Shown here one piece after another: positions 1 to 64,000 of a DNA stretch of 64,000 nt. The notes beneath the pieces are model-generated. The model saw only the letters and a program-made list of their open reading frames with translations. It searched no databases and was not told where the DNA came from. Location: positions 186,001 through 250,000 of the forward strand of contig JAFLCC010000005.1 in the NCBI GenBank assembly GCA_017302835.1, read 5' to 3'. Numbering within the stretch: position 1 is the first letter of the stretch; each line of letters opens with the position of its first letter. The position numbers and the translations under genes were made by a program. Source of the stretch: Deltaproteobacteria bacterium. Its GTDB lineage: Bacteria; Bdellovibrionota; Bdellovibrionia; Bdellovibrionales; Bdellovibrionaceae.

Positions 1-1
1 A

Positions 2-385
2 AAGGGAATGAACGTACGTTTTGCAATTCATCCTGTTGCTGGTCGAATGCCAGGGCATATGAATGTGCTTTTAGCGGAAGCCAAAGTTCCCTACGATATT
101 GTTTATGAAATGGAAGAAATTAATCATGATCTTCCCAGTACAGATATGGTTATTATTATTGGCGCCAATGACATAGTCAATCCAGCTGCCCTTGAAGATC
201 CTACAAGCCCTATCGCAGGAATGCCGGTCTTAGAAGTTTGGAAGTCCAAACTAACCATCGTTTCAAAGAGAAGTATGGCCCCTGGCTATGCAGGAGTGGA
301 TAATCCTTTATTTTACAAAGAGAACACCCGGATGCTCTTCGGTGATGCCAAAGTGAGAATGGACGAGATACTTAAGTTTCTTTAA
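2..385 (+). CDS. pntB: NAD(P) transhydrogenase subunit beta, C-terminal part (partial)
   Basis: Only the last ~127 residues are in the window; the gene begins upstream. They are the NADP(H)-binding domain III of the proton-translocating transhydrogenase beta subunit, which couples hydride transfer between NADH and NADP+ to proton movement across the inner membrane. Visible family blocks are [19 protein letters not shown], the [11 protein letters not shown] loop that contacts [18 protein letters not shown], and the terminal [16 protein letters not shown] and [17 protein letters not shown]. The reading frame is already open at base 2, so the ATG at base 8 is an internal methionine and not the start. 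The next gene is convergent. The family call is very secure because the match to enterobacterial PntB is nearly residue for residue. Confidence 0.96.
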
Positions 386-442
386 GGCTTTTCAAATACA
401 CTCTAAACAACTCAAAATAAGGGAGTGCCTCCCCAAAAAGGT

Positions 443-1307
443 TTAGAATATCTTTCCCTTCCAGAGTTCCTTCAGAAAAAAATCCATGGGAAGGATTTCT
501 ATCCCCGATTCTGTCAGTCTTGGTTGATCAGCTAAACAAATAATTATTTTTCTTTTGATTGGAAACTCTTCCGCCAAGGCAAGAAGCCCCTTCGACTGGT
601 TTGGGTTAACTCCTGCTTTCACCTCAAAGGCAAAAATTTCCTCGATTCCATGGTGGACGACAAAATCGACTTCCAAATTTGAAGTGGATCTCCAGTAGTT
701 AATTTCATGAGGCTTAAACTTATATGAAAGATACGCTTTTAGTTGAAGATATACATAGTGTTCAACAGCCTTTCCGAACTCAATTGATCCTGGAGTTAGA
801 CTTGAACGACGGGTTAAACAATGAGCTACTCCCGTATCAAAGAAATAAAATTTTGCTGTCGACATGGCTTTTCTTTTTTTCGTTTTTGTAAAACCTGGAA
901 CCAAATCACCGATGAGAGTATCGACTAATATTTGATAGTAGTCGCGTACCGTTGACGGCGCTACCTGAGCATCATTTCCGATCTCATTAAAATTCACTTG
1001 CTCTGAATTGGCTAAAGAAAGAATATCTAAGAATCTTGAAAAATTATCCAATGAGCGCACGAGGCTTTCATTTTGAATTTCCTCTTTAAGGTATAAGCCC
1101 ACATAGTCAGACAACCGCCGTTTGGGGTTCTTCGCCAGTGTGACACTCGGAAGTCCCCCATTTTCAAGTTGTGACAAAAAATTCGAATGAAATTTAAAAT
1201 CATTTGCAAATTCCGGAAAAACAAGAGGGTGAAACAGCACCTTTGAAGCTCGTCCACCAAGTAAATTCACCCCGAATAGAGTCTAAATTCAGAATTCTTT
1301 TATACAC
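443..1307 (-). pseudogene. DUF4143 ATPase with the AAA domain deleted (remnant)
   Basis: The open frame from 1270 down to 443 encodes only the C-terminal half of an AAA-type ATPase of the DUF4143 family, beginning at the conserved LLGGRASKVLFHPLVFPEF block. It keeps the winged-helix-like middle and the nuclease-like end (EVDFVVHHG...FAFEVKAG, a PD-(D/E)XK pattern). The Walker A and B motifs are missing. Just upstream, in another frame, there is a well-formed start: a GGAGGT ribosome site, then GTG at 1307 reading VYKRILNLDSI, which resembles the usual N-terminus of this family. The gene therefore looks internally deleted by roughly 100 codons, with the junction near 1270 out of frame. The intact relative at 3531-4637 shows what is lost. 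An ATPase-less protein started at GTG 1270 cannot be excluded. Confidence 0.75.
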
Positions 1308-1364
1308 GCCACCTCCGCTATTATTCAATAGCTTAAATGGGGTCTTGGGCTGATTTAAGGGACC

Positions 1365-1949
1365 TTAGGGAAATATAAATGAAGAGGTCCATTCTGAATC
1401 TTTCAATAAGAACTCTCTGCGGCGGTGAATGCGGGAGGGGCGTTCTTCCCAGAATTCAAAACGTTGGGGACTCAATCGGTAACCGCCCCATTGAGGAGGA
1501 CGGGGAACGGGGCCGACATGAAACTTTAAAGTAAATTCAACAACTCGTTTCTCTAATTCGTATTCGCTGCTCATGACTTCACTTTGTTTGGAGGCCCATG
1601 CGCCGATTTGACTTAAGCGGGGACGAGTTTGGAAGTAGTCATCAGATTCTTGCCCAGAGGTTTTTGCTAAGGTTCCAGAAATACGAATTTGTCTTTGTAA
1701 GGATTTCCAGTAAAAGCAAATCGTTGCCTGGGAACAAAACTCAATATCCTGAGCTTTTTTACCCTGATAATTTGTAAAAAAAACGAAACCTCTTTCATCA
1801 AAAGACTTCATGAGGACCATTCGCACATCAGGCATGCCTAAAGAAGAAACCGTTGCTAGAGCTATAGCTTCAGGATAGCTTTCTTCTTTTTTTTTGGCTT
1901 CTTCAAACCATTCTTTAAAAATATCAATTGGTGCTATGACTTTTGACAT
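1365..1949 (-). CDS. pdxH: Pyridoxamine 5'-phosphate oxidase
   Basis: This FMN-dependent cytosolic enzyme oxidises pyridoxine/pyridoxamine 5'-phosphate to pyridoxal 5'-phosphate in vitamin B6 synthesis and salvage. Family blocks in order: RMVLMKSFDERGFVFFTNYQGKK (FMN site), ICFYWKSLQRQIRISG, YFQTRPRLSQIGAWASKQS (PLP/FMN contacts), PPQWGGYRLSPQRFEFWE, and the C-terminal RPSRIHRRREF. The frame is open to a GTG at 2006, but I choose the ATG at 1949: it has GAGGAAA 6 bases upstream and gives MSKVIAPIDIFKEWFEEA, the normal N-terminus, at 194 residues. It stands alone; the DUF4143 remnant follows on the same strand after a short gap. Confidence 0.95.
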   Translation of the reverse strand: MSKVIAPIDIFKEWFEEAKKKEESYPEAIALATVSSLGMPDVRMVLMKSFDERGFVFFTNYQGKKAQDIEFCSQATICFYWKSLQRQIRISGTLAKTSGQESDDYFQTRPRLSQIGAWASKQSEVMSSEYELEKRVVEFTLKFHVGPVPRPPQWGGYRLSPQRFEFWEERPSRIHRRREFLLKDSEWTSSFIFP

Positions 1950-2268
1950 GGATCGTTTCCTCAGACTTCTTAAGCACGCTCTAACATAAGGAATTTTTAC
2001 CGTCACTGATTTAATTTTTTCAATTTGTTATTGCTTTTGTAAATATTTTTATACTAATTTGTTTAAATCCAATAATTGCAAAAGTTTAAAGTCAGCTATT
2101 TTTTGCTTGGGAATCGTTTCATATGATGAAACATTATTATGCAAAGAACTCGCCTGTCTAAAAATTTTTTCAGTAAAATTTGGGTATAGAAATTTTCAAC
2201 AGTTGGCTTAATCTCAATAAAGGGACTGCCATATTGTTAGGAGAGGACCAAAAGATGAGGCTAGTGAT
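1950..2268. other. Intergenic region between divergent pdxH and amtB
   Basis: About 320 bases, strongly AT-rich, without a supportable gene. It must hold the promoters of the divergent pdxH and amtB. One short inverted repeat is visible at 2116-2132 (GTTTCAT, ATG, ATGAAAC), which could be an operator. No convincing sigma-54 element was found, although amtB genes are often under nitrogen control. Confidence 0.5.
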
Positions 2269-3501
2269 ATGAATAACACAAATTTAATTAATTCTGGTGA
2301 CACGGCTTGGATTCTAACTGCCACGGGATTAGTTCTTTTAATGACTCCAGGTTTAGCGATGTTCTATGGTGGGATGGTTCGTAAAAAAAATCTTCTCTCT
2401 ACCATGTTTCAAAGTTTTATTTCCATGTCTGTCGTTAGTCTTTTATGGGTCCTTGTTGGATTTAGTCTTTCCTTTGGCGATAGTTTGGGTGGAATTATCG
2501 GAAATCCCTTGACCTATCTTGGCTTTCAAAATGTAGGATTTTCACCCAATGCAGTTTACTCGGCCACGATTCCATTTGCTCTCTTTGCTCTTTTTCAAAT
2601 GAAGTTTGCTATTATCACACCGGCCTTAGTTTCTGGGGCCTTTGCCGAAAGAATCCGCTTCAAGGCCTATCTTCTTTTTCTGGTATTTTTCAGTTTAGTT
2701 ATTTATGCTCCTATCGCCCATTGGACTTGGCATCCTGATGGTTTCCTCAGGAAAATGGGAGTTCTTGATTTTGCCGGTGGTACGGTAGTTCATATTTCTG
2801 CGGGAATTGCCGCCCTCGTCGCAGCGCTGATGATGAGAAAACGAGCTAACGCTGAACACATTCCAAGCAATATTCCCTTTGTCATGCTAGGAACAGGTCT
2901 TCTATGGTTTGGTTGGTTTGGTTTTAACTCAGGATCAGCACTAGGGGCTAATTCTCAAGCTGTACAAGCCTTTTTAACCACGAATACCGCTTCCGCAGCA
3001 GGTATGTTGACGTGGTTACTGCTCGATTGGTGGAAAAAGGGAAAACCCTCAGCTCTTGGAGCTTGTATCGGAGCCGTTATTGGCCTTGTCGGAATTACGC
3101 CTGCCGCTGGTTTTGTGAGTGTGGGGTCAAGTGTTCTTATAGGTACCATTGCCTCCGTAGCGGCTTATTACGTGGTGGCGCTGAGATCTCGTACCGAAGT
3201 TGATGACACCCTCGACGTTTTTCCTTGTCACGGTATTGGTGGAATTGTCGGAATGATCATGACGGCTGTTCTGGCCCAAGATGTGGGTTTGATAGCAGGT
3301 AATACCAGCACTCTCAAAGCCCATCTTATCGGTTTGATTGTCGTTGTTACTTACACGGCGGTGGCTTCTTATCTTGGATTTAGTCTTATCCGCAAAATTT
3401 TACCTTTAGAAATAGATATCGAGGCAGAGACTATTGGTTTAGACCTTCACCAACATGGAGAGCACATAGGTGAAACCATGGGAATCCAAGGTCGCGTTTA
3501 A
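2269..3501 (+). CDS. amtB: Ammonium transporter (Amt family)
   Basis: An inner-membrane trimeric channel for ammonium/ammonia. The 410-residue length and about eleven hydrophobic segments fit the family. The conserved Asp167 of LDFAGGTVVH, and the twin pore histidines His175 (VVHISAG) and His321 (PCHGIGGIVG), are all present, as is the signature FFWFGWFGFNSGS-type block near residue 210 (LLWFGWFGFNSGSA). No PII gene (glnK) lies beside it, which is unusual since the two are commonly an operon; PII would have to be encoded elsewhere. The start has only a weak upstream purine stretch (GATGAGG). The next gene is convergent. Confidence 0.95.
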   Translation: MNNTNLINSGDTAWILTATGLVLLMTPGLAMFYGGMVRKKNLLSTMFQSFISMSVVSLLWVLVGFSLSFGDSLGGIIGNPLTYLGFQNVGFSPNAVYSATIPFALFALFQMKFAIITPALVSGAFAERIRFKAYLLFLVFFSLVIYAPIAHWTWHPDGFLRKMGVLDFAGGTVVHISAGIAALVAALMMRKRANAEHIPSNIPFVMLGTGLLWFGWFGFNSGSALGANSQAVQAFLTTNTASAAGMLTWLLLDWWKKGKPSALGACIGAVIGLVGITPAAGFVSVGSSVLIGTIASVAAYYVVALRSRTEVDDTLDVFPCHGIGGIVGMIMTAVLAQDVGLIAGNTSTLKAHLIGLIVVVTYTAVASYLGFSLIRKILPLEIDIEAETIGLDLHQHGEHIGETMGIQGRV

Positions 3502-3530
3502 AAAATCAAATAATTCTTCACTTTGTATTT

Positions 3531-4637
3531 TCAAACCAACTCTTTGAGAAGTCTGAGGCAATGGCAATGTTCGATTCCATTGCCATCGATATATTCCTTT
3601 TTCCCAAGAATGTGAATTTGAAGGGCGCGCACGTTTTTATATTTTGATTTGAGATAGCGCAAGCCCTTTGAGGTCTCTTGGTCTGTCAGTTTGGTTTCAA
3701 TAAACATCACTGGTTTGCTATTTTCTAAAATTATAAAATCAACCTCGTGATCATATTTGTCACGATAAAACCTTAAGTCTAAATCTCGACCCTGAACATC
3801 CTGTTCAAAATAAACCCACTTTAACAAGTGAACCGCCACAAAATTTTCAAATCGATGCCCCGGTTCTATAATTGCGTTCCAATCGTAAAAAAATATCTTT
3901 TGTGCTTTTTTAATTGCCTTAATTTTTGGTGGTCCAAATGGCGAGACCTTAAAGATAGCATAGAGTCTTTCCAAGGCATTCACCCACTTAACTAAGGTTT
4001 TTTGATCCACCTGAATGTCTTCGGACAGACTATTTGCTGAAAATAGCCCACCGACCAATGCTGGCAGTCTTTGAAAAACAATCTCCACTGTCGCAAGATC
4101 ATGAAATTGCTCGTTCGACGCAACTTCTTGCCGAACGATCCTCTCTCTATAAGATCTTGACCATCGATTACAGCCGACCTTTGATGCTTTAAAATAAGGT
4201 TCAGGAAAACCACTTAATTCATATAAGTCTAGGACGTCTTGATTGTTTGAAAGTTTCAATTCATTCACTGTTAATGGCATTAATCGAAGAAAGTGATAAC
4301 GACCCTGAAGGCTGTCACCACCTTTTCTTAAGATATCCAGCCTGGCACTTCCTGTTACCAAAATTTTCTGATCCGATTGAAATTTATCAACTAGTCCCTT
4401 TAGGTAATTTCGCCATTTTTTATACTTGTGAATTTCATCAAACACCCAAAGAGAACTTTTCTGAAACTCCTTGGCAAGAATTCGCGATCGATCTTCATCG
4501 ATATCCCAATTCATATAGTCACAATTTTTCATTAGAATTTTAGAGAGGGTTGTCTTGCCAACCTGGCGAGGACCAGCGAGTAAAACCATTTTTTCATTCA
4601 AATCCTCTAGAATTTGCTTTTTTATGTATCTTTCCAT
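3531..4637 (-). CDS. AAA ATPase with DUF4143 domain, intact
   Basis: A complete member of the AAA_14/DUF4143 family, of unknown biological role. Visible parts: Walker A GPRQVGKTT near residues 22-30; Walker B-like LWVFDEIHKYKKW; the sensor LVTGSARLD; a middle winged-helix-like region; and a C-terminal nuclease-like segment EVDFIILENSKPVMFIETK that fits a PD-(D/E)XK pattern. These genes are often patchily distributed between related genomes. The frame is open to TTG 4673, but the ATG at 4637 gives MERYIKKQILEDLN, the usual start, so I choose it; no strong ribosome site is seen for either. A cluster of inverted and direct repeats sits directly upstream (4651-4713). Two decayed relatives lie in this window. 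Confidence 0.85.
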   Translation of the reverse strand: MERYIKKQILEDLNEKMVLLAGPRQVGKTTLSKILMKNCDYMNWDIDEDRSRILAKEFQKSSLWVFDEIHKYKKWRNYLKGLVDKFQSDQKILVTGSARLDILRKGGDSLQGRYHFLRLMPLTVNELKLSNNQDVLDLYELSGFPEPYFKASKVGCNRWSRSYRERIVRQEVASNEQFHDLATVEIVFQRLPALVGGLFSANSLSEDIQVDQKTLVKWVNALERLYAIFKVSPFGPPKIKAIKKAQKIFFYDWNAIIEPGHRFENFVAVHLLKWVYFEQDVQGRDLDLRFYRDKYDHEVDFIILENSKPVMFIETKLTDQETSKGLRYLKSKYKNVRALQIHILGKKEYIDGNGIEHCHCLRLLKELV

Positions 4638-4650
4638 AAGTTTTACTATA

Positions 4651-4713
4651 GACTTTTTTGGATACCTGTCCAATTAATTCTGGACTTTTTTGGATAGGTA
4701 TCCAAAAAAGTCC
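4651..4713. promoter_or_regulatory. Repeat cluster / probable operator upstream of the intact DUF4143 ATPase
   Basis: A perfect inverted repeat occupies 4682-4713: GGACTTTTTTGGATA, then GG, then TATCCAAAAAAGTCC. A further direct copy of GACTTTTTTGGATA lies at 4651-4664, 32 bases away. Three copies of one 14-base motif, two direct and one inverted, thus surround the promoter/leader of the ATPase gene. This arrangement fits binding of a dimeric regulator or an mRNA hairpin; which of these is an inference. Confidence 0.5.
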
Positions 4714-4957
4714 TTCTAAGGCTTCGCAATTTATGTCAAATTCAACCGACCGCCTTCTCATTGAGAATTAAAATTTTCCACATCATACAGGGTTAAAAAG
4801 TATGTATCAAAGTGATTCGTCTGAAATTAAGATCGTCGATTTCCTTCAGTTTTTCTAAAACACGTTGATTTCTTGTTTAAGTTTTTCAAAAAACATCCGA
4901 TCCAAAGTCTAGCATTAAGGTCTAGTATTAGGATCTAAAATCTAGAGGAGTGTTCAG

Positions 4958-6031
4958 ATGAAAATAGGACGTTGGCTGTTGGCACCTGTATTGACTGTGC
5001 AACTTTTGGGTTGCGTTCCTAAGGTACCTGAAAAAGTAGTTCAACCTGCTTCGTCATCTCCGACAACTCCCACGCCCGAGAAGGCAATTAATTTTGAGCC
5101 TATGTCCCTTGAAATTAATTCGGGATTGAGCCTGACAAAAAACTCTCAAGTGACTCTTAACCTGACCGCTCAGCAGGCAGGAGAAATGTATATCACCACT
5201 GATTCTACCTGTTCCAGCGGGGGCGTTTGGGAAACTTATGCTCCAAGTAAGGACTACACACTCCCTCTTGCAAATCAAATGAATGAAATTTATTTTAAAG
5301 TGCGATATGTAGATAATAGCAGCACAAAAACCATGATTCAGGAATCAGCCTGTGTCGGTGGAGCCTCTGTCCTGCATGATAATCTGCCCCCAGCCGTAGC
5401 TATCACCTCCCCCGCAGCAAATAGTTATGTGAATTTGAATAATGTAAATGCCTTAACCCTTGGTGGAACCTGCTCTGAAGAGGGGCAAGTGGTGAGCCTT
5501 TATGGATCCTACGGAGCGACGAGTACTTGTGTCAGCGGAACATGGTCAGTCACCCTGAATCTGAATCTCTTAGTGGATGGACCACTTCAATGGAGTCTCA
5601 CGCAGACAGACCTTGCTGGAAATACGACAACCACGGCGACATTTCCTCTTACAAAGGACACAGTGGCACCAACGAACAATAGTTTTCTTATCCAAGGCGG
5701 TGCCTCTTATTCGAAAAATTTCAATGTGACCCTGAGCTTGGCAAGTCTTGGTGCAACCAAGATGTATGTGACGAACTCGCCGACTTGTTCTAGTGGAGGA
5801 GCATGGGAAAGCTTTGCGAGCTCAAGATCTTGGACCTTGCCATATGCGAACTCCTTAAATACGGTTTATGTAAAATATCAAGATGTGGCAGGGAACCTAA
5901 GCCCCTGTTTGAATCAATCCATCATTCATGATAACTTTCCACCCAGTCTGAGTTTTGATAGCCCACTGGCTAACTCCATTATTAATTTAGCCAATGTGAC
6001 CCCATTGGGAACTCACAGGGACTTGCTCTGA
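4958..6031 (+). CDS. Giant surface lipoprotein with Ig-like modules, 5' part of a frameshifted gene
   Basis: Begins with a lipoprotein signal peptide whose lipobox LLGC puts the acylated cysteine at residue 19, so the protein should be exported and lipid-anchored. The rest is bacterial Ig-like sandwich modules: repeats of PPAVAITSPAANSYVNLNNVN...GTCSEEGQ, and a recurring TCSSGGxWExF block. A GAGGAG ribosome site lies 7 bases before the ATG. The frame stops at TGA 6029-6031 in the middle of a module. Reading resumes without loss in the +1 frame from about 6015 and runs to 9833. One extra base near 6004-6014 restores perfect module length, so these two ORFs were one gene of about 1,620 codons. 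Whether the change is biological or a sequencing error cannot be told here. Confidence 0.85.
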   Translation: MKIGRWLLAPVLTVQLLGCVPKVPEKVVQPASSSPTTPTPEKAINFEPMSLEINSGLSLTKNSQVTLNLTAQQAGEMYITTDSTCSSGGVWETYAPSKDYTLPLANQMNEIYFKVRYVDNSSTKTMIQESACVGGASVLHDNLPPAVAITSPAANSYVNLNNVNALTLGGTCSEEGQVVSLYGSYGATSTCVSGTWSVTLNLNLLVDGPLQWSLTQTDLAGNTTTTATFPLTKDTVAPTNNSFLIQGGASYSKNFNVTLSLASLGATKMYVTNSPTCSSGGAWESFASSRSWTLPYANSLNTVYVKYQDVAGNLSPCLNQSIIHDNFPPSLSFDSPLANSIINLANVTPLGTHRDLL

Positions 6032-9000
6032 AGAGGGAAAAAGCGTGGTCATTTCTGGGGCCATTTCCAGCACGGTCACCTGTACTTCAGGAAACTGGAG
6101 TGCTAGCCTCAATGCCACGGCTGTTCCTAATGGTTCCGTCACGCTTTATATTAATCATCAAGATGTGGCTGGAAATTCAGCGTCTCAAATCACTCGGATT
6201 TTTTCAAAAAATACAACGGTTCCCACATTGACCCTCAGTTCACCGGTCTCTGGATCCGCAGTAAATATAGCCAATCAAAATGCGGTTACTTTTAACGGAA
6301 CCTGTTCCGAATCCGGGCAGCCTGTTGTTTTAAGTGGAGCTATCACGAGTTCAATATCTTGCGCTGGTGGAGTTTGGAGTGTTTCCTTTGATCTTTCTGG
6401 ATTTCCTGATGCTCCCTTTAGTCTGGCCTTTGATCATCAAAATGCCGCTGGTAATTCTGCAACTCAAGTTGTTGCTGTTTACACGAAAGACACCCTAGCT
6501 CCCACGATCAGTTTTTCCACGCCCTTGGCTTCGGATTACATTAACTCAAGCAATGTGACATCCGTTCTTGTTTCAGGTTCCTGCAGCGAGAACACGCGCA
6601 CCATTAGCATTTCGGGATCAGTGAGCACTTCGACAACTTGCAGTTCGGGAAGTTTTAGCAAATCAGTTAATTTTTCCGCCGTTCCCGATGGAACAATCAC
6701 TCTTAATGTAGACCATGCCGACGATGCGGGAAACCCAGCCACTCAGGCCACGGTGAGTTTAACTAAAGATGTAGTGAGTCCCAGCGCCAACAGCCTGGTT
6801 ATCAATGGAGATACAGCCATCGCGGCGACGACGGCAGTGAACCTTTCCTTGAGTTCTACAGGAGCCTTTGAAATGTATCTCACTGAAGATCCTGCTTGTT
6901 CCAGTGGGGGAGTATGGGAATCTTTTGCGACGACGAAAGCTTGGAATTTAACCGCGACCAATGCTTCGGTATCAGTGTACATGAAAACCAGAGATCTTGC
7001 CGGAAACACCAGTGCCTGTGTCAGCGATAGTATCATTCACGATGACACGGCTCCAATTTGGCTTGATGTTCCTTTTCACGCCGCCATTTATAATTCTTTG
7101 ATAGAGTCTCCTGCCGTGACTTATACGGAATCAGCCACGGATGATTTGGGTAGTGGTGTGCAAAAATACCAGTATGCTATTGGAACGGGGACAACCGGGG
7201 ATTTAGCGTTTGATATAGCTCCTTGGACAAATGTAACGGGAGGAGCGTTCACGGCCACAGGTCTTTCCTTGACTGAAGGTGGAACCTATTATGTGAACAT
7301 GCAGGTAATTGACAATGCTGGAAACTTAACTCAACAATCTTCTGCGGGTTGGCTTGCCGACACCACACCTCCAGTTTTGACAGTGAACACGCCCGTCAAC
7401 AATGAGCTCATCACTGAGCCTGAATTCGCCGTTGCTGGTTCCTGTGACAATGCCTACACCATTGAAATTACCTATGGGGCGAATATCACAGGCCCATCCA
7501 CTTTGACCTGCACGGGAGGCGTCTACAAGCTTTATGTGGAAATTACAGGGACCTCGGGAACGCGCACTTTGACCTTAAGTCAAACGGATAGCGGTAATAA
7601 CATCACATCGTTACCGATGACTTACAATTACCAACTTCGAATGTCTTTAAATGGACAGATCTTGACCATGCAAAAACTTCCCGATGGCAGCACTCTTTTT
7701 GGAGGTACCTTTAACAGCCTTTCGCTCAACCGTGATATGTACCTGGTTCGAACAAATTCAGATGGAACCAAAGACACCAGTTTTACGACGGGTTCTGGTT
7801 TTAATGGGCAGGTCTATGCCTTTGCTGAAATGGCAGATGGAAATATTCTTGTTGGCGGAGATTTCACAACCTATCGGGGCAGACCCGCAAACCGAATTGC
7901 TAAAATAAATTCGTCCGGTGTTTTAGACACTACATTCAATCCTCCCTCTGGAAACAATGGTGCGGCGGGAATTGTTCGCACCATCGCAGTTCAAGGAACA
8001 AGTATTTATCTTGGAGGCGACTTTACAAAATATCGGGGAACAACGGTGAATCGTATAGCCAAATTGGATGCCAACGGGGTTCTGGATACCACTTTCCTCA
8101 GTACGGGAACTGTTGGATTTTCAAGTGGATCGATTTATTCCGTCGCTGTGGGAAGCGGCGTGGTCTATATCGGTGGTTCATTTACATCTTATCGCGGTGG
8201 TGTTGCCAACCGTATTGCTAAGGTAGATTCGATTACAGGTGCATTAGATACCACTTTTAATCCTTCATCTGGTAGTAATGGAGCCAATAATAATGTCAGA
8301 ACTATTGTTTTGAATGGAACAGATGTTTTTATTGCGGGTGACTTTACGGCCTACCGAGGGACAGCTCTTAAGTACTTAGCCAAACTTTCTTCGAGTGGAG
8401 TTCTAGATGGAACCTTTTCGACAACCACTGGACCCAGTGCTGCGGTTTACAGTATCGTTACGGATGGAGTGAGCTTGTATCTAGGAGGTACTTTTACCAC
8501 CTATAAATCCGCAGCTGCGAATCGCATTGCAAAGGTAAACCTCACAACGGCCGCTCTGGATACAAATTTCAGCCCCAGTTCTGGCGCTAATGGAGCTTCA
8601 AGTACTGTGAATGCACTGTATCTTTCAGGAGCTACCTTGTACGCGGGTGGGCTTTTCACAACCTATAGAAATTTAAGTGCTGTTCGTGTTGCCAAAATGG
8701 GTACGGATGGGGTTTTAGATACGACCTACAATCCCAGCAGCGGGGCCAATGGAGCTAGTGGTAATGTGAATGCGATTCTAGCAAGTACCAATGGAGTCTA
8801 TGTGGGTGGAAATTTTTATTCTTATCGAAATTTTTCAAAGGCAAATTATATTGCAAAAATTGATAGTGCGGGAAATTTGGATACGACATTTAACTCTCAA
8901 AGTGCGGCCAATGGATTTAATAATAATGTTCGCGCGATAGCTCTTTCTGGTTCTACGATTTTTGTGGGTGGAGATTTTACCACTTACGGAGGAGCTGCTG

Positions 9001-9833
9001 CCAATCGCATCGCTAAACTTGATTCCAGTGGAGTTTTAGATACCACCTTTAATCCTGCTTCTGGTAACAATGGCGCTAATAGCAGTGTCTGGGCCATTGC
9101 CATCAGCGGTTTGGATTTATTTATTGGAGGAGATTTTACCAGTTACAAGGGCACCGCTTTAAAGTATCTTGCCAAATTGAATTTTTCAGGAACTTTAGAT
9201 GCTACTTTTAGTACGACAACGGGGCCGAGCAGCTCTGTCTATGCCCTTGTTATCAGTGGATCTAACGTTTATATCGGAGGTAAATTCACGACCTATAAAA
9301 GCGTCTCTGCCAATCGTGTTGCTAAATTAGATTACACCAATGCCGCTTTGAATACGACATTTAGCCCCTCGGCTTCCAATGGCGTGAACAACAACGTTAA
9401 TACCCTTCTCATTAACGGAAGTTCCTTATATATGGGAGGAACCTTTACAACCTATAAAGGGATCACTGTCAATCGTATCGCGAAAGTTGATACGAGCAGC
9501 GGTGATTTAGACACGACTTTTAAAAGCACAGGCACGGTGGGTTTTGGTAGCACTGTGAATGCTCTTGCTAGCGATGGGACCTCTTTATATGTGACTGGGG
9601 CTTTCACCACCTATCGAGGTGCTTCTGCCAAATATCTTTCTAAAATTGCTTTAGGCAGTGGTCTTCAGGATTCGGTTTTTGTTGCTGGCAATGGGCTTAG
9701 CGGATTTGGAGTCGTGGGTAGCTCTTTGTTCTGGGACGGGTCTAATCTTTTGGTTGGAGGGATTTTCACTTACTATCAAAATTACCAATTTCCTAATTTT
9801 GCCATAGTCAATGCGAGTGGAGTTGCTCAGTAA
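6015..9833 (+). CDS. Giant surface lipoprotein, 3' part: Ig-like modules and delta-60 repeats
   Basis: Continuation of the gene that begins at 4958, in the +1 frame. The first ~500 residues continue the Ig-like modules (GTCSESGQPVVLSGAI and similar; MYLTEDPACSSGGVWESF). The last ~750 residues hold about 14 copies of a ~50-residue repeat, pattern GGDFTTYRGxxANRIAKLDSSGVLDTTFNPSSGxNG, which is the delta-60/DUF5122 repeat expected to form beta-propeller blades. The repeat order is itself repeated: GTALKYLAKL...TTTGPS followed by TYKS...ANR occurs twice (about 8350-8590 and 9130-9370). The function is unknown; adhesion or surface-layer roles are guesses. Any independent start (GTG 6045) has no good ribosome site, so the 3' part is probably not translated alone. 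Confidence 0.8.
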   Translation, partial: TGTCSEEGKSVVISGAISSTVTCTSGNWSASLNATAVPNGSVTLYINHQDVAGNSASQITRIFSKNTTVPTLTLSSPVSGSAVNIANQNAVTFNGTCSESGQPVVLSGAITSSISCAGGVWSVSFDLSGFPDAPFSLAFDHQNAAGNSATQVVAVYTKDTLAPTISFSTPLASDYINSSNVTSVLVSGSCSENTRTISISGSVSTSTTCSSGSFSKSVNFSAVPDGTITLNVDHADDAGNPATQATVSLTKDVVSPSANSLVINGDTAIAATTAVNLSLSSTGAFEMYLTEDPACSSGGVWESFATTKAWNLTATNASVSVYMKTRDLAGNTSACVSDSIIHDDTAPIWLDVPFHAAIYNSLIESPAVTYTESATDDLGSGVQKYQYAIGTGTTGDLAFDIAPWTNVTGGAFTATGLSLTEGGTYYVNMQVIDNAGNLTQQSSAGWLADTTPPVLTVNTPVNNELITEPEFAVAGSCDNAYTIEITYGANITGPSTLTCTGGVYKLYVEITGTSGTRTLTLSQTDSGNNITSLPMTYNYQLRMSLNGQILTMQKLPDGSTLFGGTFNSLSLNRDMYLVRTNSDGTKDTSFTTGSGFNGQVYAFAEMADGNILVGGDFTTYRGRPANRIAKINSSGVLDTTFNPPSGNNGAAGIVRTIAVQGTSIYLGGDFTKYRGTTVNRIAKLDANGVLDTTFLSTGTVGFSSGSIYSVAVGSGVVYIGGSFTSYRGGVANRIAKVDSITGALDTTFNPSSGSNGANNNVRTIVLNGTDVFIAGDFTAYRGTALKYLAKLSSSGVLDGTFSTTTGPSAAVYSIVTDGVSLYLGGTFTTYKSAAANRIAKVNLTTAALDTNFSPSSGANGASSTVNALYLSGATLYAGGLFTTYRNLSAVRVAKMGTDGVLDTTYNPSSGANGASGNVNAILASTNGVYVGGNFYSYRNFSKANYIAKIDSAGNLDTTFNSQSAANGFNNNVRAIALSGSTIFVGGDFTTYGGAAANRIAKLDSSGVLDTTFNPASGNNGANSSVWAIAISGLDLFIGGDFTSYKGTALKYLAKLNFSGTLDATFSTTTGPSSSVYALVISGSNVYIGGKFTTYKSVSANRVAKLDYTNAALNTTFSPSASNGVNNNVNTLLINGSSLYMGGTFTTYKGITVNRIAKVDTSSGDLDTTFKSTGTVGFGSTVNALASDGTSLYVTGAFTTYRGASAKYLSKIALGSGLQDSVFVAGNGLSGFGVVGSSLFWDGSNLLVGGIFTYYQNYQFPNFAIVNASGVAQ

Positions 9834-9840
9834 GAGGAGG

Positions 9841-9864
9841 TTCCACTTTTGAGTCAAAGGTGAA
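9841..9864. terminator. Possible bidirectional terminator between convergent genes
   Basis: TTCCACTTTTGA, one unpaired G, TCAAAGGTGAA form a stem of about 11 pairs (one mismatch) between the convergent stop codons of the giant lipoprotein gene and argH. No long T run follows on the plus strand. Position supports the call more than sequence does. Confidence 0.35.
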
Positions 9865-9873
9865 ACCCCTGGT

Positions 9874-11253
9874 TTAGTATTTTTTTAACAACTTTTTGGC
9901 AAGTTCGAGCTGAGCCGCTACGGCTGTAGGGGAAGTGCCCCCCCTGGAACTTCGAGAATTCATGACGGCTTCATGAGAAAGAATCAACAAAACATCCTGT
10001 TCAAAAACAGCGCTCGTTTTTTTTAATTCAGGCAAAGTGAGGGCTTCCATTTTTATTTTATTTTCTAAGCAGTACTGAACCAACTTGCCAACAATCTCGT
10101 GGGCGATGCGAAAAGACACTCCTTTGGTGACGAGATAATCAGCCAAATCCGTTGCGTTGGAAAAATCTCCCTCAAGGCTTGATTTCATTTTTTGCGCTTT
10201 AAACGAAGCTTTCGTTAACATGAGATGGGTCAGACGCAAACATGATTTCAAAGTGTCAACACTTCGAAATAGAAATGTTTTATCTTCTTGTAAGTCTCGA
10301 TTGTAGGCTAATGGCAAGGCTTTCATCATGGTCAGGGCTCCCATCAAATCGCCATAGACCAAGCCAACTCGTCCCCTGATAAGCTCTGCCACATCTGGAT
10401 TTTTCTTTTGAGGCATGATGCTTGAACCAGTGGTGACCTCATCGGCTAATTCAACGAATCCAAATTCGGGAGTGCTCCACAGGACCAGCTCTTCGCTCAG
10501 TTTTGAAAGATGCATCATGGATAGAGAAGCCGAGGATAAAAATTCAACGATAAAATCGCGATCACTGACAGCATCTAAACTGTTTTCACATAGGGAATCG
10601 AATCCTAAATCGCTGGCCAACTGAAGACGATCGGTAGGAAATCCAGTTCCTGCAAGGGCTGCCGCCCCCAGGGGAAGATGATTGATCCGTTTTTGTGATT
10701 CATGAAATCGCTCGCGGTCCCGTTCGAGCATCCAAAAATACGCTAGCAGATGCTGGGCGAGGCTCACTGGTTGAGCATGCTGAGTGTGGGTCATTCCCGG
10801 CAACAAGGTATGCAGATGTTCAGAAGCTTTTTGGACTAAAAAACCTTGGAGTTTGGAAATAATTTCTTCTATTTCAGTGACTTCAGTTCTTAAATAGATC
10901 CGAATATCTGTGGCCACTTGATCATTGCGACTTCGAGCGGTGTGGAGCTTGCCAGCGATACTTCCAATTTTTTGCGCCAATTTCTTTTCGATATCGGAAT
11001 GGATATCTTCAGAGCAGGGATCTATAGTAGAAGTACCAGACTCTAGGTCTTTGGCGATATCTGCTAATCCTTGAATGAGGAGCTGGGCCTCAGAGGGCGG
11101 AATAATATTCTGCCTACCCAGCATTTGAGCATGGGCGATGGAGGCTTGAATATCCACTTTCCAAAGGCGTTGATCGATACTCAGAGAGCTCGTAAAAGAT
11201 TCCACCTCTTTGTGCGTATCTTGAGTGAAGCGACCACCCCAAAGTTTAGACAT
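9874..11253 (-). CDS. argH: Argininosuccinate lyase
   Basis: Splits argininosuccinate into arginine and fumarate, the last step of arginine synthesis; a cytosolic homotetramer of the fumarase/aspartase superfamily. Normal length (459 residues). Clear family features: N-terminal KLWGGRF, the HTARSRNDQVATD segment, the TPGMTHTQHAQPVSL-like block (LLPGMTHTQHAQPVSLAQH), and the catalytic signature GSSIMPQKKNPD. Its ATG lies 2 bases after the argG stop and its ribosome site (GAAGG) is inside the argG end, so the two genes are translated from one transcript. Confidence 0.97.
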   Translation of the reverse strand: MSKLWGGRFTQDTHKEVESFTSSLSIDQRLWKVDIQASIAHAQMLGRQNIIPPSEAQLLIQGLADIAKDLESGTSTIDPCSEDIHSDIEKKLAQKIGSIAGKLHTARSRNDQVATDIRIYLRTEVTEIEEIISKLQGFLVQKASEHLHTLLPGMTHTQHAQPVSLAQHLLAYFWMLERDRERFHESQKRINHLPLGAAALAGTGFPTDRLQLASDLGFDSLCENSLDAVSDRDFIVEFLSSASLSMMHLSKLSEELVLWSTPEFGFVELADEVTTGSSIMPQKKNPDVAELIRGRVGLVYGDLMGALTMMKALPLAYNRDLQEDKTFLFRSVDTLKSCLRLTHLMLTKASFKAQKMKSSLEGDFSNATDLADYLVTKGVSFRIAHEIVGKLVQYCLENKIKMEALTLPELKKTSAVFEQDVLLILSHEAVMNSRSSRGGTSPTAVAAQLELAKKLLKKY

Positions 11254-11255
11254 AA

Positions 11256-12455
11256 TTACCTTCTTTTTTTCAAAAGCTGTTGGTACATGCGAGCTTGCAG
11301 TCCAAAGTTTTTTACGGAACCTGTACTTTCCCTTTGATCAAAGGTTGTTGTATCAAAGGAAGCCAAGTCTTCAGAGTACAGGGCCCAATCAGATTTCCTG
11401 CCAACGACGGTTAAGTTCGCCTTATAAAGTTTTAAAATCACATGCCCACTCACACGTTTTTGTGTTTCGCCGATGAAGGCTTCTAAATCTTCTTTTAAGG
11501 GGTCCCACCAACGTCCTTCGTAGGCCAGATGACTCCATTCTTGATCGATCAAACTTTTAAAGCGAATTTCATCCCGAGTGAGAACCAAATTTTCCAAGGC
11601 CCTATGGGCTTTTAAAAAAACCGTGGCGCCAGGGCATTCATAATTTTCGCGAACCTTTAAGCCCATCATTCGATCTTCCATAATATCGATGCGACCGATA
11701 CCGTGAGCTCCGGCTATTTGGTTCATTTGCAAAACCAAATTAGCAGGACTGCGTTTCTCGCCATTGATAGCCACGGGCACGCCATCTTGAAATTGCAAAT
11801 CAATGACCAGTGGTTTGACTTCTGCTTTTTCTGCAGATTGGGTCCATTGAAATATTTCTTCGGGTGGGGTAAAGTCTGGCTCTTCTAAACGACCGCCTTC
11901 AATGGATCGTCCCCAAAGGTTTTCATCGATACTCCAAATTTTTTCCAAGCTTTGCTGGATAGGCACGTTATTTTTGAGAGCATATTCAATCTCCCAAGTG
12001 CGAGTCATGTTTTTTTCACGCACCGGTGCATGTATCACGGCCGAAGGCATTAGGCTTCGAATGCCAAATTCAATCCGGTACTGATCGTTTCCCTTTCCCG
12101 TACAGCCATGGGCAAAGGCCTGAATTCCTAGTTTCTCTGCTACTTCCACTGCTTTTTTGGCGATCAAGGGGCGGGCGATCGAGGTCGACATCGGGTAACC
12201 TTGGTACTCCCCGTTAGCTTGCAAGGACTTCCAACAAAACTCTGTCGTAAATTCCTCTTGAGCATTGACAGTATAATGTTCTGTTCCTAATATTTTTGCC
12301 TTTTCAGCGGCGACTTTGATTTCTTCCGGAGCTTGTCCAACATCGACAGTGACCGTCACCACCTTGTGATAACCATATTCTTCTTTCATCAGGGGAATAC
12401 ATATAGAGGTGTCGAGACCTCCACTATAAACTAAAAGTACTTTTTTTTCTGACAT
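11256..12455 (-). CDS. argG: Argininosuccinate synthase
   Basis: ATP-dependent joining of citrulline and aspartate to argininosuccinate. The P-loop-like VLLVYSGGLDTSICIPLM is at the N-terminus, followed by the citrulline/aspartate-site blocks FAHGCTGKGNDQYRIE and KENMTRTWEIEYALKN. Length (399 residues) is typical of the family. A clear AAGGATG ribosome site precedes the ATG. It is first in an argG-argH operon and divergent from argF; the shared upstream region carries ARG-box-like sites. Confidence 0.97.
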   Translation of the reverse strand: MSEKKVLLVYSGGLDTSICIPLMKEEYGYHKVVTVTVDVGQAPEEIKVAAEKAKILGTEHYTVNAQEEFTTEFCWKSLQANGEYQGYPMSTSIARPLIAKKAVEVAEKLGIQAFAHGCTGKGNDQYRIEFGIRSLMPSAVIHAPVREKNMTRTWEIEYALKNNVPIQQSLEKIWSIDENLWGRSIEGGRLEEPDFTPPEEIFQWTQSAEKAEVKPLVIDLQFQDGVPVAINGEKRSPANLVLQMNQIAGAHGIGRIDIMEDRMMGLKVRENYECPGATVFLKAHRALENLVLTRDEIRFKSLIDQEWSHLAYEGRWWDPLKEDLEAFIGETQKRVSGHVILKLYKANLTVVGRKSDWALYSEDLASFDTTTFDQRESTGSVKNFGLQARMYQQLLKKRR

Positions 12456-12514
12456 ATTTCATCCTTTACATGAAGCACATGAAGGCTAATATTGATATTG
12501 CAAATAACAGCTCA

Positions 12515-12548
12515 TGAATATTTATGCAAATATATGCAAAAATATGCA
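12515..12548. promoter_or_regulatory. Tandem ARG-box-like operators, argG side
   Basis: TGAATATTTATGCA (12515-12528) fits the general ArgR-type palindrome TGNATWWWWATNCA exactly. It overlaps two further copies with one mismatch each, TGCAAATATATGCA (12525-12538) and TGCAAAAATATGCA (12535-12548). The ATGCA core recurs every 10 bases, so all half-sites face the same side of the helix. Binding by an ArgR/AhrC-type repressor is inferred from the motif and the flanking arginine genes. Confidence 0.6.
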
Positions 12549-12605
12549 TAAACGCAAGCTTATTCTTGATTTATTTAGATTTGTTGTTAATGTATGCAGC
12601 ATTGA

Positions 12606-12619
12606 TGCATATAAATGCA
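12606..12619. promoter_or_regulatory. ARG-box-like operator, argF side
   Basis: TGCATATAAATGCA fits TGNATWWWWATNCA in every position and lies 56 bases upstream of the argF start, where it could overlap the promoter. Additional ATGCAG half-sites flank it. Together with the argG-side cluster it suggests joint arginine control of the divergent genes. Confidence 0.55.
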
Positions 12620-12674
12620 GCTGAAATGCAGAGACATTTCTATTGAAAAGTCTATAAATACAAAGGAGCGCGGC

Positions 12675-13691
12675 ATGTTTTCAATCCATTCTCATCATTT
12701 CTTAACAGGTGAAGAATTATCTCAATTGGAATTACTAAACTTATTGAACGTGGCTGAAGACCTCCGAAAATCTCGAGGAACTAAAGCCATTAAACCTCTT
12801 GAAGGAAAAAGCCTTGCTTTGATTTTTGAAAAACCGTCCTTAAGAACAAGATTGAGTTTTACGGTGGGTATTCAAGAGCTCGGTGGGCAAGTGATTGAGC
12901 TCAACTCGAGTCAAAAAAAATTCGAAGAACCCGAAGACACCATTCGAGTCTTACAAGGAATGGTTCATGGTGTGATGCTCAGAACCTTTGAACATAGCAA
13001 TCTCGAACGAATGGTCACTAAATCGAGAATTCCAATTATCAACGGGTTGTCGGATCTTCACCATCCTTGCCAGGCCCTTGCCGACTTGCAAACCTTGCTA
13101 CAAAACTTTGGAAAGCTCAAAGGTTTGAAATTAGCTTATGTAGGTGATGGAAATAATGTTTTACATTCGCTTTTACTATTATTGCCAATGGCGGGTGTGG
13201 ATGTTCATTATTCCTGCCCCAAAGGCTTTGAACCCGATCCGTCGATTCTAGAAAGAGCCCATTTACGAGCCGCCAAAACGGGAGCTAAAATTCGATCTTT
13301 TAAAACTCCCAAAGCGGCAGTTAAAGGTGTGAATGCCATTTCCACAGACGTGTGGACCAGCATGGGATCTGAAGATAAGGCTTCAACCAGAGAAGGCGCT
13401 TTTACTGGTTACCAGGTTAATTTGGAACTTTATAGCCATGCAAGGCCTGGAGCTTTGGTGATGCATTGTTTGCCAATGATCAAGGGGCTAGAAATTACTG
13501 CCGAGATGGTGGAGCATCCGTGCTCTGCTTTATTTCAACAGGCTGAAAACCGACTCCACTCACAAAAAGCCTTGATGTTAGGAATTTGGAATGGGCTTCG
13601 TCACTATGCCCCCTATTCCAATGCCCATCATTCCCTTGAATGTCTGCATGAAGAAGTTCATCAAACTTTAGAACTTCAAGCGCGCTCTTAA
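12675..13691 (+). CDS. argF: Ornithine carbamoyltransferase
   Basis: Makes citrulline from ornithine and carbamoyl phosphate. The carbamoyl-phosphate loop is present as EKPSLRTRLSF (a common variant of STRTR), followed by LHHPCQALADLQT, the ornithine motif DVWTSMGSE, and MHCLP. The frame opens at 12615, but the ATG at 12675 is preceded by AAAGGAGCG and gives MFSIHSHHFL, the expected N-terminus, so I use it (338 residues). DVWxSMGxE and HCLP argue for true ornithine use rather than the N-acetyl- or N-succinyl-ornithine branches. Divergent from argGH, so three adjacent genes cover the last three steps of the pathway. Confidence 0.94.
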   Translation: MFSIHSHHFLTGEELSQLELLNLLNVAEDLRKSRGTKAIKPLEGKSLALIFEKPSLRTRLSFTVGIQELGGQVIELNSSQKKFEEPEDTIRVLQGMVHGVMLRTFEHSNLERMVTKSRIPIINGLSDLHHPCQALADLQTLLQNFGKLKGLKLAYVGDGNNVLHSLLLLLPMAGVDVHYSCPKGFEPDPSILERAHLRAAKTGAKIRSFKTPKAAVKGVNAISTDVWTSMGSEDKASTREGAFTGYQVNLELYSHARPGALVMHCLPMIKGLEITAEMVEHPCSALFQQAENRLHSQKALMLGIWNGLRHYAPYSNAHHSLECLHEEVHQTLELQARS

Positions 13692-13707
13692 TATTCTTTC
13701 ATTCATT

Positions 13708-14817
13708 TTAGTTTAATTTTTTAAGGGTTCGGATGTATTCTTCCAATAGCTCTGTGGATTCTATTCTTTCCTGATAATAATCCGCAAGTTTTTGATGATC
13801 CACGTTTTCATTTACCTTTAAAAGCGCTTTTAATTTCATATCCGTATTCATTTTAGCGCTTTTTGAATATCCTAGTTCTTCTAAGGCTTCATGAATGTAA
13901 ATTTGTTTTTCAGCATTATCTTTTGCTGATCCTATGGTTGAAACAATTTCACACAAAATACTATGGACTTTAAAGGATATGGCTAAAGGATTTGAAACTT
14001 CTGAAGGGGTCATCTTCAAATATTTGCTTTCGGTTAAAAGAGGATTTGCCTTTATTAACTCATTTAAAAAGGAGTCCACTTTTGTGGAAACGGTTAGAGA
14101 ATGATCATATTGAGTGAAACCATTTAAGTTTTGCACATGGATGACGATCCAACGAATTCTTCTTCGGAGTTCATGTAATCCTTTTTCAATATCTGAATGG
14201 GTGAACTTTCGTTTCTTGATGTCTTTTGACAACCTCTCCAATTCTTTAACAAGATAGCTTATATGAATTTTCTTATCCTCTTTGGCTGATTTCCATTTTG
14301 GAAAATCAACAAGATTTTTACGTATTTTTTTAAGGGAAAGTTCATCCTCTAAAGCTGAGAAGAAATCGCCTTCGGATTTTTGCTTTAAGTCTTTAAAGTG
14401 GGAAACGAGTTCTGGTTCTTTTAAATCTTTCGATAATTGCAATAAACTGGCTTTTAAATCGACTTTCCCTAAAAGACCCTCAAATTTTTTAAATAAGTTT
14501 AAATAGTTAAGAAAGAATGAACTTTTATCTTCTTCATAGGCTAAATTATAAACGCGAGCTTGATCTTCCATACGAAAAAATAAAACTCTGGCTTCCGACA
14601 GTAATAACTGATCATTCGCTTCATCCATACCCAGATTTTTGATCTTAAGTAATTGGTCATTTAAGATGTCTAAATTTTTTGTAAATATTTGCAATCCCCA
14701 ATTTTTATTTTCATCGTAGCTCTTAGTATAGCTAGCAAGGCAACTGGAGGAACTCTGAGAAGAGCTAATGCTTGCGGCGAAGATCATCAGCAATGGCAAA
14801 AAGAATTTTTTTTTCAT
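13708..14817 (-). CDS. Secreted helical protein, unknown function
   Basis: No family recognised. It has an N-terminal signal peptide (MKKKFFLPLLMIFAASISSS, then a serine-rich stretch and one cysteine), so it should be exported; SSSCLAS is a poor lipobox. The remaining ~340 residues are Lys/Glu/Leu-rich and look almost wholly alpha-helical, without obvious catalytic motifs. An AAGGATG ribosome site precedes the ATG. It sits with several other small envelope proteins on the same strand, but gaps of 90 bases or more make a tight operon unlikely. Confidence 0.75.
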   Translation of the reverse strand: MKKKFFLPLLMIFAASISSSQSSSSCLASYTKSYDENKNWGLQIFTKNLDILNDQLLKIKNLGMDEANDQLLLSEARVLFFRMEDQARVYNLAYEEDKSSFFLNYLNLFKKFEGLLGKVDLKASLLQLSKDLKEPELVSHFKDLKQKSEGDFFSALEDELSLKKIRKNLVDFPKWKSAKEDKKIHISYLVKELERLSKDIKKRKFTHSDIEKGLHELRRRIRWIVIHVQNLNGFTQYDHSLTVSTKVDSFLNELIKANPLLTESKYLKMTPSEVSNPLAISFKVHSILCEIVSTIGSAKDNAEKQIYIHEALEELGYSKSAKMNTDMKLKALLKVNENVDHQKLADYYQERIESTELLEEYIRTLKKLN

Positions 14818-14906
14818 AGAACATCCTTCTTATCAAATTATGGTTTAGCTAATTTATGATTTAGCTTATTTATATCTTAGCTCATTTATGGCTAAGCTAT
14901 GACTAG

Positions 14907-15260
14907 TTAAAGTGCTAGTTCAAGGCACTTGATTTCGTCTCTGTTCAGAACAATTACAGAGCTGGGTTCTGTCGTTATCGAATCCTGACGAACATTATTT
15001 TTAATGTAATTAATCCAAGATTTAAGTTTATCTTCTTCACAAGCGCAAGGTGCCTGATGATCCATTTTGCACAATCGAGAAGTAAAGATGCGAACGTAGG
15101 TTCGAATTAAATTCCCCTTCAAGGTTTGATCCTCAAGAATTTTTTGTTTGTCTTCTAAACGAAATGGTTCTTCATTTGTTTTGGAATAACCAACACTCAT
15201 AAAAAAGGTGAGGGCGATGATCATCGAATTTAAAATTGAAATGATTTTTGAATTTTTCAA
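14907..15260 (-). CDS. Small secreted cysteine-containing protein, unknown
   Basis: A 117-residue protein that starts with TTG; the AGGAG 7 bases upstream decides the start. The signal peptide ends near SVGYSKTNEE. The mature part has a compact cysteine group, CKMDHQAPCACEEDK, and another cysteine close to the C-terminus, which could make disulfides in the periplasm or bind a metal. No family is recognised. Confidence 0.65.
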   Translation of the reverse strand: MKNSKIISILNSMIIALTFFMSVGYSKTNEEPFRLEDKQKILEDQTLKGNLIRTYVRIFTSRLCKMDHQAPCACEEDKLKSWINYIKNNVRQDSITTEPSSVIVLNRDEIKCLELAL

Positions 15261-15323
15261 GGTAGGACTCCTTTTGGTTGGCCGAACCTACACCATATAA
15301 TGCCTTGTGTCAATATTATAAAT

Positions 15324-16910
15324 TCAAAAGAATCCTTGGCTTTTAAGAGATTTGAATAAAGCTAAATTTTGCCTGTAGTAATCATCATAGAATTTAATAA
15401 CATGATCTTTCTTTTCTACGGTTAATTGAATTAAATAAACGGGGAGTGGAGACTTCAGGACCATGGAAAGGGTTGGCTTATTGGACTCTCCAGGCTTGGC
15501 GACAAAATTCATAATTTTATCCCTGGTCCAGCTGGTGGCACGTAATAAATACTCTGCAAAGTCGATAGGTTTCTCAAGACGAACACAACCTGAGCTAAGA
15601 AACCTATAATTTTTGGCAAACAAATGTCGGTCTCCAGTATCATGGAGGTAAATTGAAAATCGATTTGTCATCGAAAATTTAACCACACCCAGGGCATTGC
15701 TATAACTAGGCATCTGTACCAACTGAAAATAAACATTCTCTCTGGTGACTTCTTGCCAATCAATAGAGTAGGGGTCAATTTCCTCGTCGCTGTTTACATC
15801 GATAACTTTAAAGTTTCCTCTGTTTAAATAACTAAGATCTTTTTGTAAGATCCTTAATTTATCTTTAAAGAACACGCTCAAGGGAACGGTCCAAGTGGGA
15901 TTCAAAGTGACACTCACGATCTTATCTTTCATGGAGGGAGTTTTTCGAGTTACCTGGCCATTGATGGTCTTAAATTGCAGAATGGGATCGTGGTCTTGAA
16001 GATTATTATCAAAAACTTTTATAGTCTGGTTGGCAATATTGACAAAGGCATATCGATTTTCAAGTTCCCTGGGAAGCCATCGCAACTTTTCCATCTGCAA
16101 CTGAATTTCTACAATTCGAGTCGAGAGTGGAACGTTAATATATTGCCAAAAGTAAGAATCAGGTTTTATGACCTTTTCTGAATTAAGTAATTTATTTGCG
16201 TAAATATCTTTGACTGCAAATTCCAAGTCAGGATCAAAACGTTTATTGAAATAGGAAAAATGATAACCAAATAAAGATAATTTATGTTTGATTTGTAAAA
16301 CAACTTCATTTTCTGAGTTTAGTTTTAAAGTTTCCGGAAATGGGGTGATCAAAGGCCAATTGGAACTAGCTTCTAGATTTTTAAGATAGATTAACATTTC
16401 TTTAAGTTGAAGAAATGGCTCTGACTTGGGACCTAACTCTGAAAACAAATCCTTTGGATGATTCAAAAGATTTAAAGTAAGGGCCTGATAATCTGAAAAT
16501 TTATTTCTTTCAAATTCGATATCCTTGGCTACCGACTTTGGAGGGATCCTTCCGGTAATATGATGAATGAGTGCTGAAAGAATACTTTTTCCTAAGAGCA
16601 ATTCAGATTCTTGATTTAAATAAACTGGATTTTCCTTAAAAGTCTTCCATTGCTTCAAACCATAGTTTTCTGAAATCAATCCATTTTCTTCAATTTGTTT
16701 GTAAATACTTTCCAATGATTCTCCAGTTGGGGTCCACTGGCCATTTTGGATAAAAAAAGGCTCAAAATCATGACTTTGATAAAAAAGCCCCAACTCACTC
16801 GTCAGCAATTTGTTTTCTTGAAAGTACTCCTGTAAGGACTCTTTCGTTTGAGAATAAGAGACCAAGGAAAATGATAAAATAAAATTAAAAATGAAAATTT
16901 GTAAACCCAT
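15324..16910 (-). CDS. Murein L,D-transpeptidase, YcbB/LdtD type
   Basis: An exported cross-linking enzyme that makes 3-3 peptide bridges in peptidoglycan. It has a signal peptide (cut near SYSQTKES), an N-terminal scaffold region with the typical ITGRIPPKSVAKDI block, a peptidoglycan-binding-like middle, and a C-terminal YkuD domain. The conserved histidine in YLHDTGDRHLF and the catalytic cysteine in RFLSSGCVRLEKP (about residue 440) are intact. Length (528) is somewhat shorter than E. coli YcbB. An AGGAATTCT ribosome site precedes ATG. The next gene downstream in the window is a small secreted protein, and a small lipoprotein-like gene lies upstream; both could be partners. Confidence 0.92.
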   Translation of the reverse strand: MGLQIFIFNFILSFSLVSYSQTKESLQEYFQENKLLTSELGLFYQSHDFEPFFIQNGQWTPTGESLESIYKQIEENGLISENYGLKQWKTFKENPVYLNQESELLLGKSILSALIHHITGRIPPKSVAKDIEFERNKFSDYQALTLNLLNHPKDLFSELGPKSEPFLQLKEMLIYLKNLEASSNWPLITPFPETLKLNSENEVVLQIKHKLSLFGYHFSYFNKRFDPDLEFAVKDIYANKLLNSEKVIKPDSYFWQYINVPLSTRIVEIQLQMEKLRWLPRELENRYAFVNIANQTIKVFDNNLQDHDPILQFKTINGQVTRKTPSMKDKIVSVTLNPTWTVPLSVFFKDKLRILQKDLSYLNRGNFKVIDVNSDEEIDPYSIDWQEVTRENVYFQLVQMPSYSNALGVVKFSMTNRFSIYLHDTGDRHLFAKNYRFLSSGCVRLEKPIDFAEYLLRATSWTRDKIMNFVAKPGESNKPTLSMVLKSPLPVYLIQLTVEKKDHVIKFYDDYYRQNLALFKSLKSQGFF

Positions 16911-16946
16911 AGAATTCCTAATAACAACCTCTTAAACTTCCTAAGT

Positions 16947-17285
16947 TTATTTTTTATCCTTAACGATCGCCTTATCTTTTACTTTAGCCTCATCTTTTGA
17001 AGAAACTTCTAAAATATTGAGATCCTCATCTAACTTAAATTCTAATTTAGAATTTGTGCTTTGGCTTTTTGAGACATTTAAAAACAAAGAGTCAAAATTT
17101 TTGTGATCTAATCTCAAATAAAGAACTTGTTTGTTTTTCTTTAAGATAACGAGCTTTCCTTCCTCATCGTCTTTAGTTTTTTTTACAGAGTCGATGATAA
17201 TTTTTGTTTTTGGTAATGCATAGCAACTGCTGAACGTGATTACTAAAAAAGTGGTACATATTCTATGCCAAAAACCTATTTTCAT
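16947..17285 (-). CDS. Small exported protein, possible lipoprotein, unknown
   Basis: A 112-residue protein with a hydrophobic N-terminus ending in TFSSC, a non-ideal lipobox with Cys21. The rest is charged (Lys/Asp/Glu-rich), including a repetitive KVKDKAIVKDKK tail. GAGGAATCC lies just before the ATG. It is 36 bases upstream of the L,D-transpeptidase gene on the same strand and probably co-transcribed with it. No family recognised. Confidence 0.65.
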   Translation of the reverse strand: MKIGFWHRICTTFLVITFSSCYALPKTKIIIDSVKKTKDDEEGKLVILKKNKQVLYLRLDHKNFDSLFLNVSKSQSTNSKLEFKLDEDLNILEVSSKDEAKVKDKAIVKDKK

Positions 17286-17506
17286 TGGATTCCTCAGGAT
17301 GATAGGAAGCCGTTATACCTTAGGTAGATGAGTAGGGATAGAATAAAAAATTTGTCCCAATGGAAGACACTTTTTTTTACCAAAGTGCCCCAAAAAAAGC
17401 ATGAAACTGTTTAAAGCTAAGACAGTTTTACCGTACTATTGAGCCACGCCAGACTTAGATCTAGAAATTTTCTTAAGTTTTTCTAAATTCTGACGATAGG
17501 TTATTT

Positions 17507-20500
17507 ATGAGCTGGAACGTCGTGTCTATTAATAAATTGATTCCTAGCAAGGTGATTCCACTATTCAGTTTAACTGTGTCTATTCTATTTTTAAATGGAT
17601 GCACGGTTGGAGAGCCCGAGGTCTCGAGTTTAACGAGTTTGAGTGGGATTACTTTTAGTTCCGATAAAAAATCCTCTGAAGCTTATAGTATTGTGACAAG
17701 CCCTCAGTGTTCTTCAGAGCTTTCTATTTCTGGAAGCTGTGATAAACGGCTGAGCCAATTAGAGTTTTCAATTGACGAGGAAGTGACCTGGGCCCGAGTT
17801 ACAGGATATAACTCTGCAAGCGATGGAGATTGTAGTGATGGTAAATTCACTTTGTATTTTCAAAATATCTGCTCGACTTTCAATGTCTCAACGGATGCCA
17901 ATGTTAACAAAAAAGTATTTTTACGAGGTGATCGCAAGCTCCCACAAAACACCACAAGCCAAGCAACCATTTCGTTTAATTCCAAAGTTATTGAAAAGCC
18001 AAAGTTGAGCATCACTCCGCCGGTTCCCCTAGGTGAAGGGGCTAACTTTTCCTTCCAAGTCACTCTTGATAAAGCCTCCACTGAAGTCATCACCGTTGAT
18101 TACTCAACAACACTCGTATCTGCAACGGCCTTCGATATACCCCTACCGCCAAGTGGGAGTTTATCCTTTGCCGCTGGGGAAACTTCGAAAACCGTTTTAG
18201 TACCAACGGCAGATAACACGATAGTTTGTGAAGCTGATAAAGTTTTTTTCGTGAATTTAACGAACCCATCGAGCGGCGCCACCCTAGCGACTTCCCAAGC
18301 ACAAGGAACCATCGTAGATTTAGACCGTCCCACCCTAAGCACTATTGATATGAATGGAGTAACGGCTGGTGATGCCTCAGTTACCGAAGGAGCTGTGGGT
18401 TTAATAAGAGTTCAACTTTCCCAAGTTTGTCCCACTCACGATATTAGTTTTCGCTGGTCAACCAGTGATGGCACCGCAACAGTTGCAGATGGTGATTACA
18501 CACCTCAGAGTAATATTTTAACGATGATTCCGATGGGATCTTCGAGCGTCGATCTTTCCATCCCAACAACAAATGACAGTAAATTTGAAATCGATGAAGA
18601 TCTGATGGTGACCCTGATGAGCCCAATAGAAGCTTCCATCTTGGTAGGAACTGGAGTTTTACAAATTGTGAACGATGATCTAAGGCCAACAATAAGTATT
18701 CTTGGTGGAGTGGTGATGGAAGGGGATCCCAGCCAGTTCACAGTTTCTTTATCCAGTCCTTCCACTGAAGCAATCTCCATTTTATATACCTTTAACCATG
18801 TAACGACGACGGACGCTGATTTTGCCGCCGCTCCTGGCGGAGGAAGTCTTAGTTTTGCTCCAGGAGAAACAAGTAAGGTCATCACCTTTATGACCAATGA
18901 TGACTCCCTTCCCGAAGTTCAAGAGAAATTCTTTGTGCAATTAGGTAGTGCCGTTAATGCGACAATCTTCGGGGCAGGTCAAGCCTATGGCAATATCATC
19001 GACAATGATCCCATCCCGAGTATCACCTTATTACCTCCTACAACTTCACCCAGTGTTTTTAACAGTATTGTGGTTCAAATCGGTGGGGTCTCGTCAGGTG
19101 ATTCCGTAAGTTTGTTTACCGATGATTGTGTTTCTCAAATTGGCTCAGCTGTCGTAGCGGGTGGAGCGACTGTGGATATTCCTTTAACTATGCCCTCATC
19201 CGGAATTTATACCTTCAAAGCTAAGCTGAGTGGGGCGGATAGCGCTTCCTCACCCTGCTCGACGGTGAGTTTGAATTATGAGTATCGAATGCCAGTGGTC
19301 GTTCCAACCTACACGAATGCACCTGATTGGAACGACTATGTTCAATATCCAGTTGCGGGATCAAGATCCTATAGGCAGCCTCCAGGGGCTGATCCCTGCA
19401 TTGGAACCGAGCTTGGATATTACAACGAGCATGATGGCTGCATTCATGGTGGTGAATTAAGAAAATTTAAATTATGGGGTGTTTTTTCCTGTGTCAATGT
19501 CACCATGATTACAGAAGCCTTAGGTGTTTTTGAATGGGTCTGCGAAATAGAGGACTCCGTAGCAACCCTTTTTACGAAGGGATTTAAGAATGGCAAGGGG
19601 CTGAAAGATTTAATTGATTTTAGCGCATCTCCTCCGGCTTGGAAAAACAATCACCTTGTTGTAATTATAGGTGGTTCATCTATTTCAACTCCCAGCTCCG
19701 GGAGTGATTCTCTTTGGTGGGGAAATCCGATTGCCAATCTGCATACAGCGCCATTTGATAATTCAGCAAGTACGACGGTCAAAAAACTAAACACTTCGGG
19801 AACTATTTATGCCGTTCCTATTGCAGATTTGGTAACTTACGGTTATCAAATTGATGCGGATAAGATCGCTGTTGTGACTGATAGCACGACGAAGATCAAA
19901 GTCTTCCGGCCTTCTTCAGTTGCAAATAATTTTTCAGAATACGATGGAACTATTGATAACACTCTAAATATGCATGCTGTATTATCAGGTGGTGGAGCAG
20001 GAAAAAAATATATTTGGATTGAAGCCAATATAGATGGAGTGACAGGAGCCGCCTATAAGGCTCATACAGGGATTATGGCCTACATGTGGAAATTTTCTCG
20101 AATACATGAGTCGACAGTGAGTCCTATGGAAACAAGTGCTAGTGGAGACTTTGCTGTGAAGTTAAAAAATTCCGACGCTAATTTGATTTCAGGTTTAAAT
20201 ATTTTTAATATTTTTGCTGGGCTTAGTATGAATGTATCCAATCGTAATACTGTGAGGAATCTCAATATTGCGGATGTTTCTGGGAATTCGGCAGACGCAA
20301 ATTCTTTATTTCTTGATACGGCAACTTTCAATCGATTTTATGACCTTCGAGTGGCCAACCATAAAACAATTAATACAGGTGCGGATGCCATTTTATTAAA
20401 AAAATCTTCCGACAATATATATTCCAGACTCACTGCTATGAATATAAAAGGAAGTGGAAAAGCCATTAATTTAAATGGATTTGGAGGACTCGCAAATCGT

Positions 20501-21454
20501 AATATCTTCTCCCAAGTTTTGACTGCCTTTACCGGTGATACGGGAATAAATATTATGGGTTCCAATGTGAACTCGAATATATTTACTCAGTTAACGATGT
20601 TTAGTAATGTGTCCAATGCCATATTCTTTGCGTCAGGGAATTACAATAACAACAGCGTTATCTCTCTGGTCGCTGGGAATATGGATAAGGCGATTCAGGC
20701 AGAATCCTCAGGCATGTCAGGAAATGGAAATCTTTTTCAAGACTTATACATTGCAAATGGTGGGGCCTTTGCCGCAGATATTTATTCTGGAGGTTTAGGA
20801 GTCTTCAAGAATGGGTACTTTGTTCAAGGAAATTTTTCGAGCTGTGGGTCTTCGAGTTTATGTTCTGGTTCCATTGCGGGCGGAGATCTTACGAATGCCT
20901 TTGTTGGCGCAGTGACTGTGGATGACAGTCTGAATCCACTAGATACTTTTGGATCTATAAATGTCGCTATTACCGATTTTTTTGGTTGGTTTCGATTTGA
21001 CAGCAGGATGAGGGGACTTGGTAGGTCGAACTCAATTTCAACTATAGCGAGCGTGAATCGAGGTTTTATGGCTGCTCTTCCCTATCGAATATGGGATTTC
21101 AGAGCCGCTCATTTTGCTTCTAGCAATATTTATAATACGAGCTATGACGGGGTCTCTCGACCTGCAGCTCCCAGTTTTGATAGTATTTCTCAGTGCAATG
21201 CGGTTTCAGTGGCCTTGAGTCCTTTAGATATTGTGATTGCCGGAGGTAAAACTTTTTTACGAAATGCTATAGAAATTGATGGGGATGGTGTTGGAAATGA
21301 CAATAGCTTGTGTGAGGCCAGTGAAGATTGTATTTATGCTCCCAATATTGGCGCCGATCAAGGTGAGGGCCGCATCAGTTCAGGATTCTGCATCGTCGAT
21401 GATGGCGTAGGTTTAGGACTTGATGGGATTCGAGTTTTTTACTACCTAGACTAA
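17507..21454 (+). CDS. Large Calx-beta lipoprotein with a parallel beta-helix-like C-terminus
   Basis: A 1,315-residue exported protein. The lipobox LNGC puts the acylated cysteine at residue 32. Residues ~165-510 hold three or more Calx-beta modules, each with the pattern SxxEGxxxxFxVxLSxPSxEAIxVxYxT...DFxxxPxGGSLSFAPGETSKxIxxxxxxD...E..E.FFVxLxxP. From ~840 to ~1170 the sequence becomes Asn-rich with repeated hydrophobic/NxxF rungs (NIFSQVLTAF...NIFTQLTMF), as in right-handed parallel beta-helices. Near the C-terminus is an acidic EIDGDGVGNDNSLCEASEDC segment that may bind calcium. A surface or adhesin-like role is inferred only. Its stop is 2 bases from the convergent next gene. Confidence 0.85.
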   Translation: MSWNVVSINKLIPSKVIPLFSLTVSILFLNGCTVGEPEVSSLTSLSGITFSSDKKSSEAYSIVTSPQCSSELSISGSCDKRLSQLEFSIDEEVTWARVTGYNSASDGDCSDGKFTLYFQNICSTFNVSTDANVNKKVFLRGDRKLPQNTTSQATISFNSKVIEKPKLSITPPVPLGEGANFSFQVTLDKASTEVITVDYSTTLVSATAFDIPLPPSGSLSFAAGETSKTVLVPTADNTIVCEADKVFFVNLTNPSSGATLATSQAQGTIVDLDRPTLSTIDMNGVTAGDASVTEGAVGLIRVQLSQVCPTHDISFRWSTSDGTATVADGDYTPQSNILTMIPMGSSSVDLSIPTTNDSKFEIDEDLMVTLMSPIEASILVGTGVLQIVNDDLRPTISILGGVVMEGDPSQFTVSLSSPSTEAISILYTFNHVTTTDADFAAAPGGGSLSFAPGETSKVITFMTNDDSLPEVQEKFFVQLGSAVNATIFGAGQAYGNIIDNDPIPSITLLPPTTSPSVFNSIVVQIGGVSSGDSVSLFTDDCVSQIGSAVVAGGATVDIPLTMPSSGIYTFKAKLSGADSASSPCSTVSLNYEYRMPVVVPTYTNAPDWNDYVQYPVAGSRSYRQPPGADPCIGTELGYYNEHDGCIHGGELRKFKLWGVFSCVNVTMITEALGVFEWVCEIEDSVATLFTKGFKNGKGLKDLIDFSASPPAWKNNHLVVIIGGSSISTPSSGSDSLWWGNPIANLHTAPFDNSASTTVKKLNTSGTIYAVPIADLVTYGYQIDADKIAVVTDSTTKIKVFRPSSVANNFSEYDGTIDNTLNMHAVLSGGGAGKKYIWIEANIDGVTGAAYKAHTGIMAYMWKFSRIHESTVSPMETSASGDFAVKLKNSDANLISGLNIFNIFAGLSMNVSNRNTVRNLNIADVSGNSADANSLFLDTATFNRFYDLRVANHKTINTGADAILLKKSSDNIYSRLTAMNIKGSGKAINLNGFGGLANRNIFSQVLTAFTGDTGINIMGSNVNSNIFTQLTMFSNVSNAIFFASGNYNNNSVISLVAGNMDKAIQAESSGMSGNGNLFQDLYIANGGAFAADIYSGGLGVFKNGYFVQGNFSSCGSSSLCSGSIAGGDLTNAFVGAVTVDDSLNPLDTFGSINVAITDFFGWFRFDSRMRGLGRSNSISTIASVNRGFMAALPYRIWDFRAAHFASSNIYNTSYDGVSRPAAPSFDSISQCNAVSVALSPLDIVIAGGKTFLRNAIEIDGDGVGNDNSLCEASEDCIYAPNIGADQGEGRISSGFCIVDDGVGLGLDGIRVFYYLD

Positions 21455-21456
21455 AT

Positions 21457-23133
21457 TCAAAATCCCCATTCTGCGTAGAGATTTAAATAGGTTCCCGTCA
21501 TGATCACGGAATTGGTATCGCCTTCATTAGCAAAATTTATTTCAGAGTCTCCAGTGTAGGCCTTTGATTTGTAAACAACACGATCTACGCGGTAGGCAAG
21601 GCCTGCAAAGCCAGTTAAATTTTCTTTTAGTTTGTAGGACCCCATAGCTCCGATTTGATAGGTGGCCGATGGAACCAGATCTTTTCCGTTGGGAGTTGAA
21701 AGTTTTAAAAGTGATTCATTCAATTGAAAATTAAATTGAAATCCATATTTATAATTAAAGGAGGTCCAAAACTGAAGGCCTAAAACGGGTCCCAAATGCT
21801 GAACTTTTTTAACAGAGACTTCGGTCAGGTCCAAAGTTGTAGCTTCGGGAGTTTCTTTTATAAAAAGCCCGCTGAAAATTCTCAGTTGAGTTGCTTGGGA
21901 TAGGTACCTACGCCATACCCCATAGGCCTCTATCGAAGAGTAAGTATAAATTTTTTGTTTTAAATTAACACCTCCATGGTCTAGAACCGTCAGAAAACCC
22001 CATTTTGTTTTGGGCATATAACCATAGCCCAGGCGGCCTGTTCCCCCTAAAACACTGTAGGCGACGCGATTTCCTGTTTCTTTGTTATCGCCGGCATAGT
22101 TTAGGGATGAAACCAAATAGGTGGCGATAAAATAATTTTCTTTATCGCGCTCCAGAGCCTTCCTAAGTTTGGCTGTCTCAATGGCTTTCGGGGTCCTTTC
22201 ACCAGCGTAGACTGGAAACTCCATGGTTTGTATGTCAGAACTGGGCCGAAGCTTAGCATTGGCCTTGAGTTTTAATTGAAAGGTGCCGCCAGGATGTTTG
22301 GGATTGATCTCTAAAAAGTTTGATTTATAATTTAAATTTTTTTCTAATAATTCCAAAGATCCATTACTTCTTTTTCTAGAAAGTGAATAAGAAAACAGTT
22401 CCGTCTTTTGCGGTTTTTTCCATTGAATGCGAGTGGCAAATTCGGATTCGGGGATTTCAATTTCAGGACTTTCTAACTTTTTCCCGAGAAGAGAAAATGA
22501 AAATTGATTTTTGACGGGATCACCCAAGTTTTTATCCGCATCCATTGAAGAAACTTGCCAGCGATAGGATTTGGCGACAGGAAGCGATTGTGAGTATTTT
22601 GTGTTGGTCACATCAAAACGGAGCGGTGAAGATTCTTCGTCTTGAAAAATTTCTAATTTATAGGAAGAAGCTCCTTTAACAGGAGTCCAGGAAAAGTTGA
22701 CCGCAAATTTATCTTCTTGCTCCGTTTGTATTTTGTCATCGTTTTTGGGGCTTAAAAGATCAGGGGGAGGTGGACTTAACGTAAAAACAGTGAAGGCGCC
22801 CCATGTTCCTGGGACTCCGCGAATATCTAAAGAGCGAATGCGAAACTGATATTTTCCTGGGGATAAATCGGCATCCCAAGCCGTTTTTTGCATTTGAAAA
22901 AGACCCACTTTTTTGAGGTTGGAGGCATCTAAAATCTGAAAAACTTCAACCTCGTAACTGTGACTTCCCACAACCTCTTCCCATTCAATCGTCAGTTTTT
23001 TAGTCTTATCTTTTACGAACTCAGAAGCAGACTCTTGAGCGAGGCAAAAGGAGCTCGGTAGAAAAGTGAGAAAAGAAATAAGCGGTGGGAATAAAAAAAT
23101 CAGCTTAAAAAAAAATAAAAGGAAAGAGCGCAA
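21457..23133 (-). CDS. Exported fibronectin-like / outer-membrane barrel protein
   Basis: The signal peptide (RSFLLFFFKLIFLFPPLISFL...CLAQES) is followed by at least two fibronectin-III-like domains (LTIEWEEVVGSHSYEVEVFQ; VNFSWTPVKGASSYKLEIFQ). The C-terminal ~200 residues alternate in short amphipathic strands and end in LYAEWGF, with the terminal Phe typical of outer-membrane beta-barrels. The frame is open to TTG 23187, but TTG 23133 has GAGGT five bases before it and places the signal peptide at the very N-terminus, so I choose it. The function is unknown. Its convergent neighbour is the Calx-beta lipoprotein. Confidence 0.7.
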   Translation of the reverse strand: MRSFLLFFFKLIFLFPPLISFLTFLPSSFCLAQESASEFVKDKTKKLTIEWEEVVGSHSYEVEVFQILDASNLKKVGLFQMQKTAWDADLSPGKYQFRIRSLDIRGVPGTWGAFTVFTLSPPPPDLLSPKNDDKIQTEQEDKFAVNFSWTPVKGASSYKLEIFQDEESSPLRFDVTNTKYSQSLPVAKSYRWQVSSMDADKNLGDPVKNQFSFSLLGKKLESPEIEIPESEFATRIQWKKPQKTELFSYSLSRKRSNGSLELLEKNLNYKSNFLEINPKHPGGTFQLKLKANAKLRPSSDIQTMEFPVYAGERTPKAIETAKLRKALERDKENYFIATYLVSSLNYAGDNKETGNRVAYSVLGGTGRLGYGYMPKTKWGFLTVLDHGGVNLKQKIYTYSSIEAYGVWRRYLSQATQLRIFSGLFIKETPEATTLDLTEVSVKKVQHLGPVLGLQFWTSFNYKYGFQFNFQLNESLLKLSTPNGKDLVPSATYQIGAMGSYKLKENLTGFAGLAYRVDRVVYKSKAYTGDSEINFANEGDTNSVIMTGTYLNLYAEWGF

Positions 23134-23287
23134 ATCGACCTCGTCAGTATAAAATATGTGCCATTTTACAAAATTTCGCAACAACAACTATTCTATGAAT
23201 GGGCATTTTCTATAGGGATAAATATCCAGTTATTTTATATTCTGCGAAAGAACGATACAAAGTCATTTAAACTGGATCCTCTTGTAG

Positions 23288-23461
23288 GGCATTTGTTACC
23301 AGCCAATTTCAAAATTTGAAGTTGATTTTTTAGTTTATGATCGTGTTGATGAAATAGTGGCTATCGAGGTAAAATCAATGGCACACCCATCGAAAAAAGA
23401 TTTTAGGGGATTATTCGATTTGAGTCCTAGGCGTAACCCCAGCAGAACGCCAGAATGGTAG
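23288..23461 (+). pseudogene. C-terminal fragment of a DUF4143 ATPase
   Basis: In an otherwise gene-free stretch the plus strand reads YQPISKFEVDFLVYDRVDE and then IVAIEVKSMAHPSKKDFRG before ending at TAG 23459-23461. This is the nuclease-like end of the DUF4143 family (compare EVDFVV...FAFEVKAG in the remnant at 443-1307). There is no start, no ATPase part and an upstream stop at 23285. The last codons run into a dispersed CTAGGCGTAACCCC repeat, so the repeat may mark the break point. Confidence 0.65.
23426..23440 (+). repeat. Dispersed repeat copy, TAGGCGTAACCCC core
   Basis: CCTAGGCGTAACCCC, a copy of the motif also present at 58086-58100 and, inverted, at 24494-24508. It sits at the 3' end of the DUF4143 fragment. 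Confidence 0.5.
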
Positions 23462-23558
23462 AAATTTTGGACGCGTTGATTTCTATTGAATTTTCTGGAA
23501 ACTGAAATTTTAATTAATTTTCCTAAACAATTAATTAAAAGTAAACAGGAAGTTAGAA

Positions 23559-24491
23559 ATGAAGGTTATACTGAAGGTTTCATCAAAAATAGGGATGCTT
23601 TTGCTTGGCCTGGGCTCTGTGGCTGGAGCTCAAAATTTTTTTCCCATGGGTTATCAAGTCCCTGAAAGCTCACTAGAAAAGAATTATTTTGTCTACAGTC
23701 CTGTAAAAGACCTCTTTTTGCCTGCCAAGGCTAAAAAAACCAGTTTAAGGAGTTTGGTTTTTAATCCTTCCAAACAGTATTTTACACTGGTGAATCGGCT
23801 ACAGCAATTTATTAAAATGGAACAAAATGCTAACTTGGTCTCTTGTAATTTTAATGAGTGTTCAAGTAATTTCGAAGCTGTTAATGGTTTTTCAGAACGC
23901 CAGCTAGCGGAAGAGATTGTGAAATCCTCCTATTGCTTTGGAACCGATCCTTTCCTTATCGCTTCCAAGGTCAGACAAGAATCCAGATTTGATGCCAGAG
24001 CCATTTCTCCTACGGGGGCCATCGGATTGACTCAGCTAACTAGGATAGGTTTAGAAGAGCTTCTGGATCAACTTGGACATCGTGGTGAAGCGTATGCCAT
24101 GCTTCCTGCTAAGGGCTATTTTGAATCAGTGATTTCTTGTTACTTAGATCAAGAGAACCGGAGTGTCTTTAGTGATTTTCCGGAAATTTTAACCTACGAA
24201 AATGAAAAGAAAAAGCTGGCGTATGTTGATAACTCCATTGCTGAGCTTAAAACCTGGTTTTCCTATAAAACGGACTCTGATCGACCTGAGAAACAAATGA
24301 GAACTCGAAGACAATTGATACTTGGACAGAGTTTATTAAAAGTTTACTTGGCCTATTCCGATCGGATTTATGCTCATAAAAACAACTTGTTTCTTTATAA
24401 CAATGCTTTGAAGATGTTCAATGGTGACAAAAAAAAAGTTCAATACGCTAAGGAAGTTATTAAAAAGTCAACCTACGTCAGGCCCAATTAG
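23559..24491 (+). CDS. Lytic transglycosylase (SLT domain)
   Basis: An exported peptidoglycan-cleaving enzyme. The signal peptide ends near GSVAGAQNFF. The SLT core reads CFGTDPFLIASKVRQESRFDARAISPTGAIGLTQL, with catalytic Glu141 in RQES and the GAIGLTQL motif. Outside this domain the protein (310 residues) is not recognised. An AGGAAGTT ribosome site precedes ATG. The gene is followed by a large inverted-repeat element and a convergent gene. It could remodel the wall together with the L,D-transpeptidase at 15324-16910; that link is inferred. Confidence 0.85.
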   Translation: MKVILKVSSKIGMLLLGLGSVAGAQNFFPMGYQVPESSLEKNYFVYSPVKDLFLPAKAKKTSLRSLVFNPSKQYFTLVNRLQQFIKMEQNANLVSCNFNECSSNFEAVNGFSERQLAEEIVKSSYCFGTDPFLIASKVRQESRFDARAISPTGAIGLTQLTRIGLEELLDQLGHRGEAYAMLPAKGYFESVISCYLDQENRSVFSDFPEILTYENEKKKLAYVDNSIAELKTWFSYKTDSDRPEKQMRTRRQLILGQSLLKVYLAYSDRIYAHKNNLFLYNNALKMFNGDKKKVQYAKEVIKKSTYVRPN

Positions 24492-24493
24492 CA

Positions 24494-24612
24494 GGGGTTA
24501 CGCCTATGGCTCAACTCTTCGTTCTCGTCGGTCGGAACTCCCTGCGACTTGGCTTGCCAAGCCTCAGTCGCCTCCCTCCTGCGGCCTCGATTTGAGCCAT
24601 AGGTGTGACCCC
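24494..24612. repeat. Large imperfect inverted-repeat element (REP/BIME-like)
   Basis: The outer arms are GGGGTTACGCCTATGGCTCA (24494-24513) and TGAGCCATAGGTGTGACCCC (24593-24612), which pair with two mismatches. Inside is a strong hairpin, GCGACT-T-GGCTTG-C-CAAGCC-TC-AGTCGC, near 24544-24571. The element fills the gap between two convergent genes, so it may also end transcription from both sides. It is clearly more GC-rich than the flanking DNA. The arm motif recurs elsewhere in the window. Confidence 0.75.
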
Positions 24613-24635
24613 TACCCAACAGTGGGTCCATGGCA

Positions 24636-25562
24636 TCATTTATGGTGTTGGAAGAAAAGCTTTTCATCACCAAAATCACTGGCGACAAAACTGCCATCGA
24701 GAACAAGCTTGCCAATAAGTTCTGCATTTCTTTGAGATGGTTGTGAACCCGTGGCGTAAATATCATAGATAAAAATTCCAGGCCTAAGTTGAGCCAGCTG
24801 AGTTCTGAAATCCAAAGTGCTAGTTGCTGGGAAGATCGCAGAAACAGAAGAGCTTGGTTTAAAAATCAAAGTCAAAGGGGCTCGCCAAGGTGTTAGGGGT
24901 TTGCCAAAACGATCAACCTTGGCAAAATGATCTAGTGGCAAATAGGTTGGAGGATTCTGAACAATGGCAAACAAAGCGATCAGGGGATAGAGCAAGGGAT
25001 TTGTCGGCATTGGGATATTGTTGGTAAAGGAGTTGGCAAAAAAATTATTATTTTTTCCCTGTCCATCCAAAGAGTGCATCACATGCAAGTTAACACTAGG
25101 CTGGCCATCAACAAAAATTTTCAAGGCCATTCCTGGAATGATCCCTAAGAGATTGGGATCTCCGGCAATAGATAATCGAGCTAGGCCAAAACCTCCAGTT
25201 TGAAAAATACCCGAATAAGAGTTTCGAGCAGGGATCCATCGTACAGGGGCTACAGTTCCGTAAGTGTGAATTATTTTTTTTCGTCCTTCCGGCATTATAT
25301 CTGAAGCATGATCAAAACTCGTTTTTAAAGTTAAAAAGCTGGTAATGGAATTAAAAATAAGTGGAATCCCAAGGCCTGTTCGGGTGTCTGGAAGTTGTTG
25401 ATATTTTGAAACGACGATGGCATTCCAAAGGTAGGATTGCTTTTGCGAGGCTAATAAATTTTGATAAATAATTTGATTATCAACAGAAAAAGAAGCGGGG
25501 TTATTTGTCGCCAGAGTTAATAGTGAGCTGAATAGGCCCAGAGCCAAAGTTTTAATACCCAT
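24636..25562 (-). CDS. Exported protein, weak catalase-fold resemblance
   Basis: A 308-residue protein with an N-terminal hydrophobic segment (MGIKTLALGLFSSLLTLA), so probably exported. AGGAG lies 7 bases before ATG. The order of blocks IHTYGTVAPVRWIPAR...GIFQTGGFGLARLSIAGDP...GMALKIFVDGQPSVNLHVM recalls the haem-side barrel of catalases (H.KG, ARFS, GFAVKFY). The match is by eye and weak, and I cannot identify a proximal tyrosine motif (RxxxY) with confidence. It may be a haem-binding catalase-like protein or an unrelated family. Confidence 0.6.
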   Translation of the reverse strand: MGIKTLALGLFSSLLTLATNNPASFSVDNQIIYQNLLASQKQSYLWNAIVVSKYQQLPDTRTGLGIPLIFNSITSFLTLKTSFDHASDIMPEGRKKIIHTYGTVAPVRWIPARNSYSGIFQTGGFGLARLSIAGDPNLLGIIPGMALKIFVDGQPSVNLHVMHSLDGQGKNNNFFANSFTNNIPMPTNPLLYPLIALFAIVQNPPTYLPLDHFAKVDRFGKPLTPWRAPLTLIFKPSSSVSAIFPATSTLDFRTQLAQLRPGIFIYDIYATGSQPSQRNAELIGKLVLDGSFVASDFGDEKLFFQHHK

Positions 25563-25709
25563 AAACTATCTCCTTTTTTTCGACACTATGGCTTAGGACG
25601 GAACTTTAGTCTAGAAGAATAAGGGATTTTTCAAGGAATTTAAAATAAATGAATTCATTCATGACAAGATTCATGACTTTAACCATAATCATCGTTGAAG
25701 AGGGTAAAT

Positions 25710-26909
25710 ATGAAAATGAAAATAACTATTATTTTTGGAGCTGTTTTGGGTTTGGCACTCAATTTGTCGTTTATTGCTTGTCAGTCATCACAGACAAAAA
25801 AAACAGACGAGCCCGTAAAGATTGATTATTCTAAAACAGACACTCAGATTCCAGAAACTTGGCCCGAGCAGATGAAGGCTCTTGAAAATAGCTTGATAGA
25901 ACTTTATCCCTTAGTTCTTTCACCACAGGATTTTGGAAAAAAAGATAATCAAAATAAAATTTTATTTCACTTAGAACGATTAAATACCATTTCCAAAAAG
26001 GTGAATCACTCTCCCATGTCCCAGATGAATGATCCAAGTCTTGCTTACATTTCCTTTGATTTCAAAGAGCAAGTAGAACTATCGAAAAATTCTTTTGAAT
26101 CAGGGAATAAAGATTTTGCTAGATTTGAATTGTTGAAAACAACAAATTTTTGTATTGAGTGCCATACCCAATCCAATAATGGACCTAATTTCAGTTCCTC
26201 AAAAATGAAAGAAAACTTTGCTAAATTGGCTATTTTAGATCAGGCAGAAATACTCACTGCTACCAGAAAGTTTGATGAGGCTTTGGCAAAGTACAAAGAG
26301 TTTTTCGAACTCAAGGAAGTAAGTTGGGATTACCAATTCCGCGCGGAAAGCGCTCTTCATAACTCGTTGTCTATACTTGTAAGATATAAAAGGGACGCCA
26401 AAAAAACGAATGAGTTTCTTCTGCAGGCTGCTAAATCGCAGTTTCTTCCTCTCTATCTCAAAAATATCATTCAGGTTTGGTTAGAGGACATTCACACTTG
26501 GAGTTTAGCAAAAGACAAAAAGGTATCTCTAACCACATTGAAAGTATGGATCGAACGAACGATCTCTAGACGTTTTGATTATGGCAGCTTGGGCGGAGAG
26601 ATTTGGAATCAGTTAGCCATTTCTTATTTGCATGAAATGTTAGAGTCTAAACTCGACAGCAAGTCCCAGGCAGAAGTCTTTTGGTATTTGGGAAGCAGTT
26701 ATATCAATTCCTTAACTCATTTTCAAACCTCTTTGGGCGAAAAGTATTTGGAAGCTTGCATTAAGACGGTGCCTCATAGTCCGCAAGCTAAGAAGTGCTA
26801 TGCCAAAATGGAAGAATATTTGTTCGACATGTATTCTGGATCCGCAGGGACTTTTATGCCCCTCACCGAGGACATGAAACTCAAAGAGCTTAAAAAAATG
26901 GCTTATTAG
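25710..26909 (+). CDS. Lipoprotein with a c-type haem site and helical repeats
   Basis: ATG 25710 is chosen over the in-frame TTG 25695 because GAGGG lies 5 bases before it. The signal peptide ends in SFIAC, a plausible lipobox. A haem-binding CIECH occurs at residues 148-152, with a preceding helical region that has the four-helix-like cytochrome look (HLERLNTISKKVN...ARFELLKTTNFCIECH). The rest is alpha-helical with TPR-like character (AILDQAEILTATRKFDEALAKYKEFFEL). Periplasmic electron transfer or a haem-sensing role is possible; no partner gene is beside it. Confidence 0.75.
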   Translation: MKMKITIIFGAVLGLALNLSFIACQSSQTKKTDEPVKIDYSKTDTQIPETWPEQMKALENSLIELYPLVLSPQDFGKKDNQNKILFHLERLNTISKKVNHSPMSQMNDPSLAYISFDFKEQVELSKNSFESGNKDFARFELLKTTNFCIECHTQSNNGPNFSSSKMKENFAKLAILDQAEILTATRKFDEALAKYKEFFELKEVSWDYQFRAESALHNSLSILVRYKRDAKKTNEFLLQAAKSQFLPLYLKNIIQVWLEDIHTWSLAKDKKVSLTTLKVWIERTISRRFDYGSLGGEIWNQLAISYLHEMLESKLDSKSQAEVFWYLGSSYINSLTHFQTSLGEKYLEACIKTVPHSPQAKKCYAKMEEYLFDMYSGSAGTFMPLTEDMKLKELKKMAY

Positions 26910-26933
26910 AGCCTTGTCAGAGTCTCGTTTAAA

Positions 26934-26984
26934 AATGAGTCCTGTTAAATAATGAGTCTTTTTAAATAATGAGTCTTTTTAAAA
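26934..26984 (+). repeat. Three tandem 17-bp repeats
   Basis: AATGAGTCCTGTTAAAT, AATGAGTCTTTTTAAAT and AATGAGTCTTTTTAAAA follow one another without spacer, directly after the haem lipoprotein gene. A partial fourth copy (GAGTCTCGTTTAAA) precedes them. Confidence 0.85.
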
Positions 26985-27103
26985 AAATCCTAACCAATTC
27001 ATGATTTTTATTTACATTGTTGGTCTTACCTTTTAAACCTAGGCGTAAACGCTGTTTGTTTAAATGCTTGTATAAAAGCTATTTAAAGTAATGTAAGAGC
27101 CGT

Positions 27104-27235
27104 AAATGAACAGCGAATGAACAACGAATGAACAACGAGTGAATTACGAATGAACAACGAATGAACAACGAGTGAATTACGAATGAACAACGAGTGAATT
27201 ACGAATGAACAACGAGTGAATTACGAATGAAAATA
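27104..27235 (+). repeat. Tandem 11-bp repeat array upstream of pgi
   Basis: Twelve consecutive 11-base units built from two variants, A = GAATGAACAAC and B = GAGTGAATTAC, in the order (A-like) A A B A A B A B A B, then a degenerate unit. Degenerate GAATGAA-type units continue towards 27270. The 11-bp period is close to one helical turn. The array makes up most of the 380 bases between the haem lipoprotein gene and pgi; no gene is seen there. Confidence 0.9.
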
Positions 27236-27293
27236 AATGAATAAATAACCAATGAAAATGAATGAACAATGATTAAAAATGAAAAGGAGAGTT

Positions 27294-28523
27294 ATGAAAG
27301 TTAACTTTCAAAGCAAAAATAAAAATTCAGCAGAAACGACCCATCAAGCACAAAGCAGTTTAGAAGCTTTATTAAAAAGAACAGATCTTGGCTTTTTCAA
27401 GCTTCCTCAACATCCCACGATGTGGAATACGGCTCAAGAAGTGACGACAACTTTTGCTAAAAAGTTCAAAAAATTTGTCTGGGTTGGCATTGGTGGCTCC
27501 AGTCTTGGTCCTAAAAGTATGGCATTGGCTTTTGCAAACGAAGATATTTATTTTGTCGAAAATCCTGATTTAAAAACTTTGCAAAGTTTAAATAAAAAAA
27601 TGACTAACTGGCAAGAAGTAGGTTTTGTTTTCGTTTCTAAAAGTGGTACCACTATTGAGACCCTTTCTATTTTAGACTATTACCTAAGTAAATTTGAACA
27701 ACTAAAGTTAAACCTAGCAAACCACTCTCTTGTTATCACAGAATTAAAACCTAGCTCCCTCTATGATTGGGCTAAAACAAATCAAGTACCTGTTCTTGAG
27801 ATTCCCTTGGATGTGGGGGGAAGATTCTCTGTGCTCTCAAGTGTGGGGCAAGTTTTGGTTGGAATCGCCCACAAGGATATTCAGGCCTTTAGGAAAGGTG
27901 CGGCCTCTGTTTTTGAACAAAGCTATGTCCAGAACACCTTGCTTCCCATGATTCATTTTTATATCGAGGGATTAAATCATAAAGATGTTTTGTCTTACTT
28001 CTGGTATTACTCCGATTCGGCTTATCAACTGGGTAAGTGGCTCGAACAATTATGGGCTGAATCCTTAGCTAAAAAAGAATTAAGAAAAGGAGCCAGTCAT
28101 ATTCCTTATGTGGCATCGGTTCCCGTCGTCGCCCTTGGTGCCAATGACCAGCATTCGGTGCTTCAACAAATGATGGAGACTCAATTACAAAAATCAGTAG
28201 TGGTTCATCGATTTACAGAGAGTGAAGAAATGGCAGAGCTATTTCCAAAGTCTCACTTCAAAGAAACAAGTCCTTTGCAAAATAAAAAATTTGGGATGTT
28301 ATTAAAAACGGAAGCCCAAACCATGACCGAGAGCCAAAAAGAAGTGAATAATCATGTCATGGAACTTCAATTGGAAACCTTAAATGAATTTACAATGGGT
28401 CAATATTTTATGACCTACAAACTCATTGTAGGAGCCCTTGGTGAGTATATGAATATTGAAGCATTCAATCAACCAGGCGTAGAGTTAGGAAAAATCATCA
28501 CCAAAAAAATGTTAGCCAATTAA
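27294..28523 (+). CDS. pgi: Glucose-6-phosphate isomerase
   Basis: Interconverts glucose-6-phosphate and fructose-6-phosphate in the cytosol. Conserved blocks: WVGIGGSSLGPKSMALA, VFVSKSGTTIETLS (phosphate-binding SxSGTT), the EQLWAESLAKKELRKGAS region, and the closing FNQPGVELGK. At ~410 residues it is a shorter bacterial form than the E. coli enzyme. The frame opens at 27279, but ATG 27294 follows AAGGAGAGTT and is preferred. tal starts 18 bases downstream, so the two form an operon. The tandem repeat array lies upstream. Confidence 0.93.
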   Translation: MKVNFQSKNKNSAETTHQAQSSLEALLKRTDLGFFKLPQHPTMWNTAQEVTTTFAKKFKKFVWVGIGGSSLGPKSMALAFANEDIYFVENPDLKTLQSLNKKMTNWQEVGFVFVSKSGTTIETLSILDYYLSKFEQLKLNLANHSLVITELKPSSLYDWAKTNQVPVLEIPLDVGGRFSVLSSVGQVLVGIAHKDIQAFRKGAASVFEQSYVQNTLLPMIHFYIEGLNHKDVLSYFWYYSDSAYQLGKWLEQLWAESLAKKELRKGASHIPYVASVPVVALGANDQHSVLQQMMETQLQKSVVVHRFTESEEMAELFPKSHFKETSPLQNKKFGMLLKTEAQTMTESQKEVNNHVMELQLETLNEFTMGQYFMTYKLIVGALGEYMNIEAFNQPGVELGKIITKKMLAN

Positions 28524-28541
28524 TAAATCGGAGAAAATGAC

Positions 28542-29276
28542 ATGACAACTCAGCAATTAAAGTCCCCTTTTCAAAATAAAATTAAAATCTACACTGATGG
28601 TGCTGATAAAAAATCTATGCTCGAAATGGCTGCGAACCCCTATGTGCAGGGATTGACGACGAACCCTTCTTTAATGAAAAAGGCCGGAATTTCTGATTAC
28701 GTTGAGTTTTGCAAGGATATTTTAACTACTATTAAAACCAAGCCCATTAGTTTTGAAGTTTTTGCTGATGAGTTTTCAGAAATGAAAAGACAAGCCCTCA
28801 TTATCAATAAATGGGCAGAAAATGTTTATGTGAAAATTCCAATTATGAATTCAAAAGGGGAAAGCTGTATTCCATTAGTAAAAGAATTAGTCCAAGCCGG
28901 AATTAAATTAAACGTCACTGCCATTTTTACTTGGGATCAAATTCAAGAAACGGTACATGCAGTGAAAGGCGGCCCACCTTCTATTGTGTCTGTCTTTGCG
29001 GGGAGAATCGCGGATAGCGGTCGTGATCCCATGCCCTTGATGAGTGTGGCTGCAGATTACTGTCGCACCTACGGTGAGCAAATTGAATTGCTTTGGGCTT
29101 CGACAAGAGAAGTTTTTAATATCGTGCAAGCAGAGCAATGTGGATGTCAGATTATCACAGCTCCGCCTGATGTGATCAAAAAGCTTTCAGGATTCAACAG
29201 ATCCCCTTTGGATTTGAGCTTAGATACCGTAAAAACCTTCAAAGCAGACTCCGAAGCTGCAGGATTTAGAATCTAG
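28542..29276 (+). CDS. tal: Transaldolase
   Basis: Transfers a dihydroxyacetone unit between sugar phosphates in the pentose-phosphate pathway. The 244-residue length fits the short transaldolase/fructose-6-phosphate-aldolase-like group. Visible motifs: YTDGADKKSM and GLTTNPSLMKKAG (phosphate/substrate loop), the Schiff-base lysine in NVYVKIPIM, KLNVTAIFTWDQ, and SVFAGRIADSGRDP. GGAGAAAA precedes the ATG. Co-transcribed with pgi, giving a sugar-phosphate operon. Confidence 0.92.
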   Translation: MTTQQLKSPFQNKIKIYTDGADKKSMLEMAANPYVQGLTTNPSLMKKAGISDYVEFCKDILTTIKTKPISFEVFADEFSEMKRQALIINKWAENVYVKIPIMNSKGESCIPLVKELVQAGIKLNVTAIFTWDQIQETVHAVKGGPPSIVSVFAGRIADSGRDPMPLMSVAADYCRTYGEQIELLWASTREVFNIVQAEQCGCQIITAPPDVIKKLSGFNRSPLDLSLDTVKTFKADSEAAGFRI

Positions 29277-29297
29277 CAACTAAAATCTAGTTGCTAG
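29273..29297. terminator. Hairpin at the end of the pgi-tal operon
   Basis: CTAGCAACTA, loop AAATC, TAGTTGCTAG: a perfect 10-bp stem that overlaps the tal stop codon and lies between convergent genes. No T run follows on either strand, so termination by this hairpin is likely but not certain. Confidence 0.5.
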
Positions 29298-29342
29298 AAT
29301 GTAATAGCTAAAATCTAACAGATAACCGTTTACAAATAAAAT

Positions 29343-30128
29343 TTAATGTTTGTGAGAACCCAGATATTTGGTTCTGATTCTTATGATGTCTTTGACGATG
29401 CGAAAGCACTCACGAAGTATTTTTATTTTGGAGCCAGGAACATCTGTCCATTCAATTAAGGGGTACTCGACAATTTTATCTTCGCCAACTCGGAGCATGA
29501 CCTCAACATCAAATATCCAAGGACTGATAAAAGGCTCAGAAAGTGCCTTCTTTGCTATTAATTGTGAAAACAACTTGGCTCCACACTGACTATCATAACT
29601 ACCTACTTTAAGAGCTAGGAAAATAACCGTGGCAAAAAACCGTCCCAGATAGTGACGTAGAGGTTTACGAATTATTCGACTCCCTAATTTTAAGACACGA
29701 CTTCCAAACAGAGCTTGCTTATATGGAAAAAAAACCTTTTGATAGGTCAGCATGTTTTCTACTTCAAAAAGGGGAGTGGCCAAATCAGCATCCCAATAGC
29801 CATACCAATCAAAGGTTTCGTTAATATTTCTATTGGACCAGTTAAAGGCATTGGAAATAGCATTCGCTTTTCCAGTGTTCTGAGGATTGTTAAATAAAAA
29901 CCATTGGTTTTCTAAATGATGAGCATCAATGTAGGCTTTAATTTTCTCTGCCGTGTGATCCTTGGATCCATCATTAGCAAACAAAAATGAAATTTTATTT
30001 TTAGAAGAAAACTTATCTTCATTACTTGAATCTGACATTGATTGGGGATTGTGAAATCGATGAAAAGTCTCGAGTGAAATTCGATTTTCCTCATTATAGC
30101 AAGGAATGATAAGAAGCACCTTACTCAT
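29343..30128 (-). CDS. Glycosyltransferase family 2 (dolichyl-phosphate-mannose-synthase-like)
   Basis: Transfers a sugar, probably to a polyprenyl phosphate. It has the GT-A fold signatures: LLIIPCYNEENRI at the N-terminus, FANDGSKDHTAEKI, NTGKANAI, and the metal-binding DADLATP. The later block SQCGAKLFSQLIAKK fits the DPM1/GtrB subgroup. It has one weak hydrophobic stretch (FFATVIFLAL). It is last in the rfbBAC-led run and 60 bases after the polytopic protein at 30189-31661, which could use the polyprenyl-linked sugar it makes. Confidence 0.88.
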   Translation of the reverse strand: MSKVLLIIPCYNEENRISLETFHRFHNPQSMSDSSNEDKFSSKNKISFLFANDGSKDHTAEKIKAYIDAHHLENQWFLFNNPQNTGKANAISNAFNWSNRNINETFDWYGYWDADLATPLFEVENMLTYQKVFFPYKQALFGSRVLKLGSRIIRKPLRHYLGRFFATVIFLALKVGSYDSQCGAKLFSQLIAKKALSEPFISPWIFDVEVMLRVGEDKIVEYPLIEWTDVPGSKIKILRECFRIVKDIIRIRTKYLGSHKH

Positions 30129-30188
30129 TTTAATGGCCCTTCAATTATTTTTTTTTTCAATTGGGGATCCTCTCAATCAAAATTTTTT

Positions 30189-31661
30189 TCAATTAGGGCT
30201 CTCTTGTGTAGATAGTTTAACAGATTTTAACTTGTAAAACTCAGCAAAAACCACATTTCTATAATTTGTTGGATCTGTGGTAATATCTTCATAAAAAAAA
30301 GTGGTAGGAAAATAACTGAAGGGCTTAAGTACAAGATCTTGACCCTTACTTTGGAGCACCAATTCGTTCCTTTCATTCAGAGAGCTTAGAAAACGCGGAA
30401 TATGGATAAGATCCTTCCAGGCCTCATAGTGATTAAATAGTAACAAAAAGCTAACTAAAAAAGCAATCTTCTGCAACTTCATCGGAAAGTATTTGTCCCA
30501 GGAATGCTTAAAACGGAATAAAAAAGTCCAGGAGTTGATTTTAAGTAAAAGAATAAAAAAACTAAGAAATAAAATAACTAAATAGGTATTATTTAGAACT
30601 CTTCGGGGAGGCAATCCTCCCATGGTCCATACCGAGGGAACAAAGGTTAAAAAGAAAAAACCGAACCACAAAGATATAAATAAATAAATTGATCTTTTTT
30701 CTTTAAGAAAAGCAGGTATAAGAATAAAAATTCGACTTAAAAAAGGTAAACTCCAGAATAGAAGAATGACCAAATTAACACTTAAATACCTAACGCAGGT
30801 TTCGACAATTAGCCCTAGAGGTTTAAATACTAACAAAAGAAGGTCATGCCCTCCCTGAAGATTCTCTGCCCTGATTTTATTTCCAGGAGCCAAAAAGACA
30901 ATGGCAAAGCAAATTATGGATATCAGAAATGGAAATATCAATTTCAAATTCAGTCGATTTAACACCACTCTTTCATAAATAAATGCAAAAAAAATAAGGA
31001 AAATCCACTGTAACATAAGGGTTTCATTCGAGCCACAGATACAAATCGTTAGAAGAGAAATCAAAAAGTAATAAAACATTTGAACCAAATAATTTTGTTT
31101 AAAGGAGGATAAATAGAGACCACTGGCAAACAAGCAAAAACTCATTGCAACTAAGTGAGAAGAGCTGCCCGCAAACCAGTATAGAGAATCTGTTGGCCTT
31201 GGCATTTTATGAAAAAAGAGCGCTATCCAAAGTAAATATATCAGCCTGGTGAGGGTCCTTAACTTTATTTTTTCAACTTTTGCTGTCTTTGTTGTCACTA
31301 ACGGATCAACTAAATTTAAACTCAGTGAGATAATTAAGACTTTTAAGAACAAAAAACTAGCAAGAAAAAAAAGAATTTGAACACCATAAGTCATCAATGG
31401 ATAGTAGCTCAGCTGACTTGTCAAAGAGTAGGGATTAATAGCCATCAATAAGTTTGAAAAATAGCGACCTGTCCACGTATTGTAATGATGAATCAGAAAT
31501 TCAAGAAGGGATTTGTTCAAACCATAATTATGGTAAAAAATATCATCAGCACTTGGGATAGTAAAAGCAGAGAGGCAAAGAAACGGGAGGATGGCAAGGA
31601 GGGAGGTCCATATCATAAATGCAAAAAGAGAACGAGAATTATCTATATTTTTCAGGTTCAT
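30189..31661 (-). CDS. Polytopic membrane protein, DUF6056-like / GT-C-type
   Basis: A 490-residue inner-membrane protein with about 11-12 hydrophobic segments. The first loop carries the pattern SADDIFYHNYG...HHYNTWTGRYFSNLLMA, typical of the DUF6056 family and related GT-C glycosyltransferases, in which the acidic residues of the first loop are catalytic. An AAGGTG ribosome site precedes ATG. It lies 18 bases after rfbC and just before the GT2 gene, which suggests sugar transfer from a polyprenyl donor on the periplasmic side. The family is suggested by pattern only. Confidence 0.7.
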   Translation of the reverse strand: MNLKNIDNSRSLFAFMIWTSLLAILPFLCLSAFTIPSADDIFYHNYGLNKSLLEFLIHHYNTWTGRYFSNLLMAINPYSLTSQLSYYPLMTYGVQILFFLASFLFLKVLIISLSLNLVDPLVTTKTAKVEKIKLRTLTRLIYLLWIALFFHKMPRPTDSLYWFAGSSSHLVAMSFCLFASGLYLSSFKQNYLVQMFYYFLISLLTICICGSNETLMLQWIFLIFFAFIYERVVLNRLNLKLIFPFLISIICFAIVFLAPGNKIRAENLQGGHDLLLLVFKPLGLIVETCVRYLSVNLVILLFWSLPFLSRIFILIPAFLKEKRSIYLFISLWFGFFFLTFVPSVWTMGGLPPRRVLNNTYLVILFLSFFILLLKINSWTFLFRFKHSWDKYFPMKLQKIAFLVSFLLLFNHYEAWKDLIHIPRFLSSLNERNELVLQSKGQDLVLKPFSYFPTTFFYEDITTDPTNYRNVVFAEFYKLKSVKLSTQESPN

Positions 31662-31679
31662 TTCAACACCTTTTAGGTC

Positions 31680-32228
31680 TTATAGAAATTTGGGATCTTT
31701 GGCATAATCAGAAAAAGATTTCATAACTCCATCTTTGGGACTAAGAAAGGGATTCTTGATTGGCCATTGAATGTTCAAATTTGGATCCTTCCAAAGGATT
31801 CCTGACTCTCCAGAACCATTCCAATAATTATCCACCTTATACATGACATCAGCTTCTTGGTCACCAAGGACACAGAAGCCGTGGGCAAATCCAGCAGGTA
31901 CCCATAACCATTGGGGGTAAGTGTCTTTCAAGGTAACCGAAATATGCAAGCCAAAGGTAGGAGAATTTTTCCTAATGTCAACGGCCACATCAAAAATTTC
32001 TCCGCGCAGGACAGTTACCAGTTTACCTTGAGGTTTGTCCCATTGGTAGTGGAGTCCTCTTAAGGTTTTGGGGACAGACCTGGAAAAATTTTCTTGAACA
32101 AAAGAATTTAAACCAAGTTCTGCAAATTGCTGGACTCTAAATCGTTCACAGAAAAAACCACGATCATCTTTAAAACTTTTTAAGGTAATTAATTTTGGAC
32201 CTTTAATATTAAACTCTTTAACTTCCAT
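31680..32228 (-). CDS. rfbC: dTDP-4-dehydrorhamnose 3,5-epimerase
   Basis: Third step of dTDP-L-rhamnose synthesis; a cupin enzyme of usual length (182 residues). Motifs: DDRGFFCERF near the N-terminus, FVQENFSRSVPKTLRGLHYQ (active-site His in RGLHYQ), VDIRKNSPTFG, and WVPAGFAHGFCVLGD with the second metal-like histidine. It lies 12 bases after rfbA in a tight rfbB-rfbA-rfbC run. Confidence 0.96.
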   Translation of the reverse strand: MEVKEFNIKGPKLITLKSFKDDRGFFCERFRVQQFAELGLNSFVQENFSRSVPKTLRGLHYQWDKPQGKLVTVLRGEIFDVAVDIRKNSPTFGLHISVTLKDTYPQWLWVPAGFAHGFCVLGDQEADVMYKVDNYWNGSGESGILWKDPNLNIQWPIKNPFLSPKDGVMKSFSDYAKDPKFL

Positions 32229-32240
32229 TGGGATCCCTAT

Positions 32241-33116
32241 CTAAACGTGAGAAAATTTTGTAAGCTTTCTTAAGTATTCGCCATAACCACTTTTAGGAGC
32301 TTTTTCAGCCAGCGCTGCAAATTGTTTTTGGGTGATAAAGCCTTTAAATAAAGCAACTTCTTCCAAGCATGCAATCTTAAGCCCTTGTCTGTCTTCAATT
32401 GTTTGAACAAAAATAGAGCTACTTAAAAGGGATTCATGAGTTCCAGTATCAAGCCAGGCGACACCTCTACCAAATTTTTCAACACTCAATGCTCCTTCTG
32501 CAAGATAAAGTTTATTCAAGTCGGTGATTTCTAATTCACCGCGAGGTGAAGGTTTTAAAGATTTAACTTTTTGAGTGACCGTCGAATCATAAAAATACAA
32601 ACCAGTGACGGCCCAATTTGACTTAGGATCTTTAGGTTTTTCTTCAATAGAAAGGGCTTTCCCAAAAAGGTCAAAATCAACAACTCCATAGCGTTCAGGA
32701 TCATGAACATGGTAAGCAAATACGACTCCGCCTTTTTTTAGGGCCTTAGCTTTTTCTAATTGAATGGTAATATCATGACCGTAAAATAGATTATCGCCTA
32801 AGATCAAACAGGCCGGTGAACCATTTAGAAATTCTTCGCCAAGGACAAAAGCTTGGGCAATGCCATCGGGTTTTAGCTGAACTTTGTAACTCAGTTTGAT
32901 GCCAAAGGGGGAACCGTCCCCTAAAAGAGACTCAATAAGAGGTAGGTCTCTCGGTGTCGAAATAATGAGAATGTCATTGATGCCAGCAAGCATCAAAGTG
33001 GATAAGGGATAGTAAATGGTTGGTTTGTCATACACAGGAAGTAGCTGTTTAGAAACTGATTGAGTTGTTGGCCATAACCGAGTTCCACTGCCCCCAGCTA
33101 AAATAATACCCTTCAT
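32241..33116 (-). CDS. rfbA: Glucose-1-phosphate thymidylyltransferase
   Basis: Activates glucose-1-phosphate with dTTP to dTDP-glucose, the first step to dTDP-rhamnose. The nucleotide-binding [16 protein letters not shown] and the [24 protein letters not shown] block are intact, as are [13 protein letters not shown] and [10 protein letters not shown]. Length (291) is typical. GAGGTAAAT precedes the ATG. Gaps to the neighbouring rfb genes are 11-12 bases. Confidence 0.97.
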
Positions 33117-33127
33117 TATTTACCTCA

Positions 33128-34150
33128 CTATTTATTTTTTACTTGTTCAATCCAGTTCCTATTTTCCAAGTACCAGATAACCGTGGCTCTTAAGCCATCT
33201 TCAAATTGTCTGTATTTTCTGGTAAATCCTAATTCTTTCTGTGCTTTACTGTCATCAATGGCATATCTCCAGTCATGTCCAGCACGATCTTGGACAAAGG
33301 AAATCAGTTGGTGGTAGGACTTTTTATCAGATCTTGGTTTTAATTCATCCAGAAGGGTGCAGATACTTTTTACCACATCTAAATTATTTCTTTCGGAGTT
33401 TCCACCAAAACAATAGGTTTCACCAGGTTGTCCTTTTTGTAAGGCCAAAAGCACACCCTGACTGTGGTCCTCGGAATGGATCCAGTCACGAATATTTCCA
33501 CCAGTGCCATAGACGGGTAGGGATTCTGAGTTTAAACATTTCGTGATCATCACAGGAATAAGTTTTTCAGGAAATTGTCTTGGACCGTAATTATTTGAAC
33601 AATTTGTAGTGATGGTTGGCAGCTTATAGGTGTGAAACCAGGCTCTGACCAAATGATCAGAAGAGGCCTTTGATGCAGAGTAAGGCGAGTTGGGTTGGTA
33701 GGCCATTTTTTCATGGAACTTCCCTGTGTCACCTAAGGTTCCATAAACTTCATCTGTAGAAATTTGTAGGTATCTAAAAGTTTTCTTAGCTTCATCCGTG
33801 AGTTTTTGAAAGTAACAGCGAGAAGCTTCTAGTAAAGAAAACGTACCCAGAATATTTGTTTCGATAAAAGCTTTAGGACCAGAAATAGAGTTATCTACAT
33901 GGCTTTCCGCTGCAAAATTAATAACCGCATCGACTTCATATTTATTAAAAATATTTAAGTTATCTTCAAAGGATCTAATATCTGATTTGATAAAATCAAC
34001 TTCCCCTGGTTTCAAAATTTCTTGGATATTTTCCATATGCCCAGCATAGGTAAGTGCGTCTAAGATTACTATTTTATAGTTTTCCTTAATGGCCTGTCTG
34101 GCAAATGAACTGCCAATAAAACCAGCAGCTCCAGTTACTAATAATCGCAT
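33128..34150 (-). CDS. rfbB: dTDP-glucose 4,6-dehydratase
   Basis: A short-chain dehydrogenase-type enzyme that turns dTDP-glucose into dTDP-4-keto-6-deoxyglucose. The NAD-binding motif TGAAGFIGS is at residues 7-15. The catalytic TDE (ISTDEVYGTLG) and YxxxK (PYSASKASSDH) are present, as is the NNYGPRQFPEKLIP region. AGGAG lies 5 bases before ATG. It is the first gene of the minus-strand rhamnose operon and divergent from rfbD. Confidence 0.96.
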   Translation of the reverse strand: MRLLVTGAAGFIGSSFARQAIKENYKIVILDALTYAGHMENIQEILKPGEVDFIKSDIRSFEDNLNIFNKYEVDAVINFAAESHVDNSISGPKAFIETNILGTFSLLEASRCYFQKLTDEAKKTFRYLQISTDEVYGTLGDTGKFHEKMAYQPNSPYSASKASSDHLVRAWFHTYKLPTITTNCSNNYGPRQFPEKLIPVMITKCLNSESLPVYGTGGNIRDWIHSEDHSQGVLLALQKGQPGETYCFGGNSERNNLDVVKSICTLLDELKPRSDKKSYHQLISFVQDRAGHDWRYAIDDSKAQKELGFTRKYRQFEDGLRATVIWYLENRNWIEQVKNK

Positions 34151-34332
34151 AAGTACTCCTAATGGATGCGTTTGAGCGTAATATGACGTAGAGGTAAATC
34201 AAAATCAAGAAAACAAATAAACAAATTATTGTGGGGTTCAAAATATGCTTTCACTTTTAAGCGATTTCAAAGTGACAAGGCCCATGGTTTTAGAAATAAT
34301 ACGTCGGTAAATAAAATTCATTAGGTGGAATC

Positions 34333-35211
34333 ATGATATTGGTTTTTGGAAAGACAGGTCAAGTTGCTCAGGCACTTATGAAAGATTTAACAGATTTACT
34401 TCATCGTAATGAGTTAATTTTTCTGGGAAGCGATGAAGCTAATTTTTTGAAACCGGATCTTGTCATCGAAAAATTAAATCAAATTAAACCAAACTTAATT
34501 ATAAATGCTTCAGCCTATACCCAGGTAGATAAAGCTGAAATTGAAAAAGAAGAATCGATGGAAATCAATGCAGTGACTCCTGGTCGAATTGCTGAATGGT
34601 GTAAACTGAACTTGTGTCCGCTGGTACACTTCTCCACAGATTATGTATTTGATGGGGGAGGTGAAATACCTTGGACTGAATCAATGTCAACAAGTGCTAT
34701 TAACTATTATGGTGAGACCAAACTTCAGGGCGAAAAATTAATCCAAGGTTCTGGCGCTACTTATTATATATTTAGAGTCTCATGGGTTTATGCTCCATGG
34801 GGAAAAAATTTTCCAAAAACAATTTGCAGGCTAGCCCAAGAGAGAGAAGAATTATCCATCGTCAATGATCAAATGGGCTCTCCCACAGACGCTCGTGAAA
34901 TTAGCGCTTTTATAAAACTTACTTTGAATCAGAAAAAAAATGGACTTAATTTAGATCCAGGTATTTATCATCTTCGGTTTAAACCATTTATGTCGTGGTT
35001 TGATGTGGCCAAATTAACTATTGATGAAGCTAGAAAAATAGGAATTAAATTAAAATTAAAAGATTTGAAACCAATTCCTTCCACAGCATTTCCAACCCCT
35101 GCGAAAAGGCCTCTCAACTCCAGATTAGATACGGAATTCCCGCAAATTCAGAAGGTAATCAATGAAATTAAAAACATGGCTACTGTTGAAAAATGGGGCT
35201 ATTTGAAATAA
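34333..35211 (+). CDS. rfbD: dTDP-4-dehydrorhamnose reductase
   Basis: Last step of dTDP-L-rhamnose synthesis. The NADPH-binding N-terminus reads LVFGKTGQVAQAL. Typical blocks follow: INASAYTQVDKAE, HFSTDYVFDGG, the YGETKLQGE active-site lysine, FRVSWVYAPWGKNFPKT, and VNDQMGSPTDA. Length 292 is normal. AGGTGG precedes ATG. Unlike the common rfbBDAC order, it stands alone and divergent from rfbBAC across a 180-base promoter region. Confidence 0.95.
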   Translation: MILVFGKTGQVAQALMKDLTDLLHRNELIFLGSDEANFLKPDLVIEKLNQIKPNLIINASAYTQVDKAEIEKEESMEINAVTPGRIAEWCKLNLCPLVHFSTDYVFDGGGEIPWTESMSTSAINYYGETKLQGEKLIQGSGATYYIFRVSWVYAPWGKNFPKTICRLAQEREELSIVNDQMGSPTDAREISAFIKLTLNQKKNGLNLDPGIYHLRFKPFMSWFDVAKLTIDEARKIGIKLKLKDLKPIPSTAFPTPAKRPLNSRLDTEFPQIQKVINEIKNMATVEKWGYLK

Positions 35212-35236
35212 ATATAAATATATTTATATTAGTTCC

Positions 35237-37639
35237 TTAGATTTTCCCGTATTTATTTTTTGAAAAATCTTTTATGCCCATAAATATGTTTTTAATTTTT
35301 GCTTGTTTTTCTTTTTCTGCTAGAAGAATTTTAAAGAAATCTTTGAAAAAATTTATACAATCCTCAATAACCCAGTCTGTTTCGAGGAAGTAATACTTTT
35401 TATACATATAGAAACGATTTCGAGTAATATAATACCTACGTGTCTCGTTGTGGTGGGTGGTTATAAAATTTGTAAATAAAAAATCATGTTTTTGAGATTT
35501 TCCCAATTGATGATTTAAAACAAGTTCGTTTGATTCTAATATAGTGTAACCTGAATGGCGAAGTCTAAAGCAAAAATCAAAGTCTACGTAATCGATAAAT
35601 AAAGGCTCATTATAGCCATCGACTTCAAAATAAGAGGTTACGTTAGTGATAGCTCCTGATGTGATTGCCAACCTGGCTTTGGAGCATTTTTCCCGTGGCT
35701 TGTTCTTGATAGGAATGACCAACTCAAGCTGTTCTTCGTAGAGAGTGGGGGTGATCATTGCTACGGTCTCGGAATTTTGATAACTACTTAAAACGTCTTG
35801 GGCTTTGATAAGATAGTTCGAATTAGGTTTAGAATCTTGGTCAAAGGTTAACACCCAATCAGCACCCAGCTCTTGAGATTTTTTGAAACCTTGATTAAGC
35901 GCATAGGAAATTCCAAAATTTTGATTGTTATATAACACAATCACTTTGTCTTGTTTTGCGCCATGAGTTATTTGTTCGAATACAACTAGAGATTCTTTAG
36001 TGCTGCCATTATCAACGAAAATAATCCGGTTAAATTGATTTTTTAGGTACTCGACGGTATCTTTTAAAACGGGATCTGGATTAAAGGTGATGATCAAAAC
36101 GGCGGTATTTGTATTATCAATTTTCTTATTTGGTAGTGTCTTAATGTCCAACCATTTAAAATGCTTTAGCATGTATTTTTCTTCAAAGGTAACAAAGTAT
36201 GACCACAGATAAATCAGGAGAAGCAAGGAGATCACGGTTGCTGAGATCCATTCTTTAAAGTGAACGAAGACAACAAAACCGATTAAGTAGATAAAAATAA
36301 AAATATACTTTTTATTCATTACTTCAATAAAAGCAGACAAGTCTGTTAAATTTCTTTTGGCAATAAAAGAAAGAATAAATAAATCTAATATAATTCGAAA
36401 GCTCCAAGCTGTAGCTGCTCCTATGGTGCCGTACTCCCGGCACATAAACCAAAGGACAAGGGCATATATAGGAAGCTCAATTAAATGAGCTTTAGCTGTT
36501 AAGTCTGGTCGGTTAGAACTTTGGATAAGGGTAAAGGGGATTGAGGCTATACCATTAAAGAACACGCCTAGAGCTAAAATTTGTAAGATGATGGAGCTTT
36601 TTTCGCCAAATTCATGACCTAACCAAAGATTCATTCCGGGTTTGGCTATAGCTATTAAAAAAATAATAATGGGAAGTAATGTCAGGGTTGTGAGTCTATA
36701 GGCGTTTTCAACTAATTTTTCGCTAGAGAAGTTTTTAGCAATAGTGAAGGAAACGGAGGGGAAAAGAACCCGACTCACGGCCGTGGGAACAATAAGAACC
36801 CTCGTTATGATTTCGTAAGGAGTGGTATAGTAGGCCAAATCACCAACGGGGATGATAGAGCCAAGAATAAATCGATCAAAATAAACCATCAAAGGGCTGA
36901 TTAAATTGGAAACAGTTAGCCAACCTCCAAATTTGATGAGCAGTGGCATGGCATCTTTATCCGGAAGAGTCACTTTTCTGAGTTCCGGAAATCTTTTAAA
37001 GCAAACCAAAATATGCGCAATCAAGGCAAAAAATCTAGCAAGGACTAAATAGAAAATAATTACGGAGACATTTAAAGTATAAAAGGCAATAAGGAGGGGA
37101 ACAATATAAGTGATGGTTCCGGTTACGCCTTGAAGTAGGTTAATGACAAAAAAACGTTGTTCTGCTTCTAAGATTCCCCGGAAAGCTGCGGTTAAAGTGA
37201 TAATAGGAATACCAATGGAAAGCAAATAAAAGGAGTGGAGAGCATCTTCCTTCAGAAAATCAGGTATTTTAAAAACTTCAATCATAATCGTATGTGCCAA
37301 TAGCAGGCTAATCATTGATCCAATAAGAGATAGAATGAGTATAATCCAAATTGTGGTCCAAAAAATTTTACTGATACTTTGACGATTTCCCAAACCCAAT
37401 TGTTCGGAAATAATTTTAATAATCGCACGTCCTAAACCTAAATCAAAAAAAGCAAGATAACCCAAGAATATCCATACCAAGGAAAGTAAACCAAAGCGTT
37501 CAATACCGAGGCGTTTAATTAATAACGGGATGCAGACTAATCCTATGATGAGGGGTAACCCTTGTCCCATAATGTTATAGAAGGAATTCTTTAATATATT
37601 GGAATCAGCAAATATTTTTTTTAGAAAACGAATTTTCAT
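35237..37639 (-). CDS. Flippase (Wzx/MATE-like) fused to a GT2 glycosyltransferase
   Basis: One uninterrupted 800-codon frame. Residues ~1-490 form a polytopic polysaccharide flippase: NSFYNIMGQGLPLIIGLVCIPLLIKRLGIERFGLLSL and then about 12-14 membrane spans. After a short linker, residues ~512-800 are a soluble GT2 domain: VLIITFNPDPVLKDTVEYL, IIFVDNGSTKES, NNQNFGISYALNQG, and the metal-binding LTFDQDSKPN, closest in style to rhamnosyltransferases. The two are normally separate proteins. The start codon overlaps the stop of the upstream GT2 gene (ATGA, 37636-37639). The simplest reading is a transporter with its own cytosolic finishing enzyme for a rhamnose-containing oligosaccharide. Which substrate is used is not visible. 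Confidence 0.88.
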   Translation of the reverse strand: MKIRFLKKIFADSNILKNSFYNIMGQGLPLIIGLVCIPLLIKRLGIERFGLLSLVWIFLGYLAFFDLGLGRAIIKIISEQLGLGNRQSISKIFWTTIWIILILSLIGSMISLLLAHTIMIEVFKIPDFLKEDALHSFYLLSIGIPIITLTAAFRGILEAEQRFFVINLLQGVTGTITYIVPLLIAFYTLNVSVIIFYLVLARFFALIAHILVCFKRFPELRKVTLPDKDAMPLLIKFGGWLTVSNLISPLMVYFDRFILGSIIPVGDLAYYTTPYEIITRVLIVPTAVSRVLFPSVSFTIAKNFSSEKLVENAYRLTTLTLLPIIIFLIAIAKPGMNLWLGHEFGEKSSIILQILALGVFFNGIASIPFTLIQSSNRPDLTAKAHLIELPIYALVLWFMCREYGTIGAATAWSFRIILDLFILSFIAKRNLTDLSAFIEVMNKKYIFIFIYLIGFVVFVHFKEWISATVISLLLLIYLWSYFVTFEEKYMLKHFKWLDIKTLPNKKIDNTNTAVLIITFNPDPVLKDTVEYLKNQFNRIIFVDNGSTKESLVVFEQITHGAKQDKVIVLYNNQNFGISYALNQGFKKSQELGADWVLTFDQDSKPNSNYLIKAQDVLSSYQNSETVAMITPTLYEEQLELVIPIKNKPREKCSKARLAITSGAITNVTSYFEVDGYNEPLFIDYVDFDFCFRLRHSGYTILESNELVLNHQLGKSQKHDFLFTNFITTHHNETRRYYITRNRFYMYKKYYFLETDWVIEDCINFFKDFFKILLAEKEKQAKIKNIFMGIKDFSKNKYGKI

Positions 37640-38598
37640 GAAGAATATCTTCCCATTTTCTGAAAAAGACCGTCAACAATTCCAAGCACCATAAATTTAA
37701 ATTGTTTAACTGGCTCGTGTGAAAAAACAGAATAGATAAATAATTTGGGAAACAATTTTATCAAATAGTTAACCCTGATACCCAGGGGGATTGTGTTTTG
37801 CCTGAAAAGCCAAACACAGTTTCTAAAGGCGTAATAATGCCTTAATGGACTGTGCAAAGAAATTTTTCTTCCAAGAACATTTAATTGCTGATCACCTATT
37901 AAGTGATACATTTTAGCCTCAAAGGATCCGAAGCAATGATAGCCAAAATATTCTGCACGCAAACCCCATTCAATATCTGTAAAATCTAAAAATAGATCAG
38001 CATTTTTTGGTCCAATTGCCAACCAAGAGTTTTTTCTAATAAGAGAACCTGATGAAATAATATAACTACAGGGAGTGTATTTTGAATTATTTTTAAATAG
38101 GATGGTTTTTTTTGAGTCGTGATAAATTCTTACAATTTGATAGCCCACATGTTGGATGAATGGCGCCGGTTTAGAATTAGATCTGCAGATATAATAAGGA
38201 CCAACAGCGGCAACCTTGATGTTCATATGGACCAGATGCTCTTCTAAAGATAACAATTCTTGAACCATATGGTCTTTGCATTCGCTATCCTGATCCAATA
38301 ACAAAACATGAGTGCTATGAAGTTCCCAAGCCTTTGCTGCTCCCAAATTGTACCCTCCTGCTGTTCCTAGATTTTCATTGGGAGTCAGAATAGAAACATG
38401 GGAGATCAGTTCTTGCGAAATCTGAGAAGCATCTAAGCCCCCATTGTTTATTATTAAAATAGATTGAACCTGGTTTTTGATAGAATACAATAGACGACTT
38501 AGCTCCTCATAATTAGGATGGTAACAAGTAATGAGTGCGCAAATGCTTACTTCTTTATGAGCTTGGATATTTAAGTTGAATATTGAATTAGAGTTCAT
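37636..38598 (-). CDS. GT2 family glycosyltransferase (rhamnosyltransferase-like)
   Basis: A cytosolic or membrane-associated sugar transferase of 320 residues: VSICALITCYHPNYEELSRLLYSI, SILIINNGG, NLGTAGGYNLGAAKA, and LLLDQDSECKD (metal-binding Asp residues). The later HVLLLDQDSE and DIEWGLRAEYFGY blocks fit the RfbN/WbbL-like rhamnosyltransferase group. No clear ribosome site before ATG. It is translationally coupled to the fusion protein that follows (4-base overlap) and probably acts on the same glycan. Confidence 0.88.
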   Translation of the reverse strand: MNSNSIFNLNIQAHKEVSICALITCYHPNYEELSRLLYSIKNQVQSILIINNGGLDASQISQELISHVSILTPNENLGTAGGYNLGAAKAWELHSTHVLLLDQDSECKDHMVQELLSLEEHLVHMNIKVAAVGPYYICRSNSKPAPFIQHVGYQIVRIYHDSKKTILFKNNSKYTPCSYIISSGSLIRKNSWLAIGPKNADLFLDFTDIEWGLRAEYFGYHCFGSFEAKMYHLIGDQQLNVLGRKISLHSPLRHYYAFRNCVWLFRQNTIPLGIRVNYLIKLFPKLFIYSVFSHEPVKQFKFMVLGIVDGLFQKMGRYSS

Positions 38599-38643
38599 TA
38601 ATGTGGAAAGTAATAAATCCCCACCCTAAATGGCAAGATATAA

Positions 38644-39429
38644 ATGGTTGAACAAAAAATAAATAAAGTTCTCAAGCTAAAGGTATCCATTGTTTTGTAT
38701 CGAAATCCTCGAGAGCAAATTGAAAAAGTCATAAATTCATTGAGGCAGACGAGGGTCCATTATGAACTTGATCTGGTGGACAATTCAGACTCATCAGAAT
38801 ATTTTTCTTGGTTGGAATTAAATGAAAACGAGAAATATCAGCTGTTGCCAAAAAATATTGGATTTGGCGCGGCCCATAACCATTCAATCAAAGACACTAT
38901 AAACCGTCAGATTAGCTTTCATTTAGTTTTAAATCCAGATGTGTACTTTATTGGGGATGTGATTACTCCCATCCTTGCGTACATGAATGAGAATATTTCG
39001 GTGGGATTGGTCGCTCCAAAGGTATTGTATCCAAACGGAAAAATTCAGTATTTATGTAAAAAGTTGCCAACGCCCTATGATCTTTTTATACGAAGATTTG
39101 GTAGTCATGAATCACGACAAAAGAATGATTATTATTTTGAAATGAGAGACAGGGATTACGATCAAATTATGGAGGTCCCAAGTCTTTCAGGGTGTTTTAT
39201 GATGTTTCGTACTTCTATTTTACAAAAAATAAAAGGCTTTGATGAAAGATTTTTCATGTATATGGAAGATGTTGATATATCCCGAAGAGCCTCTTTGGAG
39301 GCAAAAAACATTCACTTTCCAGGTGTCACAATCTATCACGAACATGGTCAAGGGAGCTATAAATCCAAAAAGTTATTATGGATTCATATTAAATCAACCC
39401 TTCAATATTTTATAAAATGGGGATGGTAA
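38644..39429 (+). CDS. GT2 family glycosyltransferase (WbbL-like)
   Basis: 261 residues with KVSIVLYRNPREQIEKVINSL, LDLVDNSDSSEYF, LPKNIGFGAAHNHSI, and HLVLNPDVYFIGDVI, where NPDV replaces the usual DxD. The C-terminal SGCFMMFRTSILQKIKGFDERFFMYMEDVDISRRA is the classic rhamnosyltransferase ending (ED acidic pair). It is the only glycosyltransferase here on the plus strand and is divergent from the GT2 gene at 37636-38598. No good ribosome site is seen. Confidence 0.87.
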   Translation: MVEQKINKVLKLKVSIVLYRNPREQIEKVINSLRQTRVHYELDLVDNSDSSEYFSWLELNENEKYQLLPKNIGFGAAHNHSIKDTINRQISFHLVLNPDVYFIGDVITPILAYMNENISVGLVAPKVLYPNGKIQYLCKKLPTPYDLFIRRFGSHESRQKNDYYFEMRDRDYDQIMEVPSLSGCFMMFRTSILQKIKGFDERFFMYMEDVDISRRASLEAKNIHFPGVTIYHEHGQGSYKSKKLLWIHIKSTLQYFIKWGW

Positions 39430-39444
39430 TTGGGTAATTGAAAA

Positions 39445-40743
39445 TTACTTCGTTTTAAGTTCTTCCATAAAAGATAATTTTAAGTTTGAATCCTTAAGAC
39501 CTTTAATTACTCCTTTAATTTCACCGGGATACAATTCTTTGCAAATTTGTCCTTCATCATCATTAATCATCTTGGTTAGGCAGGTTTGTCCCTTTAATCT
39601 TTCAATTCTTAAGGAATTGTAGAGAGTAAAAAAATCAAAATTAAATGTCATATTATAAAATAAAATAAAATTAATAATAAACAAATATCGTTTTTTTAAA
39701 GTATAAAGTGAATAAGATTGAGCCAAGGCGATTAAAAATAGTATTGCTGAATATTCAAAATACCGGCTAGCCAGAGCTTGGTTAAATCCAAATCCTGCCC
39801 TGGATAATGAGATAATCATTAAAATTCCTAGGAATGAAATACTAAGTCCATAAATAAATTTATCTAATTGCGAAATGAGGGACCATTTTTTTAAAACAAA
39901 CTGAGTGTTCTTATAAATAAGAAATAAGGGTATTATTCCCAAGATAATCTGATTTGGCGAATTAGAATTTACACCAAGTGATAATTGCGATAGGAAATGC
40001 TTCCAAAACTCCCCTGAATAAGGAAAAATAATTTCCGGATGGCTTGCTGGTTTCTGGTAGTTCATAAAATAGAACCAGATGACGAACATGCTAAAGAAAA
40101 TATAAAAGATATTATAAAGAATATCTAATTTAGAAAGTCGTGATTTATCGAAAAGAGTTACGAGAGCAAAAAAAGCAATTTGTGTAGAAACGACGGCAAG
40201 ACCGGCCCCCAAGGAATAGACGATACAGAAAGGCAATAAAATTGAAAGTACGAGGAAAGCCATATTCTCTTTTTTTATAAAAAAGAGATAATAGCTTAAA
40301 ATGCTGAAAAAAGCCATCAAATGCCATTGTATTTGAAAGGGCCAAGAATGATTTTCAAAATTTAATGGTGAAAGAAGAACTAAGGAAGAAAATAAAACAA
40401 TCCTGCTCTTTGTAGAAGACTTAATAAAATAAATTATTAAAAGAGTGATAAGACTATAAAAAATATAGTTAAAAACTTGAAGAGTTAGAATATTGAATCC
40501 ATTAAGCCATTTAAAGAAAAGAAAAATCAAATTCGGCAAGACCAAGATATGTTCATTATGCTGTTTAAATAGATTGTGCAAATTCGGTTCTAAAAAGAAA
40601 CTATTGGGATGAAACAATTCCCATTCATCCATAAAGGGGACATTTACTGATGTTTTTGCTATGATATACAAATGATAAAGTGAAATGAGAGCATATAATA
40701 CCCAGAACAAAGTTGTTTTATTTTTTGTTACAGTCTTCAACAT
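39445..40743 (-). CDS. Polytopic membrane protein, unknown, GT-C-like
   Basis: 432 residues with about ten hydrophobic segments. The first periplasmic-side loop has VPFMDEWELFHPNSFFLEPNLHNLFKQHNEHILVLPNL, which resembles the acidic first loop of GT-C glycosyltransferases or a Wzy-like polymerase. It could polymerise or decorate the polysaccharide made by this locus, but I recognise no defined family. No strong ribosome site is present. It is convergent with the GT2 gene at 38644-39429. Confidence 0.7.
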   Translation of the reverse strand: MLKTVTKNKTTLFWVLYALISLYHLYIIAKTSVNVPFMDEWELFHPNSFFLEPNLHNLFKQHNEHILVLPNLIFLFFKWLNGFNILTLQVFNYIFYSLITLLIIYFIKSSTKSRIVLFSSLVLLSPLNFENHSWPFQIQWHLMAFFSILSYYLFFIKKENMAFLVLSILLPFCIVYSLGAGLAVVSTQIAFFALVTLFDKSRLSKLDILYNIFYIFFSMFVIWFYFMNYQKPASHPEIIFPYSGEFWKHFLSQLSLGVNSNSPNQIILGIIPLFLIYKNTQFVLKKWSLISQLDKFIYGLSISFLGILMIISLSRAGFGFNQALASRYFEYSAILFLIALAQSYSLYTLKKRYLFIINFILFYNMTFNFDFFTLYNSLRIERLKGQTCLTKMINDDEGQICKELYPGEIKGVIKGLKDSNLKLSFMEELKTK

Positions 40744-40817
40744 AGCTGATGAAATAAACTATAGAAGGATTCGCTTGTCAAAGTTTAATAAAGATAATTA
40801 ATTTAGGTTTTTAGTCG

Positions 40818-40867
40818 CAGAAAAACAAAAAGAGCTTAGCTGATAAATTTTTATCAGCTAAGCTCTT
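40818..40867 (-). terminator. Strong rho-independent terminator of the metzincin gene
   Basis: Read on the minus strand, an 18-bp perfect stem (arms AAGAGCTTAGCTGATAAA and its complement, 40830-40847 and 40850-40867) with a 2-base loop is followed by TTTTGTTTTT. It starts 10 bases after the stop of the gene at 40877. Confidence 0.9.
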
Positions 40868-40876
40868 GAAGAGAAT

Positions 40877-42022
40877 TTATTGAGTTACTGTGTAACTGCT
40901 AAAAAGTTCTATAGGGATCCCATTTTTATCAAAAAACTGAACAAGTAATTTTTTCGCTCCAAATTTTGTTGAATTTTTTGAGATGACTAAAGGTAATTTT
41001 GATCCATCCAGTAGAGTTAAGTTGCCATACTGAATTGAACCTTCACCAGCTATGGAGTAGCGGTCTATATAAACTCCATTAGGAAATCCTTCGTCTAAAT
41101 ATACATGAAATGCTTTTGCCGTATTGTTATAAAAGGTTTGCAATGTGTCTTTGGTTATCTGAATATCTATGTTTTTTGAGTTACCACCGATATCAAAGCT
41201 AAGTGAATAACTAAACGGTGTCATTTCTTTTAGGATTGCGGGTGCTGTGATTGAGAAATCAGAACCACAATTCTTGATTCCTAACAACAACTCACAGGAT
41301 GCTGGATATAAGCGACCCATAAAATTTTCTTTATGATTTATATACTGAATATTGTGGTCTATTGATTCAAGAAATTTTAATTGTTCAGGGATGTCACTAT
41401 TTGAAGCAGAAAGTAAAAAATGTTGAAGATCAGGAGTCATTATAGTCTCTTTAACATGGTCATTTCCATAGATATGACCTAGCTCATGCAAAATGGCAGC
41501 ATGAAGAAGATTTTGTTTTTTTAGCCAGCTGGTATAAGGGGAAATAGAATTGGAAAACCACACAAATCCTTTGCTCCAGCCACTTTTTTTGTTGAAATCT
41601 GTACGACGGGAAAACGCTATAGGATTAAAGAAAGACTTTTTAGCCTTTTCAGTTTCAGGAGTCGAAACATTGAAATAAAACACTAAATCTTCCTTTCCTG
41701 AACAGAGCTCTGAGACTGTAAAATTAAATGTCGGAGTAGATGACTCAGTTCGGTTGTAGTCAACAGACGCTATAGTCAGATTATAATATTGTTCCCATTT
41801 AGAAAAGGCCTTGCGAATATCTGAAATAATAACATCCTGGTGGACAGAAAAATTATTGGCACGAACAATACAAGTGTTGATTCTCTTGTTTGTGCCAAGA
41901 AACCAAGCTGATCCATTCTCGGTGGGGACGACATCTCCACCACCTGTAAGACCAGGACCGTCGGCTTTGCTGATCTGAAAAAATCCAAAAGTTAAAAAAA
42001 GCAGAAAAATAATTTTAGACAT
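40877..42022 (-). CDS. Exported metzincin-type zinc metalloprotease-like protein
   Basis: ATG 42022 (with GGAG 6 bases upstream) is preferred to the in-frame ATG 42034. A signal peptide ends near FQISKADGPG. Around residues 178-188 is HELGHIYGNDH, a full HExxHxxGxxH metzincin zinc site with the catalytic Glu, followed by IMTP, which could supply the Met-turn. The C-terminal ~130 residues look like a beta-rich domain. It should act in the periplasm or be secreted. No prodomain cysteine switch was recognised. It is divergent from the TIGR02147 regulator, and a terminator follows. Confidence 0.85.
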   Translation of the reverse strand: MSKIIFLLFLTFGFFQISKADGPGLTGGGDVVPTENGSAWFLGTNKRINTCIVRANNFSVHQDVIISDIRKAFSKWEQYYNLTIASVDYNRTESSTPTFNFTVSELCSGKEDLVFYFNVSTPETEKAKKSFFNPIAFSRRTDFNKKSGWSKGFVWFSNSISPYTSWLKKQNLLHAAILHELGHIYGNDHVKETIMTPDLQHFLLSASNSDIPEQLKFLESIDHNIQYINHKENFMGRLYPASCELLLGIKNCGSDFSITAPAILKEMTPFSYSLSFDIGGNSKNIDIQITKDTLQTFYNNTAKAFHVYLDEGFPNGVYIDRYSIAGEGSIQYGNLTLLDGSKLPLVISKNSTKFGAKKLLVQFFDKNGIPIELFSSYTVTQ

Positions 42023-42242
42023 AAAAATCTCCATTGTTGGGAGTCAACTTTGCCGCAAACATAATCGAGCAAGATTGAGTCCAGTTAATTGTTATTTGAT
42101 GAGCCGGAATCATTTAAAACGCAAGATAACATGGCGTGCTATTCTGCCCTAATTATATGTTATTATTTTATTGTAATTGAATTAATAAAATATTAACTAA
42201 ATTTTATAACTTATTGATATATATATGATATACTGTTTATGT

Positions 42243-43067
42243 ATGGAAATAAAAACGATAAATATTTTTTCTTTTATTGAATATAAGAAATTCCTGACGG
42301 CGGTGTTTAAATTAAATAACAAAATCAGGGGTATGTATAAAATGATGGCGGCGGCCGCTAATTGTCAAGCCAGTTATATTTCCCAAGTTATGCGCAGGGG
42401 GTCTAAAGTTCAATTAACTCCGGAACAGGCTTTTGGTGTCAGTCAATTTTTTTTGCTGAGTCCGAAAGAGCGTGACTATTTTTTATTACTTGTTGATTTA
42501 GAACGAGCCGCCCCAGGACCTCTAAAAAAACTGCTGACGGAGAAAGTAAAATCAATTCAAAGTAATGCTCTCGAAATTGGTAATATTCTTGAAAGACCTA
42601 TGATTGAGAATAAAGAAGAGCTTGTGAGGTTTTTTAGCACATGGATGTATTCTTATATTCATATTCTCACAAGTATTCCTGAGTATCAAAGTACCGAAGC
42701 TATTTCAAAAAAAGTTAATATTTCTGTTGATTCTGTCCTTAGTATTTTATCTGATTTAGAAAATATGAATTACATCCAACGTGAAAACGGTCTGTGGAAG
42801 TACTCAGGCAAGCTAGGTCATATTGATGCAAAATCTCGTTTTATTGGAAATCATCATAATAATTGGCGACAACAAGCACTTTTAGACGTTCAATTGAATC
42901 CTTCACCAGAATCAGTGCACTTCACTGGAGTTTACTCTATTTCAAGTTCTGACTATGTTAAAATAAGATCCTGTGTTCTGGAGTGCTTGAAGGAGGTTAA
43001 TTCCATAGCTCTTTCTTCAGGAACGGAAGAGGTAATTATTTTTTGTTGTGATTTTTTCAAGAAGTAA
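42243..43067 (+). CDS. TIGR02147/DUF4423 family regulatory protein
   Basis: The N-terminus carries the family pattern: IFSFIEYKKFLTAVFKLNNKIRGMYKMMAAAANCQASYISQVMRRGSKVQLTPEQAFGVSQFFLLSPKERDYFLLLVDLERA, a helix-turn-helix-like start. The C-terminus has the DUF4423-type winged region (AISKKVNISVDSVLSILSDLENMNYIQRENGLWKYS). The family is known mainly from Bdellovibrio and Fibrobacter; it is presumed to regulate transcription. ATG 42243 is taken as the start over ATG 42225 because it opens directly on the conserved part; neither has a clear ribosome site. It may control the divergent metzincin gene. Confidence 0.85.
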   Translation: MEIKTINIFSFIEYKKFLTAVFKLNNKIRGMYKMMAAAANCQASYISQVMRRGSKVQLTPEQAFGVSQFFLLSPKERDYFLLLVDLERAAPGPLKKLLTEKVKSIQSNALEIGNILERPMIENKEELVRFFSTWMYSYIHILTSIPEYQSTEAISKKVNISVDSVLSILSDLENMNYIQRENGLWKYSGKLGHIDAKSRFIGNHHNNWRQQALLDVQLNPSPESVHFTGVYSISSSDYVKIRSCVLECLKEVNSIALSSGTEEVIIFCCDFFKK

Positions 43068-43126
43068 ACCACGATCAATTTGAATTTGTAGTGGGTTAAG
43101 TTGAAAGAATTTTGAACTTATAGCCC

Positions 43127-46100
43127 TCATTGAATTAAAAACAAAAAGTCTTCTTTTGTGAGCCGTCCACTTACTGATGTGGTAATGTCTTCAGATTCGC
43201 TAAATAAGGAATCAAAGTAGCCTTTTTTTCTCGATTTAAGGGATTCGATTTTTTCTTCGACGGAGTTTTTCATAATGAGTCTGTATACTTCGACATTTTT
43301 TGTTTGTCCCAGACGGTGGACTCTGTCAGTGGCTTGATTTTCAACGGCAGGGTTCCACCAAGGTTCTACATGAAAAACGGTAGAGGCTTTTGTTAGATTA
43401 AGGCCAACTCCGCCTGTTTTTAGGGTCATTGCCAAAACCATGGGTTGCTCTGACTTGTCAAATTCTTCGAGAATCATTTTTCTTTTATTCTGCGGAATGG
43501 CCCCGTTAATAACTAAACAGCAAATGCCTGCCTCTTTCAAGAGAGAATGAATTCTTTCAAGAGTTGTTAAGAATTGAGTAAATATAAGAACGCTTTGATT
43601 GTTTTCAATCAGTTCTTTTATCGAATCGATCAGATGTTCTAGTTTTGGCGAAACTTTATTGTAGAATATTTTAGGTAAGTTGTTTGGATCAGAACAGGTT
43701 TGCCGTAATCGCAACAATGCGGTAAGCATGGCCAATTGGCTTTTTCCTTCCCCTTGAGATAGAAGGAGTTCATTAATTTGATCGTTATGGGAAAGAGCTA
43801 GTTTTTTGTAAATTTCTAATTGTTCTTTCTCAAATTCTAAAACGATGCTTTTTTCATGTTTTTGAGGCAAATGAATATTTAATTTATCTTTTGTTCTTCG
43901 TAAAAGGATGGGTTTGATTTTAAGTTTCAGGTCTTCCAAGTCTTCTTTTGTTAAATTTTTTCCCACTCCATAAATTTGGTTAAAGGTCTCATATTGACCT
44001 AAACAGCCAGGAAGGATGAGATCGGCGATGGAATAAAATTCCATGTAGTTATTCTCCAAAGGAGTGCCTGTAAGAGCTAATTTAAAGTCTCCATGAAGTT
44101 GTCTGGCGCAGGTTGCTCGGTAGGAAGAAATATTTTTTAAATATTGAGCTTCATCAAATACGATGACCTGCCATTTTATTTTTTTAAGAATTTCAATATT
44201 TTCACAAAGCACTCCATAGGTAATCAGCACATGAACGGATTTTTTAGTATTTTCACAAAGTTCTTTTAAAATGATTTCCTTTTTTTGAGAGTTGAAATGA
44301 ATTAAATTCAAGTTTGGCGTAAATTTCTTGGCTTCATGGATCCAGTTAAACACCAAGGAAGTAGGCATTAAAATCAAATTCAATTTTCCACTTGCATGAG
44401 TTGAAGATATTAAATCCAATTTAGAAAGGTGCTCGAAAAATGATAAGGTTTGTAGGGTTTTTCCCAGACCCATATCATCCGCCAAGATACCACCAAGTTG
44501 TAAATTGAACAAATCATTGACCCATTGAATTCCTTCTATTTGGTATGGTTTAAGGATTTTTGTCAGTTTTTTATTGATAAATAGATCATTTTTTTGAGCA
44601 TTTAAATTTAGATAATAATTTAAAATCTTGTTCCATAGGGCAGAAGAAGACTCGACCTTAACTCCGCGATGGTGCAAACTTAAAAGCTCCAAAATTTCTG
44701 ATTTAGGAAGTCGATAAAACTCCTTTTTTTCCCCGTGACCAGGGGTATTTTTTTTGTTGGAAATCTTTTTCCAAAATCTCTCTAAGGATTTCATTTTCGG
44801 CAATGTTTTAGGGTCAAGCAAATAATATTTTCCCTTAAAAAGAACCATGCCCATGGAATCTTGAAATTTAAATTCGTCGATATTCACATTCATACCATTG
44901 AAAAATATTTTTGGATGAAGTTCAAACCAATCCAGATTGTCGTCATTGAATTCAATAGATGTCGTCACCTCATCTGCGGTGAGGGTGACGACGTCATGGT
45001 CATCATAGGCAATTTGCCAACCTTTACTTAGTAAGTAGGGAATTTGTTTTAAAAGTTCCATACCATGTTTAGGTTCTAGTTCTATTTTATGAAATTGCTC
45101 TTTGCGTAGGTATTTAGAAATAGTTTTAGCCAGAGAAGAAGACTCTTTATCGTTCAATAGAAGGATGTCAGTATTTTTCTGAAATAATGATTTAATAAGG
45201 GTTTCGTTCTCTTTGAGGGAAACTTTTATGGAAGCCATTCCCTTATCTATTGACAGATAACTTTCAAGAATAACTTTAGCAAATTGAGCTACAATGATTT
45301 TTTCATTTTCGAGAATGATAACTTCACCAGGACTTGTAAAGGTCATTGGGGCTAAATTCAACCTTTCTAGGATGTGGAGTATTGAGGATTTAAGGTAAGA
45401 ATAAACTTTTTTAGAGATAATCATCTTCAGAGGGAGTCCGTCGACTTTGAGTAAAACAGCGCACTTCACATTCAAAAACTCAATTAACTCATCTTCAGAT
45501 TTAATAGAGGTTCCATCGCTAGAAGGGTCACCTAAATAATAGTTCATTGTTTCTAACAAAATAAGGGAAGCAATACCTCGATGTCTTAAAAATTTAAGGT
45601 CCATCTCTCTTTTAAAATTCTTTTTTCCAGAAGCGAGTTCAGACCTGTCTTCGTAAAAAAAGGCAGACATACCGTCTAGGAATCCTTGGGAAAAAAAGCG
45701 AATATCCTCTAGAAAGTTCATCAGATAGAAGGAATTTAAATCACTTGAGACTTTAATTGCAAAAGTGAGTTCATGAGGTGATTTTAAGGTGTTCAAAGAA
45801 AGAACGGGATGAGCTTTATTTGAACTGATAAGCTGAGGGGAATTAGAGTATTCATAGGAGATTTTTTCTTTGTTCAGCCAGCTGAGAATGGGATTTAAAT
45901 TAGTAAATTTTTGGATACGAATGTTGCCTGATTGTTCAGCAGTTTCTGAATCCATATCTGGATCAAAATCCCAATAATTTAATTGATTTCTGATTTTATT
46001 TTCAGTGCTGAGAATGGGGATAATCGTTAGTTCTTTAGTATCTAAATTATAAAATGAATTATTTATAAAATATAAATTCTCTGGAACAAATGGGTTTGTA

Positions 46101-46762
46101 TTTTTATTCCACAGAGAGAATCCCCCTGAATAAAAAGACCTTTCACTGAAGGTATCTGCGGTAGGTCCTAAAATAAAATCCTCTTTTAAATGTTCATTTA
46201 TAGTGAAAGAATAAACTGGCAATAATTTGATGCTCCGGTTAGCTGGGTTAAAGCCTGAAGATAAATAGATTTTAAATTTTTCTTTTTCAGTAAGAATGTC
46301 GGCCAGCTTAAAAGCATTTTCAATTAAGATCAATATTGCATTGGCAATAATATAAAAATCAATGATTCGGTTTTCATGAAAAAGGCTATTTAAGAAACTA
46401 GCTAACTTTGTATTTTCTTTTAAAACCGCTGGATTGACATATTTTTCAAAGTCTGGTGGTAAGAAACCTTGGGGCAACAAACCAGTTATTCCAAAATTGA
46501 AAATTTCAAAAATATTATAGGTATTTCCATTCGCAAAATGAAAAAGGAGAGTGTTTGCAAGCCTCAGAGTATCGAGTCTATAGTAGGAATTCTTACTTGA
46601 AATATATGCTTTCCTTAGATGAGAGACATTTTCAATTTCATTGTAAAAAGGGTAGGATTGTAGATGGAATTTTTCTTCGATAATGTAGGAGCTTAGATCC
46701 TTAAGGTTTGCTCTATTGTCATTTGGTATATTAAGACTTATAAATTGCAGCTTGTTGTACAT
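43127..46762 (-). CDS. SNF2-family helicase-like ATPase
   Basis: A DNA-dependent ATPase/translocase of about 1,211 residues. The C-terminal third is the SNF2 engine: LKPYQIEGIQWV, Walker A in ADDMGLGKTLQT (~residue 762), Walker B VIVFDEAQYLKN (~869), ALTGTPLEN, then the second RecA lobe with DRVHRLGQTKNVEVYRLI. The ~740-residue N-terminal part is unrecognised. ATG 46762 is chosen because GGGAG lies upstream and MYNKLQFISLN begins the conserved-looking part; the frame itself opens at 46843. It could be a stand-alone chromatin-remodeller-like enzyme. Such genes also occur in defence islands, and a Wadjet operon lies 2 kb away on the other strand, but there is no direct link. Confidence 0.9.
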   Translation of the reverse strand: MYNKLQFISLNIPNDNRANLKDLSSYIIEEKFHLQSYPFYNEIENVSHLRKAYISSKNSYYRLDTLRLANTLLFHFANGNTYNIFEIFNFGITGLLPQGFLPPDFEKYVNPAVLKENTKLASFLNSLFHENRIIDFYIIANAILILIENAFKLADILTEKEKFKIYLSSGFNPANRSIKLLPVYSFTINEHLKEDFILGPTADTFSERSFYSGGFSLWNKNTNPFVPENLYFINNSFYNLDTKELTIIPILSTENKIRNQLNYWDFDPDMDSETAEQSGNIRIQKFTNLNPILSWLNKEKISYEYSNSPQLISSNKAHPVLSLNTLKSPHELTFAIKVSSDLNSFYLMNFLEDIRFFSQGFLDGMSAFFYEDRSELASGKKNFKREMDLKFLRHRGIASLILLETMNYYLGDPSSDGTSIKSEDELIEFLNVKCAVLLKVDGLPLKMIISKKVYSYLKSSILHILERLNLAPMTFTSPGEVIILENEKIIVAQFAKVILESYLSIDKGMASIKVSLKENETLIKSLFQKNTDILLLNDKESSSLAKTISKYLRKEQFHKIELEPKHGMELLKQIPYLLSKGWQIAYDDHDVVTLTADEVTTSIEFNDDNLDWFELHPKIFFNGMNVNIDEFKFQDSMGMVLFKGKYYLLDPKTLPKMKSLERFWKKISNKKNTPGHGEKKEFYRLPKSEILELLSLHHRGVKVESSSALWNKILNYYLNLNAQKNDLFINKKLTKILKPYQIEGIQWVNDLFNLQLGGILADDMGLGKTLQTLSFFEHLSKLDLISSTHASGKLNLILMPTSLVFNWIHEAKKFTPNLNLIHFNSQKKEIILKELCENTKKSVHVLITYGVLCENIEILKKIKWQVIVFDEAQYLKNISSYRATCARQLHGDFKLALTGTPLENNYMEFYSIADLILPGCLGQYETFNQIYGVGKNLTKEDLEDLKLKIKPILLRRTKDKLNIHLPQKHEKSIVLEFEKEQLEIYKKLALSHNDQINELLLSQGEGKSQLAMLTALLRLRQTCSDPNNLPKIFYNKVSPKLEHLIDSIKELIENNQSVLIFTQFLTTLERIHSLLKEAGICCLVINGAIPQNKRKMILEEFDKSEQPMVLAMTLKTGGVGLNLTKASTVFHVEPWWNPAVENQATDRVHRLGQTKNVEVYRLIMKNSVEEKIESLKSRKKGYFDSLFSESEDITTSVSGRLTKEDFLFLIQ

Positions 46763-46990
46763 TCTCGTCTCCCAAGGCCTTCTTCTAGACAATGTTTGAC
46801 AGAATGTCCAAAATAATCTCAGATGCCCCATATTAACGATCAAAATTCGGGAGGCCTTTAAGCAGCAAGGTTCTTGATTTAGTTTAGAGAAATGAAAACT
46901 ATTTCTAGCTAGGCGATAGAACCGAAGTTATTCACCATCAGCAGTTCTCTTGTCTTTAACTAAAACGATACGGAAAGGCCAATTAAAGTT

Positions 46991-47611
46991 CTAAAATTCT
47001 TTTTTTTTGATAATCAATTCTTCGATGTTTTTAAGTCTTCTCTCCACTTCGATTTCTAATCGATCTTGACGCTTGTAAAGCTGATCATAGCCTTCAAGAA
47101 CGAATCGATTTCTGGCATTTTGCTCTTCCATAAGTACAGCCATTCTGTGAACTTCAGCTAATACTTTATCAAGTTTTGATTCAATTGTATTAAATCTCGC
47201 ATCGATTTCACTGAATCTAGCTTCCATTTTGTTAAACCTTGCATCAATTTCGCTGAATCGGGCTTCCATTTTGTTGAACCTTGCATCAATGTCGCTGAAT
47301 CGAGCTTCCATCTTGTTGAATCTGGCATCGATGGAAGCAAAGCGGGCGTCGATTTTGTGAAATTTTGAGCTAAGTCTTTTTTCTGTAGATTTAATTTCTA
47401 GCTTCAATTCTTTTTCTAAATGAAAAAACATTCCTTGAGTAGCAACTAATTTTTTTGAATCCAAAATTGGAGATAGGGATTTTGGAGTTGCTTTCTTTTT
47501 ACTTGTTTTTAAGGAGTTCATTTTTTTCATTAATTTAGGAGCTTCTTTTTTAGAATTTTTTTCTTTAGATTTCTTTATTTTCTTCGGATCGGTTTTCATA
47601 TAAGGTGCCAT
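46991..47611 (-). CDS. Coiled-coil protein with 14-residue repeats
   Basis: 206 residues. The first ~50 are Lys-rich (KKIKKSKEKNSKKEAPK, MKKMNSLKTSKKK), followed by a long predicted coiled coil. Its middle repeats a 14-residue unit, IDARFNKMEARFSE, about four times (two heptads each; 42-bp repeats in DNA near 47190-47350). A charged helical tail follows. The pattern is seen in phage-fibre-like and DUF1640-like proteins, but no function can be given. The start codon lies inside an inverted repeat (47597-47630). ATG 47599 is an alternative start. Confidence 0.75.
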   Translation of the reverse strand: MAPYMKTDPKKIKKSKEKNSKKEAPKLMKKMNSLKTSKKKATPKSLSPILDSKKLVATQGMFFHLEKELKLEIKSTEKRLSSKFHKIDARFASIDARFNKMEARFSDIDARFNKMEARFSEIDARFNKMEARFSEIDARFNTIESKLDKVLAEVHRMAVLMEEQNARNRFVLEGYDQLYKRQDRLEIEVERRLKNIEELIIKKKEF

Positions 47612-47630
47612 GCATTGGCTACCTTATATG
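47597..47630. promoter_or_regulatory. Inverted repeat across the start of the coiled-coil gene
   Basis: CATATAAGGT (47597-47606) and ACCTTATATG (47621-47630) are perfect complements, 14 bases apart, with a partly symmetric centre (GCCATGCATTGGC). The start codon is in the centre and the likely ribosome site in one arm. Hence either a repressor site or a translational hairpin is plausible. Confidence 0.5.
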
Positions 47631-47676
47631 GATTGGGTATTTTATTGCAAGATTAAAAAAGGATTGTTGCGGTTGT

Positions 47677-48510
47677 TTATTTTTCCTTCATTTGTTTCGC
47701 GTTAAGATTGATCCATTTTCTAAAAGGCATCACTTTCGTGTATATAGAATAGCCTTCACAGTCTTTGTCATTCGGGCCATAACCTCGGCTGGTAATACCC
47801 CAATAGAGAAGCTTGCCATCAGCTAACTTCACGAAGGCAGGTCCTCCAGAATCTCCATGGCAGGCGCCCTTTTGATTCGTTTGATCAATTAATATTTCTG
47901 TCTCGCTGAAACTGGCTTCTTTTATTTTAGCCTCAACTGCTCTTAAAATTCCAGCTCCTGAGTTATCCTCGCCATCCTTGATTCCATAGCCAGCCAGTTC
48001 AACTGTTTGATTGTTTTGGAATCTGTAGGAGCTGGGTAAGAGATTGACCTTTTCATAGCCGCTCGGAAGTCCACCCTTAAAGTAAATAATTCCGATATCA
48101 AAGGCATTTTTGCTTTGACTGCTTTTATTCCAGTAGGGATGAATTTGGTAGCTAGAAATGGAACGTAGTTTTTTATCTGAGGTTTTTAAGGAAAATGAAA
48201 TTTTAATTTCTTCCGGAGCACCTGACAAGCAGTGGGCCGCAGTTAAGAGAAATTCTTCTGTCAAAATACTTGCGGTGCAAAGAGTGCCTTGCTGAGTGTT
48301 AACGATGCTGACCACATAGTTATCAATCGCTTCTTTCTTCTTTACTTTTTCTCCTCCAATAATTAAATTTCTTTCATCGTCGGGAATAAAATCATCTGTC
48401 TCTGCAGTTTTTATAATGGGTTCAGGTTGGGCTGGGCTATCCGAGTTATCCTGGTGGCGGTCACAGGCTTGGAAAAATATTGACAGGATGATAACAAATA
48501 AAATTTTCAT
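47677..48510 (-). CDS. Trypsin-like serine protease lipoprotein (S1 family)
   Basis: 277 residues. The signal peptide MKILFVIILSIFFQAC has lipobox FQAC, so it is likely a lipid-anchored exported protease. The S1 features are IIGGEKV (activation-site-like N-terminus), LLTAAHCL (catalytic His), AFDIGIIYF (catalytic Asp), and KGACHGDSGGPAF (catalytic Ser with the GDSGGP motif). A pair of further cysteines (CEGYSIYTKV...) fits S1 disulfides. AGGAG precedes ATG. The secretion pattern fits a predatory or scavenging lifestyle. No operon partners. Confidence 0.9.
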   Translation of the reverse strand: MKILFVIILSIFFQACDRHQDNSDSPAQPEPIIKTAETDDFIPDDERNLIIGGEKVKKKEAIDNYVVSIVNTQQGTLCTASILTEEFLLTAAHCLSGAPEEIKISFSLKTSDKKLRSISSYQIHPYWNKSSQSKNAFDIGIIYFKGGLPSGYEKVNLLPSSYRFQNNQTVELAGYGIKDGEDNSGAGILRAVEAKIKEASFSETEILIDQTNQKGACHGDSGGPAFVKLADGKLLYWGITSRGYGPNDKDCEGYSIYTKVMPFRKWINLNAKQMKEK

Positions 48511-48720
48511 AGAAACTCCTTTTTTTATTATAGATTGAATGCAAGGTCGAGGACTCGATCAGGATGGTTTTAAATAGCCCTTGAATCTTTAGGAATTCAC
48601 ATCTCGAAAGTCAGACTCTTCCATGGTGTTATCCGCTATCCCATAATAGTCTGAAATTAGTATGAGATATCAAAATCCGGATGCGGAAAATGAATTCCAA
48701 CGATAATTCATATTATTGAT

Positions 48721-50283
48721 TTGACCAAAGTATGGAAATTGAATAGCTCTAGGTGGCCGGTGCAAAATACTAATGATTTATTAAATTCTAAGTTTAATCA
48801 GGAGCAGCTGGATAATTTATTCAGTCATCATCCTTACATTTTGCTTTTGCAAAAGGATGATTGGAAAGAATATGCGATCATCATTCAGGATCTTTATGAG
48901 ATACTTGAAGACGAGAATTCAAAATTACCAGTTGAGGTTTTTAAGACTTATTTAATAAAGTTTTATACGGGGAAAAAAAATCAAAGTATTGAGAATAAAA
49001 TTCATCAATTCTTTTTAATGACCATTGGTGAGTTGAAGGTTTTTAAAGACACTCACGATAGTCACGGTCAAAGGTATATTGAAACGACTCGTTCTGGAAG
49101 GCTGTTACTTCAATGGCTGAAAAGCTTGCTCAATCAACGAACAAAATATTCGGGGACAGGGGCAGAGACCTTACTGGGCTCATTGAACGATATTTTGGTA
49201 AGTCGAAAGCAGTTAAGCCAGGAGGAAGCTCTAGAGCATCATTCTGAAAGGATAAAAAAATACCAAGAAGACATAAAGAAAATCAAAACTCAGGGCGTTC
49301 AATTTGCGGAGCTATTGCCAATACCTCATTCTAATGAAGCTCTTTTTAACCAAGCTGATGAAGCTGCTAATCAAATATTGGCAGCCGTAGAAGATGTGAA
49401 ATTGGCCATAGAGAAGGAACGTCAAGAGCTGTCAAAAAGTTATTTCGAAGGACGACGGAGTGCTGGAAAGAACCTAAATGCCATCACCGAATTTTATGAA
49501 GGATTATATAAATCGCCTGAGTATATCAGTTATGAGCAGGCAAAAAACTTACTTTCCTTTTTAAATAATTATGGGAATCGGTTTCGAATTAAAAATGTAG
49601 ATCGTATTTTAAATGAAATAAAAAATAAAAAATTGATAGAAGAACATGAAATTAAAAAATCATCTTTAAAAAATTTCAATCAACATTTTTCAAATTCAGA
49701 TTTAAATATTCAAGACAAGATCAGGGCGCAAATTAAGATACTCCAACAACAGGTCACTTATGCCATGTCCACAGATGTGATGGGATTGCAGGGAACGTTA
49801 AAAGAAATATTAAAACTATCATTTCAGAATAAAAATGATTTCTTGGATTATTTTGTCAGTCATCCGAGCCAAATAAAATTAACTTCGGACTTTGACATGG
49901 GCGGGGTGACTCCCTTTTTGTTTGAAATTCCTGTAGAATCTGAATCGCAAAAAATCTTTTCAGAAGAGCTCAATGCTGATGAAGAAAAAGACTTGATTTT
50001 GGCATTGCTGCAAGCTGAGGAGATTACTCTGCAACAGGTTCTTCTTAAATTTGACAGTGAATTTAAAAAGAACCCCAAATTGAAACTCTCTGAATATCCC
50101 TTTCAATTTGGGATAGCTGAATACTATGTACTTTGTGATATTTCACTTTTTAATGAACGGTTTGAGTCTTATTCTAAAGATTTTTTTGATCTCCAATTAA
50201 CTACAAAAGTAGGTGATTTTGTTTTGCGAAAAGTTCCTGACGGGCAATTTAAATTATCATTAGATGTGGATTTGAAAAATTAA
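48721..50283 (+). CDS. jetA: Wadjet system protein JetA (DUF3375-like, kleisin/MukF-like)
   Basis: First gene of a four-gene Wadjet operon, which recognises and cleaves circular plasmid DNA. JetA is the MukF-like subunit joining JetB to the JetC motor. The 520-residue length and mostly helical content, with a long coiled part around residues 180-260, fit. The winged-helix-like N-terminus has SRWPVQNTNDLLNSKFNQEQL. Its identity rests largely on context, since the three genes that follow are clear JetB/C/D. The start is a TTG at 48721: upstream in-frame codons give no ATG before the stop at 48691, and no good ribosome site is seen, so the true start may differ by a few codons. Confidence 0.8.
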   Translation: MTKVWKLNSSRWPVQNTNDLLNSKFNQEQLDNLFSHHPYILLLQKDDWKEYAIIIQDLYEILEDENSKLPVEVFKTYLIKFYTGKKNQSIENKIHQFFLMTIGELKVFKDTHDSHGQRYIETTRSGRLLLQWLKSLLNQRTKYSGTGAETLLGSLNDILVSRKQLSQEEALEHHSERIKKYQEDIKKIKTQGVQFAELLPIPHSNEALFNQADEAANQILAAVEDVKLAIEKERQELSKSYFEGRRSAGKNLNAITEFYEGLYKSPEYISYEQAKNLLSFLNNYGNRFRIKNVDRILNEIKNKKLIEEHEIKKSSLKNFNQHFSNSDLNIQDKIRAQIKILQQQVTYAMSTDVMGLQGTLKEILKLSFQNKNDFLDYFVSHPSQIKLTSDFDMGGVTPFLFEIPVESESQKIFSEELNADEEKDLILALLQAEEITLQQVLLKFDSEFKKNPKLKLSEYPFQFGIAEYYVLCDISLFNERFESYSKDFFDLQLTTKVGDFVLRKVPDGQFKLSLDVDLKN

Positions 50284-50319
50284 AATGAAAGACGTCAAAA
50301 GTATGATAGGAAAAAAAAG

Positions 50320-50928
50320 ATGGAAATAAGTAAAAGTCAATTACTACTGGCCGGAGCTTTGAGACGGCTATTTAAGAATCGCTATTTGTTAAAAAATAGA
50401 AATGAAAAATGGTATCAAACCATAATAGATTTACGTGAATTGATTCAAAAATCTTTAGATAGTTTTTTGATTCAATTAGAAATAAATGAATCGCTTGGAG
50501 TGGCTTATTTGAAGCCAATAAATGATTCGATTGAGGATCTGGTTCAATATCAAATCGGTCGAAGCAAGGTATTGTCACCTCTGGCAACGGCCTTACTGAT
50601 TAAACTCAGGTATGATCGGCTTCAATTTATTTTAAATCCGACACCGGAAGGTGCGGCTTTGGTTAGGCTAGAAGAGTTAAAAGAGTATTTAATCCAGTTT
50701 GATAATTCTAAAATGGATAGTCAGTTTGAAAAAAATTACCGTAGGGCCATCGATGATATGCTTCAATTAGAGGTTTTGTTTGAGACAAAAGAAAATAGTG
50801 AGTTGTTTGAAATTTCTCCTCTATGTGAAATTTTGATGAGTTTAGATGATTTACAACAACGAAAAACCCAAATGGAAACTTATTTTCAACATTATAAAAA
50901 TAAATCTTCTCAAGAGGTCCCATGTTAG
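50320..50928 (+). CDS. jetB: Wadjet system protein JetB (DUF4194, MukE-like)
   Basis: 202 residues, the usual size for the MukE-like Jet subunit, which binds JetA and DNA. It shows two winged-helix-like helical domains; the ESLGVAYLKPI...LATALLIKLRYDR stretch is a typical DUF4194 feature. An AGGAAAAAAAAG ribosome site precedes ATG. It overlaps the start of jetC by 7 bases, so expression is coupled. Confidence 0.85.
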   Translation: MEISKSQLLLAGALRRLFKNRYLLKNRNEKWYQTIIDLRELIQKSLDSFLIQLEINESLGVAYLKPINDSIEDLVQYQIGRSKVLSPLATALLIKLRYDRLQFILNPTPEGAALVRLEELKEYLIQFDNSKMDSQFEKNYRRAIDDMLQLEVLFETKENSELFEISPLCEILMSLDDLQQRKTQMETYFQHYKNKSSQEVPC

Positions 50929-53900
50929 ACAACGGCTATAGTTTATCACGAGTTGAAATTTTAAACTGGGGAAATTTTTATGGATATCAAAAGTTTCAGC
51001 TTAAAGACTTGTCAGATGATGGTTTGTTATTTGCTCCCCCAGCTGCAAGTGCCATACTTGGCGTAAATGGTTCTGGGAAATCAACATTGATTGATGGGAT
51101 CATGATCACTCTGCTTCCCTTTGAGAACTCCCTAAAATTGGGTGTGACCAATGATCTCGAAGTAGGTTCTGGCGGTGGGCGAACTATCAAAGATTATGTT
51201 CTCGGAAAACATTCCTCAACCCACTCTTCTATCGGAACGCTCCATGGTCAAGCGGGATATGGGCGAAAAGATGGGTGTTCCATTTTTATGCTGGTTTTTC
51301 AGCATAACAGAAATGTGAATAAATTTATAACTCTTGGCAGGATTTGGTGGTTTCAGAATTATCAAGTCAATGAGACTCATTTGGCATTTATAGGTTATGA
51401 TCCACTAAGTTTAAATCAGTTTCTTGTTAATAATGAAAGTCCGAAAAATTCAAAAATATTTCGCAATCTTTTAAAAGAGACTTTTCCACATTTTCAGGTT
51501 TACGATGTGATGCAAAGCTATTTTACCGCTTTAAGCAGTAGCTTTGGAAATATTAGCAAAGAAGATTTAAAGATCTTAAACCGCGCTTTTTATGTGAAAT
51601 CAATTTCGCAGATCGATCAGTTTATTCGAGAAAATATGCTTCTGGAGCAAGAAAATCCTCATTTAGAAAGGCTTTTAGAAAATGTTAGAAACGGTAAGGA
51701 AATCGCACTGGCTATTCAGAGTTGTGAAAGAAAAATCATCCTTATCGAAAAAATACTCAGGAATCTTGATAAATTAAAACTTTGTCTTGAAAAGAAAAAG
51801 GAATTTGATCAACAATTGCAACTTAGTAGTTATTACGCGAATTGGATTGATATTGAAAAATCTAAAGAAACCATAGCCAAACTAAAAGCTGAGGTTGAAA
51901 ATCTGGAACGACAATATCCCATCGTACAAAAAGAAGTATTAGAAATCGAAAACACTCACAAACAACTTCAAGTCCAAATTTCACAAAATGATTTGGAATC
52001 ACGATTGCAGAAAATGGATATTGAATTACAATATTTAAATCAAAATTTAACTCAACTAGATGGTGAGATTGAAAAAAAATGGTTAGAAGCAAAGCAGTTA
52101 AATTTGAAATTACCAAATTTTAAAATCGAAAAAGAAATGGATCAATTTGCCGCCAAACTTCCTGAGATAACAAACAGTTTGGAATCTGAAATTAATTCTT
52201 ATTCTTCAGAAGTCGAATTATTACGAAATAAAAAATATAATATCGAGCTGCTATCAGAAAGTTTAAAAGCCGAGATTAAGCATTTATCCGAAACAAAGTC
52301 ACTGATTCCACATGAGTTATATTCCATTAAAGAGATGGCGTTGCAGAAATTAAAAATTCCACAGGATAAAATATTTTTTGTGGGTGAGTTGATTCAGGTT
52401 AAACCTGGATATTTGCAAAATCGTAAGGCCATTGAATCAGCTCTTTTTCCTATTTCTAGAAATATTTTAGTTCATCCAGACTATTTGAACGTTATGACAC
52501 AGTGGTTGGATCAAACGGGGTTAAAATCTGACGTCGTGGTTAAGAGAATCAGTTCTGAAGAGCTTTTATCTGCGGATAGTAGGGATAGAATAGATAAAAA
52601 CGATTCGGATGATATTCTGAAAATGATCGATTTTTTGCCTGATACCGAACATGATTTTGGTTATTACTTAAAGAAATGGTTGGAAGATGTTTTCGACTAT
52701 CAATTAGTGAGCTATAAGGATTTTAAAAACAAGCAGGGAAAGTTGGTAACATCTGAAGGTCTGGTCAAGACAGACTCTCGAACTATGAGAAAATTAAAGA
52801 GTCATTTTTCATTCTCTTTGGGATGGGATAACCAGGAACACCTAGCTTTGAAAACAAAAGAATTGGTAGAGTTACAAGAACAATATTCTCAAATTAAAAT
52901 TCAGATTGAAGTAATTAATAAATGCTGCTCGCAAGCTGAAGAAAAAAGATATTTTCTTAAGGAATTTAATCATCGGTTTCCTTTTTATCGAGAATTCCCT
53001 TCGATAACAGCAAAATTGAAAAGCCTAAGTGATGAAAAAAAGAAACTCTTAAAAGAAAATCCAGGATATGAAGAACTTAAATCTGAAGAGAACAGGCTTT
53101 ATAAATACCTGAAGGAATTGCAAAAAAAAGAAAGTCAAATACACACTCAGGTTGAAGTCCATAGAACCCAAATGGAAAAGCTGACAGTTGTCATTCCTGA
53201 AGAGGAAAATCGGCTAATGGCCTCGTTACAGCATCAGAACTTGGTTCATCTATTTCAATCAAAAGAGATTTTATTTCAGAAGTTAACAGATTTAAAACAG
53301 TATTTGTTTGAAAAGAAACTACATCGATTAGGCTATGAGGCGGATCTCAAGAAAGATTTTGATCGAATGGACATTCAGGCAGAATCGGCCAAGTCTCAGG
53401 TTTCGGAATCTTTAAATTCCTTTAAGATGACATTTGAAGATCCGAATTTGCCTTTCCTATTGCCACCAAGTCACGAGGTTTTAATTTTTGCTCAGGAGTG
53501 GGAGAAAAATCTATCGCGATTGAAAGAAACGGAATTGCCAAAGGCGCAAGAAAAATGGAAGAAATTTTTCGATCAAATATTAATAGATTCTGTTAAAGAC
53601 ATGATCAATGAAATCAAATCGAAGCTTTATGATGTCGAACAAAATATCACCTCGATAAATGAAGTGTTAAAACTGACTAATTTTGAAGATTTAATGAATG
53701 AAAAAAGATACTTGCGAATTCATTTTCATGCCTCTGTAGACGAACGAATTCGAAGGTTCAAAAAAAGCATTCAAGACATAGAAAAACTGCTTGGAGCTCA
53801 GATCAGAAATCAAATTGAAACGAATTCTGAGGTCGTGATGAAGGTGTTGGTTCCTTTTGTGGAAGAGTTTCAAAATGATTTAAATTTTAGAAATTTTGTA

Positions 53901-54416
53901 ACTGATGTGCGCAACCACTTCCATTTTGAGGTTCATTCCTTACGAAGAGCCATGCCTACAGACGAGGGGTCTTTTTTACAGGAGGATCAGAAGGAAGATC
54001 AGATTGTGGAGGTCTTCTCTGGGGCGAAGAAAGATGCGAAAAGTTCTGCGCAAACAACTCATTTGGCCTATACCTTACTGGCTTCGTGTTTGTCTTACCG
54101 ATTTAAATTCAATGACCCTCAATTTGGACAAGAGACTCCAAGAATTTTAATTTTGGATGAATTTGGCGGTAAGTTTGATAATGAAAAACCAAAAGACATT
54201 ATCAAACTTTTGGATCAAATGGGTTTTCAATCAATTTTAGTTAGTCCGATGTCCAAGGCGGATCTTTTAGCTGGATCGATCAACCAGTTGGTATTTGTAC
54301 ACAAGGTTTCTGCAACTCATTCGAAAGTGAGATCGATTCCTTGTAGCTCCAAGGAAGATTATGATCGGCTATTAAGTTCACAAAGAACGGAGCCCTTCAC
54401 TGCGGGCCCATCATGA
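50922..54416 (+). CDS. jetC: Wadjet system protein JetC (SMC/MukB-like ATPase)
   Basis: The ATP-driven motor of the anti-plasmid complex, 1,164 residues. N-terminal head: RVEILNWGNFYGYQKF and Walker A GVNGSGKST (residues 47-55). Then a long coiled coil, a hinge-like domain near residues 465-540 (KIPQDKIFFVGELIQVKP...ALFPISRNILVHPDYL), a second coiled coil, and the C-terminal head with the Walker B block ILILDEFGGKFDNEKP (~1078). An SMC-like signature region (FSGAKKDAKSSAQTTHLAYTLLASCL) precedes it. JetC is the Jet counterpart of MukB. The C-terminus overlaps the jetD start by 4 bases (ATGA). Confidence 0.92.
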   Translation: MLDNGYSLSRVEILNWGNFYGYQKFQLKDLSDDGLLFAPPAASAILGVNGSGKSTLIDGIMITLLPFENSLKLGVTNDLEVGSGGGRTIKDYVLGKHSSTHSSIGTLHGQAGYGRKDGCSIFMLVFQHNRNVNKFITLGRIWWFQNYQVNETHLAFIGYDPLSLNQFLVNNESPKNSKIFRNLLKETFPHFQVYDVMQSYFTALSSSFGNISKEDLKILNRAFYVKSISQIDQFIRENMLLEQENPHLERLLENVRNGKEIALAIQSCERKIILIEKILRNLDKLKLCLEKKKEFDQQLQLSSYYANWIDIEKSKETIAKLKAEVENLERQYPIVQKEVLEIENTHKQLQVQISQNDLESRLQKMDIELQYLNQNLTQLDGEIEKKWLEAKQLNLKLPNFKIEKEMDQFAAKLPEITNSLESEINSYSSEVELLRNKKYNIELLSESLKAEIKHLSETKSLIPHELYSIKEMALQKLKIPQDKIFFVGELIQVKPGYLQNRKAIESALFPISRNILVHPDYLNVMTQWLDQTGLKSDVVVKRISSEELLSADSRDRIDKNDSDDILKMIDFLPDTEHDFGYYLKKWLEDVFDYQLVSYKDFKNKQGKLVTSEGLVKTDSRTMRKLKSHFSFSLGWDNQEHLALKTKELVELQEQYSQIKIQIEVINKCCSQAEEKRYFLKEFNHRFPFYREFPSITAKLKSLSDEKKKLLKENPGYEELKSEENRLYKYLKELQKKESQIHTQVEVHRTQMEKLTVVIPEEENRLMASLQHQNLVHLFQSKEILFQKLTDLKQYLFEKKLHRLGYEADLKKDFDRMDIQAESAKSQVSESLNSFKMTFEDPNLPFLLPPSHEVLIFAQEWEKNLSRLKETELPKAQEKWKKFFDQILIDSVKDMINEIKSKLYDVEQNITSINEVLKLTNFEDLMNEKRYLRIHFHASVDERIRRFKKSIQDIEKLLGAQIRNQIETNSEVVMKVLVPFVEEFQNDLNFRNFVTDVRNHFHFEVHSLRRAMPTDEGSFLQEDQKEDQIVEVFSGAKKDAKSSAQTTHLAYTLLASCLSYRFKFNDPQFGQETPRILILDEFGGKFDNEKPKDIIKLLDQMGFQSILVSPMSKADLLAGSINQLVFVHKVSATHSKVRSIPCSSKEDYDRLLSSQRTEPFTAGPS

Positions 54417-55558
54417 AGGCGGCAATTTCAACGAAGGAAGGGTATCTCAAAAAAGAGGAATACTTAGATCAAGCCGAGGATGAATATCTTTTTTCTGAGG
54501 CAGGTGATTTTTATTTTGAGATAAGAAAGAGGCCAGGGAGTTCTGATTTTTATGCGCAGTTAGAAACTGAATTGCAATCTCAAAACTTATTTAAGGTTGT
54601 CGAATACCGTGAAATCAAAGAAGGCTATGCTAGAATTTCAAGACCTTCGCGAATCCATCTGAATCAAGAACAGCTTTTAAGCGTGAAACCTGAATTGAAA
54701 TCCCTGAAAGAAAATATAAATTTATGGCATCACTTGTATGGGTTTATATCAGTTAAGGAGTTTATTAAGAAAAATAAAGGGGAATGCTTAAAGAAAATCG
54801 AAATTGTGGAACCCTGCTTAGATGTTTTTCAATTTTTACTTAATAATTATGAAAAAAATAAAGGGCTGCTCGCCAGACAAATACCCCACGGTTATTCGAC
54901 AAAGCTTATCGGAAAGGAAAAATTACTTCTTAAAGTTTTTCAATTTTGGCAATTCTCTGTGTTAGGGAATGGAGACTCTTTGATTTCTTGGAAAGATTTT
55001 TTTCGCTATTTTCAGCTGCTTAAAACGCCACCAGAATTTAGAATTTATGCGCCTCAAGTGGTAATGCAGAACAAAGAACTAATCGATTTTCAGGGAATTA
55101 TTAATAATGAGAATTTAAATGAATACCGATGGCCTGATTTAAAAGGCTCTTTGATCGTTGAAAATTGGGAATCTTTTTATGCGCTGGCATCTATGAAACT
55201 TCCTTGTTTGTTGATCTGGGGAGGAGGGTGGAAGGCTAGTTTGTTGAAATCAATGCTAGAAAAAATACCAAAACCCTTATTTTATTGGGGGGACATGGAT
55301 AAAGAGGGCTATGAGATATTGGGTTTTTTACAAAATATCTCAAAAACGAAAATCACTCCTCTCTTTATGAATGAAGAAAGTTTCAATTTAAATTCTCATT
55401 TGAAACAAAAAAAAGAAATTTATTTTGGCCCCTTTAAAGATTTACATAATCTTCAATCCATTTATGAATTTGTATGTAAAAATGGCTACCAAATAGAACA
55501 GGAACAAATTGAAATCAAAGAGACAGAGTTCAGAAAATACTGGTTATGGCAGGTCTAG
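54413..55558 (+). CDS. jetD: Wadjet system protein JetD (Toprim nuclease)
   Basis: The nuclease subunit that cuts plasmid DNA after it is extruded by JetABC. The N-terminal region fits DUF3322 and the C-terminal ~140 residues the DUF2220 Toprim domain. The Toprim acid residues are visible as Glu250 in LIVENWESF, and the Asp pair in YWGDMDKEGYEIL (Asp294, Asp296), all intact, so the enzyme should be active. The 381-residue length is typical. Its start overlaps the jetC stop; no further gene follows in the operon. Confidence 0.93.
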   Translation: MKAAISTKEGYLKKEEYLDQAEDEYLFSEAGDFYFEIRKRPGSSDFYAQLETELQSQNLFKVVEYREIKEGYARISRPSRIHLNQEQLLSVKPELKSLKENINLWHHLYGFISVKEFIKKNKGECLKKIEIVEPCLDVFQFLLNNYEKNKGLLARQIPHGYSTKLIGKEKLLLKVFQFWQFSVLGNGDSLISWKDFFRYFQLLKTPPEFRIYAPQVVMQNKELIDFQGIINNENLNEYRWPDLKGSLIVENWESFYALASMKLPCLLIWGGGWKASLLKSMLEKIPKPLFYWGDMDKEGYEILGFLQNISKTKITPLFMNEESFNLNSHLKQKKEIYFGPFKDLHNLQSIYEFVCKNGYQIEQEQIEIKETEFRKYWLWQV

Positions 55559-55624
55559 AAATAAGAACTCATTTTCCATCTGTCGCAAGCGTGAGTTTTA
55601 GGGCACGGGCCCTATGTGTGCGAA

Positions 55625-56212
55625 TTATTTAAGTTTGATACTTTCGATGAGAATGGTCTCCGTGGGAACATCTTCAAATATATTCCCTTTAACATTTTTC
55701 ATTCCCGTCCTTAATGTCTTGATAGCGTCCACCACATCTTGTCCTTTTGTCACTTTTCCAAAGACGGCATAACCATGATTAATTCCCTTTTCCTTTGATC
55801 CTGGAATGAGGGACTCCGAATAGTTCAAACTGGAATTATCATTTACATTAATATAAAACTGAGCCGTTGCTGAGTTCGGATCAGAAGTTCTTGCCATTGC
55901 GATGGTGTATTTATCATTACTCAAACCATTGTGAGCTTCATTAAGGATGGGGGATTTTGTTGGCTTCTCGTTCATATCTTTATCAAAGCCACCTCCTTGA
56001 ATCATAAAATTATTAATCACACGGTGAAAGATGGTCCCATCATAATGTTTCTCTTTCACATAGGATAAAAAATTTTTTACAGATAGAGGCGCTTTTTTTT
56101 CATTCAACTCAACAAGGATGCTACCTTTGGAAGTCTTAATTTCAACAACAGGGTTTTTTGCAAATGAGAACAAAAAAGAAAATAGTAGAAATAGAGAAAA
56201 TTTAATAAACAT
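55625..56212 (-). CDS. Peptidyl-prolyl cis-trans isomerase, cyclophilin type (exported)
   Basis: A periplasmic protein-folding enzyme. The signal peptide MFIKFSLFLLFSFLFSFAKN is followed by the cyclophilin fold: VEIKTSKGSILVELNEKKAPLSVKNFLSYVKEKHYDGTIFHRVINNFMIQGGGF (with the catalytic FHR and the QGG site), AMARTSDPNSATAQFYIN and YAVFGKVTKGQDVVD. AGGAG lies 6 bases before ATG. Length 195. It resembles PpiA. Confidence 0.94.
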   Translation of the reverse strand: MFIKFSLFLLFSFLFSFAKNPVVEIKTSKGSILVELNEKKAPLSVKNFLSYVKEKHYDGTIFHRVINNFMIQGGGFDKDMNEKPTKSPILNEAHNGLSNDKYTIAMARTSDPNSATAQFYINVNDNSSLNYSESLIPGSKEKGINHGYAVFGKVTKGQDVVDAIKTLRTGMKNVKGNIFEDVPTETILIESIKLK

Positions 56213-56290
56213 TCTAGCTCCTTCGGATGGTGAATAGACTCTAGCGGAAATTCTAAAGTCGAAATAAAGCCAGAGTCAACTGTAAGTTTT

Positions 56291-57244
56291 TTACTCCAAT
56301 ACCCATCTTTCCTTAATTGAAAAATCAGAACCATTTTTTTGGAAGCTGGCCAGATCACAATAAGGATCGTGTTCAAAAAATAAATATGTATTTTTCGCTA
56401 ATGCCTTCTGTAGGTAGTTTGCTTTTTCTTCGATGAGCAACAGTGGATTTAAATCATAACCCATGACCCAGGGAAGTCTGATGTGGGAGCTTGTTGGAAC
56501 GACATCGCCACAGTACAAAACAGCACTGTCATCTTCAACAGAATTAAAGTGGAAGCTAGGGTTAGGGTTAGGGGTAGAGGTAGAGGTAGAGGGATGGTTT
56601 TGAATGAAAATCATTTGATGTCCTTTGGTATGTCCATTGGAAATCCAACAACTGATGCCAGGAAAGATTTCAGTTTCACCCTCGAGAAAGGTTAGGCAAG
56701 AATGATCGAGCAAAGGTTGAAAGTTCGATGGAAAGTAGGATGCTTTTTCGCGCAAGTTGGGATTTAAAGCCGTTTCGTAATTTGCTTTTTGCAAGTAGTA
56801 AGTAGCTTTTGGGAAGGTTGGAACCAGTTTCCCTTCTTTCGCCGTGGTGGCGCCACCTGCATGATCAAAATGTAAATGAGTCAGAATCACCGCATCGATA
56901 TCCTCGGGACGGAGATTTTGTTTTTCTAGGGATTTGAGTAAGCTATTTCCGTCCTTTTGTATCTGGTAGATTTCCTCAAATTTAGAACCTAATTTTTCTC
57001 CATATTTGGCGATAAAGTCAGCACCATTACCGCAGTCAATTAAAATATTTCGGTCGGCACTTTTAAGAAGCAAAGCACGAGCTTCCATGGGAATTCTATT
57101 TTGATTATCGGCAGGATTTGATTTTTCCCATAAAACTTTGGGGACGGTTCCAAACATAGCTCCGCCGTCTAAGGCAAATATCCCAGTGGGGATAGAATGG
57201 AGTTGATAATTGCCAATCTTTAAAGAGATTTTATTTGTTTTCAT
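56291..57244 (-). CDS. Metallo-beta-lactamase-fold hydrolase (lactonase-like)
   Basis: Cytosolic zinc hydrolase of 317 residues. The metal-binding motif VILTHLHFDHAGG (HxHxDH) lies near residues 118-126, further ligands are in SNGHTKGHQMIF and YCGDVVP, and the C-terminal HD is in FFEHDPYCDL. The order resembles AHL-lactonase/quorum-quenching-type and other glyoxalase-II-related enzymes; the substrate is not known. A low-complexity insert STSTSTPNPNPS, encoded by hexanucleotide repeats (56557-56592), splits the loop between two metal-ligand segments. AAGGTACC precedes ATG. Confidence 0.85.
   Translation of the reverse strand: MKTNKISLKIGNYQLHSIPTGIFALDGGAMFGTVPKVLWEKSNPADNQNRIPMEARALLLKSADRNILIDCGNGADFIAKYGEKLGSKFEEIYQIQKDGNSLLKSLEKQNLRPEDIDAVILTHLHFDHAGGATTAKEGKLVPTFPKATYYLQKANYETALNPNLREKASYFPSNFQPLLDHSCLTFLEGETEIFPGISCWISNGHTKGHQMIFIQNHPSTSTSTPNPNPSFHFNSVEDDSAVLYCGDVVPTSSHIRLPWVMGYDLNPLLLIEEKANYLQKALAKNTYLFFEHDPYCDLASFQKNGSDFSIKERWVLE
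56557..56592 (+). repeat. Hexanucleotide microsatellite inside the hydrolase gene
   Basis: TAGGGTTAGGGTTAGGGG followed by three GTAGAG units. On the coding strand these are three TCTACC and then CCTAAC-type units. All units are a multiple of 3, so length changes would keep the reading frame. Confidence 0.85.
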
Positions 57245-57288
57245 TTCGGTACCTTTATTTGGATTCTTTCATATTAAGGGCCTTCTCG

Positions 57289-58062
57289 TCACGAAAGAGG
57301 TCTATTGTTGTTAGGTTCTATGTTTTGTGGGAGCTGATCATCGTCAGCAAAAGCAATCGGGTTGATCGTTTTGACCCAGTTTTTATAGAGTTGATAGAGG
57401 GGTTCCACAGGCATTGGGGGATGGACTGGGCCGACATGTATTGTGAGTTTTCCCGGTTTAGCCCAGGCTCGTCCTTTGGGCCACAATTTGGTATTTCCAT
57501 CGAGGTATAAAAATAAAATGGGAGTATTTGTTTTTTCCGCAAATATAGAAATTCCTCTTTTAAATTCATGAATTTTACCATCAGGAGTACGAGTGCCTTC
57601 GGGGAACAAAATCATCCAAATGCGATCTAGGCGGGTTAAGAGCTTGATAATTAAATTCACAGCCTCACCCTTTCTATCTTTTCTATCAAGGGGAATGGCG
57701 CCAAGGCAGTGCTTGGAAAAGAAAGTAAAAAAGGGATTAGAAAAAAAATAATCTTTAGCCGCAGTGATATATAAATTTAGCCAGTACTTTGAAGGGATGG
57801 AGGCGGCAATAGAGGTCGCATCTAAATGGCTTCCATGGTTGGAAATAATTAAGAGTCGGGGGTATTTGGCATAGAGATTTTCGTAAGAGTCCCCTTTGAT
57901 CCTAAGCTGGATGTAAGAGCTAAAAACGAGCTTTAAATAAACAGACCAGGCAAATCGAAAAATCATGCTGGTCCAATCAATGGATCTGGTAAAGAGGGGA
58001 AGGTGTTTTAAATAAGTAGGTAGTCGAGTCCATTGCTCATTCTCATAGGTCCAATCTTTCAT
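57289..58062 (-). CDS. 1-acyl-sn-glycerol-3-phosphate acyltransferase (PlsC-like)
   Basis: Membrane-associated acyltransferase in phospholipid synthesis. The catalytic NHxxxxD motif is ISNHGSHLDATSI, followed by AAKDYFF, FSKHCLGAIPLDRK, and LFPEGTRTPDG (the EGT acceptor-binding motif) and KRGISIFAEKTNTPILFLYLDG. The 257-residue length fits, and a hydrophobic segment precedes the motif. GGGGAG lies 5 bases before ATG. It could act on a lysophospholipid other than the canonical one. Confidence 0.88.
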   Translation of the reverse strand: MKDWTYENEQWTRLPTYLKHLPLFTRSIDWTSMIFRFAWSVYLKLVFSSYIQLRIKGDSYENLYAKYPRLLIISNHGSHLDATSIAASIPSKYWLNLYITAAKDYFFSNPFFTFFSKHCLGAIPLDRKDRKGEAVNLIIKLLTRLDRIWMILFPEGTRTPDGKIHEFKRGISIFAEKTNTPILFLYLDGNTKLWPKGRAWAKPGKLTIHVGPVHPPMPVEPLYQLYKNWVKTINPIAFADDDQLPQNIEPNNNRPLS

Positions 58063-58377
58063 AGGAACTCCCCTGCATTATAAGTCATAGGCGTAACCCC
58101 AGACTTTATAGTTAACCTTTAACCAAAGGACTTTGCTATCAAAATAACAGCTAATTTCAATGAATCAAATTTTTTTTAGGAAATGTTTAAAAAAATAAAT
58201 CATCAGATCCTGGGATTTGAGCAGCCCCTTCAACGGCACCCTCGGGATAAGCCTGAGGCCAATTAGGTCCGAGACAACAGTTCAGGAGCTGCCATTGAAG
58301 TAAATTTCAAATTCTCATTTTGGGACTTACTCACTAATGACAAACAATCGTAGAATCCGCTCTTTCACTAAAGGAAA
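58063..58377. other. Gene-free region with a dispersed repeat copy
   Basis: 315 bases with no supportable gene. At 58086-58100 is CATAGGCGTAACCCC, a full copy of the dispersed repeat. No clear terminator or RNA gene was recognised. Confidence 0.5.
58086..58100 (+). repeat. Dispersed repeat copy, CATAGGCGTAACCCC
   Basis: Identical over 13 bases to the copy at 23426-23440 and to the complement of the left arm at 24494-24508. All three lie at or just beyond gene ends. Confidence 0.6.
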
Positions 58378-58635
58378 CTATTTCTTTTTGTGGCAGCAAT
58401 AAAGAAAATGTTCTTCACCAATATTAATGGCTAAGCTGGTTGAAAATGGTTTATTGAGGTCACAGTTTTCATATAGCTTTTCTTTTAGATCTCTTAAATT
58501 GGATTTAGTGAATCGTTCGCATCGTAACGGATTTTCTTTTGTGGAGTCCTCCTTCGACACCTCTTCTGCAAAAATACTTAAACTGAGTGAAGATAGGAAA
58601 AACAAAATTCTTAAGCTGGTTTTGAAAATACTCAC
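58378..58635 (-). CDS. Small exported cysteine-containing protein, unknown
   Basis: The GTG at 58635 is chosen because AAGGAG lies 6 bases before it and puts VSIFKTSLRILFFLSSLSLSIFA, a signal peptide, at the N-terminus (about 85 residues). The mature peptide is short, with cysteines in LRCERF, YENCDL and YCCHKKK. A double cysteine at the C-terminus may form disulfides or bind a metal. No family recognised. It is divergent from the DUF3015 genes. Confidence 0.65.
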   Translation of the reverse strand: MSIFKTSLRILFFLSSLSLSIFAEEVSKEDSTKENPLRCERFTKSNLRDLKEKLYENCDLNKPFSTSLAINIGEEHFLYCCHKKK

Positions 58636-58810
58636 AAAAAACTCCTTCGATAAAATGCTCAAAGATTGTACTTAGATTCTTGGCAAATATCTAGTTTCAT
58701 TTGTTGCACGCTGCAATACCAAAGTTAAATCTTGTCGATACGAGATTTAAATTATCTAATAAAACCTCCTTTAAATAATTAGAGGAGATTTAATTTCATG
58801 GGAGGAAATT

Positions 58811-59269
58811 GTGTTAAAAAAAATGATAGTATTTGTTTCATTAATTGGTTTTCACGCGCTGGCCGCAAATTATGGAATGGCTGGGTGTGGGTTGGGAGCT
58901 TTAGTATTCCAAGATCAGCCGGGTAAAATACAAATTGTTGCAGCAACTCTTAATAATATAGTGTCTCCGCAAACTTCTGCAATAACAACAGGTACCTCTA
59001 ACTGTTATGAAGGGTCACGAGATGAAGTGAGTTTGCGTTTTATTGAAAATAACAAAACGGCATTAAAAGATGATGTTGCTCGTGGGCAAGGCGAGACACT
59101 TGATGGTCTGATGACTATTTGGGCTTGCAAGGAAAAAAATAGTGTTCAAATGAATTTAAAACAAAATTATAACAATATTTTTGAGTCAAATGAAACTCTT
59201 TCTATTCTGCAAAATTTAAAATCTAACTCTGAAGTTCAAAAAACTTGTCAAAGTGATTCACAATCATAA
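58811..59269 (+). CDS. DUF3015 family exported protein (copy 1)
   Basis: GTG start with GGAGG 5 bases upstream. A short signal peptide precedes NYGMAGCGLGALVFQDQPGKIQIVAATLNN, the DUF3015 N-terminal signature, with a later TTGTSNCYEG and a cysteine near the end. 152 residues, probably periplasmic. Function unknown. It stands 18 bases before a second DUF3015 gene and in a run with the DUF4105 gene, a grouping seen in Bdellovibrio-like genomes. Confidence 0.85.
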   Translation: MLKKMIVFVSLIGFHALAANYGMAGCGLGALVFQDQPGKIQIVAATLNNIVSPQTSAITTGTSNCYEGSRDEVSLRFIENNKTALKDDVARGQGETLDGLMTIWACKEKNSVQMNLKQNYNNIFESNETLSILQNLKSNSEVQKTCQSDSQS

Positions 59270-59287
59270 TTAAGAAAGGAATAAAAA

Positions 59288-59800
59288 ATGAAATTATTAT
59301 TTATAGTACTAACTGCATTTTCTTTTAGTTTTACTTTGGCTAAAGAAGTTTCTCAAGGAAAGCCAAAAACGAAAAAATCCTACCAACGACCTTATGGTAT
59401 GGCAGGATGTGGATTAGGCTCCATTGTTATTCCTCGTCAGGGATCTCAAATATTTGCTGGGACAACAAATGCAACCTCCTATAGTCAATTGTTTGGTATC
59501 ACTTCTGGAACTTCAAATTGTGTAGATGATTCGTCCTCAGAAGTGGCATCTAAAATGGATAACTATATTCAGGGAAATAAATCTCAATTTATTGGGGATG
59601 CAGCTAAAGGAAATGGTGAGACAATTATAGCATTGTCTGAAGTTATGGGATGTTCAGAGTCATCTAAATTAGGAAGGGCTTTAAAAGCAAATTATCAAAA
59701 TTTATTTTTAGAAGAGAATACAAACATAGTGACTGACAATATCATCACGCTGATTCAAAACGATGATCAATTGTCACAACAATGTAAATTGACTATCTAA
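59288..59800 (+). CDS. DUF3015 family exported protein (copy 2)
   Basis: A paralogue of the gene before it: signal peptide MKLLFIVLTAFSFSFTLAKE, then a basic linker (KPKTKKSYQRP), YGMAGCGLGSIVIPRQGSQIFAGTTNAT and TSGTSNC. AGGAATAAAA precedes the ATG. 170 residues. The tandem pair probably arose by duplication, and each copy retains the cysteine pattern, so both may work together or bind the same ligand. Confidence 0.87.
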   Translation: MKLLFIVLTAFSFSFTLAKEVSQGKPKTKKSYQRPYGMAGCGLGSIVIPRQGSQIFAGTTNATSYSQLFGITSGTSNCVDDSSSEVASKMDNYIQGNKSQFIGDAAKGNGETIIALSEVMGCSESSKLGRALKANYQNLFLEENTNIVTDNIITLIQNDDQLSQQCKLTI

Positions 59801-59820
59801 ATTAAATTTATTAGTTGTTG

Positions 59821-61908
59821 ATGGTGCTATTGTTAATTCTTGCAAATAAATTTGCCAACATAAGATTTGCTGAATTCAAATTGGGGACAAAGTCCCCAAT
59901 TTTTATTTTAGTGCTTTTCTTGCAACTTTGTTTTTTCTCAAGAACTTTTGCAGAAACCGAACCTAAAGAATCATTCTTTGAAGAATCAGAAGCAAATGGT
60001 TTTTTGAAAAGTTCTCTGTATTATAAAAATAAAAACTCATTTTATACCACTATTTCGAATCGAGAGATACTCAACATTTGGGGAAAATTAAAAGCAAATA
60101 AAAGCTTTCAGAAAAGACAATGGGAGAAATTGCTTCATTTTGAAAGGGACCTCATTCTTCGAAAAAGAAGTCAGGTGACGGACACACGATTTTTTATGAG
60201 TTCAGTTGGTTATAAAAGCCCTGAAGACGAGATGAAGGAAACGTTGTTTAGTTTTTTTTGGAAAACAGATAAGCTGAATCATTTGTACGATGATTTTAAG
60301 GTGGAAAAGCTTCAACATCCAATCTGTAAATTTCCTGCAAGATTAAAATTTATTAAAACTGAACTGAACCAAAACGAAATTTTCAAAAAGCTTCCTATTC
60401 CTGATTGTTATTATCAAGATTTATTTCTTAGAAGTTTAAACCCTCAGTCCATTAGCTTTGTTTTTTCTAGCTACTACGCAAACAGTCCAGGGTCTGCCTT
60501 TGGCCACACCTTTTTTAGAGTCAATAAAAAAGAAAAAGAAGGAAGGAAAAAACAAGAGCTTTTAGATTATGGAATCAGTTTTGCGGCGAATGCTCATACT
60601 GATAATCCATTAATGTATGCTATTTTGGGCCTGGCAGGAGGATTTAACGGAACCTATACCAATGTTCCCTATTATTATAAAGTGCGCGAGTATAATGATT
60701 TTGAATCTAGAGATCTGTGGTCTTATGAATTAAATCTAACAGAGGATGAATTAGAAACATTGGTTTTTCATTTTTGGGAAATTGGTCCTCATTTCTTTAC
60801 CTATTATTTTTTTTCTCAAAACTGTTCCTACCAAATGTTAACAGCCTTAGAGGCGGCAGCGCCACGGCTTTCTTTTTCTGAAAGATTACCTGTTTTTATT
60901 ATACCTGCAGACTCGGTAAAAGTTTTATTTACAGAAAAAGATTTTGTAAAAAACGTTGAATTCCGACCGAGTTTGCTAAAACAATTTGATTCCCGATTTT
61001 CTCTTTTAGATCAGAGTGAAAAAAAAATCTTTATTTCCTATGTTAACGATCAAAAACTCCCTTTGGAGTACAATCATCTCACCGATGAGAGAAAAAGCAT
61101 GGTGATTGATACCGTATTGAATTATGCTGATTTAAAAGATCCTTTTGGGATCGCAAAAAGGGAGGGGCCATGGTTCGCATTCAAAGAGACCAATCTATTA
61201 ACTCGAGCCAGGTTGGATTTTATATCAGAGGAACTTAAAATTCCTACACCTGAACATGAAAGGCCTGATAGTTCACATCCATCAAGCCGGGTCGCCCTAG
61301 GTTCTGGGGAGGAAAAAAGCAGTCAATCAAAGAAACTATTTTTTGAGTTCAGATTTGCGCTTCATGATTTACTTGATTCAAAAAGGGGTCTTCCTAAGTT
61401 TTCCCAATTGGAGTTCGGAAATTTTAAGTTTTCAACAGTCGGCAATTCGATCTTTTTGGATCATTTTTCATTTTTTAAAGTTCTGCAACTGAATCCATTA
61501 TCTGAGTTAGAAAAAAAACTTTCTTGGTCCATGGAGGTGGGTACTCAACGATTTGATTTTTGTGATTCAAGAATTGATTGCTTTGGTCATGGCTTTAAAT
61601 CAATGTTTGGTTATGCCGTCGATTTGAACAGTTTTACGATGTGGTTAATGCCAACTCTTGAATATCGTTATGGCGAATACTTTGAAAAAGAAAGAAATCA
61701 TTTTGCTTATGGAGGTCAGGGCGGACTCATTTATTCTTTATCAGATAAACATCGATTTTATTTATTTTATGAGAAGCAATGCTTTAATGCTTCTCATCAG
61801 GTTGAAGGAAATCACTGGGAATACCGTTTTAATTATCAAAAAAATATTTCTATTTCGATGATCTCTAGTTCACAAAACTATCAGGGACTTTTCTACCTTT
61901 ACTTTTAA
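59821..61908 (+). CDS. DUF4105 family exported protein (Lnb-like)
   Basis: About 696 residues. The DUF4105 core is SFVFSSYYANSPGSAFGHTFFRVNKK, with HTDNPLMYAILGLAGGFNGTYTNVPYYYKVREYNDFESRDLWSYELNL and FFSQNCSYQMLTALEAA (Cys). The N-terminus is unclear: starts at TTG 59815, ATG 59821, TTG 59881 or GTG 59911 are all in frame, none with a clear ribosome site. TTG 59881 gives a normal signal peptide (GTKSPIFILVLFLQLCFFS...TFAETEP). A strong hairpin (59878-59902) lies inside the upstream part. The C-terminal ~200 residues look beta-rich and end in Phe (FYLYF), as in outer-membrane barrels. Its function is unknown. Confidence 0.85.
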   Translation: MVLLLILANKFANIRFAEFKLGTKSPIFILVLFLQLCFFSRTFAETEPKESFFEESEANGFLKSSLYYKNKNSFYTTISNREILNIWGKLKANKSFQKRQWEKLLHFERDLILRKRSQVTDTRFFMSSVGYKSPEDEMKETLFSFFWKTDKLNHLYDDFKVEKLQHPICKFPARLKFIKTELNQNEIFKKLPIPDCYYQDLFLRSLNPQSISFVFSSYYANSPGSAFGHTFFRVNKKEKEGRKKQELLDYGISFAANAHTDNPLMYAILGLAGGFNGTYTNVPYYYKVREYNDFESRDLWSYELNLTEDELETLVFHFWEIGPHFFTYYFFSQNCSYQMLTALEAAAPRLSFSERLPVFIIPADSVKVLFTEKDFVKNVEFRPSLLKQFDSRFSLLDQSEKKIFISYVNDQKLPLEYNHLTDERKSMVIDTVLNYADLKDPFGIAKREGPWFAFKETNLLTRARLDFISEELKIPTPEHERPDSSHPSSRVALGSGEEKSSQSKKLFFEFRFALHDLLDSKRGLPKFSQLEFGNFKFSTVGNSIFLDHFSFFKVLQLNPLSELEKKLSWSMEVGTQRFDFCDSRIDCFGHGFKSMFGYAVDLNSFTMWLMPTLEYRYGEYFEKERNHFAYGGQGGLIYSLSDKHRFYLFYEKQCFNASHQVEGNHWEYRFNYQKNISISMISSSQNYQGLFYLYF
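59878..59909 (+). terminator. Rho-independent terminator-like hairpin inside the DUF4105 5' region
   Basis: AAATTGGGGAC, loop AAA, GTCCCCAATTT, then TTATTTTAG: an 11-bp perfect stem with a U-rich tail. It fits a terminator of the DUF3015 genes or an attenuator ahead of the DUF4105 gene. Confidence 0.7.
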
Positions 61909-61971
61909 GAAATAGAAAAAGTGATAAATTCCCTAATATTCCTTTTCGATAAACGAATTAAAGAAAGAGGT

Positions 61972-62463
61972 CTAAAAAGAGGTCCAATAAGTCACTTTCT
62001 GAAATGAACCCTTTTGGCAAGAAGTTGGTAGGATGTCAGAGCTATAATAATAGTCATTAGGACTTCCTTTATCAACAAGGATTTGTTGATTAGGCAGGAC
62101 GATTCTAAAGTAGAACTGGATTTTAGTTCGAGTAAAAGAAGAGCGCTCAGCGATAGTTAAGTTATTTAATTGAACAGTCCAAGTGTAAGGCTGAGAGGCT
62201 CGTAATTCAACTTTGTCATAGCCTTGCATCGATTGTTTAGAGAATGAATCATAAAAACCGTACACAAGAAAAACACGACTGCCCCATGGAAGGCTTGTAT
62301 TTTGATATTCAAAATGAAAATCGGCTAAATTTGTTGAAAAATAAACACAGTTTGATGCAGAATACGCTCTTTCCCATAAATTTACAGTAGAAGCCTTTGC
62401 AAAAACCGATGTAAAAAAAGAAAACCCAATAGCGAATATCAAGAATTTAAAATTCTTATTCAT
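61972..62463 (-). CDS. Small exported protein, unknown
   Basis: 163 residues with a clear signal peptide (MNKNFKFLIFAIGFSFFTSVFAKA). The mature part is beta-rich and has two cysteines (SNCVYFS and PTSCQKGS), possibly one disulfide. GGGGG lies 4 bases before ATG. No family recognised. It is convergent with the DUF4105 gene. Confidence 0.7.
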   Translation of the reverse strand: MNKNFKFLIFAIGFSFFTSVFAKASTVNLWERAYSASNCVYFSTNLADFHFEYQNTSLPWGSRVFLVYGFYDSFSKQSMQGYDKVELRASQPYTWTVQLNNLTIAERSSFTRTKIQFYFRIVLPNQQILVDKGSPNDYYYSSDILPTSCQKGSFQKVTYWTSF

Positions 62464-62656
62464 AAAACCCCCATTTTTAGATAAATTATTAAAAGTTACA
62501 AATTACAAATTACAAATCTAAAAGCATATTTCTAATCGAGGTCATTGCATTGGCTTTAAGCCCAGTCAATATTTATGGAATTTTTTGTAAACAATTCCTT
62601 ATTTTTTTATGAAAACATCTGATATATATGACCGCACGGAATTCATAGGAGAATAA

Positions 62657-63781
62657 ATGGGTTTGGATAAAGAAACCAATAAGGAAAGAAAAATCGAAGA
62701 AGTCAATTTCGCGAATTATCGACAGCCAGCAGAATGGGAAGCTCATGAGGCTGTTTGGCTTGCCTGGCCTTACGACAGGGAGTTATGGCAAGAAGACTTA
62801 GAGAAAGCTCAGGCCGAGTTTGTTGGACTTTGTCAGGCCATTGTAGATTTTGATACGCAAACAGGAAAGTTTCGTGGGGAAAAATTAAATGTATTAATTC
62901 CTACGGCTACAGCCTATCAGGAGGCAAGTGGGGCTTTGAAGGGGCTTCCTGTGAGCTTTTTTGAAATACCCTATGGTGATATTTGGCTTCGTGATACGGC
63001 TCCTATATTTGTCAGAAAAGAAAATAAACTTGCTGCCGCTTGCTTTCAATTTAATGGTTGGGGTGAAAAGTACAGGATGCCTGGCGATGAAAATGTGGCT
63101 TACAAAATCGCTCAAAGAGTGGCTCAGCAAAGTGGTGCCGCTCAGGTCGTTCATTCCTTTGTTTTAGAAGGAGGATCTGTGGAAGTCGATGGAGAGGGCA
63201 CTTGTCTTTCTAGTCGTCAGTGTCTGCTTAACCCCAATCGGAATCCAAATCTGAGCCCCAAAGAAGTGGAAGCCAAGGTTTGCAAAGCTTTAGGAGCTGA
63301 GAAAATGCTATGGGTAGACGAGGGGCTTTTGAATGATCACACCGATGGGCACATTGATACCATTGCTAGGTTTGTGGCTCCTGGGGTTGTTCTTTGCATG
63401 GAGGCTCAAACTTCCGATGATCCCAATCACGCAGCCCTAGCCGCTATAGCTCAGGCCTTGTCGGTACAGGTGGATGCTCAAAATCGTCGTTTGCAGGTGG
63501 GAAAAATCCCATCACCAGGATTAGTTCTAGATGAAGATGGAGAAATCATGCCCGCCAGTTATTTAAATTTTTATATTGGAAACTCGACAGTGGTGGTGCC
63601 GACCTATGGGAGTCCTTGGGATCAGGCCGCTGTTGACGCCATTGGTACGTATTTTCCAACGAGGCGTACGGTAGGTTTATCGGCAAAGGGCATTTTAACC
63701 GGAGGAGGAGCCTTTCACTGCATCAGTCAACAACAGCCTTATGGAGTATCTCTTGGAATATCTCTTGGAGTATCGAAATGA
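62657..63781 (+). CDS. aguA: Agmatine deiminase
   Basis: Cytosolic hydrolysis of agmatine to N-carbamoylputrescine and ammonia. The family features are EWEAHEAVWLAWPYD, YGDIWLRDTAPIFV (substrate Asp/Arg region), NDHTDGHIDTIARF, and the catalytic cysteine at about residue 355 in GGGAFHCISQQQP. Length 374 is typical. AGGAGAATAA precedes ATG. Its stop overlaps the next gene's ATG (ATGA), so aguA-aguB form a tightly coupled operon for putrescine synthesis from arginine-derived agmatine. Confidence 0.94.
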   Translation: MGLDKETNKERKIEEVNFANYRQPAEWEAHEAVWLAWPYDRELWQEDLEKAQAEFVGLCQAIVDFDTQTGKFRGEKLNVLIPTATAYQEASGALKGLPVSFFEIPYGDIWLRDTAPIFVRKENKLAAACFQFNGWGEKYRMPGDENVAYKIAQRVAQQSGAAQVVHSFVLEGGSVEVDGEGTCLSSRQCLLNPNRNPNLSPKEVEAKVCKALGAEKMLWVDEGLLNDHTDGHIDTIARFVAPGVVLCMEAQTSDDPNHAALAAIAQALSVQVDAQNRRLQVGKIPSPGLVLDEDGEIMPASYLNFYIGNSTVVVPTYGSPWDQAAVDAIGTYFPTRRTVGLSAKGILTGGGAFHCISQQQPYGVSLGISLGVSK

Positions 63782-64000
63782 CAAATCCTGCGACAATATC
63801 TTCTGTTACTTCATCTGCAAGGTCTTCTGTATCATCCTCTGAGATACCTTCAATAACAAGGGTAGCAGCTCTTCAAGCCGCATTTTCCACAAATACCGCT
63901 GAGAATGTTTCTTTAATGCTGACAATGACGGAGCAAGCGGCAAGTAAAGGGGCTCAAATCATTCTCTTGCCTGAGCTTTTCGAAAATATTTATTTTTGTA
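63778..64000 (+). CDS. aguB: N-carbamoylputrescine amidase (partial, N-terminus)
   Basis: The ATG at 63778 overlaps the aguA stop by four bases. After an unusual Ser/Thr-rich leader (MTNPATISSVTSSARSSVSS), the sequence reads TRVAALQAAFSTNTAENVS...GAQIILLPELFENIYFC, the start of a nitrilase-superfamily amidase with the catalytic Glu in LPELFE. Coupled to aguA, it should complete putrescine formation. The gene continues beyond the window. The Ser-rich leader is not typical of the family. Confidence 0.88.
   Translation, partial: MTNPATISSVTSSARSSVSSSEIPSITRVAALQAAFSTNTAENVSLMLTMTEQAASKGAQIILLPELFENIYFC

Follow-up and report, generated by a model that had tools for sequence, protein, structure and literature searches.

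A two-variant 11-bp tandem array upstream of pgi in a member of the Bdellovibrionaceae: a probable lineage-specific intergenic minisatellite

The spacer upstream of the glucose-6-phosphate isomerase gene (pgi) contains twelve head-to-tail 11-bp units in two interleaved variants. We regard this array, with fair though by no means full confidence, as a lineage-specific intergenic minisatellite that most likely lacks a selected function; as such, it probably belongs to the known class of bacterial intergenic minisatellites. Below we describe its organization, its distribution in the genome and among relatives, and the alternative explanations against which this reading was weighed.

Organization of the array and its genomic setting

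The features of the locus are collected in Table 1; all coordinates refer to the window, i.e. the whole 64,000-nucleotide stretch of DNA that was analysed. The ten exact units (27115-27224) comprise six copies of variant A (GAATGAACAAC) and four copies of variant B (GAGTGAATTAC) in the order A A B A A B A B A B; the copies of each variant are mutually identical (6/6 and 4/4), and the two variants differ from each other by three bases per 11-bp unit. These are bounded by degenerate edge units, that at 27104 having two mismatches to A and that at 27225 three, and in the unit table the next two blocks beyond the edges have 7 mismatches. TRF delimits the array as 27105-27231 with a period of 11, 11.5 copies and a score of 163, as against a top score of 64 when the 384-bp spacer was dinucleotide-shuffled 1000 times. 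The self-match of the array is 0.79 at lag 11, 0.90 at lag 22 and 0.84 at lag 33; over lags 5-39, none of 1000 dinucleotide-shuffled versions of 27104-27231 exceeds 0.55. The rise in self-match from lag 11 to lags 22 and 33 fits a copying of blocks that is more recent than the point mutations. A three-unit RTGA pattern matches ten times in the window, always inside the array, against 0.07 expected. In sum, these are near-identical head-to-tail copies beyond chance, homogenised at the centre and degenerate at the edges, as in a minisatellite; the extent, the twelve units and the unit order given in an earlier note on this DNA were right by the unit table, TRF and the shuffles.

The same note had the array filling the pgi leader, which it does not: it takes up 132 bp of the 384-bp spacer before pgi (26910-27293), with 194 bp preceding it and 58 bp separating its end from the pgi ATG at 27294; the start was taken as the ATG behind AAGGAG, another in-frame ATG being present at 27279. 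The upstream 404-aa ORF has no Pfam or NCBIfam match, and 18 bp past its stop begins a further tandem array, of period 17. The number of ATGA words is also elevated in the rest of the spacer: there are six in 27232-27293 against 3.57 in shuffles (1.1% of 2000 reach six), and four in 26910-27103 against 0.51 expected, three of these four being inside the 17-bp array. We count this mild excess outside the array against a plain minisatellite reading.

Two further candidate identities were tried and rejected. The array is not a coding repeat: a TGA in every unit closes all forward frames within 33 bp. Nor is it a structured RNA: the centroid structure of the array RNA is devoid of pairs, and its minimum of -7.7 kcal/mol is no better than that of shuffles (z 0.83). 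Elsewhere in the window, repeats of 21, 42 and 84 bp at 47190-47358 lie within a minus-strand ORF (46991-47611) and hence represent a protein repeat.

Table 1. Features of the pgi locus (window coordinates)
Feature	Position	Strand	Basis or remarks
Upstream gene, 404-aa ORF	25695..26909	+	lipoprotein-like signal and one CxxCH (motifs by eye)
Second, unrelated tandem array, period 17, 3.4 copies, TTTAAATAATGAGTCTT	26928..26983	+	TRF score 91
11-bp tandem array, twelve units (degenerate, ten exact, degenerate)	27104..27235	+	sequence, TRF, unit table, shuffles
Possible chain of 15 mini-ORFs	27106..27304	+	read from sequence
A-rich spacer remainder up to pgi start	27236..27293	+	ATGA words kept, out of 11-bp register
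Predicted RNA hairpin over pgi start codon	27287..27309	+	-7.4 kcal/mol, z -2.99
pgi, glucose-6-phosphate isomerase	27294..28523	+	PF00342, E 2.9e-18
tal, transaldolase	28542..29276	+	PF00923, E 1.1e-43; TIGR02134 above cut-off

Distribution within the genome and among relatives

Within the 3.63-Mb genome the four-unit RTGA array is unique: all nine of its overlapping matches are at this locus, and the control gave none. GARTGAAYWAC, the single unit, is matched 15 times in the genome, ten of these in the array; the five matches outside it, against 14 for the reversed control, indicate that the unit does not form a dispersed family in this genome. To place the array among others, a 464-kb sample (the window and 20 further stretches, 12.8% of the genome) was surveyed by TRF at a score of at least 50, using ORFs of at least 100 aa as a proxy for genes. 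This recovered 42 arrays, of which 14 are non-coding and have periods of 11-41 bp. The pgi array is the highest-scoring of these 14 and the sole one with a period of 11; the 13 others, which include the 17-bp array of the same spacer, have periods of 14-41 bp. A 9-bp tandem array (L160:1283-1327) is further found in the spacer after the genome's only PF12849 (PstS-like) gene. Small spacer arrays are common in this genome, and their period is independent of the helix.

Pgi was found in 38 of the 39 genomes searched, the present one included. The nearest genomes compared, those of five relatives from the same genus, encode versions that are 54-60% identical, and none of the five has a four-unit RTGA array. 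The DNA upstream of pgi was read in seven relatives, only one of which, the same-genus genome G003, shares the upstream gene. Its neighbouring genes are orthologous on both sides (261 of 403 positions identical for the upstream gene and 203 of 240 on the other side), and between them is a 51-bp gap without an array, as against 384 bp here; by eye, this gap looks unalignable to the spacer of the present genome. The array, absent from G003, thus has the patchy presence among relatives that is typical of a minisatellite; as there is a single syntenic pair, either a gain here or a loss in G003 may account for the difference. In three same-genus genomes (L012, L013 and L014) a similar stretch of ~85 nt, GCTAACCCGCATTGGG..., is seen by eye directly before pgi. 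Searched at E up to 0.5 it matches nothing in Rfam, and the copies in L013 and L014 fold no differently from their shuffles.

Lookalike arrays in other genomes

In a cross-phylum collection of genome contigs the two-unit pattern matches 12 stretches, where a hand estimate gives about two chance matches for independent bases and more for tandem DNA. All 12 were read and five of them run through TRF; several are 11-bp arrays with ACGAATGA from unrelated phyla. A cross-phylum family of the array was nevertheless rejected. In the family of Flaviaesturariibacter two of 195 genomes match, one of which is the seed, and in that of Accumulibacter the only match among 150 genomes is the seed itself: this leaves 1/194 and 0/149 other genomes, as against three others in each family that match the reversed control. 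Among viral contigs, the three-unit pattern is found in one stretch and its reversal in none. The likeness of the units across phyla is likely to be sporadic. Within the phylum, a four-fold RTGA at 11-bp spacing occurs in 33 of 368 genomes (the present one included); by hand count the other 32 hold 51 matches against 28 for the reversed control, and setting aside 12 of the hemA type (see below) and four of one recurring sequence leaves 35 against 28.

Two observations were made on other arrays in the course of these scans. A Flaviaesturariibacter metagenome-assembled genome (G368; L040, L045 and L046) has dispersed 11-bp arrays of the form ACGARTGNNNN, with 42 two-unit matches and none for the reversed control; their unit sequence drifts, while the period is constant. 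At five of 14 loci with a period of 11, 22 or 33 (L042, L060, L084, L085 and L100), the array starts at or within ~20 bases of the stop of a candidate ORF upstream on the same strand; these 14 were picked by TGA-bearing patterns, which biases them towards adjacency to stop codons.

A minisatellite origin for the array

Centre units that are identical and edges that have degenerated are what a recent expansion, by slippage or unequal recombination, would be expected to leave. We propose that 11 bp of the pgi-upstream spacer would first have been duplicated head to tail, that one copy would then have gained three changes to become variant B, and that 33-bp (AAB) and 22-bp (AB) blocks would subsequently have been copied by replication slippage or unequal recombination. 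Being intergenic, such an array would be tolerated, and if transcribed it would merely make for a longer pgi leader. That the mechanism was slippage, that the array is young and that it has no selected function are the inferred parts of the minisatellite reading. Slippage, already brought up in the earlier note, finds support as the origin of the array in the identical centre copies, the AAB/AB blocks, the degenerate edges and the absence from G003.

Among described systems, the bacterial VNTRs and the tandem repeats in M. tuberculosis promoters resemble the pgi array in having near-identical head-to-tail copies upstream of a gene, as far as the accessible part of the source goes (PMC12817950). 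They differ from it in that the unit here is 11 bp long and has two interleaved variants; moreover, one of the M. tuberculosis cases presented in that part duplicates a 57-bp promoter region, whereas no promoter was recognised at the pgi array (PMC12817950). Literature searches on 11-bp intergenic repeats gave no match, and those on Bdellovibrio with intergenic tandem repeats and on intergenic tandem repeats with gene expression returned nothing of bearing. A role for the array is still conceivable, since no other non-coding array of the sample is as strong and the leader around it has a predicted hairpin at the start codon.

Alternative explanations

Of the functional alternatives, the one that fares best, albeit still an unlikely one, is that the purine-rich, weakly structured leader would offer ribosomes a place to stand by or load for a pgi start held in the hairpin, the unit number tuning the loading. 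The modelled RNA is compatible with this: the array RNA is open in the centroid and no better folded than shuffles, and only one of 200 shuffles of the 51-nt piece 27270-27320 is as stable as the predicted start-codon hairpin. There is a precedent in tisB, with a single-stranded standby region ~100 nt upstream of a sequestered ribosome-binding site (PMC7708055, accessible in part); however, standby at tisB also requires a 5' structure, and none was found in 27088-27320, which folds like its own shuffles (z 0.27). Further, the AAGGAG is mostly outside the hairpin, and G003 manages without an array. Transcription of the array is itself only presumed, the simple scan having placed no promoter upstream: at tool thresholds, 26850-27350 yields neither a sigma-70 promoter nor a terminator (shuffles give 2.3 and 0.3, respectively), and a relaxed promoter scan offers weak candidates only. 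A search of 26900-27320 against Rfam returned six matches, all under the gathering scores; the best (E 0.022) is a CRISPR-repeat model over the start-codon hairpin, with 24.8 bits against the 39 required.

It is improbable, in our judgement, that the array is a contingency locus, in which frequent slippage would alter the distance from a promoter or activator to pgi and thereby switch pgi-tal expression. Long near-identical arrays do tend to change copy number, and tandem repeats in M. tuberculosis promoters are given in the accessible text as varying at 10^-2 to 10^-3 per chromosome (PMC12817950); but no promoter is recognisable upstream of, in or below the array, and on/off switching of a housekeeping gene such as pgi would be unusual.

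The units might, with a comparably low probability, be head-to-tail sites for a regulator of the OmpR/PhoB or CarH/MerR type that binds 11-bp direct repeats. Operators built of such repeats exist (PMC7866108; PMC9304148, both accessible in part), the genome encodes eight Trans_reg_C matches, and 11-bp spacing appears to be used in the wider group, with ATGACA repeats so spaced conserved upstream of hemA in kin. As against this, the array is not common to G003, and no position of the 11 varies among the copies of a variant, a uniformity better explained by recent copying than by selection on contact bases. Three operator types were compared, each from the accessible part of its source. In the PHO boxes of Streptomyces, PhoP is bound to 11-nt direct repeat units (PMC7866108): there, as here, direct repeats of 11 nt stand in tandem ahead of a gene, but those reach up to six units, whereas there are twelve here and no link to phosphate genes; by eye, the DNA before the genome's only PF12849 match, the candidate pst gene, is without such repeats. 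CarH operators consist of tandem 11-bp repeats of the form nnnnTnnACAn, some degenerate ones being allowed (PMC9304148). Here too the direct repeats are of 11 bp, and variant A contains the TnnACA motif; unlike in those operators, variant B breaks it and no carotenoid gene is beside the array, and 8.5% of permuted units fit the motif somewhere. A search by PF13411, which leaves out proteins seen by PF00376 alone, recovered no CarH-like protein combining a MerR and a B12 domain, the genome's sole match showing no B12 domain even when E values of up to 1 are admitted. The third type, the centromere parC of plasmid R1, has some ten 11-bp direct repeats, located upstream of a gene and bound by ParR (PMC9426499). 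The present locus, in contrast, is a chromosomal metabolic one: parM and parR are not adjacent, pgi and tal are downstream, and the upstream gene is without a Pfam match. None of the PHO, CarH and parC types is supported at the array, and the phased protein binding suggested in the earlier note has no positive evidence, given the motif broken in B, its fit to permuted units and the want of a B12 domain in the PF13411 protein.

The hemA-upstream sites are of note in their own right. A hemA-like gene is preceded, in several of the family's genera, by direct repeats of the ATGACA type at 11-bp spacing, which account for 12 of the RTGA matches in the phylum scan; nine of the loci were aligned (L088, L089, L090, L092, L095, L097, L101, L102 and L103). 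In L088 the repeats are between the GlutR_N (hemA) and ALAD (hemB) genes, and in the present genome two ATGACA repeats are kept before the GlutR_N gene (G000:C11:52460-52476; L112). The site has the look of a conserved operator or promoter element.

We give little credence to a translational ratchet, whereby ribosomes would terminate and reinitiate through a chain of mini-ORFs towards pgi, with the unit number setting how many of them arrive. Such a chain can be read from the sequence: mini-ORFs 1-11, which start from 27106 to 27216, are of 15 nt each and follow one another at an 11-nt step with 4-nt ATGA/GTGA overlaps, and are succeeded by four irregular ones (12-15, with starts at 27227, 27237, 27252 and 27269) that reach the pgi start with no gap above 3 nt. 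Their lengths range from 3 to 11 codons. The regularity follows from there being one RTGA per unit and from 11 being 2 modulo 3, so that the TGA of any unit falls in the frame opened by the start in the unit before it. In either variant the start, the stop and the frame are preserved; of the three bases in which A and B differ, two have no effect on the mini-peptides, MNNE and MNYE. A weak Shine-Dalgarno-like TAAGAG is 6 nt before the first mini-ORF start, and according to the accessible part of PMC10666635 coupled genes most often overlap by 4 nt, and coupling needs no more of the upstream gene than its last 15 nt; there, however, the 15 nt ended a longer translated fusion and not a 15-nt gene. 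Moreover, consecutive frames with ATGA/GTGA overlaps, as expected for termination-reinitiation, also arise from 10.2% of permuted units and are kept by 22% of three-base variants of A, there is no Shine-Dalgarno sequence inside the array, and ribosomes would be lost at every step of the chain.

Least credible of all is phased DNA bending, proposed on the ground that 11 bp is about one helical turn: although the predicted end-to-end shortening is 0.287 against a window mean of 0.096, which by a wedge model ranks the array within the top 1% of the window in net bend, 41% of permuted-unit arrays in the same order (n=2000) bend at least as much as the ten-unit array, so that there is no more bend than in arrays of the same period and composition and phased bending is unsupported. 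The units are, in addition, without an A-tract of 4 or more, at 11 against 10.5 bp twelve of them drift by more than half a turn, and with none of the 13 other non-coding arrays having a period of 11, the helical-turn reading of the period in the earlier note finds no support.

Implications

As a minisatellite, the array would be a curiosity of this locus and might serve as a typing marker. Were the unit number to alter pgi-tal expression, it would instead constitute a contingency locus at a gene of central carbon metabolism; and were the mini-ORF chain translated, it would provide a natural many-step test of termination-reinitiation over ~190 nt.

Follow-up and report, generated by a model that had tools for sequence, protein, structure and literature searches.

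Four consecutive genes in the order jetA-jetB-jetC-jetD are located on the + strand at positions 48721-55558 of the window (the whole stretch of 64,000 nucleotides analyzed here), as determined from open reading frame (ORF) calls and translations. The four ORFs encode proteins of 520, 202, 1164 and 381 amino acids (aa), respectively, and none of the frames is broken. The jetA gene (48721..50283) is separated by 36 bases from jetB (50320..50928), which has 7 bases (50922-50928) in common with jetC (50922..54416); jetC and jetD (54413..55558) have 4 bases in common (54413-54416). The preliminary description of this locus had proposed a four-gene Wadjet operon with this order and these sizes and overlaps, and the ORF calls bear it out. 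The G+C content of the operon is 34%, against 38% for the window; because some neighboring genes have a similar composition, a foreign base composition of the operon was rejected. No direct repeats of 11 bases or longer were found flanking the operon, and promoter and terminator scans yielded signals at or below chance.

Elsewhere in the window, the - strand encodes a 206-aa coiled-coil-like protein with repeated units MEARFSEIDARFNK and weak, below cut-off family matches (46991-47611). On the + strand, two DUF3015 proteins are encoded in tandem, and the protein after them carries an Lnb_N periplasmic domain and DUF7840/DUF7843; the three genes may form one operon (58811-61908). A Porphyromonas-type peptidyl-arginine deiminase family protein (PF04371, E 4.5e-109) is encoded at 62657-63781, also on the + strand.

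The longest jetA frame opens with TTG 48721, but the true start is probably GTG 48760. This codon lies 39 bases downstream of the TTG, just 3' of AGGTGG (48751..48756, + strand), a candidate ribosome-binding site read directly from the sequence, and would yield a 507-aa JetA, compared with 499-507 aa in five relatives. The first approximately 22 residues counted from the TTG are alignable to no relative outside the genus and are modeled with pLDDT below 50. A longer open jetA frame (526 aa) is present only in the congener G063, which makes the GTG start likely rather than proven. The earlier suggestion that the TTG start may keep expression low has no good basis, given the better GTG start behind AGGTGG.

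Identification of the four subunits

Profile searches leave no doubt about the identity of JetB, JetC and JetD. JetB matches PADLOC JetB1 (E 2.4e-18) and Pfam DUF4194 (E 1.4e-18, 67.6 bits, cut-off 32.7), and is a MukE-like KITE protein. JetC, an SMC/MukB-like ATPase with matches in both PADLOC and Pfam, is recognized by PADLOC JetC1 (E 2.3e-118, 395 bits) and by the solved JetC (E 9e-22), to which it can be aligned along its full length. The JetD matches are to PADLOC JetD1 (E 7e-22) and Pfam JetD_C (E 5.7e-17, 62.1 bits, cut-off 22). The best PADLOC models are JetB1, JetC1 and JetD1, that is, those of type I rather than type II or III; an NCBIfam search of the jet proteins gave no useful match.

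The catalytic residues noted in the preliminary description are present in the alignments, namely, Walker A (GVNGSGKST, residues 47-55, 51060..51086) and Walker B (LILDE, residues 1076-1080, 54147..54161) of JetC, and Glu250, Asp294 and Asp296 of the Toprim nuclease JetD. The predicted JetD structure (pLDDT 84.1) is matched along its entire length by MksG of Corynebacterium glutamicum (8b7f; 394 columns, E 3e-14); a further match is Pseudomonas aeruginosa JetD. The metal-binding residues E250 (55160..55162) and D294-M-D296 (55292..55300) line up with the corresponding acidic residues, a glutamate and aspartates, of MksG and JetD, and the two aspartates and the glutamate are invariant among seven aligned sequences, as are R155, K164, E362 and E364, the last two within an IEQE motif. 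The position of E250 coincides, exactly or very nearly, with that of the residue changed in the E248A mutant of Escherichia coli JetD. Most of the nuclease activity of MksG is lost in the E236A and D279A mutants; its residues E349 and E351 are counterparts of proposed nucleophiles, and a DNA-binding role has been proposed for R156 and K166 (PMC10123090). By our reading of the motifs, JetD R155, K164, E362 and E364 appear to be equivalent to the four tested or proposed MksG positions.

JetA is very divergent in sequence. Its match to PADLOC JetA1 is weak (E 1.1e-4), and its match to Pfam DUF3375, the family by which type I JetA is recognized, stays below the cut-off (13.9 bits against 28.6, E 0.025). 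A sequence-only profile search against solved structures found no JetA. In a profile-profile comparison, the JetA profile matches canonical JetA with E 2e-5 over 443 columns. The best solved matches of an AlphaFold2 model of moderate confidence (seven-sequence alignment, pLDDT 67.7) are to the JetA subunit of E. coli JetABCD (8q72_E, E 1.2e-6; 9qxt_E, E 3e-5), followed by MukF. Because the whole-chain TM-scores are low (0.21-0.25), the identification relies on how the matches rank, on where the gene lies and on the profile-profile comparison. JetA is a MukF-like kleisin by its predicted fold and by this comparison, not by plain sequence search. The preliminary description had proposed to check the assignment by a search with Jet models and by structure prediction of JetA, and would have given it up if JetA and JetB matched no profile; the JetB match is strong, and the weak JetA match is backed by the structure.

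Distribution and the variant JetC signature

JetD_C was detected in 7 of the 66 genomes of the family, including 2 of the 6 genomes of the genus. The closest relatives of the operon are those of the congener G063 (69% JetC identity), G029 and G065 (50% each), G042 (47%), G346 from another family of the order (46%) and G259 from another family of the phylum (39%). The jetABCD order is the same in G063, G029, G065, G042, G259 and G011, and the G346 contig stops before jetD. The genomic neighborhoods differ. In G063, the operon sits between the genes of a pirin-like protein and a RecD2 helicase, and the metallo-hydrolase and acyltransferase pair bordering the operon in the window is found on another contig; in other relatives, the operons adjoin AbiE toxin-antitoxin genes, a YhcG nuclease gene or a Schlafen-AlbA gene. 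The metallo-hydrolase/acyltransferase pair is conserved in the congeners and the other neighbors are not, so a clean empty site was not demonstrated among them. With two of six genus genomes positive and different neighbors, the operon is accessory. Absence from closely related strains, combined with a lack of protection against plasmids, had been named beforehand as an observation that would speak against a Wadjet system; the absence from the other four congeners is what is expected of accessory defense. Carriage on viral contigs was rejected, none of 70 pattern matches being a relative. As for the special interest that had been attached to Wadjet in a probable predator, a link of the operon to predation is not supported, nothing having been found either way.

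An SNF2 helicase is encoded two genes upstream of jetA in the window (43127-46843, - strand). In G346, which belongs to the same branch, an SNF2 helicase gene is directly divergent from jetA (L133:6064-10000). A link of the nearby helicase to the operon was rejected given that relatives of this helicase are present in most genomes of the family; its proximity is probably coincidental, although a shared insertion site may also account for it. In G043 (L023:1003-9669), canonical jetA, jetB and jetC genes are followed, in place of jetD, by a gene for a 1037-residue SNF2 helicase that overlaps the jetC end, and G058 (L026:5364-8669) contains a decayed copy of this JetABC-SNF2 helicase arrangement. 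No JetD_C match was found in these two genomes, which are incomplete (72% and 83%, respectively), such that a JetD encoded elsewhere could have been missed; the arrangement may represent a variant that lacks JetD and has a helicase as partner.

The ABC signature of JetC reads KSSAQ (residues 1040-1044, 54039..54053) instead of the usual KSGGQ, so that the canonical SGG[Q/E] signature is missing from this protein; the serine and glutamine are retained, and both glycines are replaced with small residues. We know of no source that makes this signature a defining feature of Wadjet. KSSAQ is present in all seven genomes of the branch (G000, G063, G029, G065, G042, G259 and G346), whereas G011 JetC has KSGGQ, and nine other JetC sequences that were read have SGGQ or SGGE. 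In the JetC tree, which carries a long-branch warning for the G011 and P. aeruginosa sequences, G000, G063, G029, G065, G042 and G259 form a cluster (support 97/99) with G011 as the sister, apart from canonical type I. Relatives were sought in this phylum and in plasmid records, and the branch comprises at least seven genomes of the phylum.

A decayed or inactive Wadjet, in which the altered signature abolishes the ATPase activity of JetC, would fit the substitution of both signature glycines, which matter in ABC ATPases, but is very unlikely, considering that all four frames are open and that KSSAQ persists, together with invariant Walker A and B motifs, across seven genomes whose JetC identity falls to about 37%, which points to purifying selection and not to decay. 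Conservation of KSSAQ over about 37-70% JetC identity argues for function.

The N-terminal IFDR motif of JetB contacts JetD in a studied type I system (PMC10586767). This motif is not evident in the JetB proteins of the branch. Several canonical type I relatives that were compared likewise show no evident IFDR motif, and therefore its absence is no criterion on its own.

Predicted function and comparison with known systems

The components that characterize Wadjet are all found at this locus: the gene order, JetC with Walker A and B, a KITE JetB, a kleisin JetA (by the moderate-confidence model) and a Toprim JetD with its acidic residues. We conclude that the operon most likely encodes a complete Wadjet anti-plasmid system that is probably functional and comes closest to type I (probability roughly 0.88), in agreement with the preliminary description, which had assigned it to this known kind and all four subunits of which are now identified. 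The observations behind this conclusion are the four subunits in order, Walker A and B, the JetD metal site, the accessory distribution and the separate Smc and ScpA of the host. Against it speak the strong divergence of JetA, the KSSAQ signature of JetC and the lack of an evident IFDR motif in JetB. In the type I model, two JetABC motors fully extrude circular DNA, meet and license JetD, whereas DNA that is linear or very large is spared (PMC10586767). By analogy, JetC dimers, together with JetA as the kleisin and JetB as the KITE subunit, would form a DNA-loop-extruding motor; two coupled motors would reel in an entire small circular DNA and then meet, and this meeting would license the Toprim nuclease JetD to cut the circle, with linear DNA and the large chromosome escaping cleavage. 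The studied homologs are our basis for inferring assembly of the complex, loop extrusion, plasmid specificity and cleavage; nothing in the operon contradicts the type I mechanism.

Alternatively, the operon might encode mainly a chromosome-organizing, MksBEF-like condensin with a nuclease partner, serving a housekeeping rather than a defense role. The SMC-kleisin-KITE architecture is common to MukBEF and MksBEF, and at 69% the JetC identity between the window and its congener resembles the values for two core genes (64% and 79%), so that a long residence, in which the operon was lost and moved repeatedly, is no less possible than recent exchange. This explanation nevertheless appears improbable: the operon is absent from four of the six genus genomes and from most of the family, its neighbors differ among relatives, the host carries its own 1200-residue Smc-like frame and ScpA, and an intact nuclease subunit, JetD, is present. 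The patchy occurrence, the different neighbors and the host Smc and ScpA make defense likelier than a housekeeping condensin.

The kind of system is already known. The branch could represent a distinct subtype, with a KSSAQ JetC, a barely recognizable JetA and a JetD recruited through a contact other than IFDR; this proposal is plausible but unproven, and we put it at rather less than even odds. If it is correct, the branch may differ from the studied systems in ATPase rate, processivity of extrusion or plasmid-size cut-off. The differences are conserved across the branch, but nothing suggests another mechanism. Among the open-license literature, we found no paper on Wadjet in Bdellovibrio or on a JetC signature variant. 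The branch is visible to annotation tools, given that PADLOC JetC models already match it well. The findings extend Wadjet to a branch of Bdellovibrionota in which a missed JetA could lead rule-based annotation to score the system as incomplete, and the conserved signature change offers a natural test of ABC signature variability in a loop-extruding SMC motor.

Compared with type I Wadjet JetABCD of E. coli GF4-3 and P. aeruginosa PA14 (8q72, 8as8, 8dk2, 7til), the gene order and the kinds of subunits are alike, as are the full-length JetC similarity, the JetD metal site and the JetA fold. The differences are the JetC signature (KSSAQ versus SGG[Q/E]), a JetA that is barely matched by sequence and the lack of an evident IFDR motif in JetB; the JetC here is about 18% identical to a P. 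aeruginosa plasmid JetC. MksG of the C. glutamicum MksBEFG system has the same acidic residues as JetD and has a sequence distant from it (20% across the fold alignment). The MukBEF and MksBEF condensins follow the same SMC-kleisin-KITE plan, consistent with the match of the JetA model to MukF, but lack the JetD nuclease, whereas the operon in the window encodes one; together with the accessory distribution, the nuclease points to defense.
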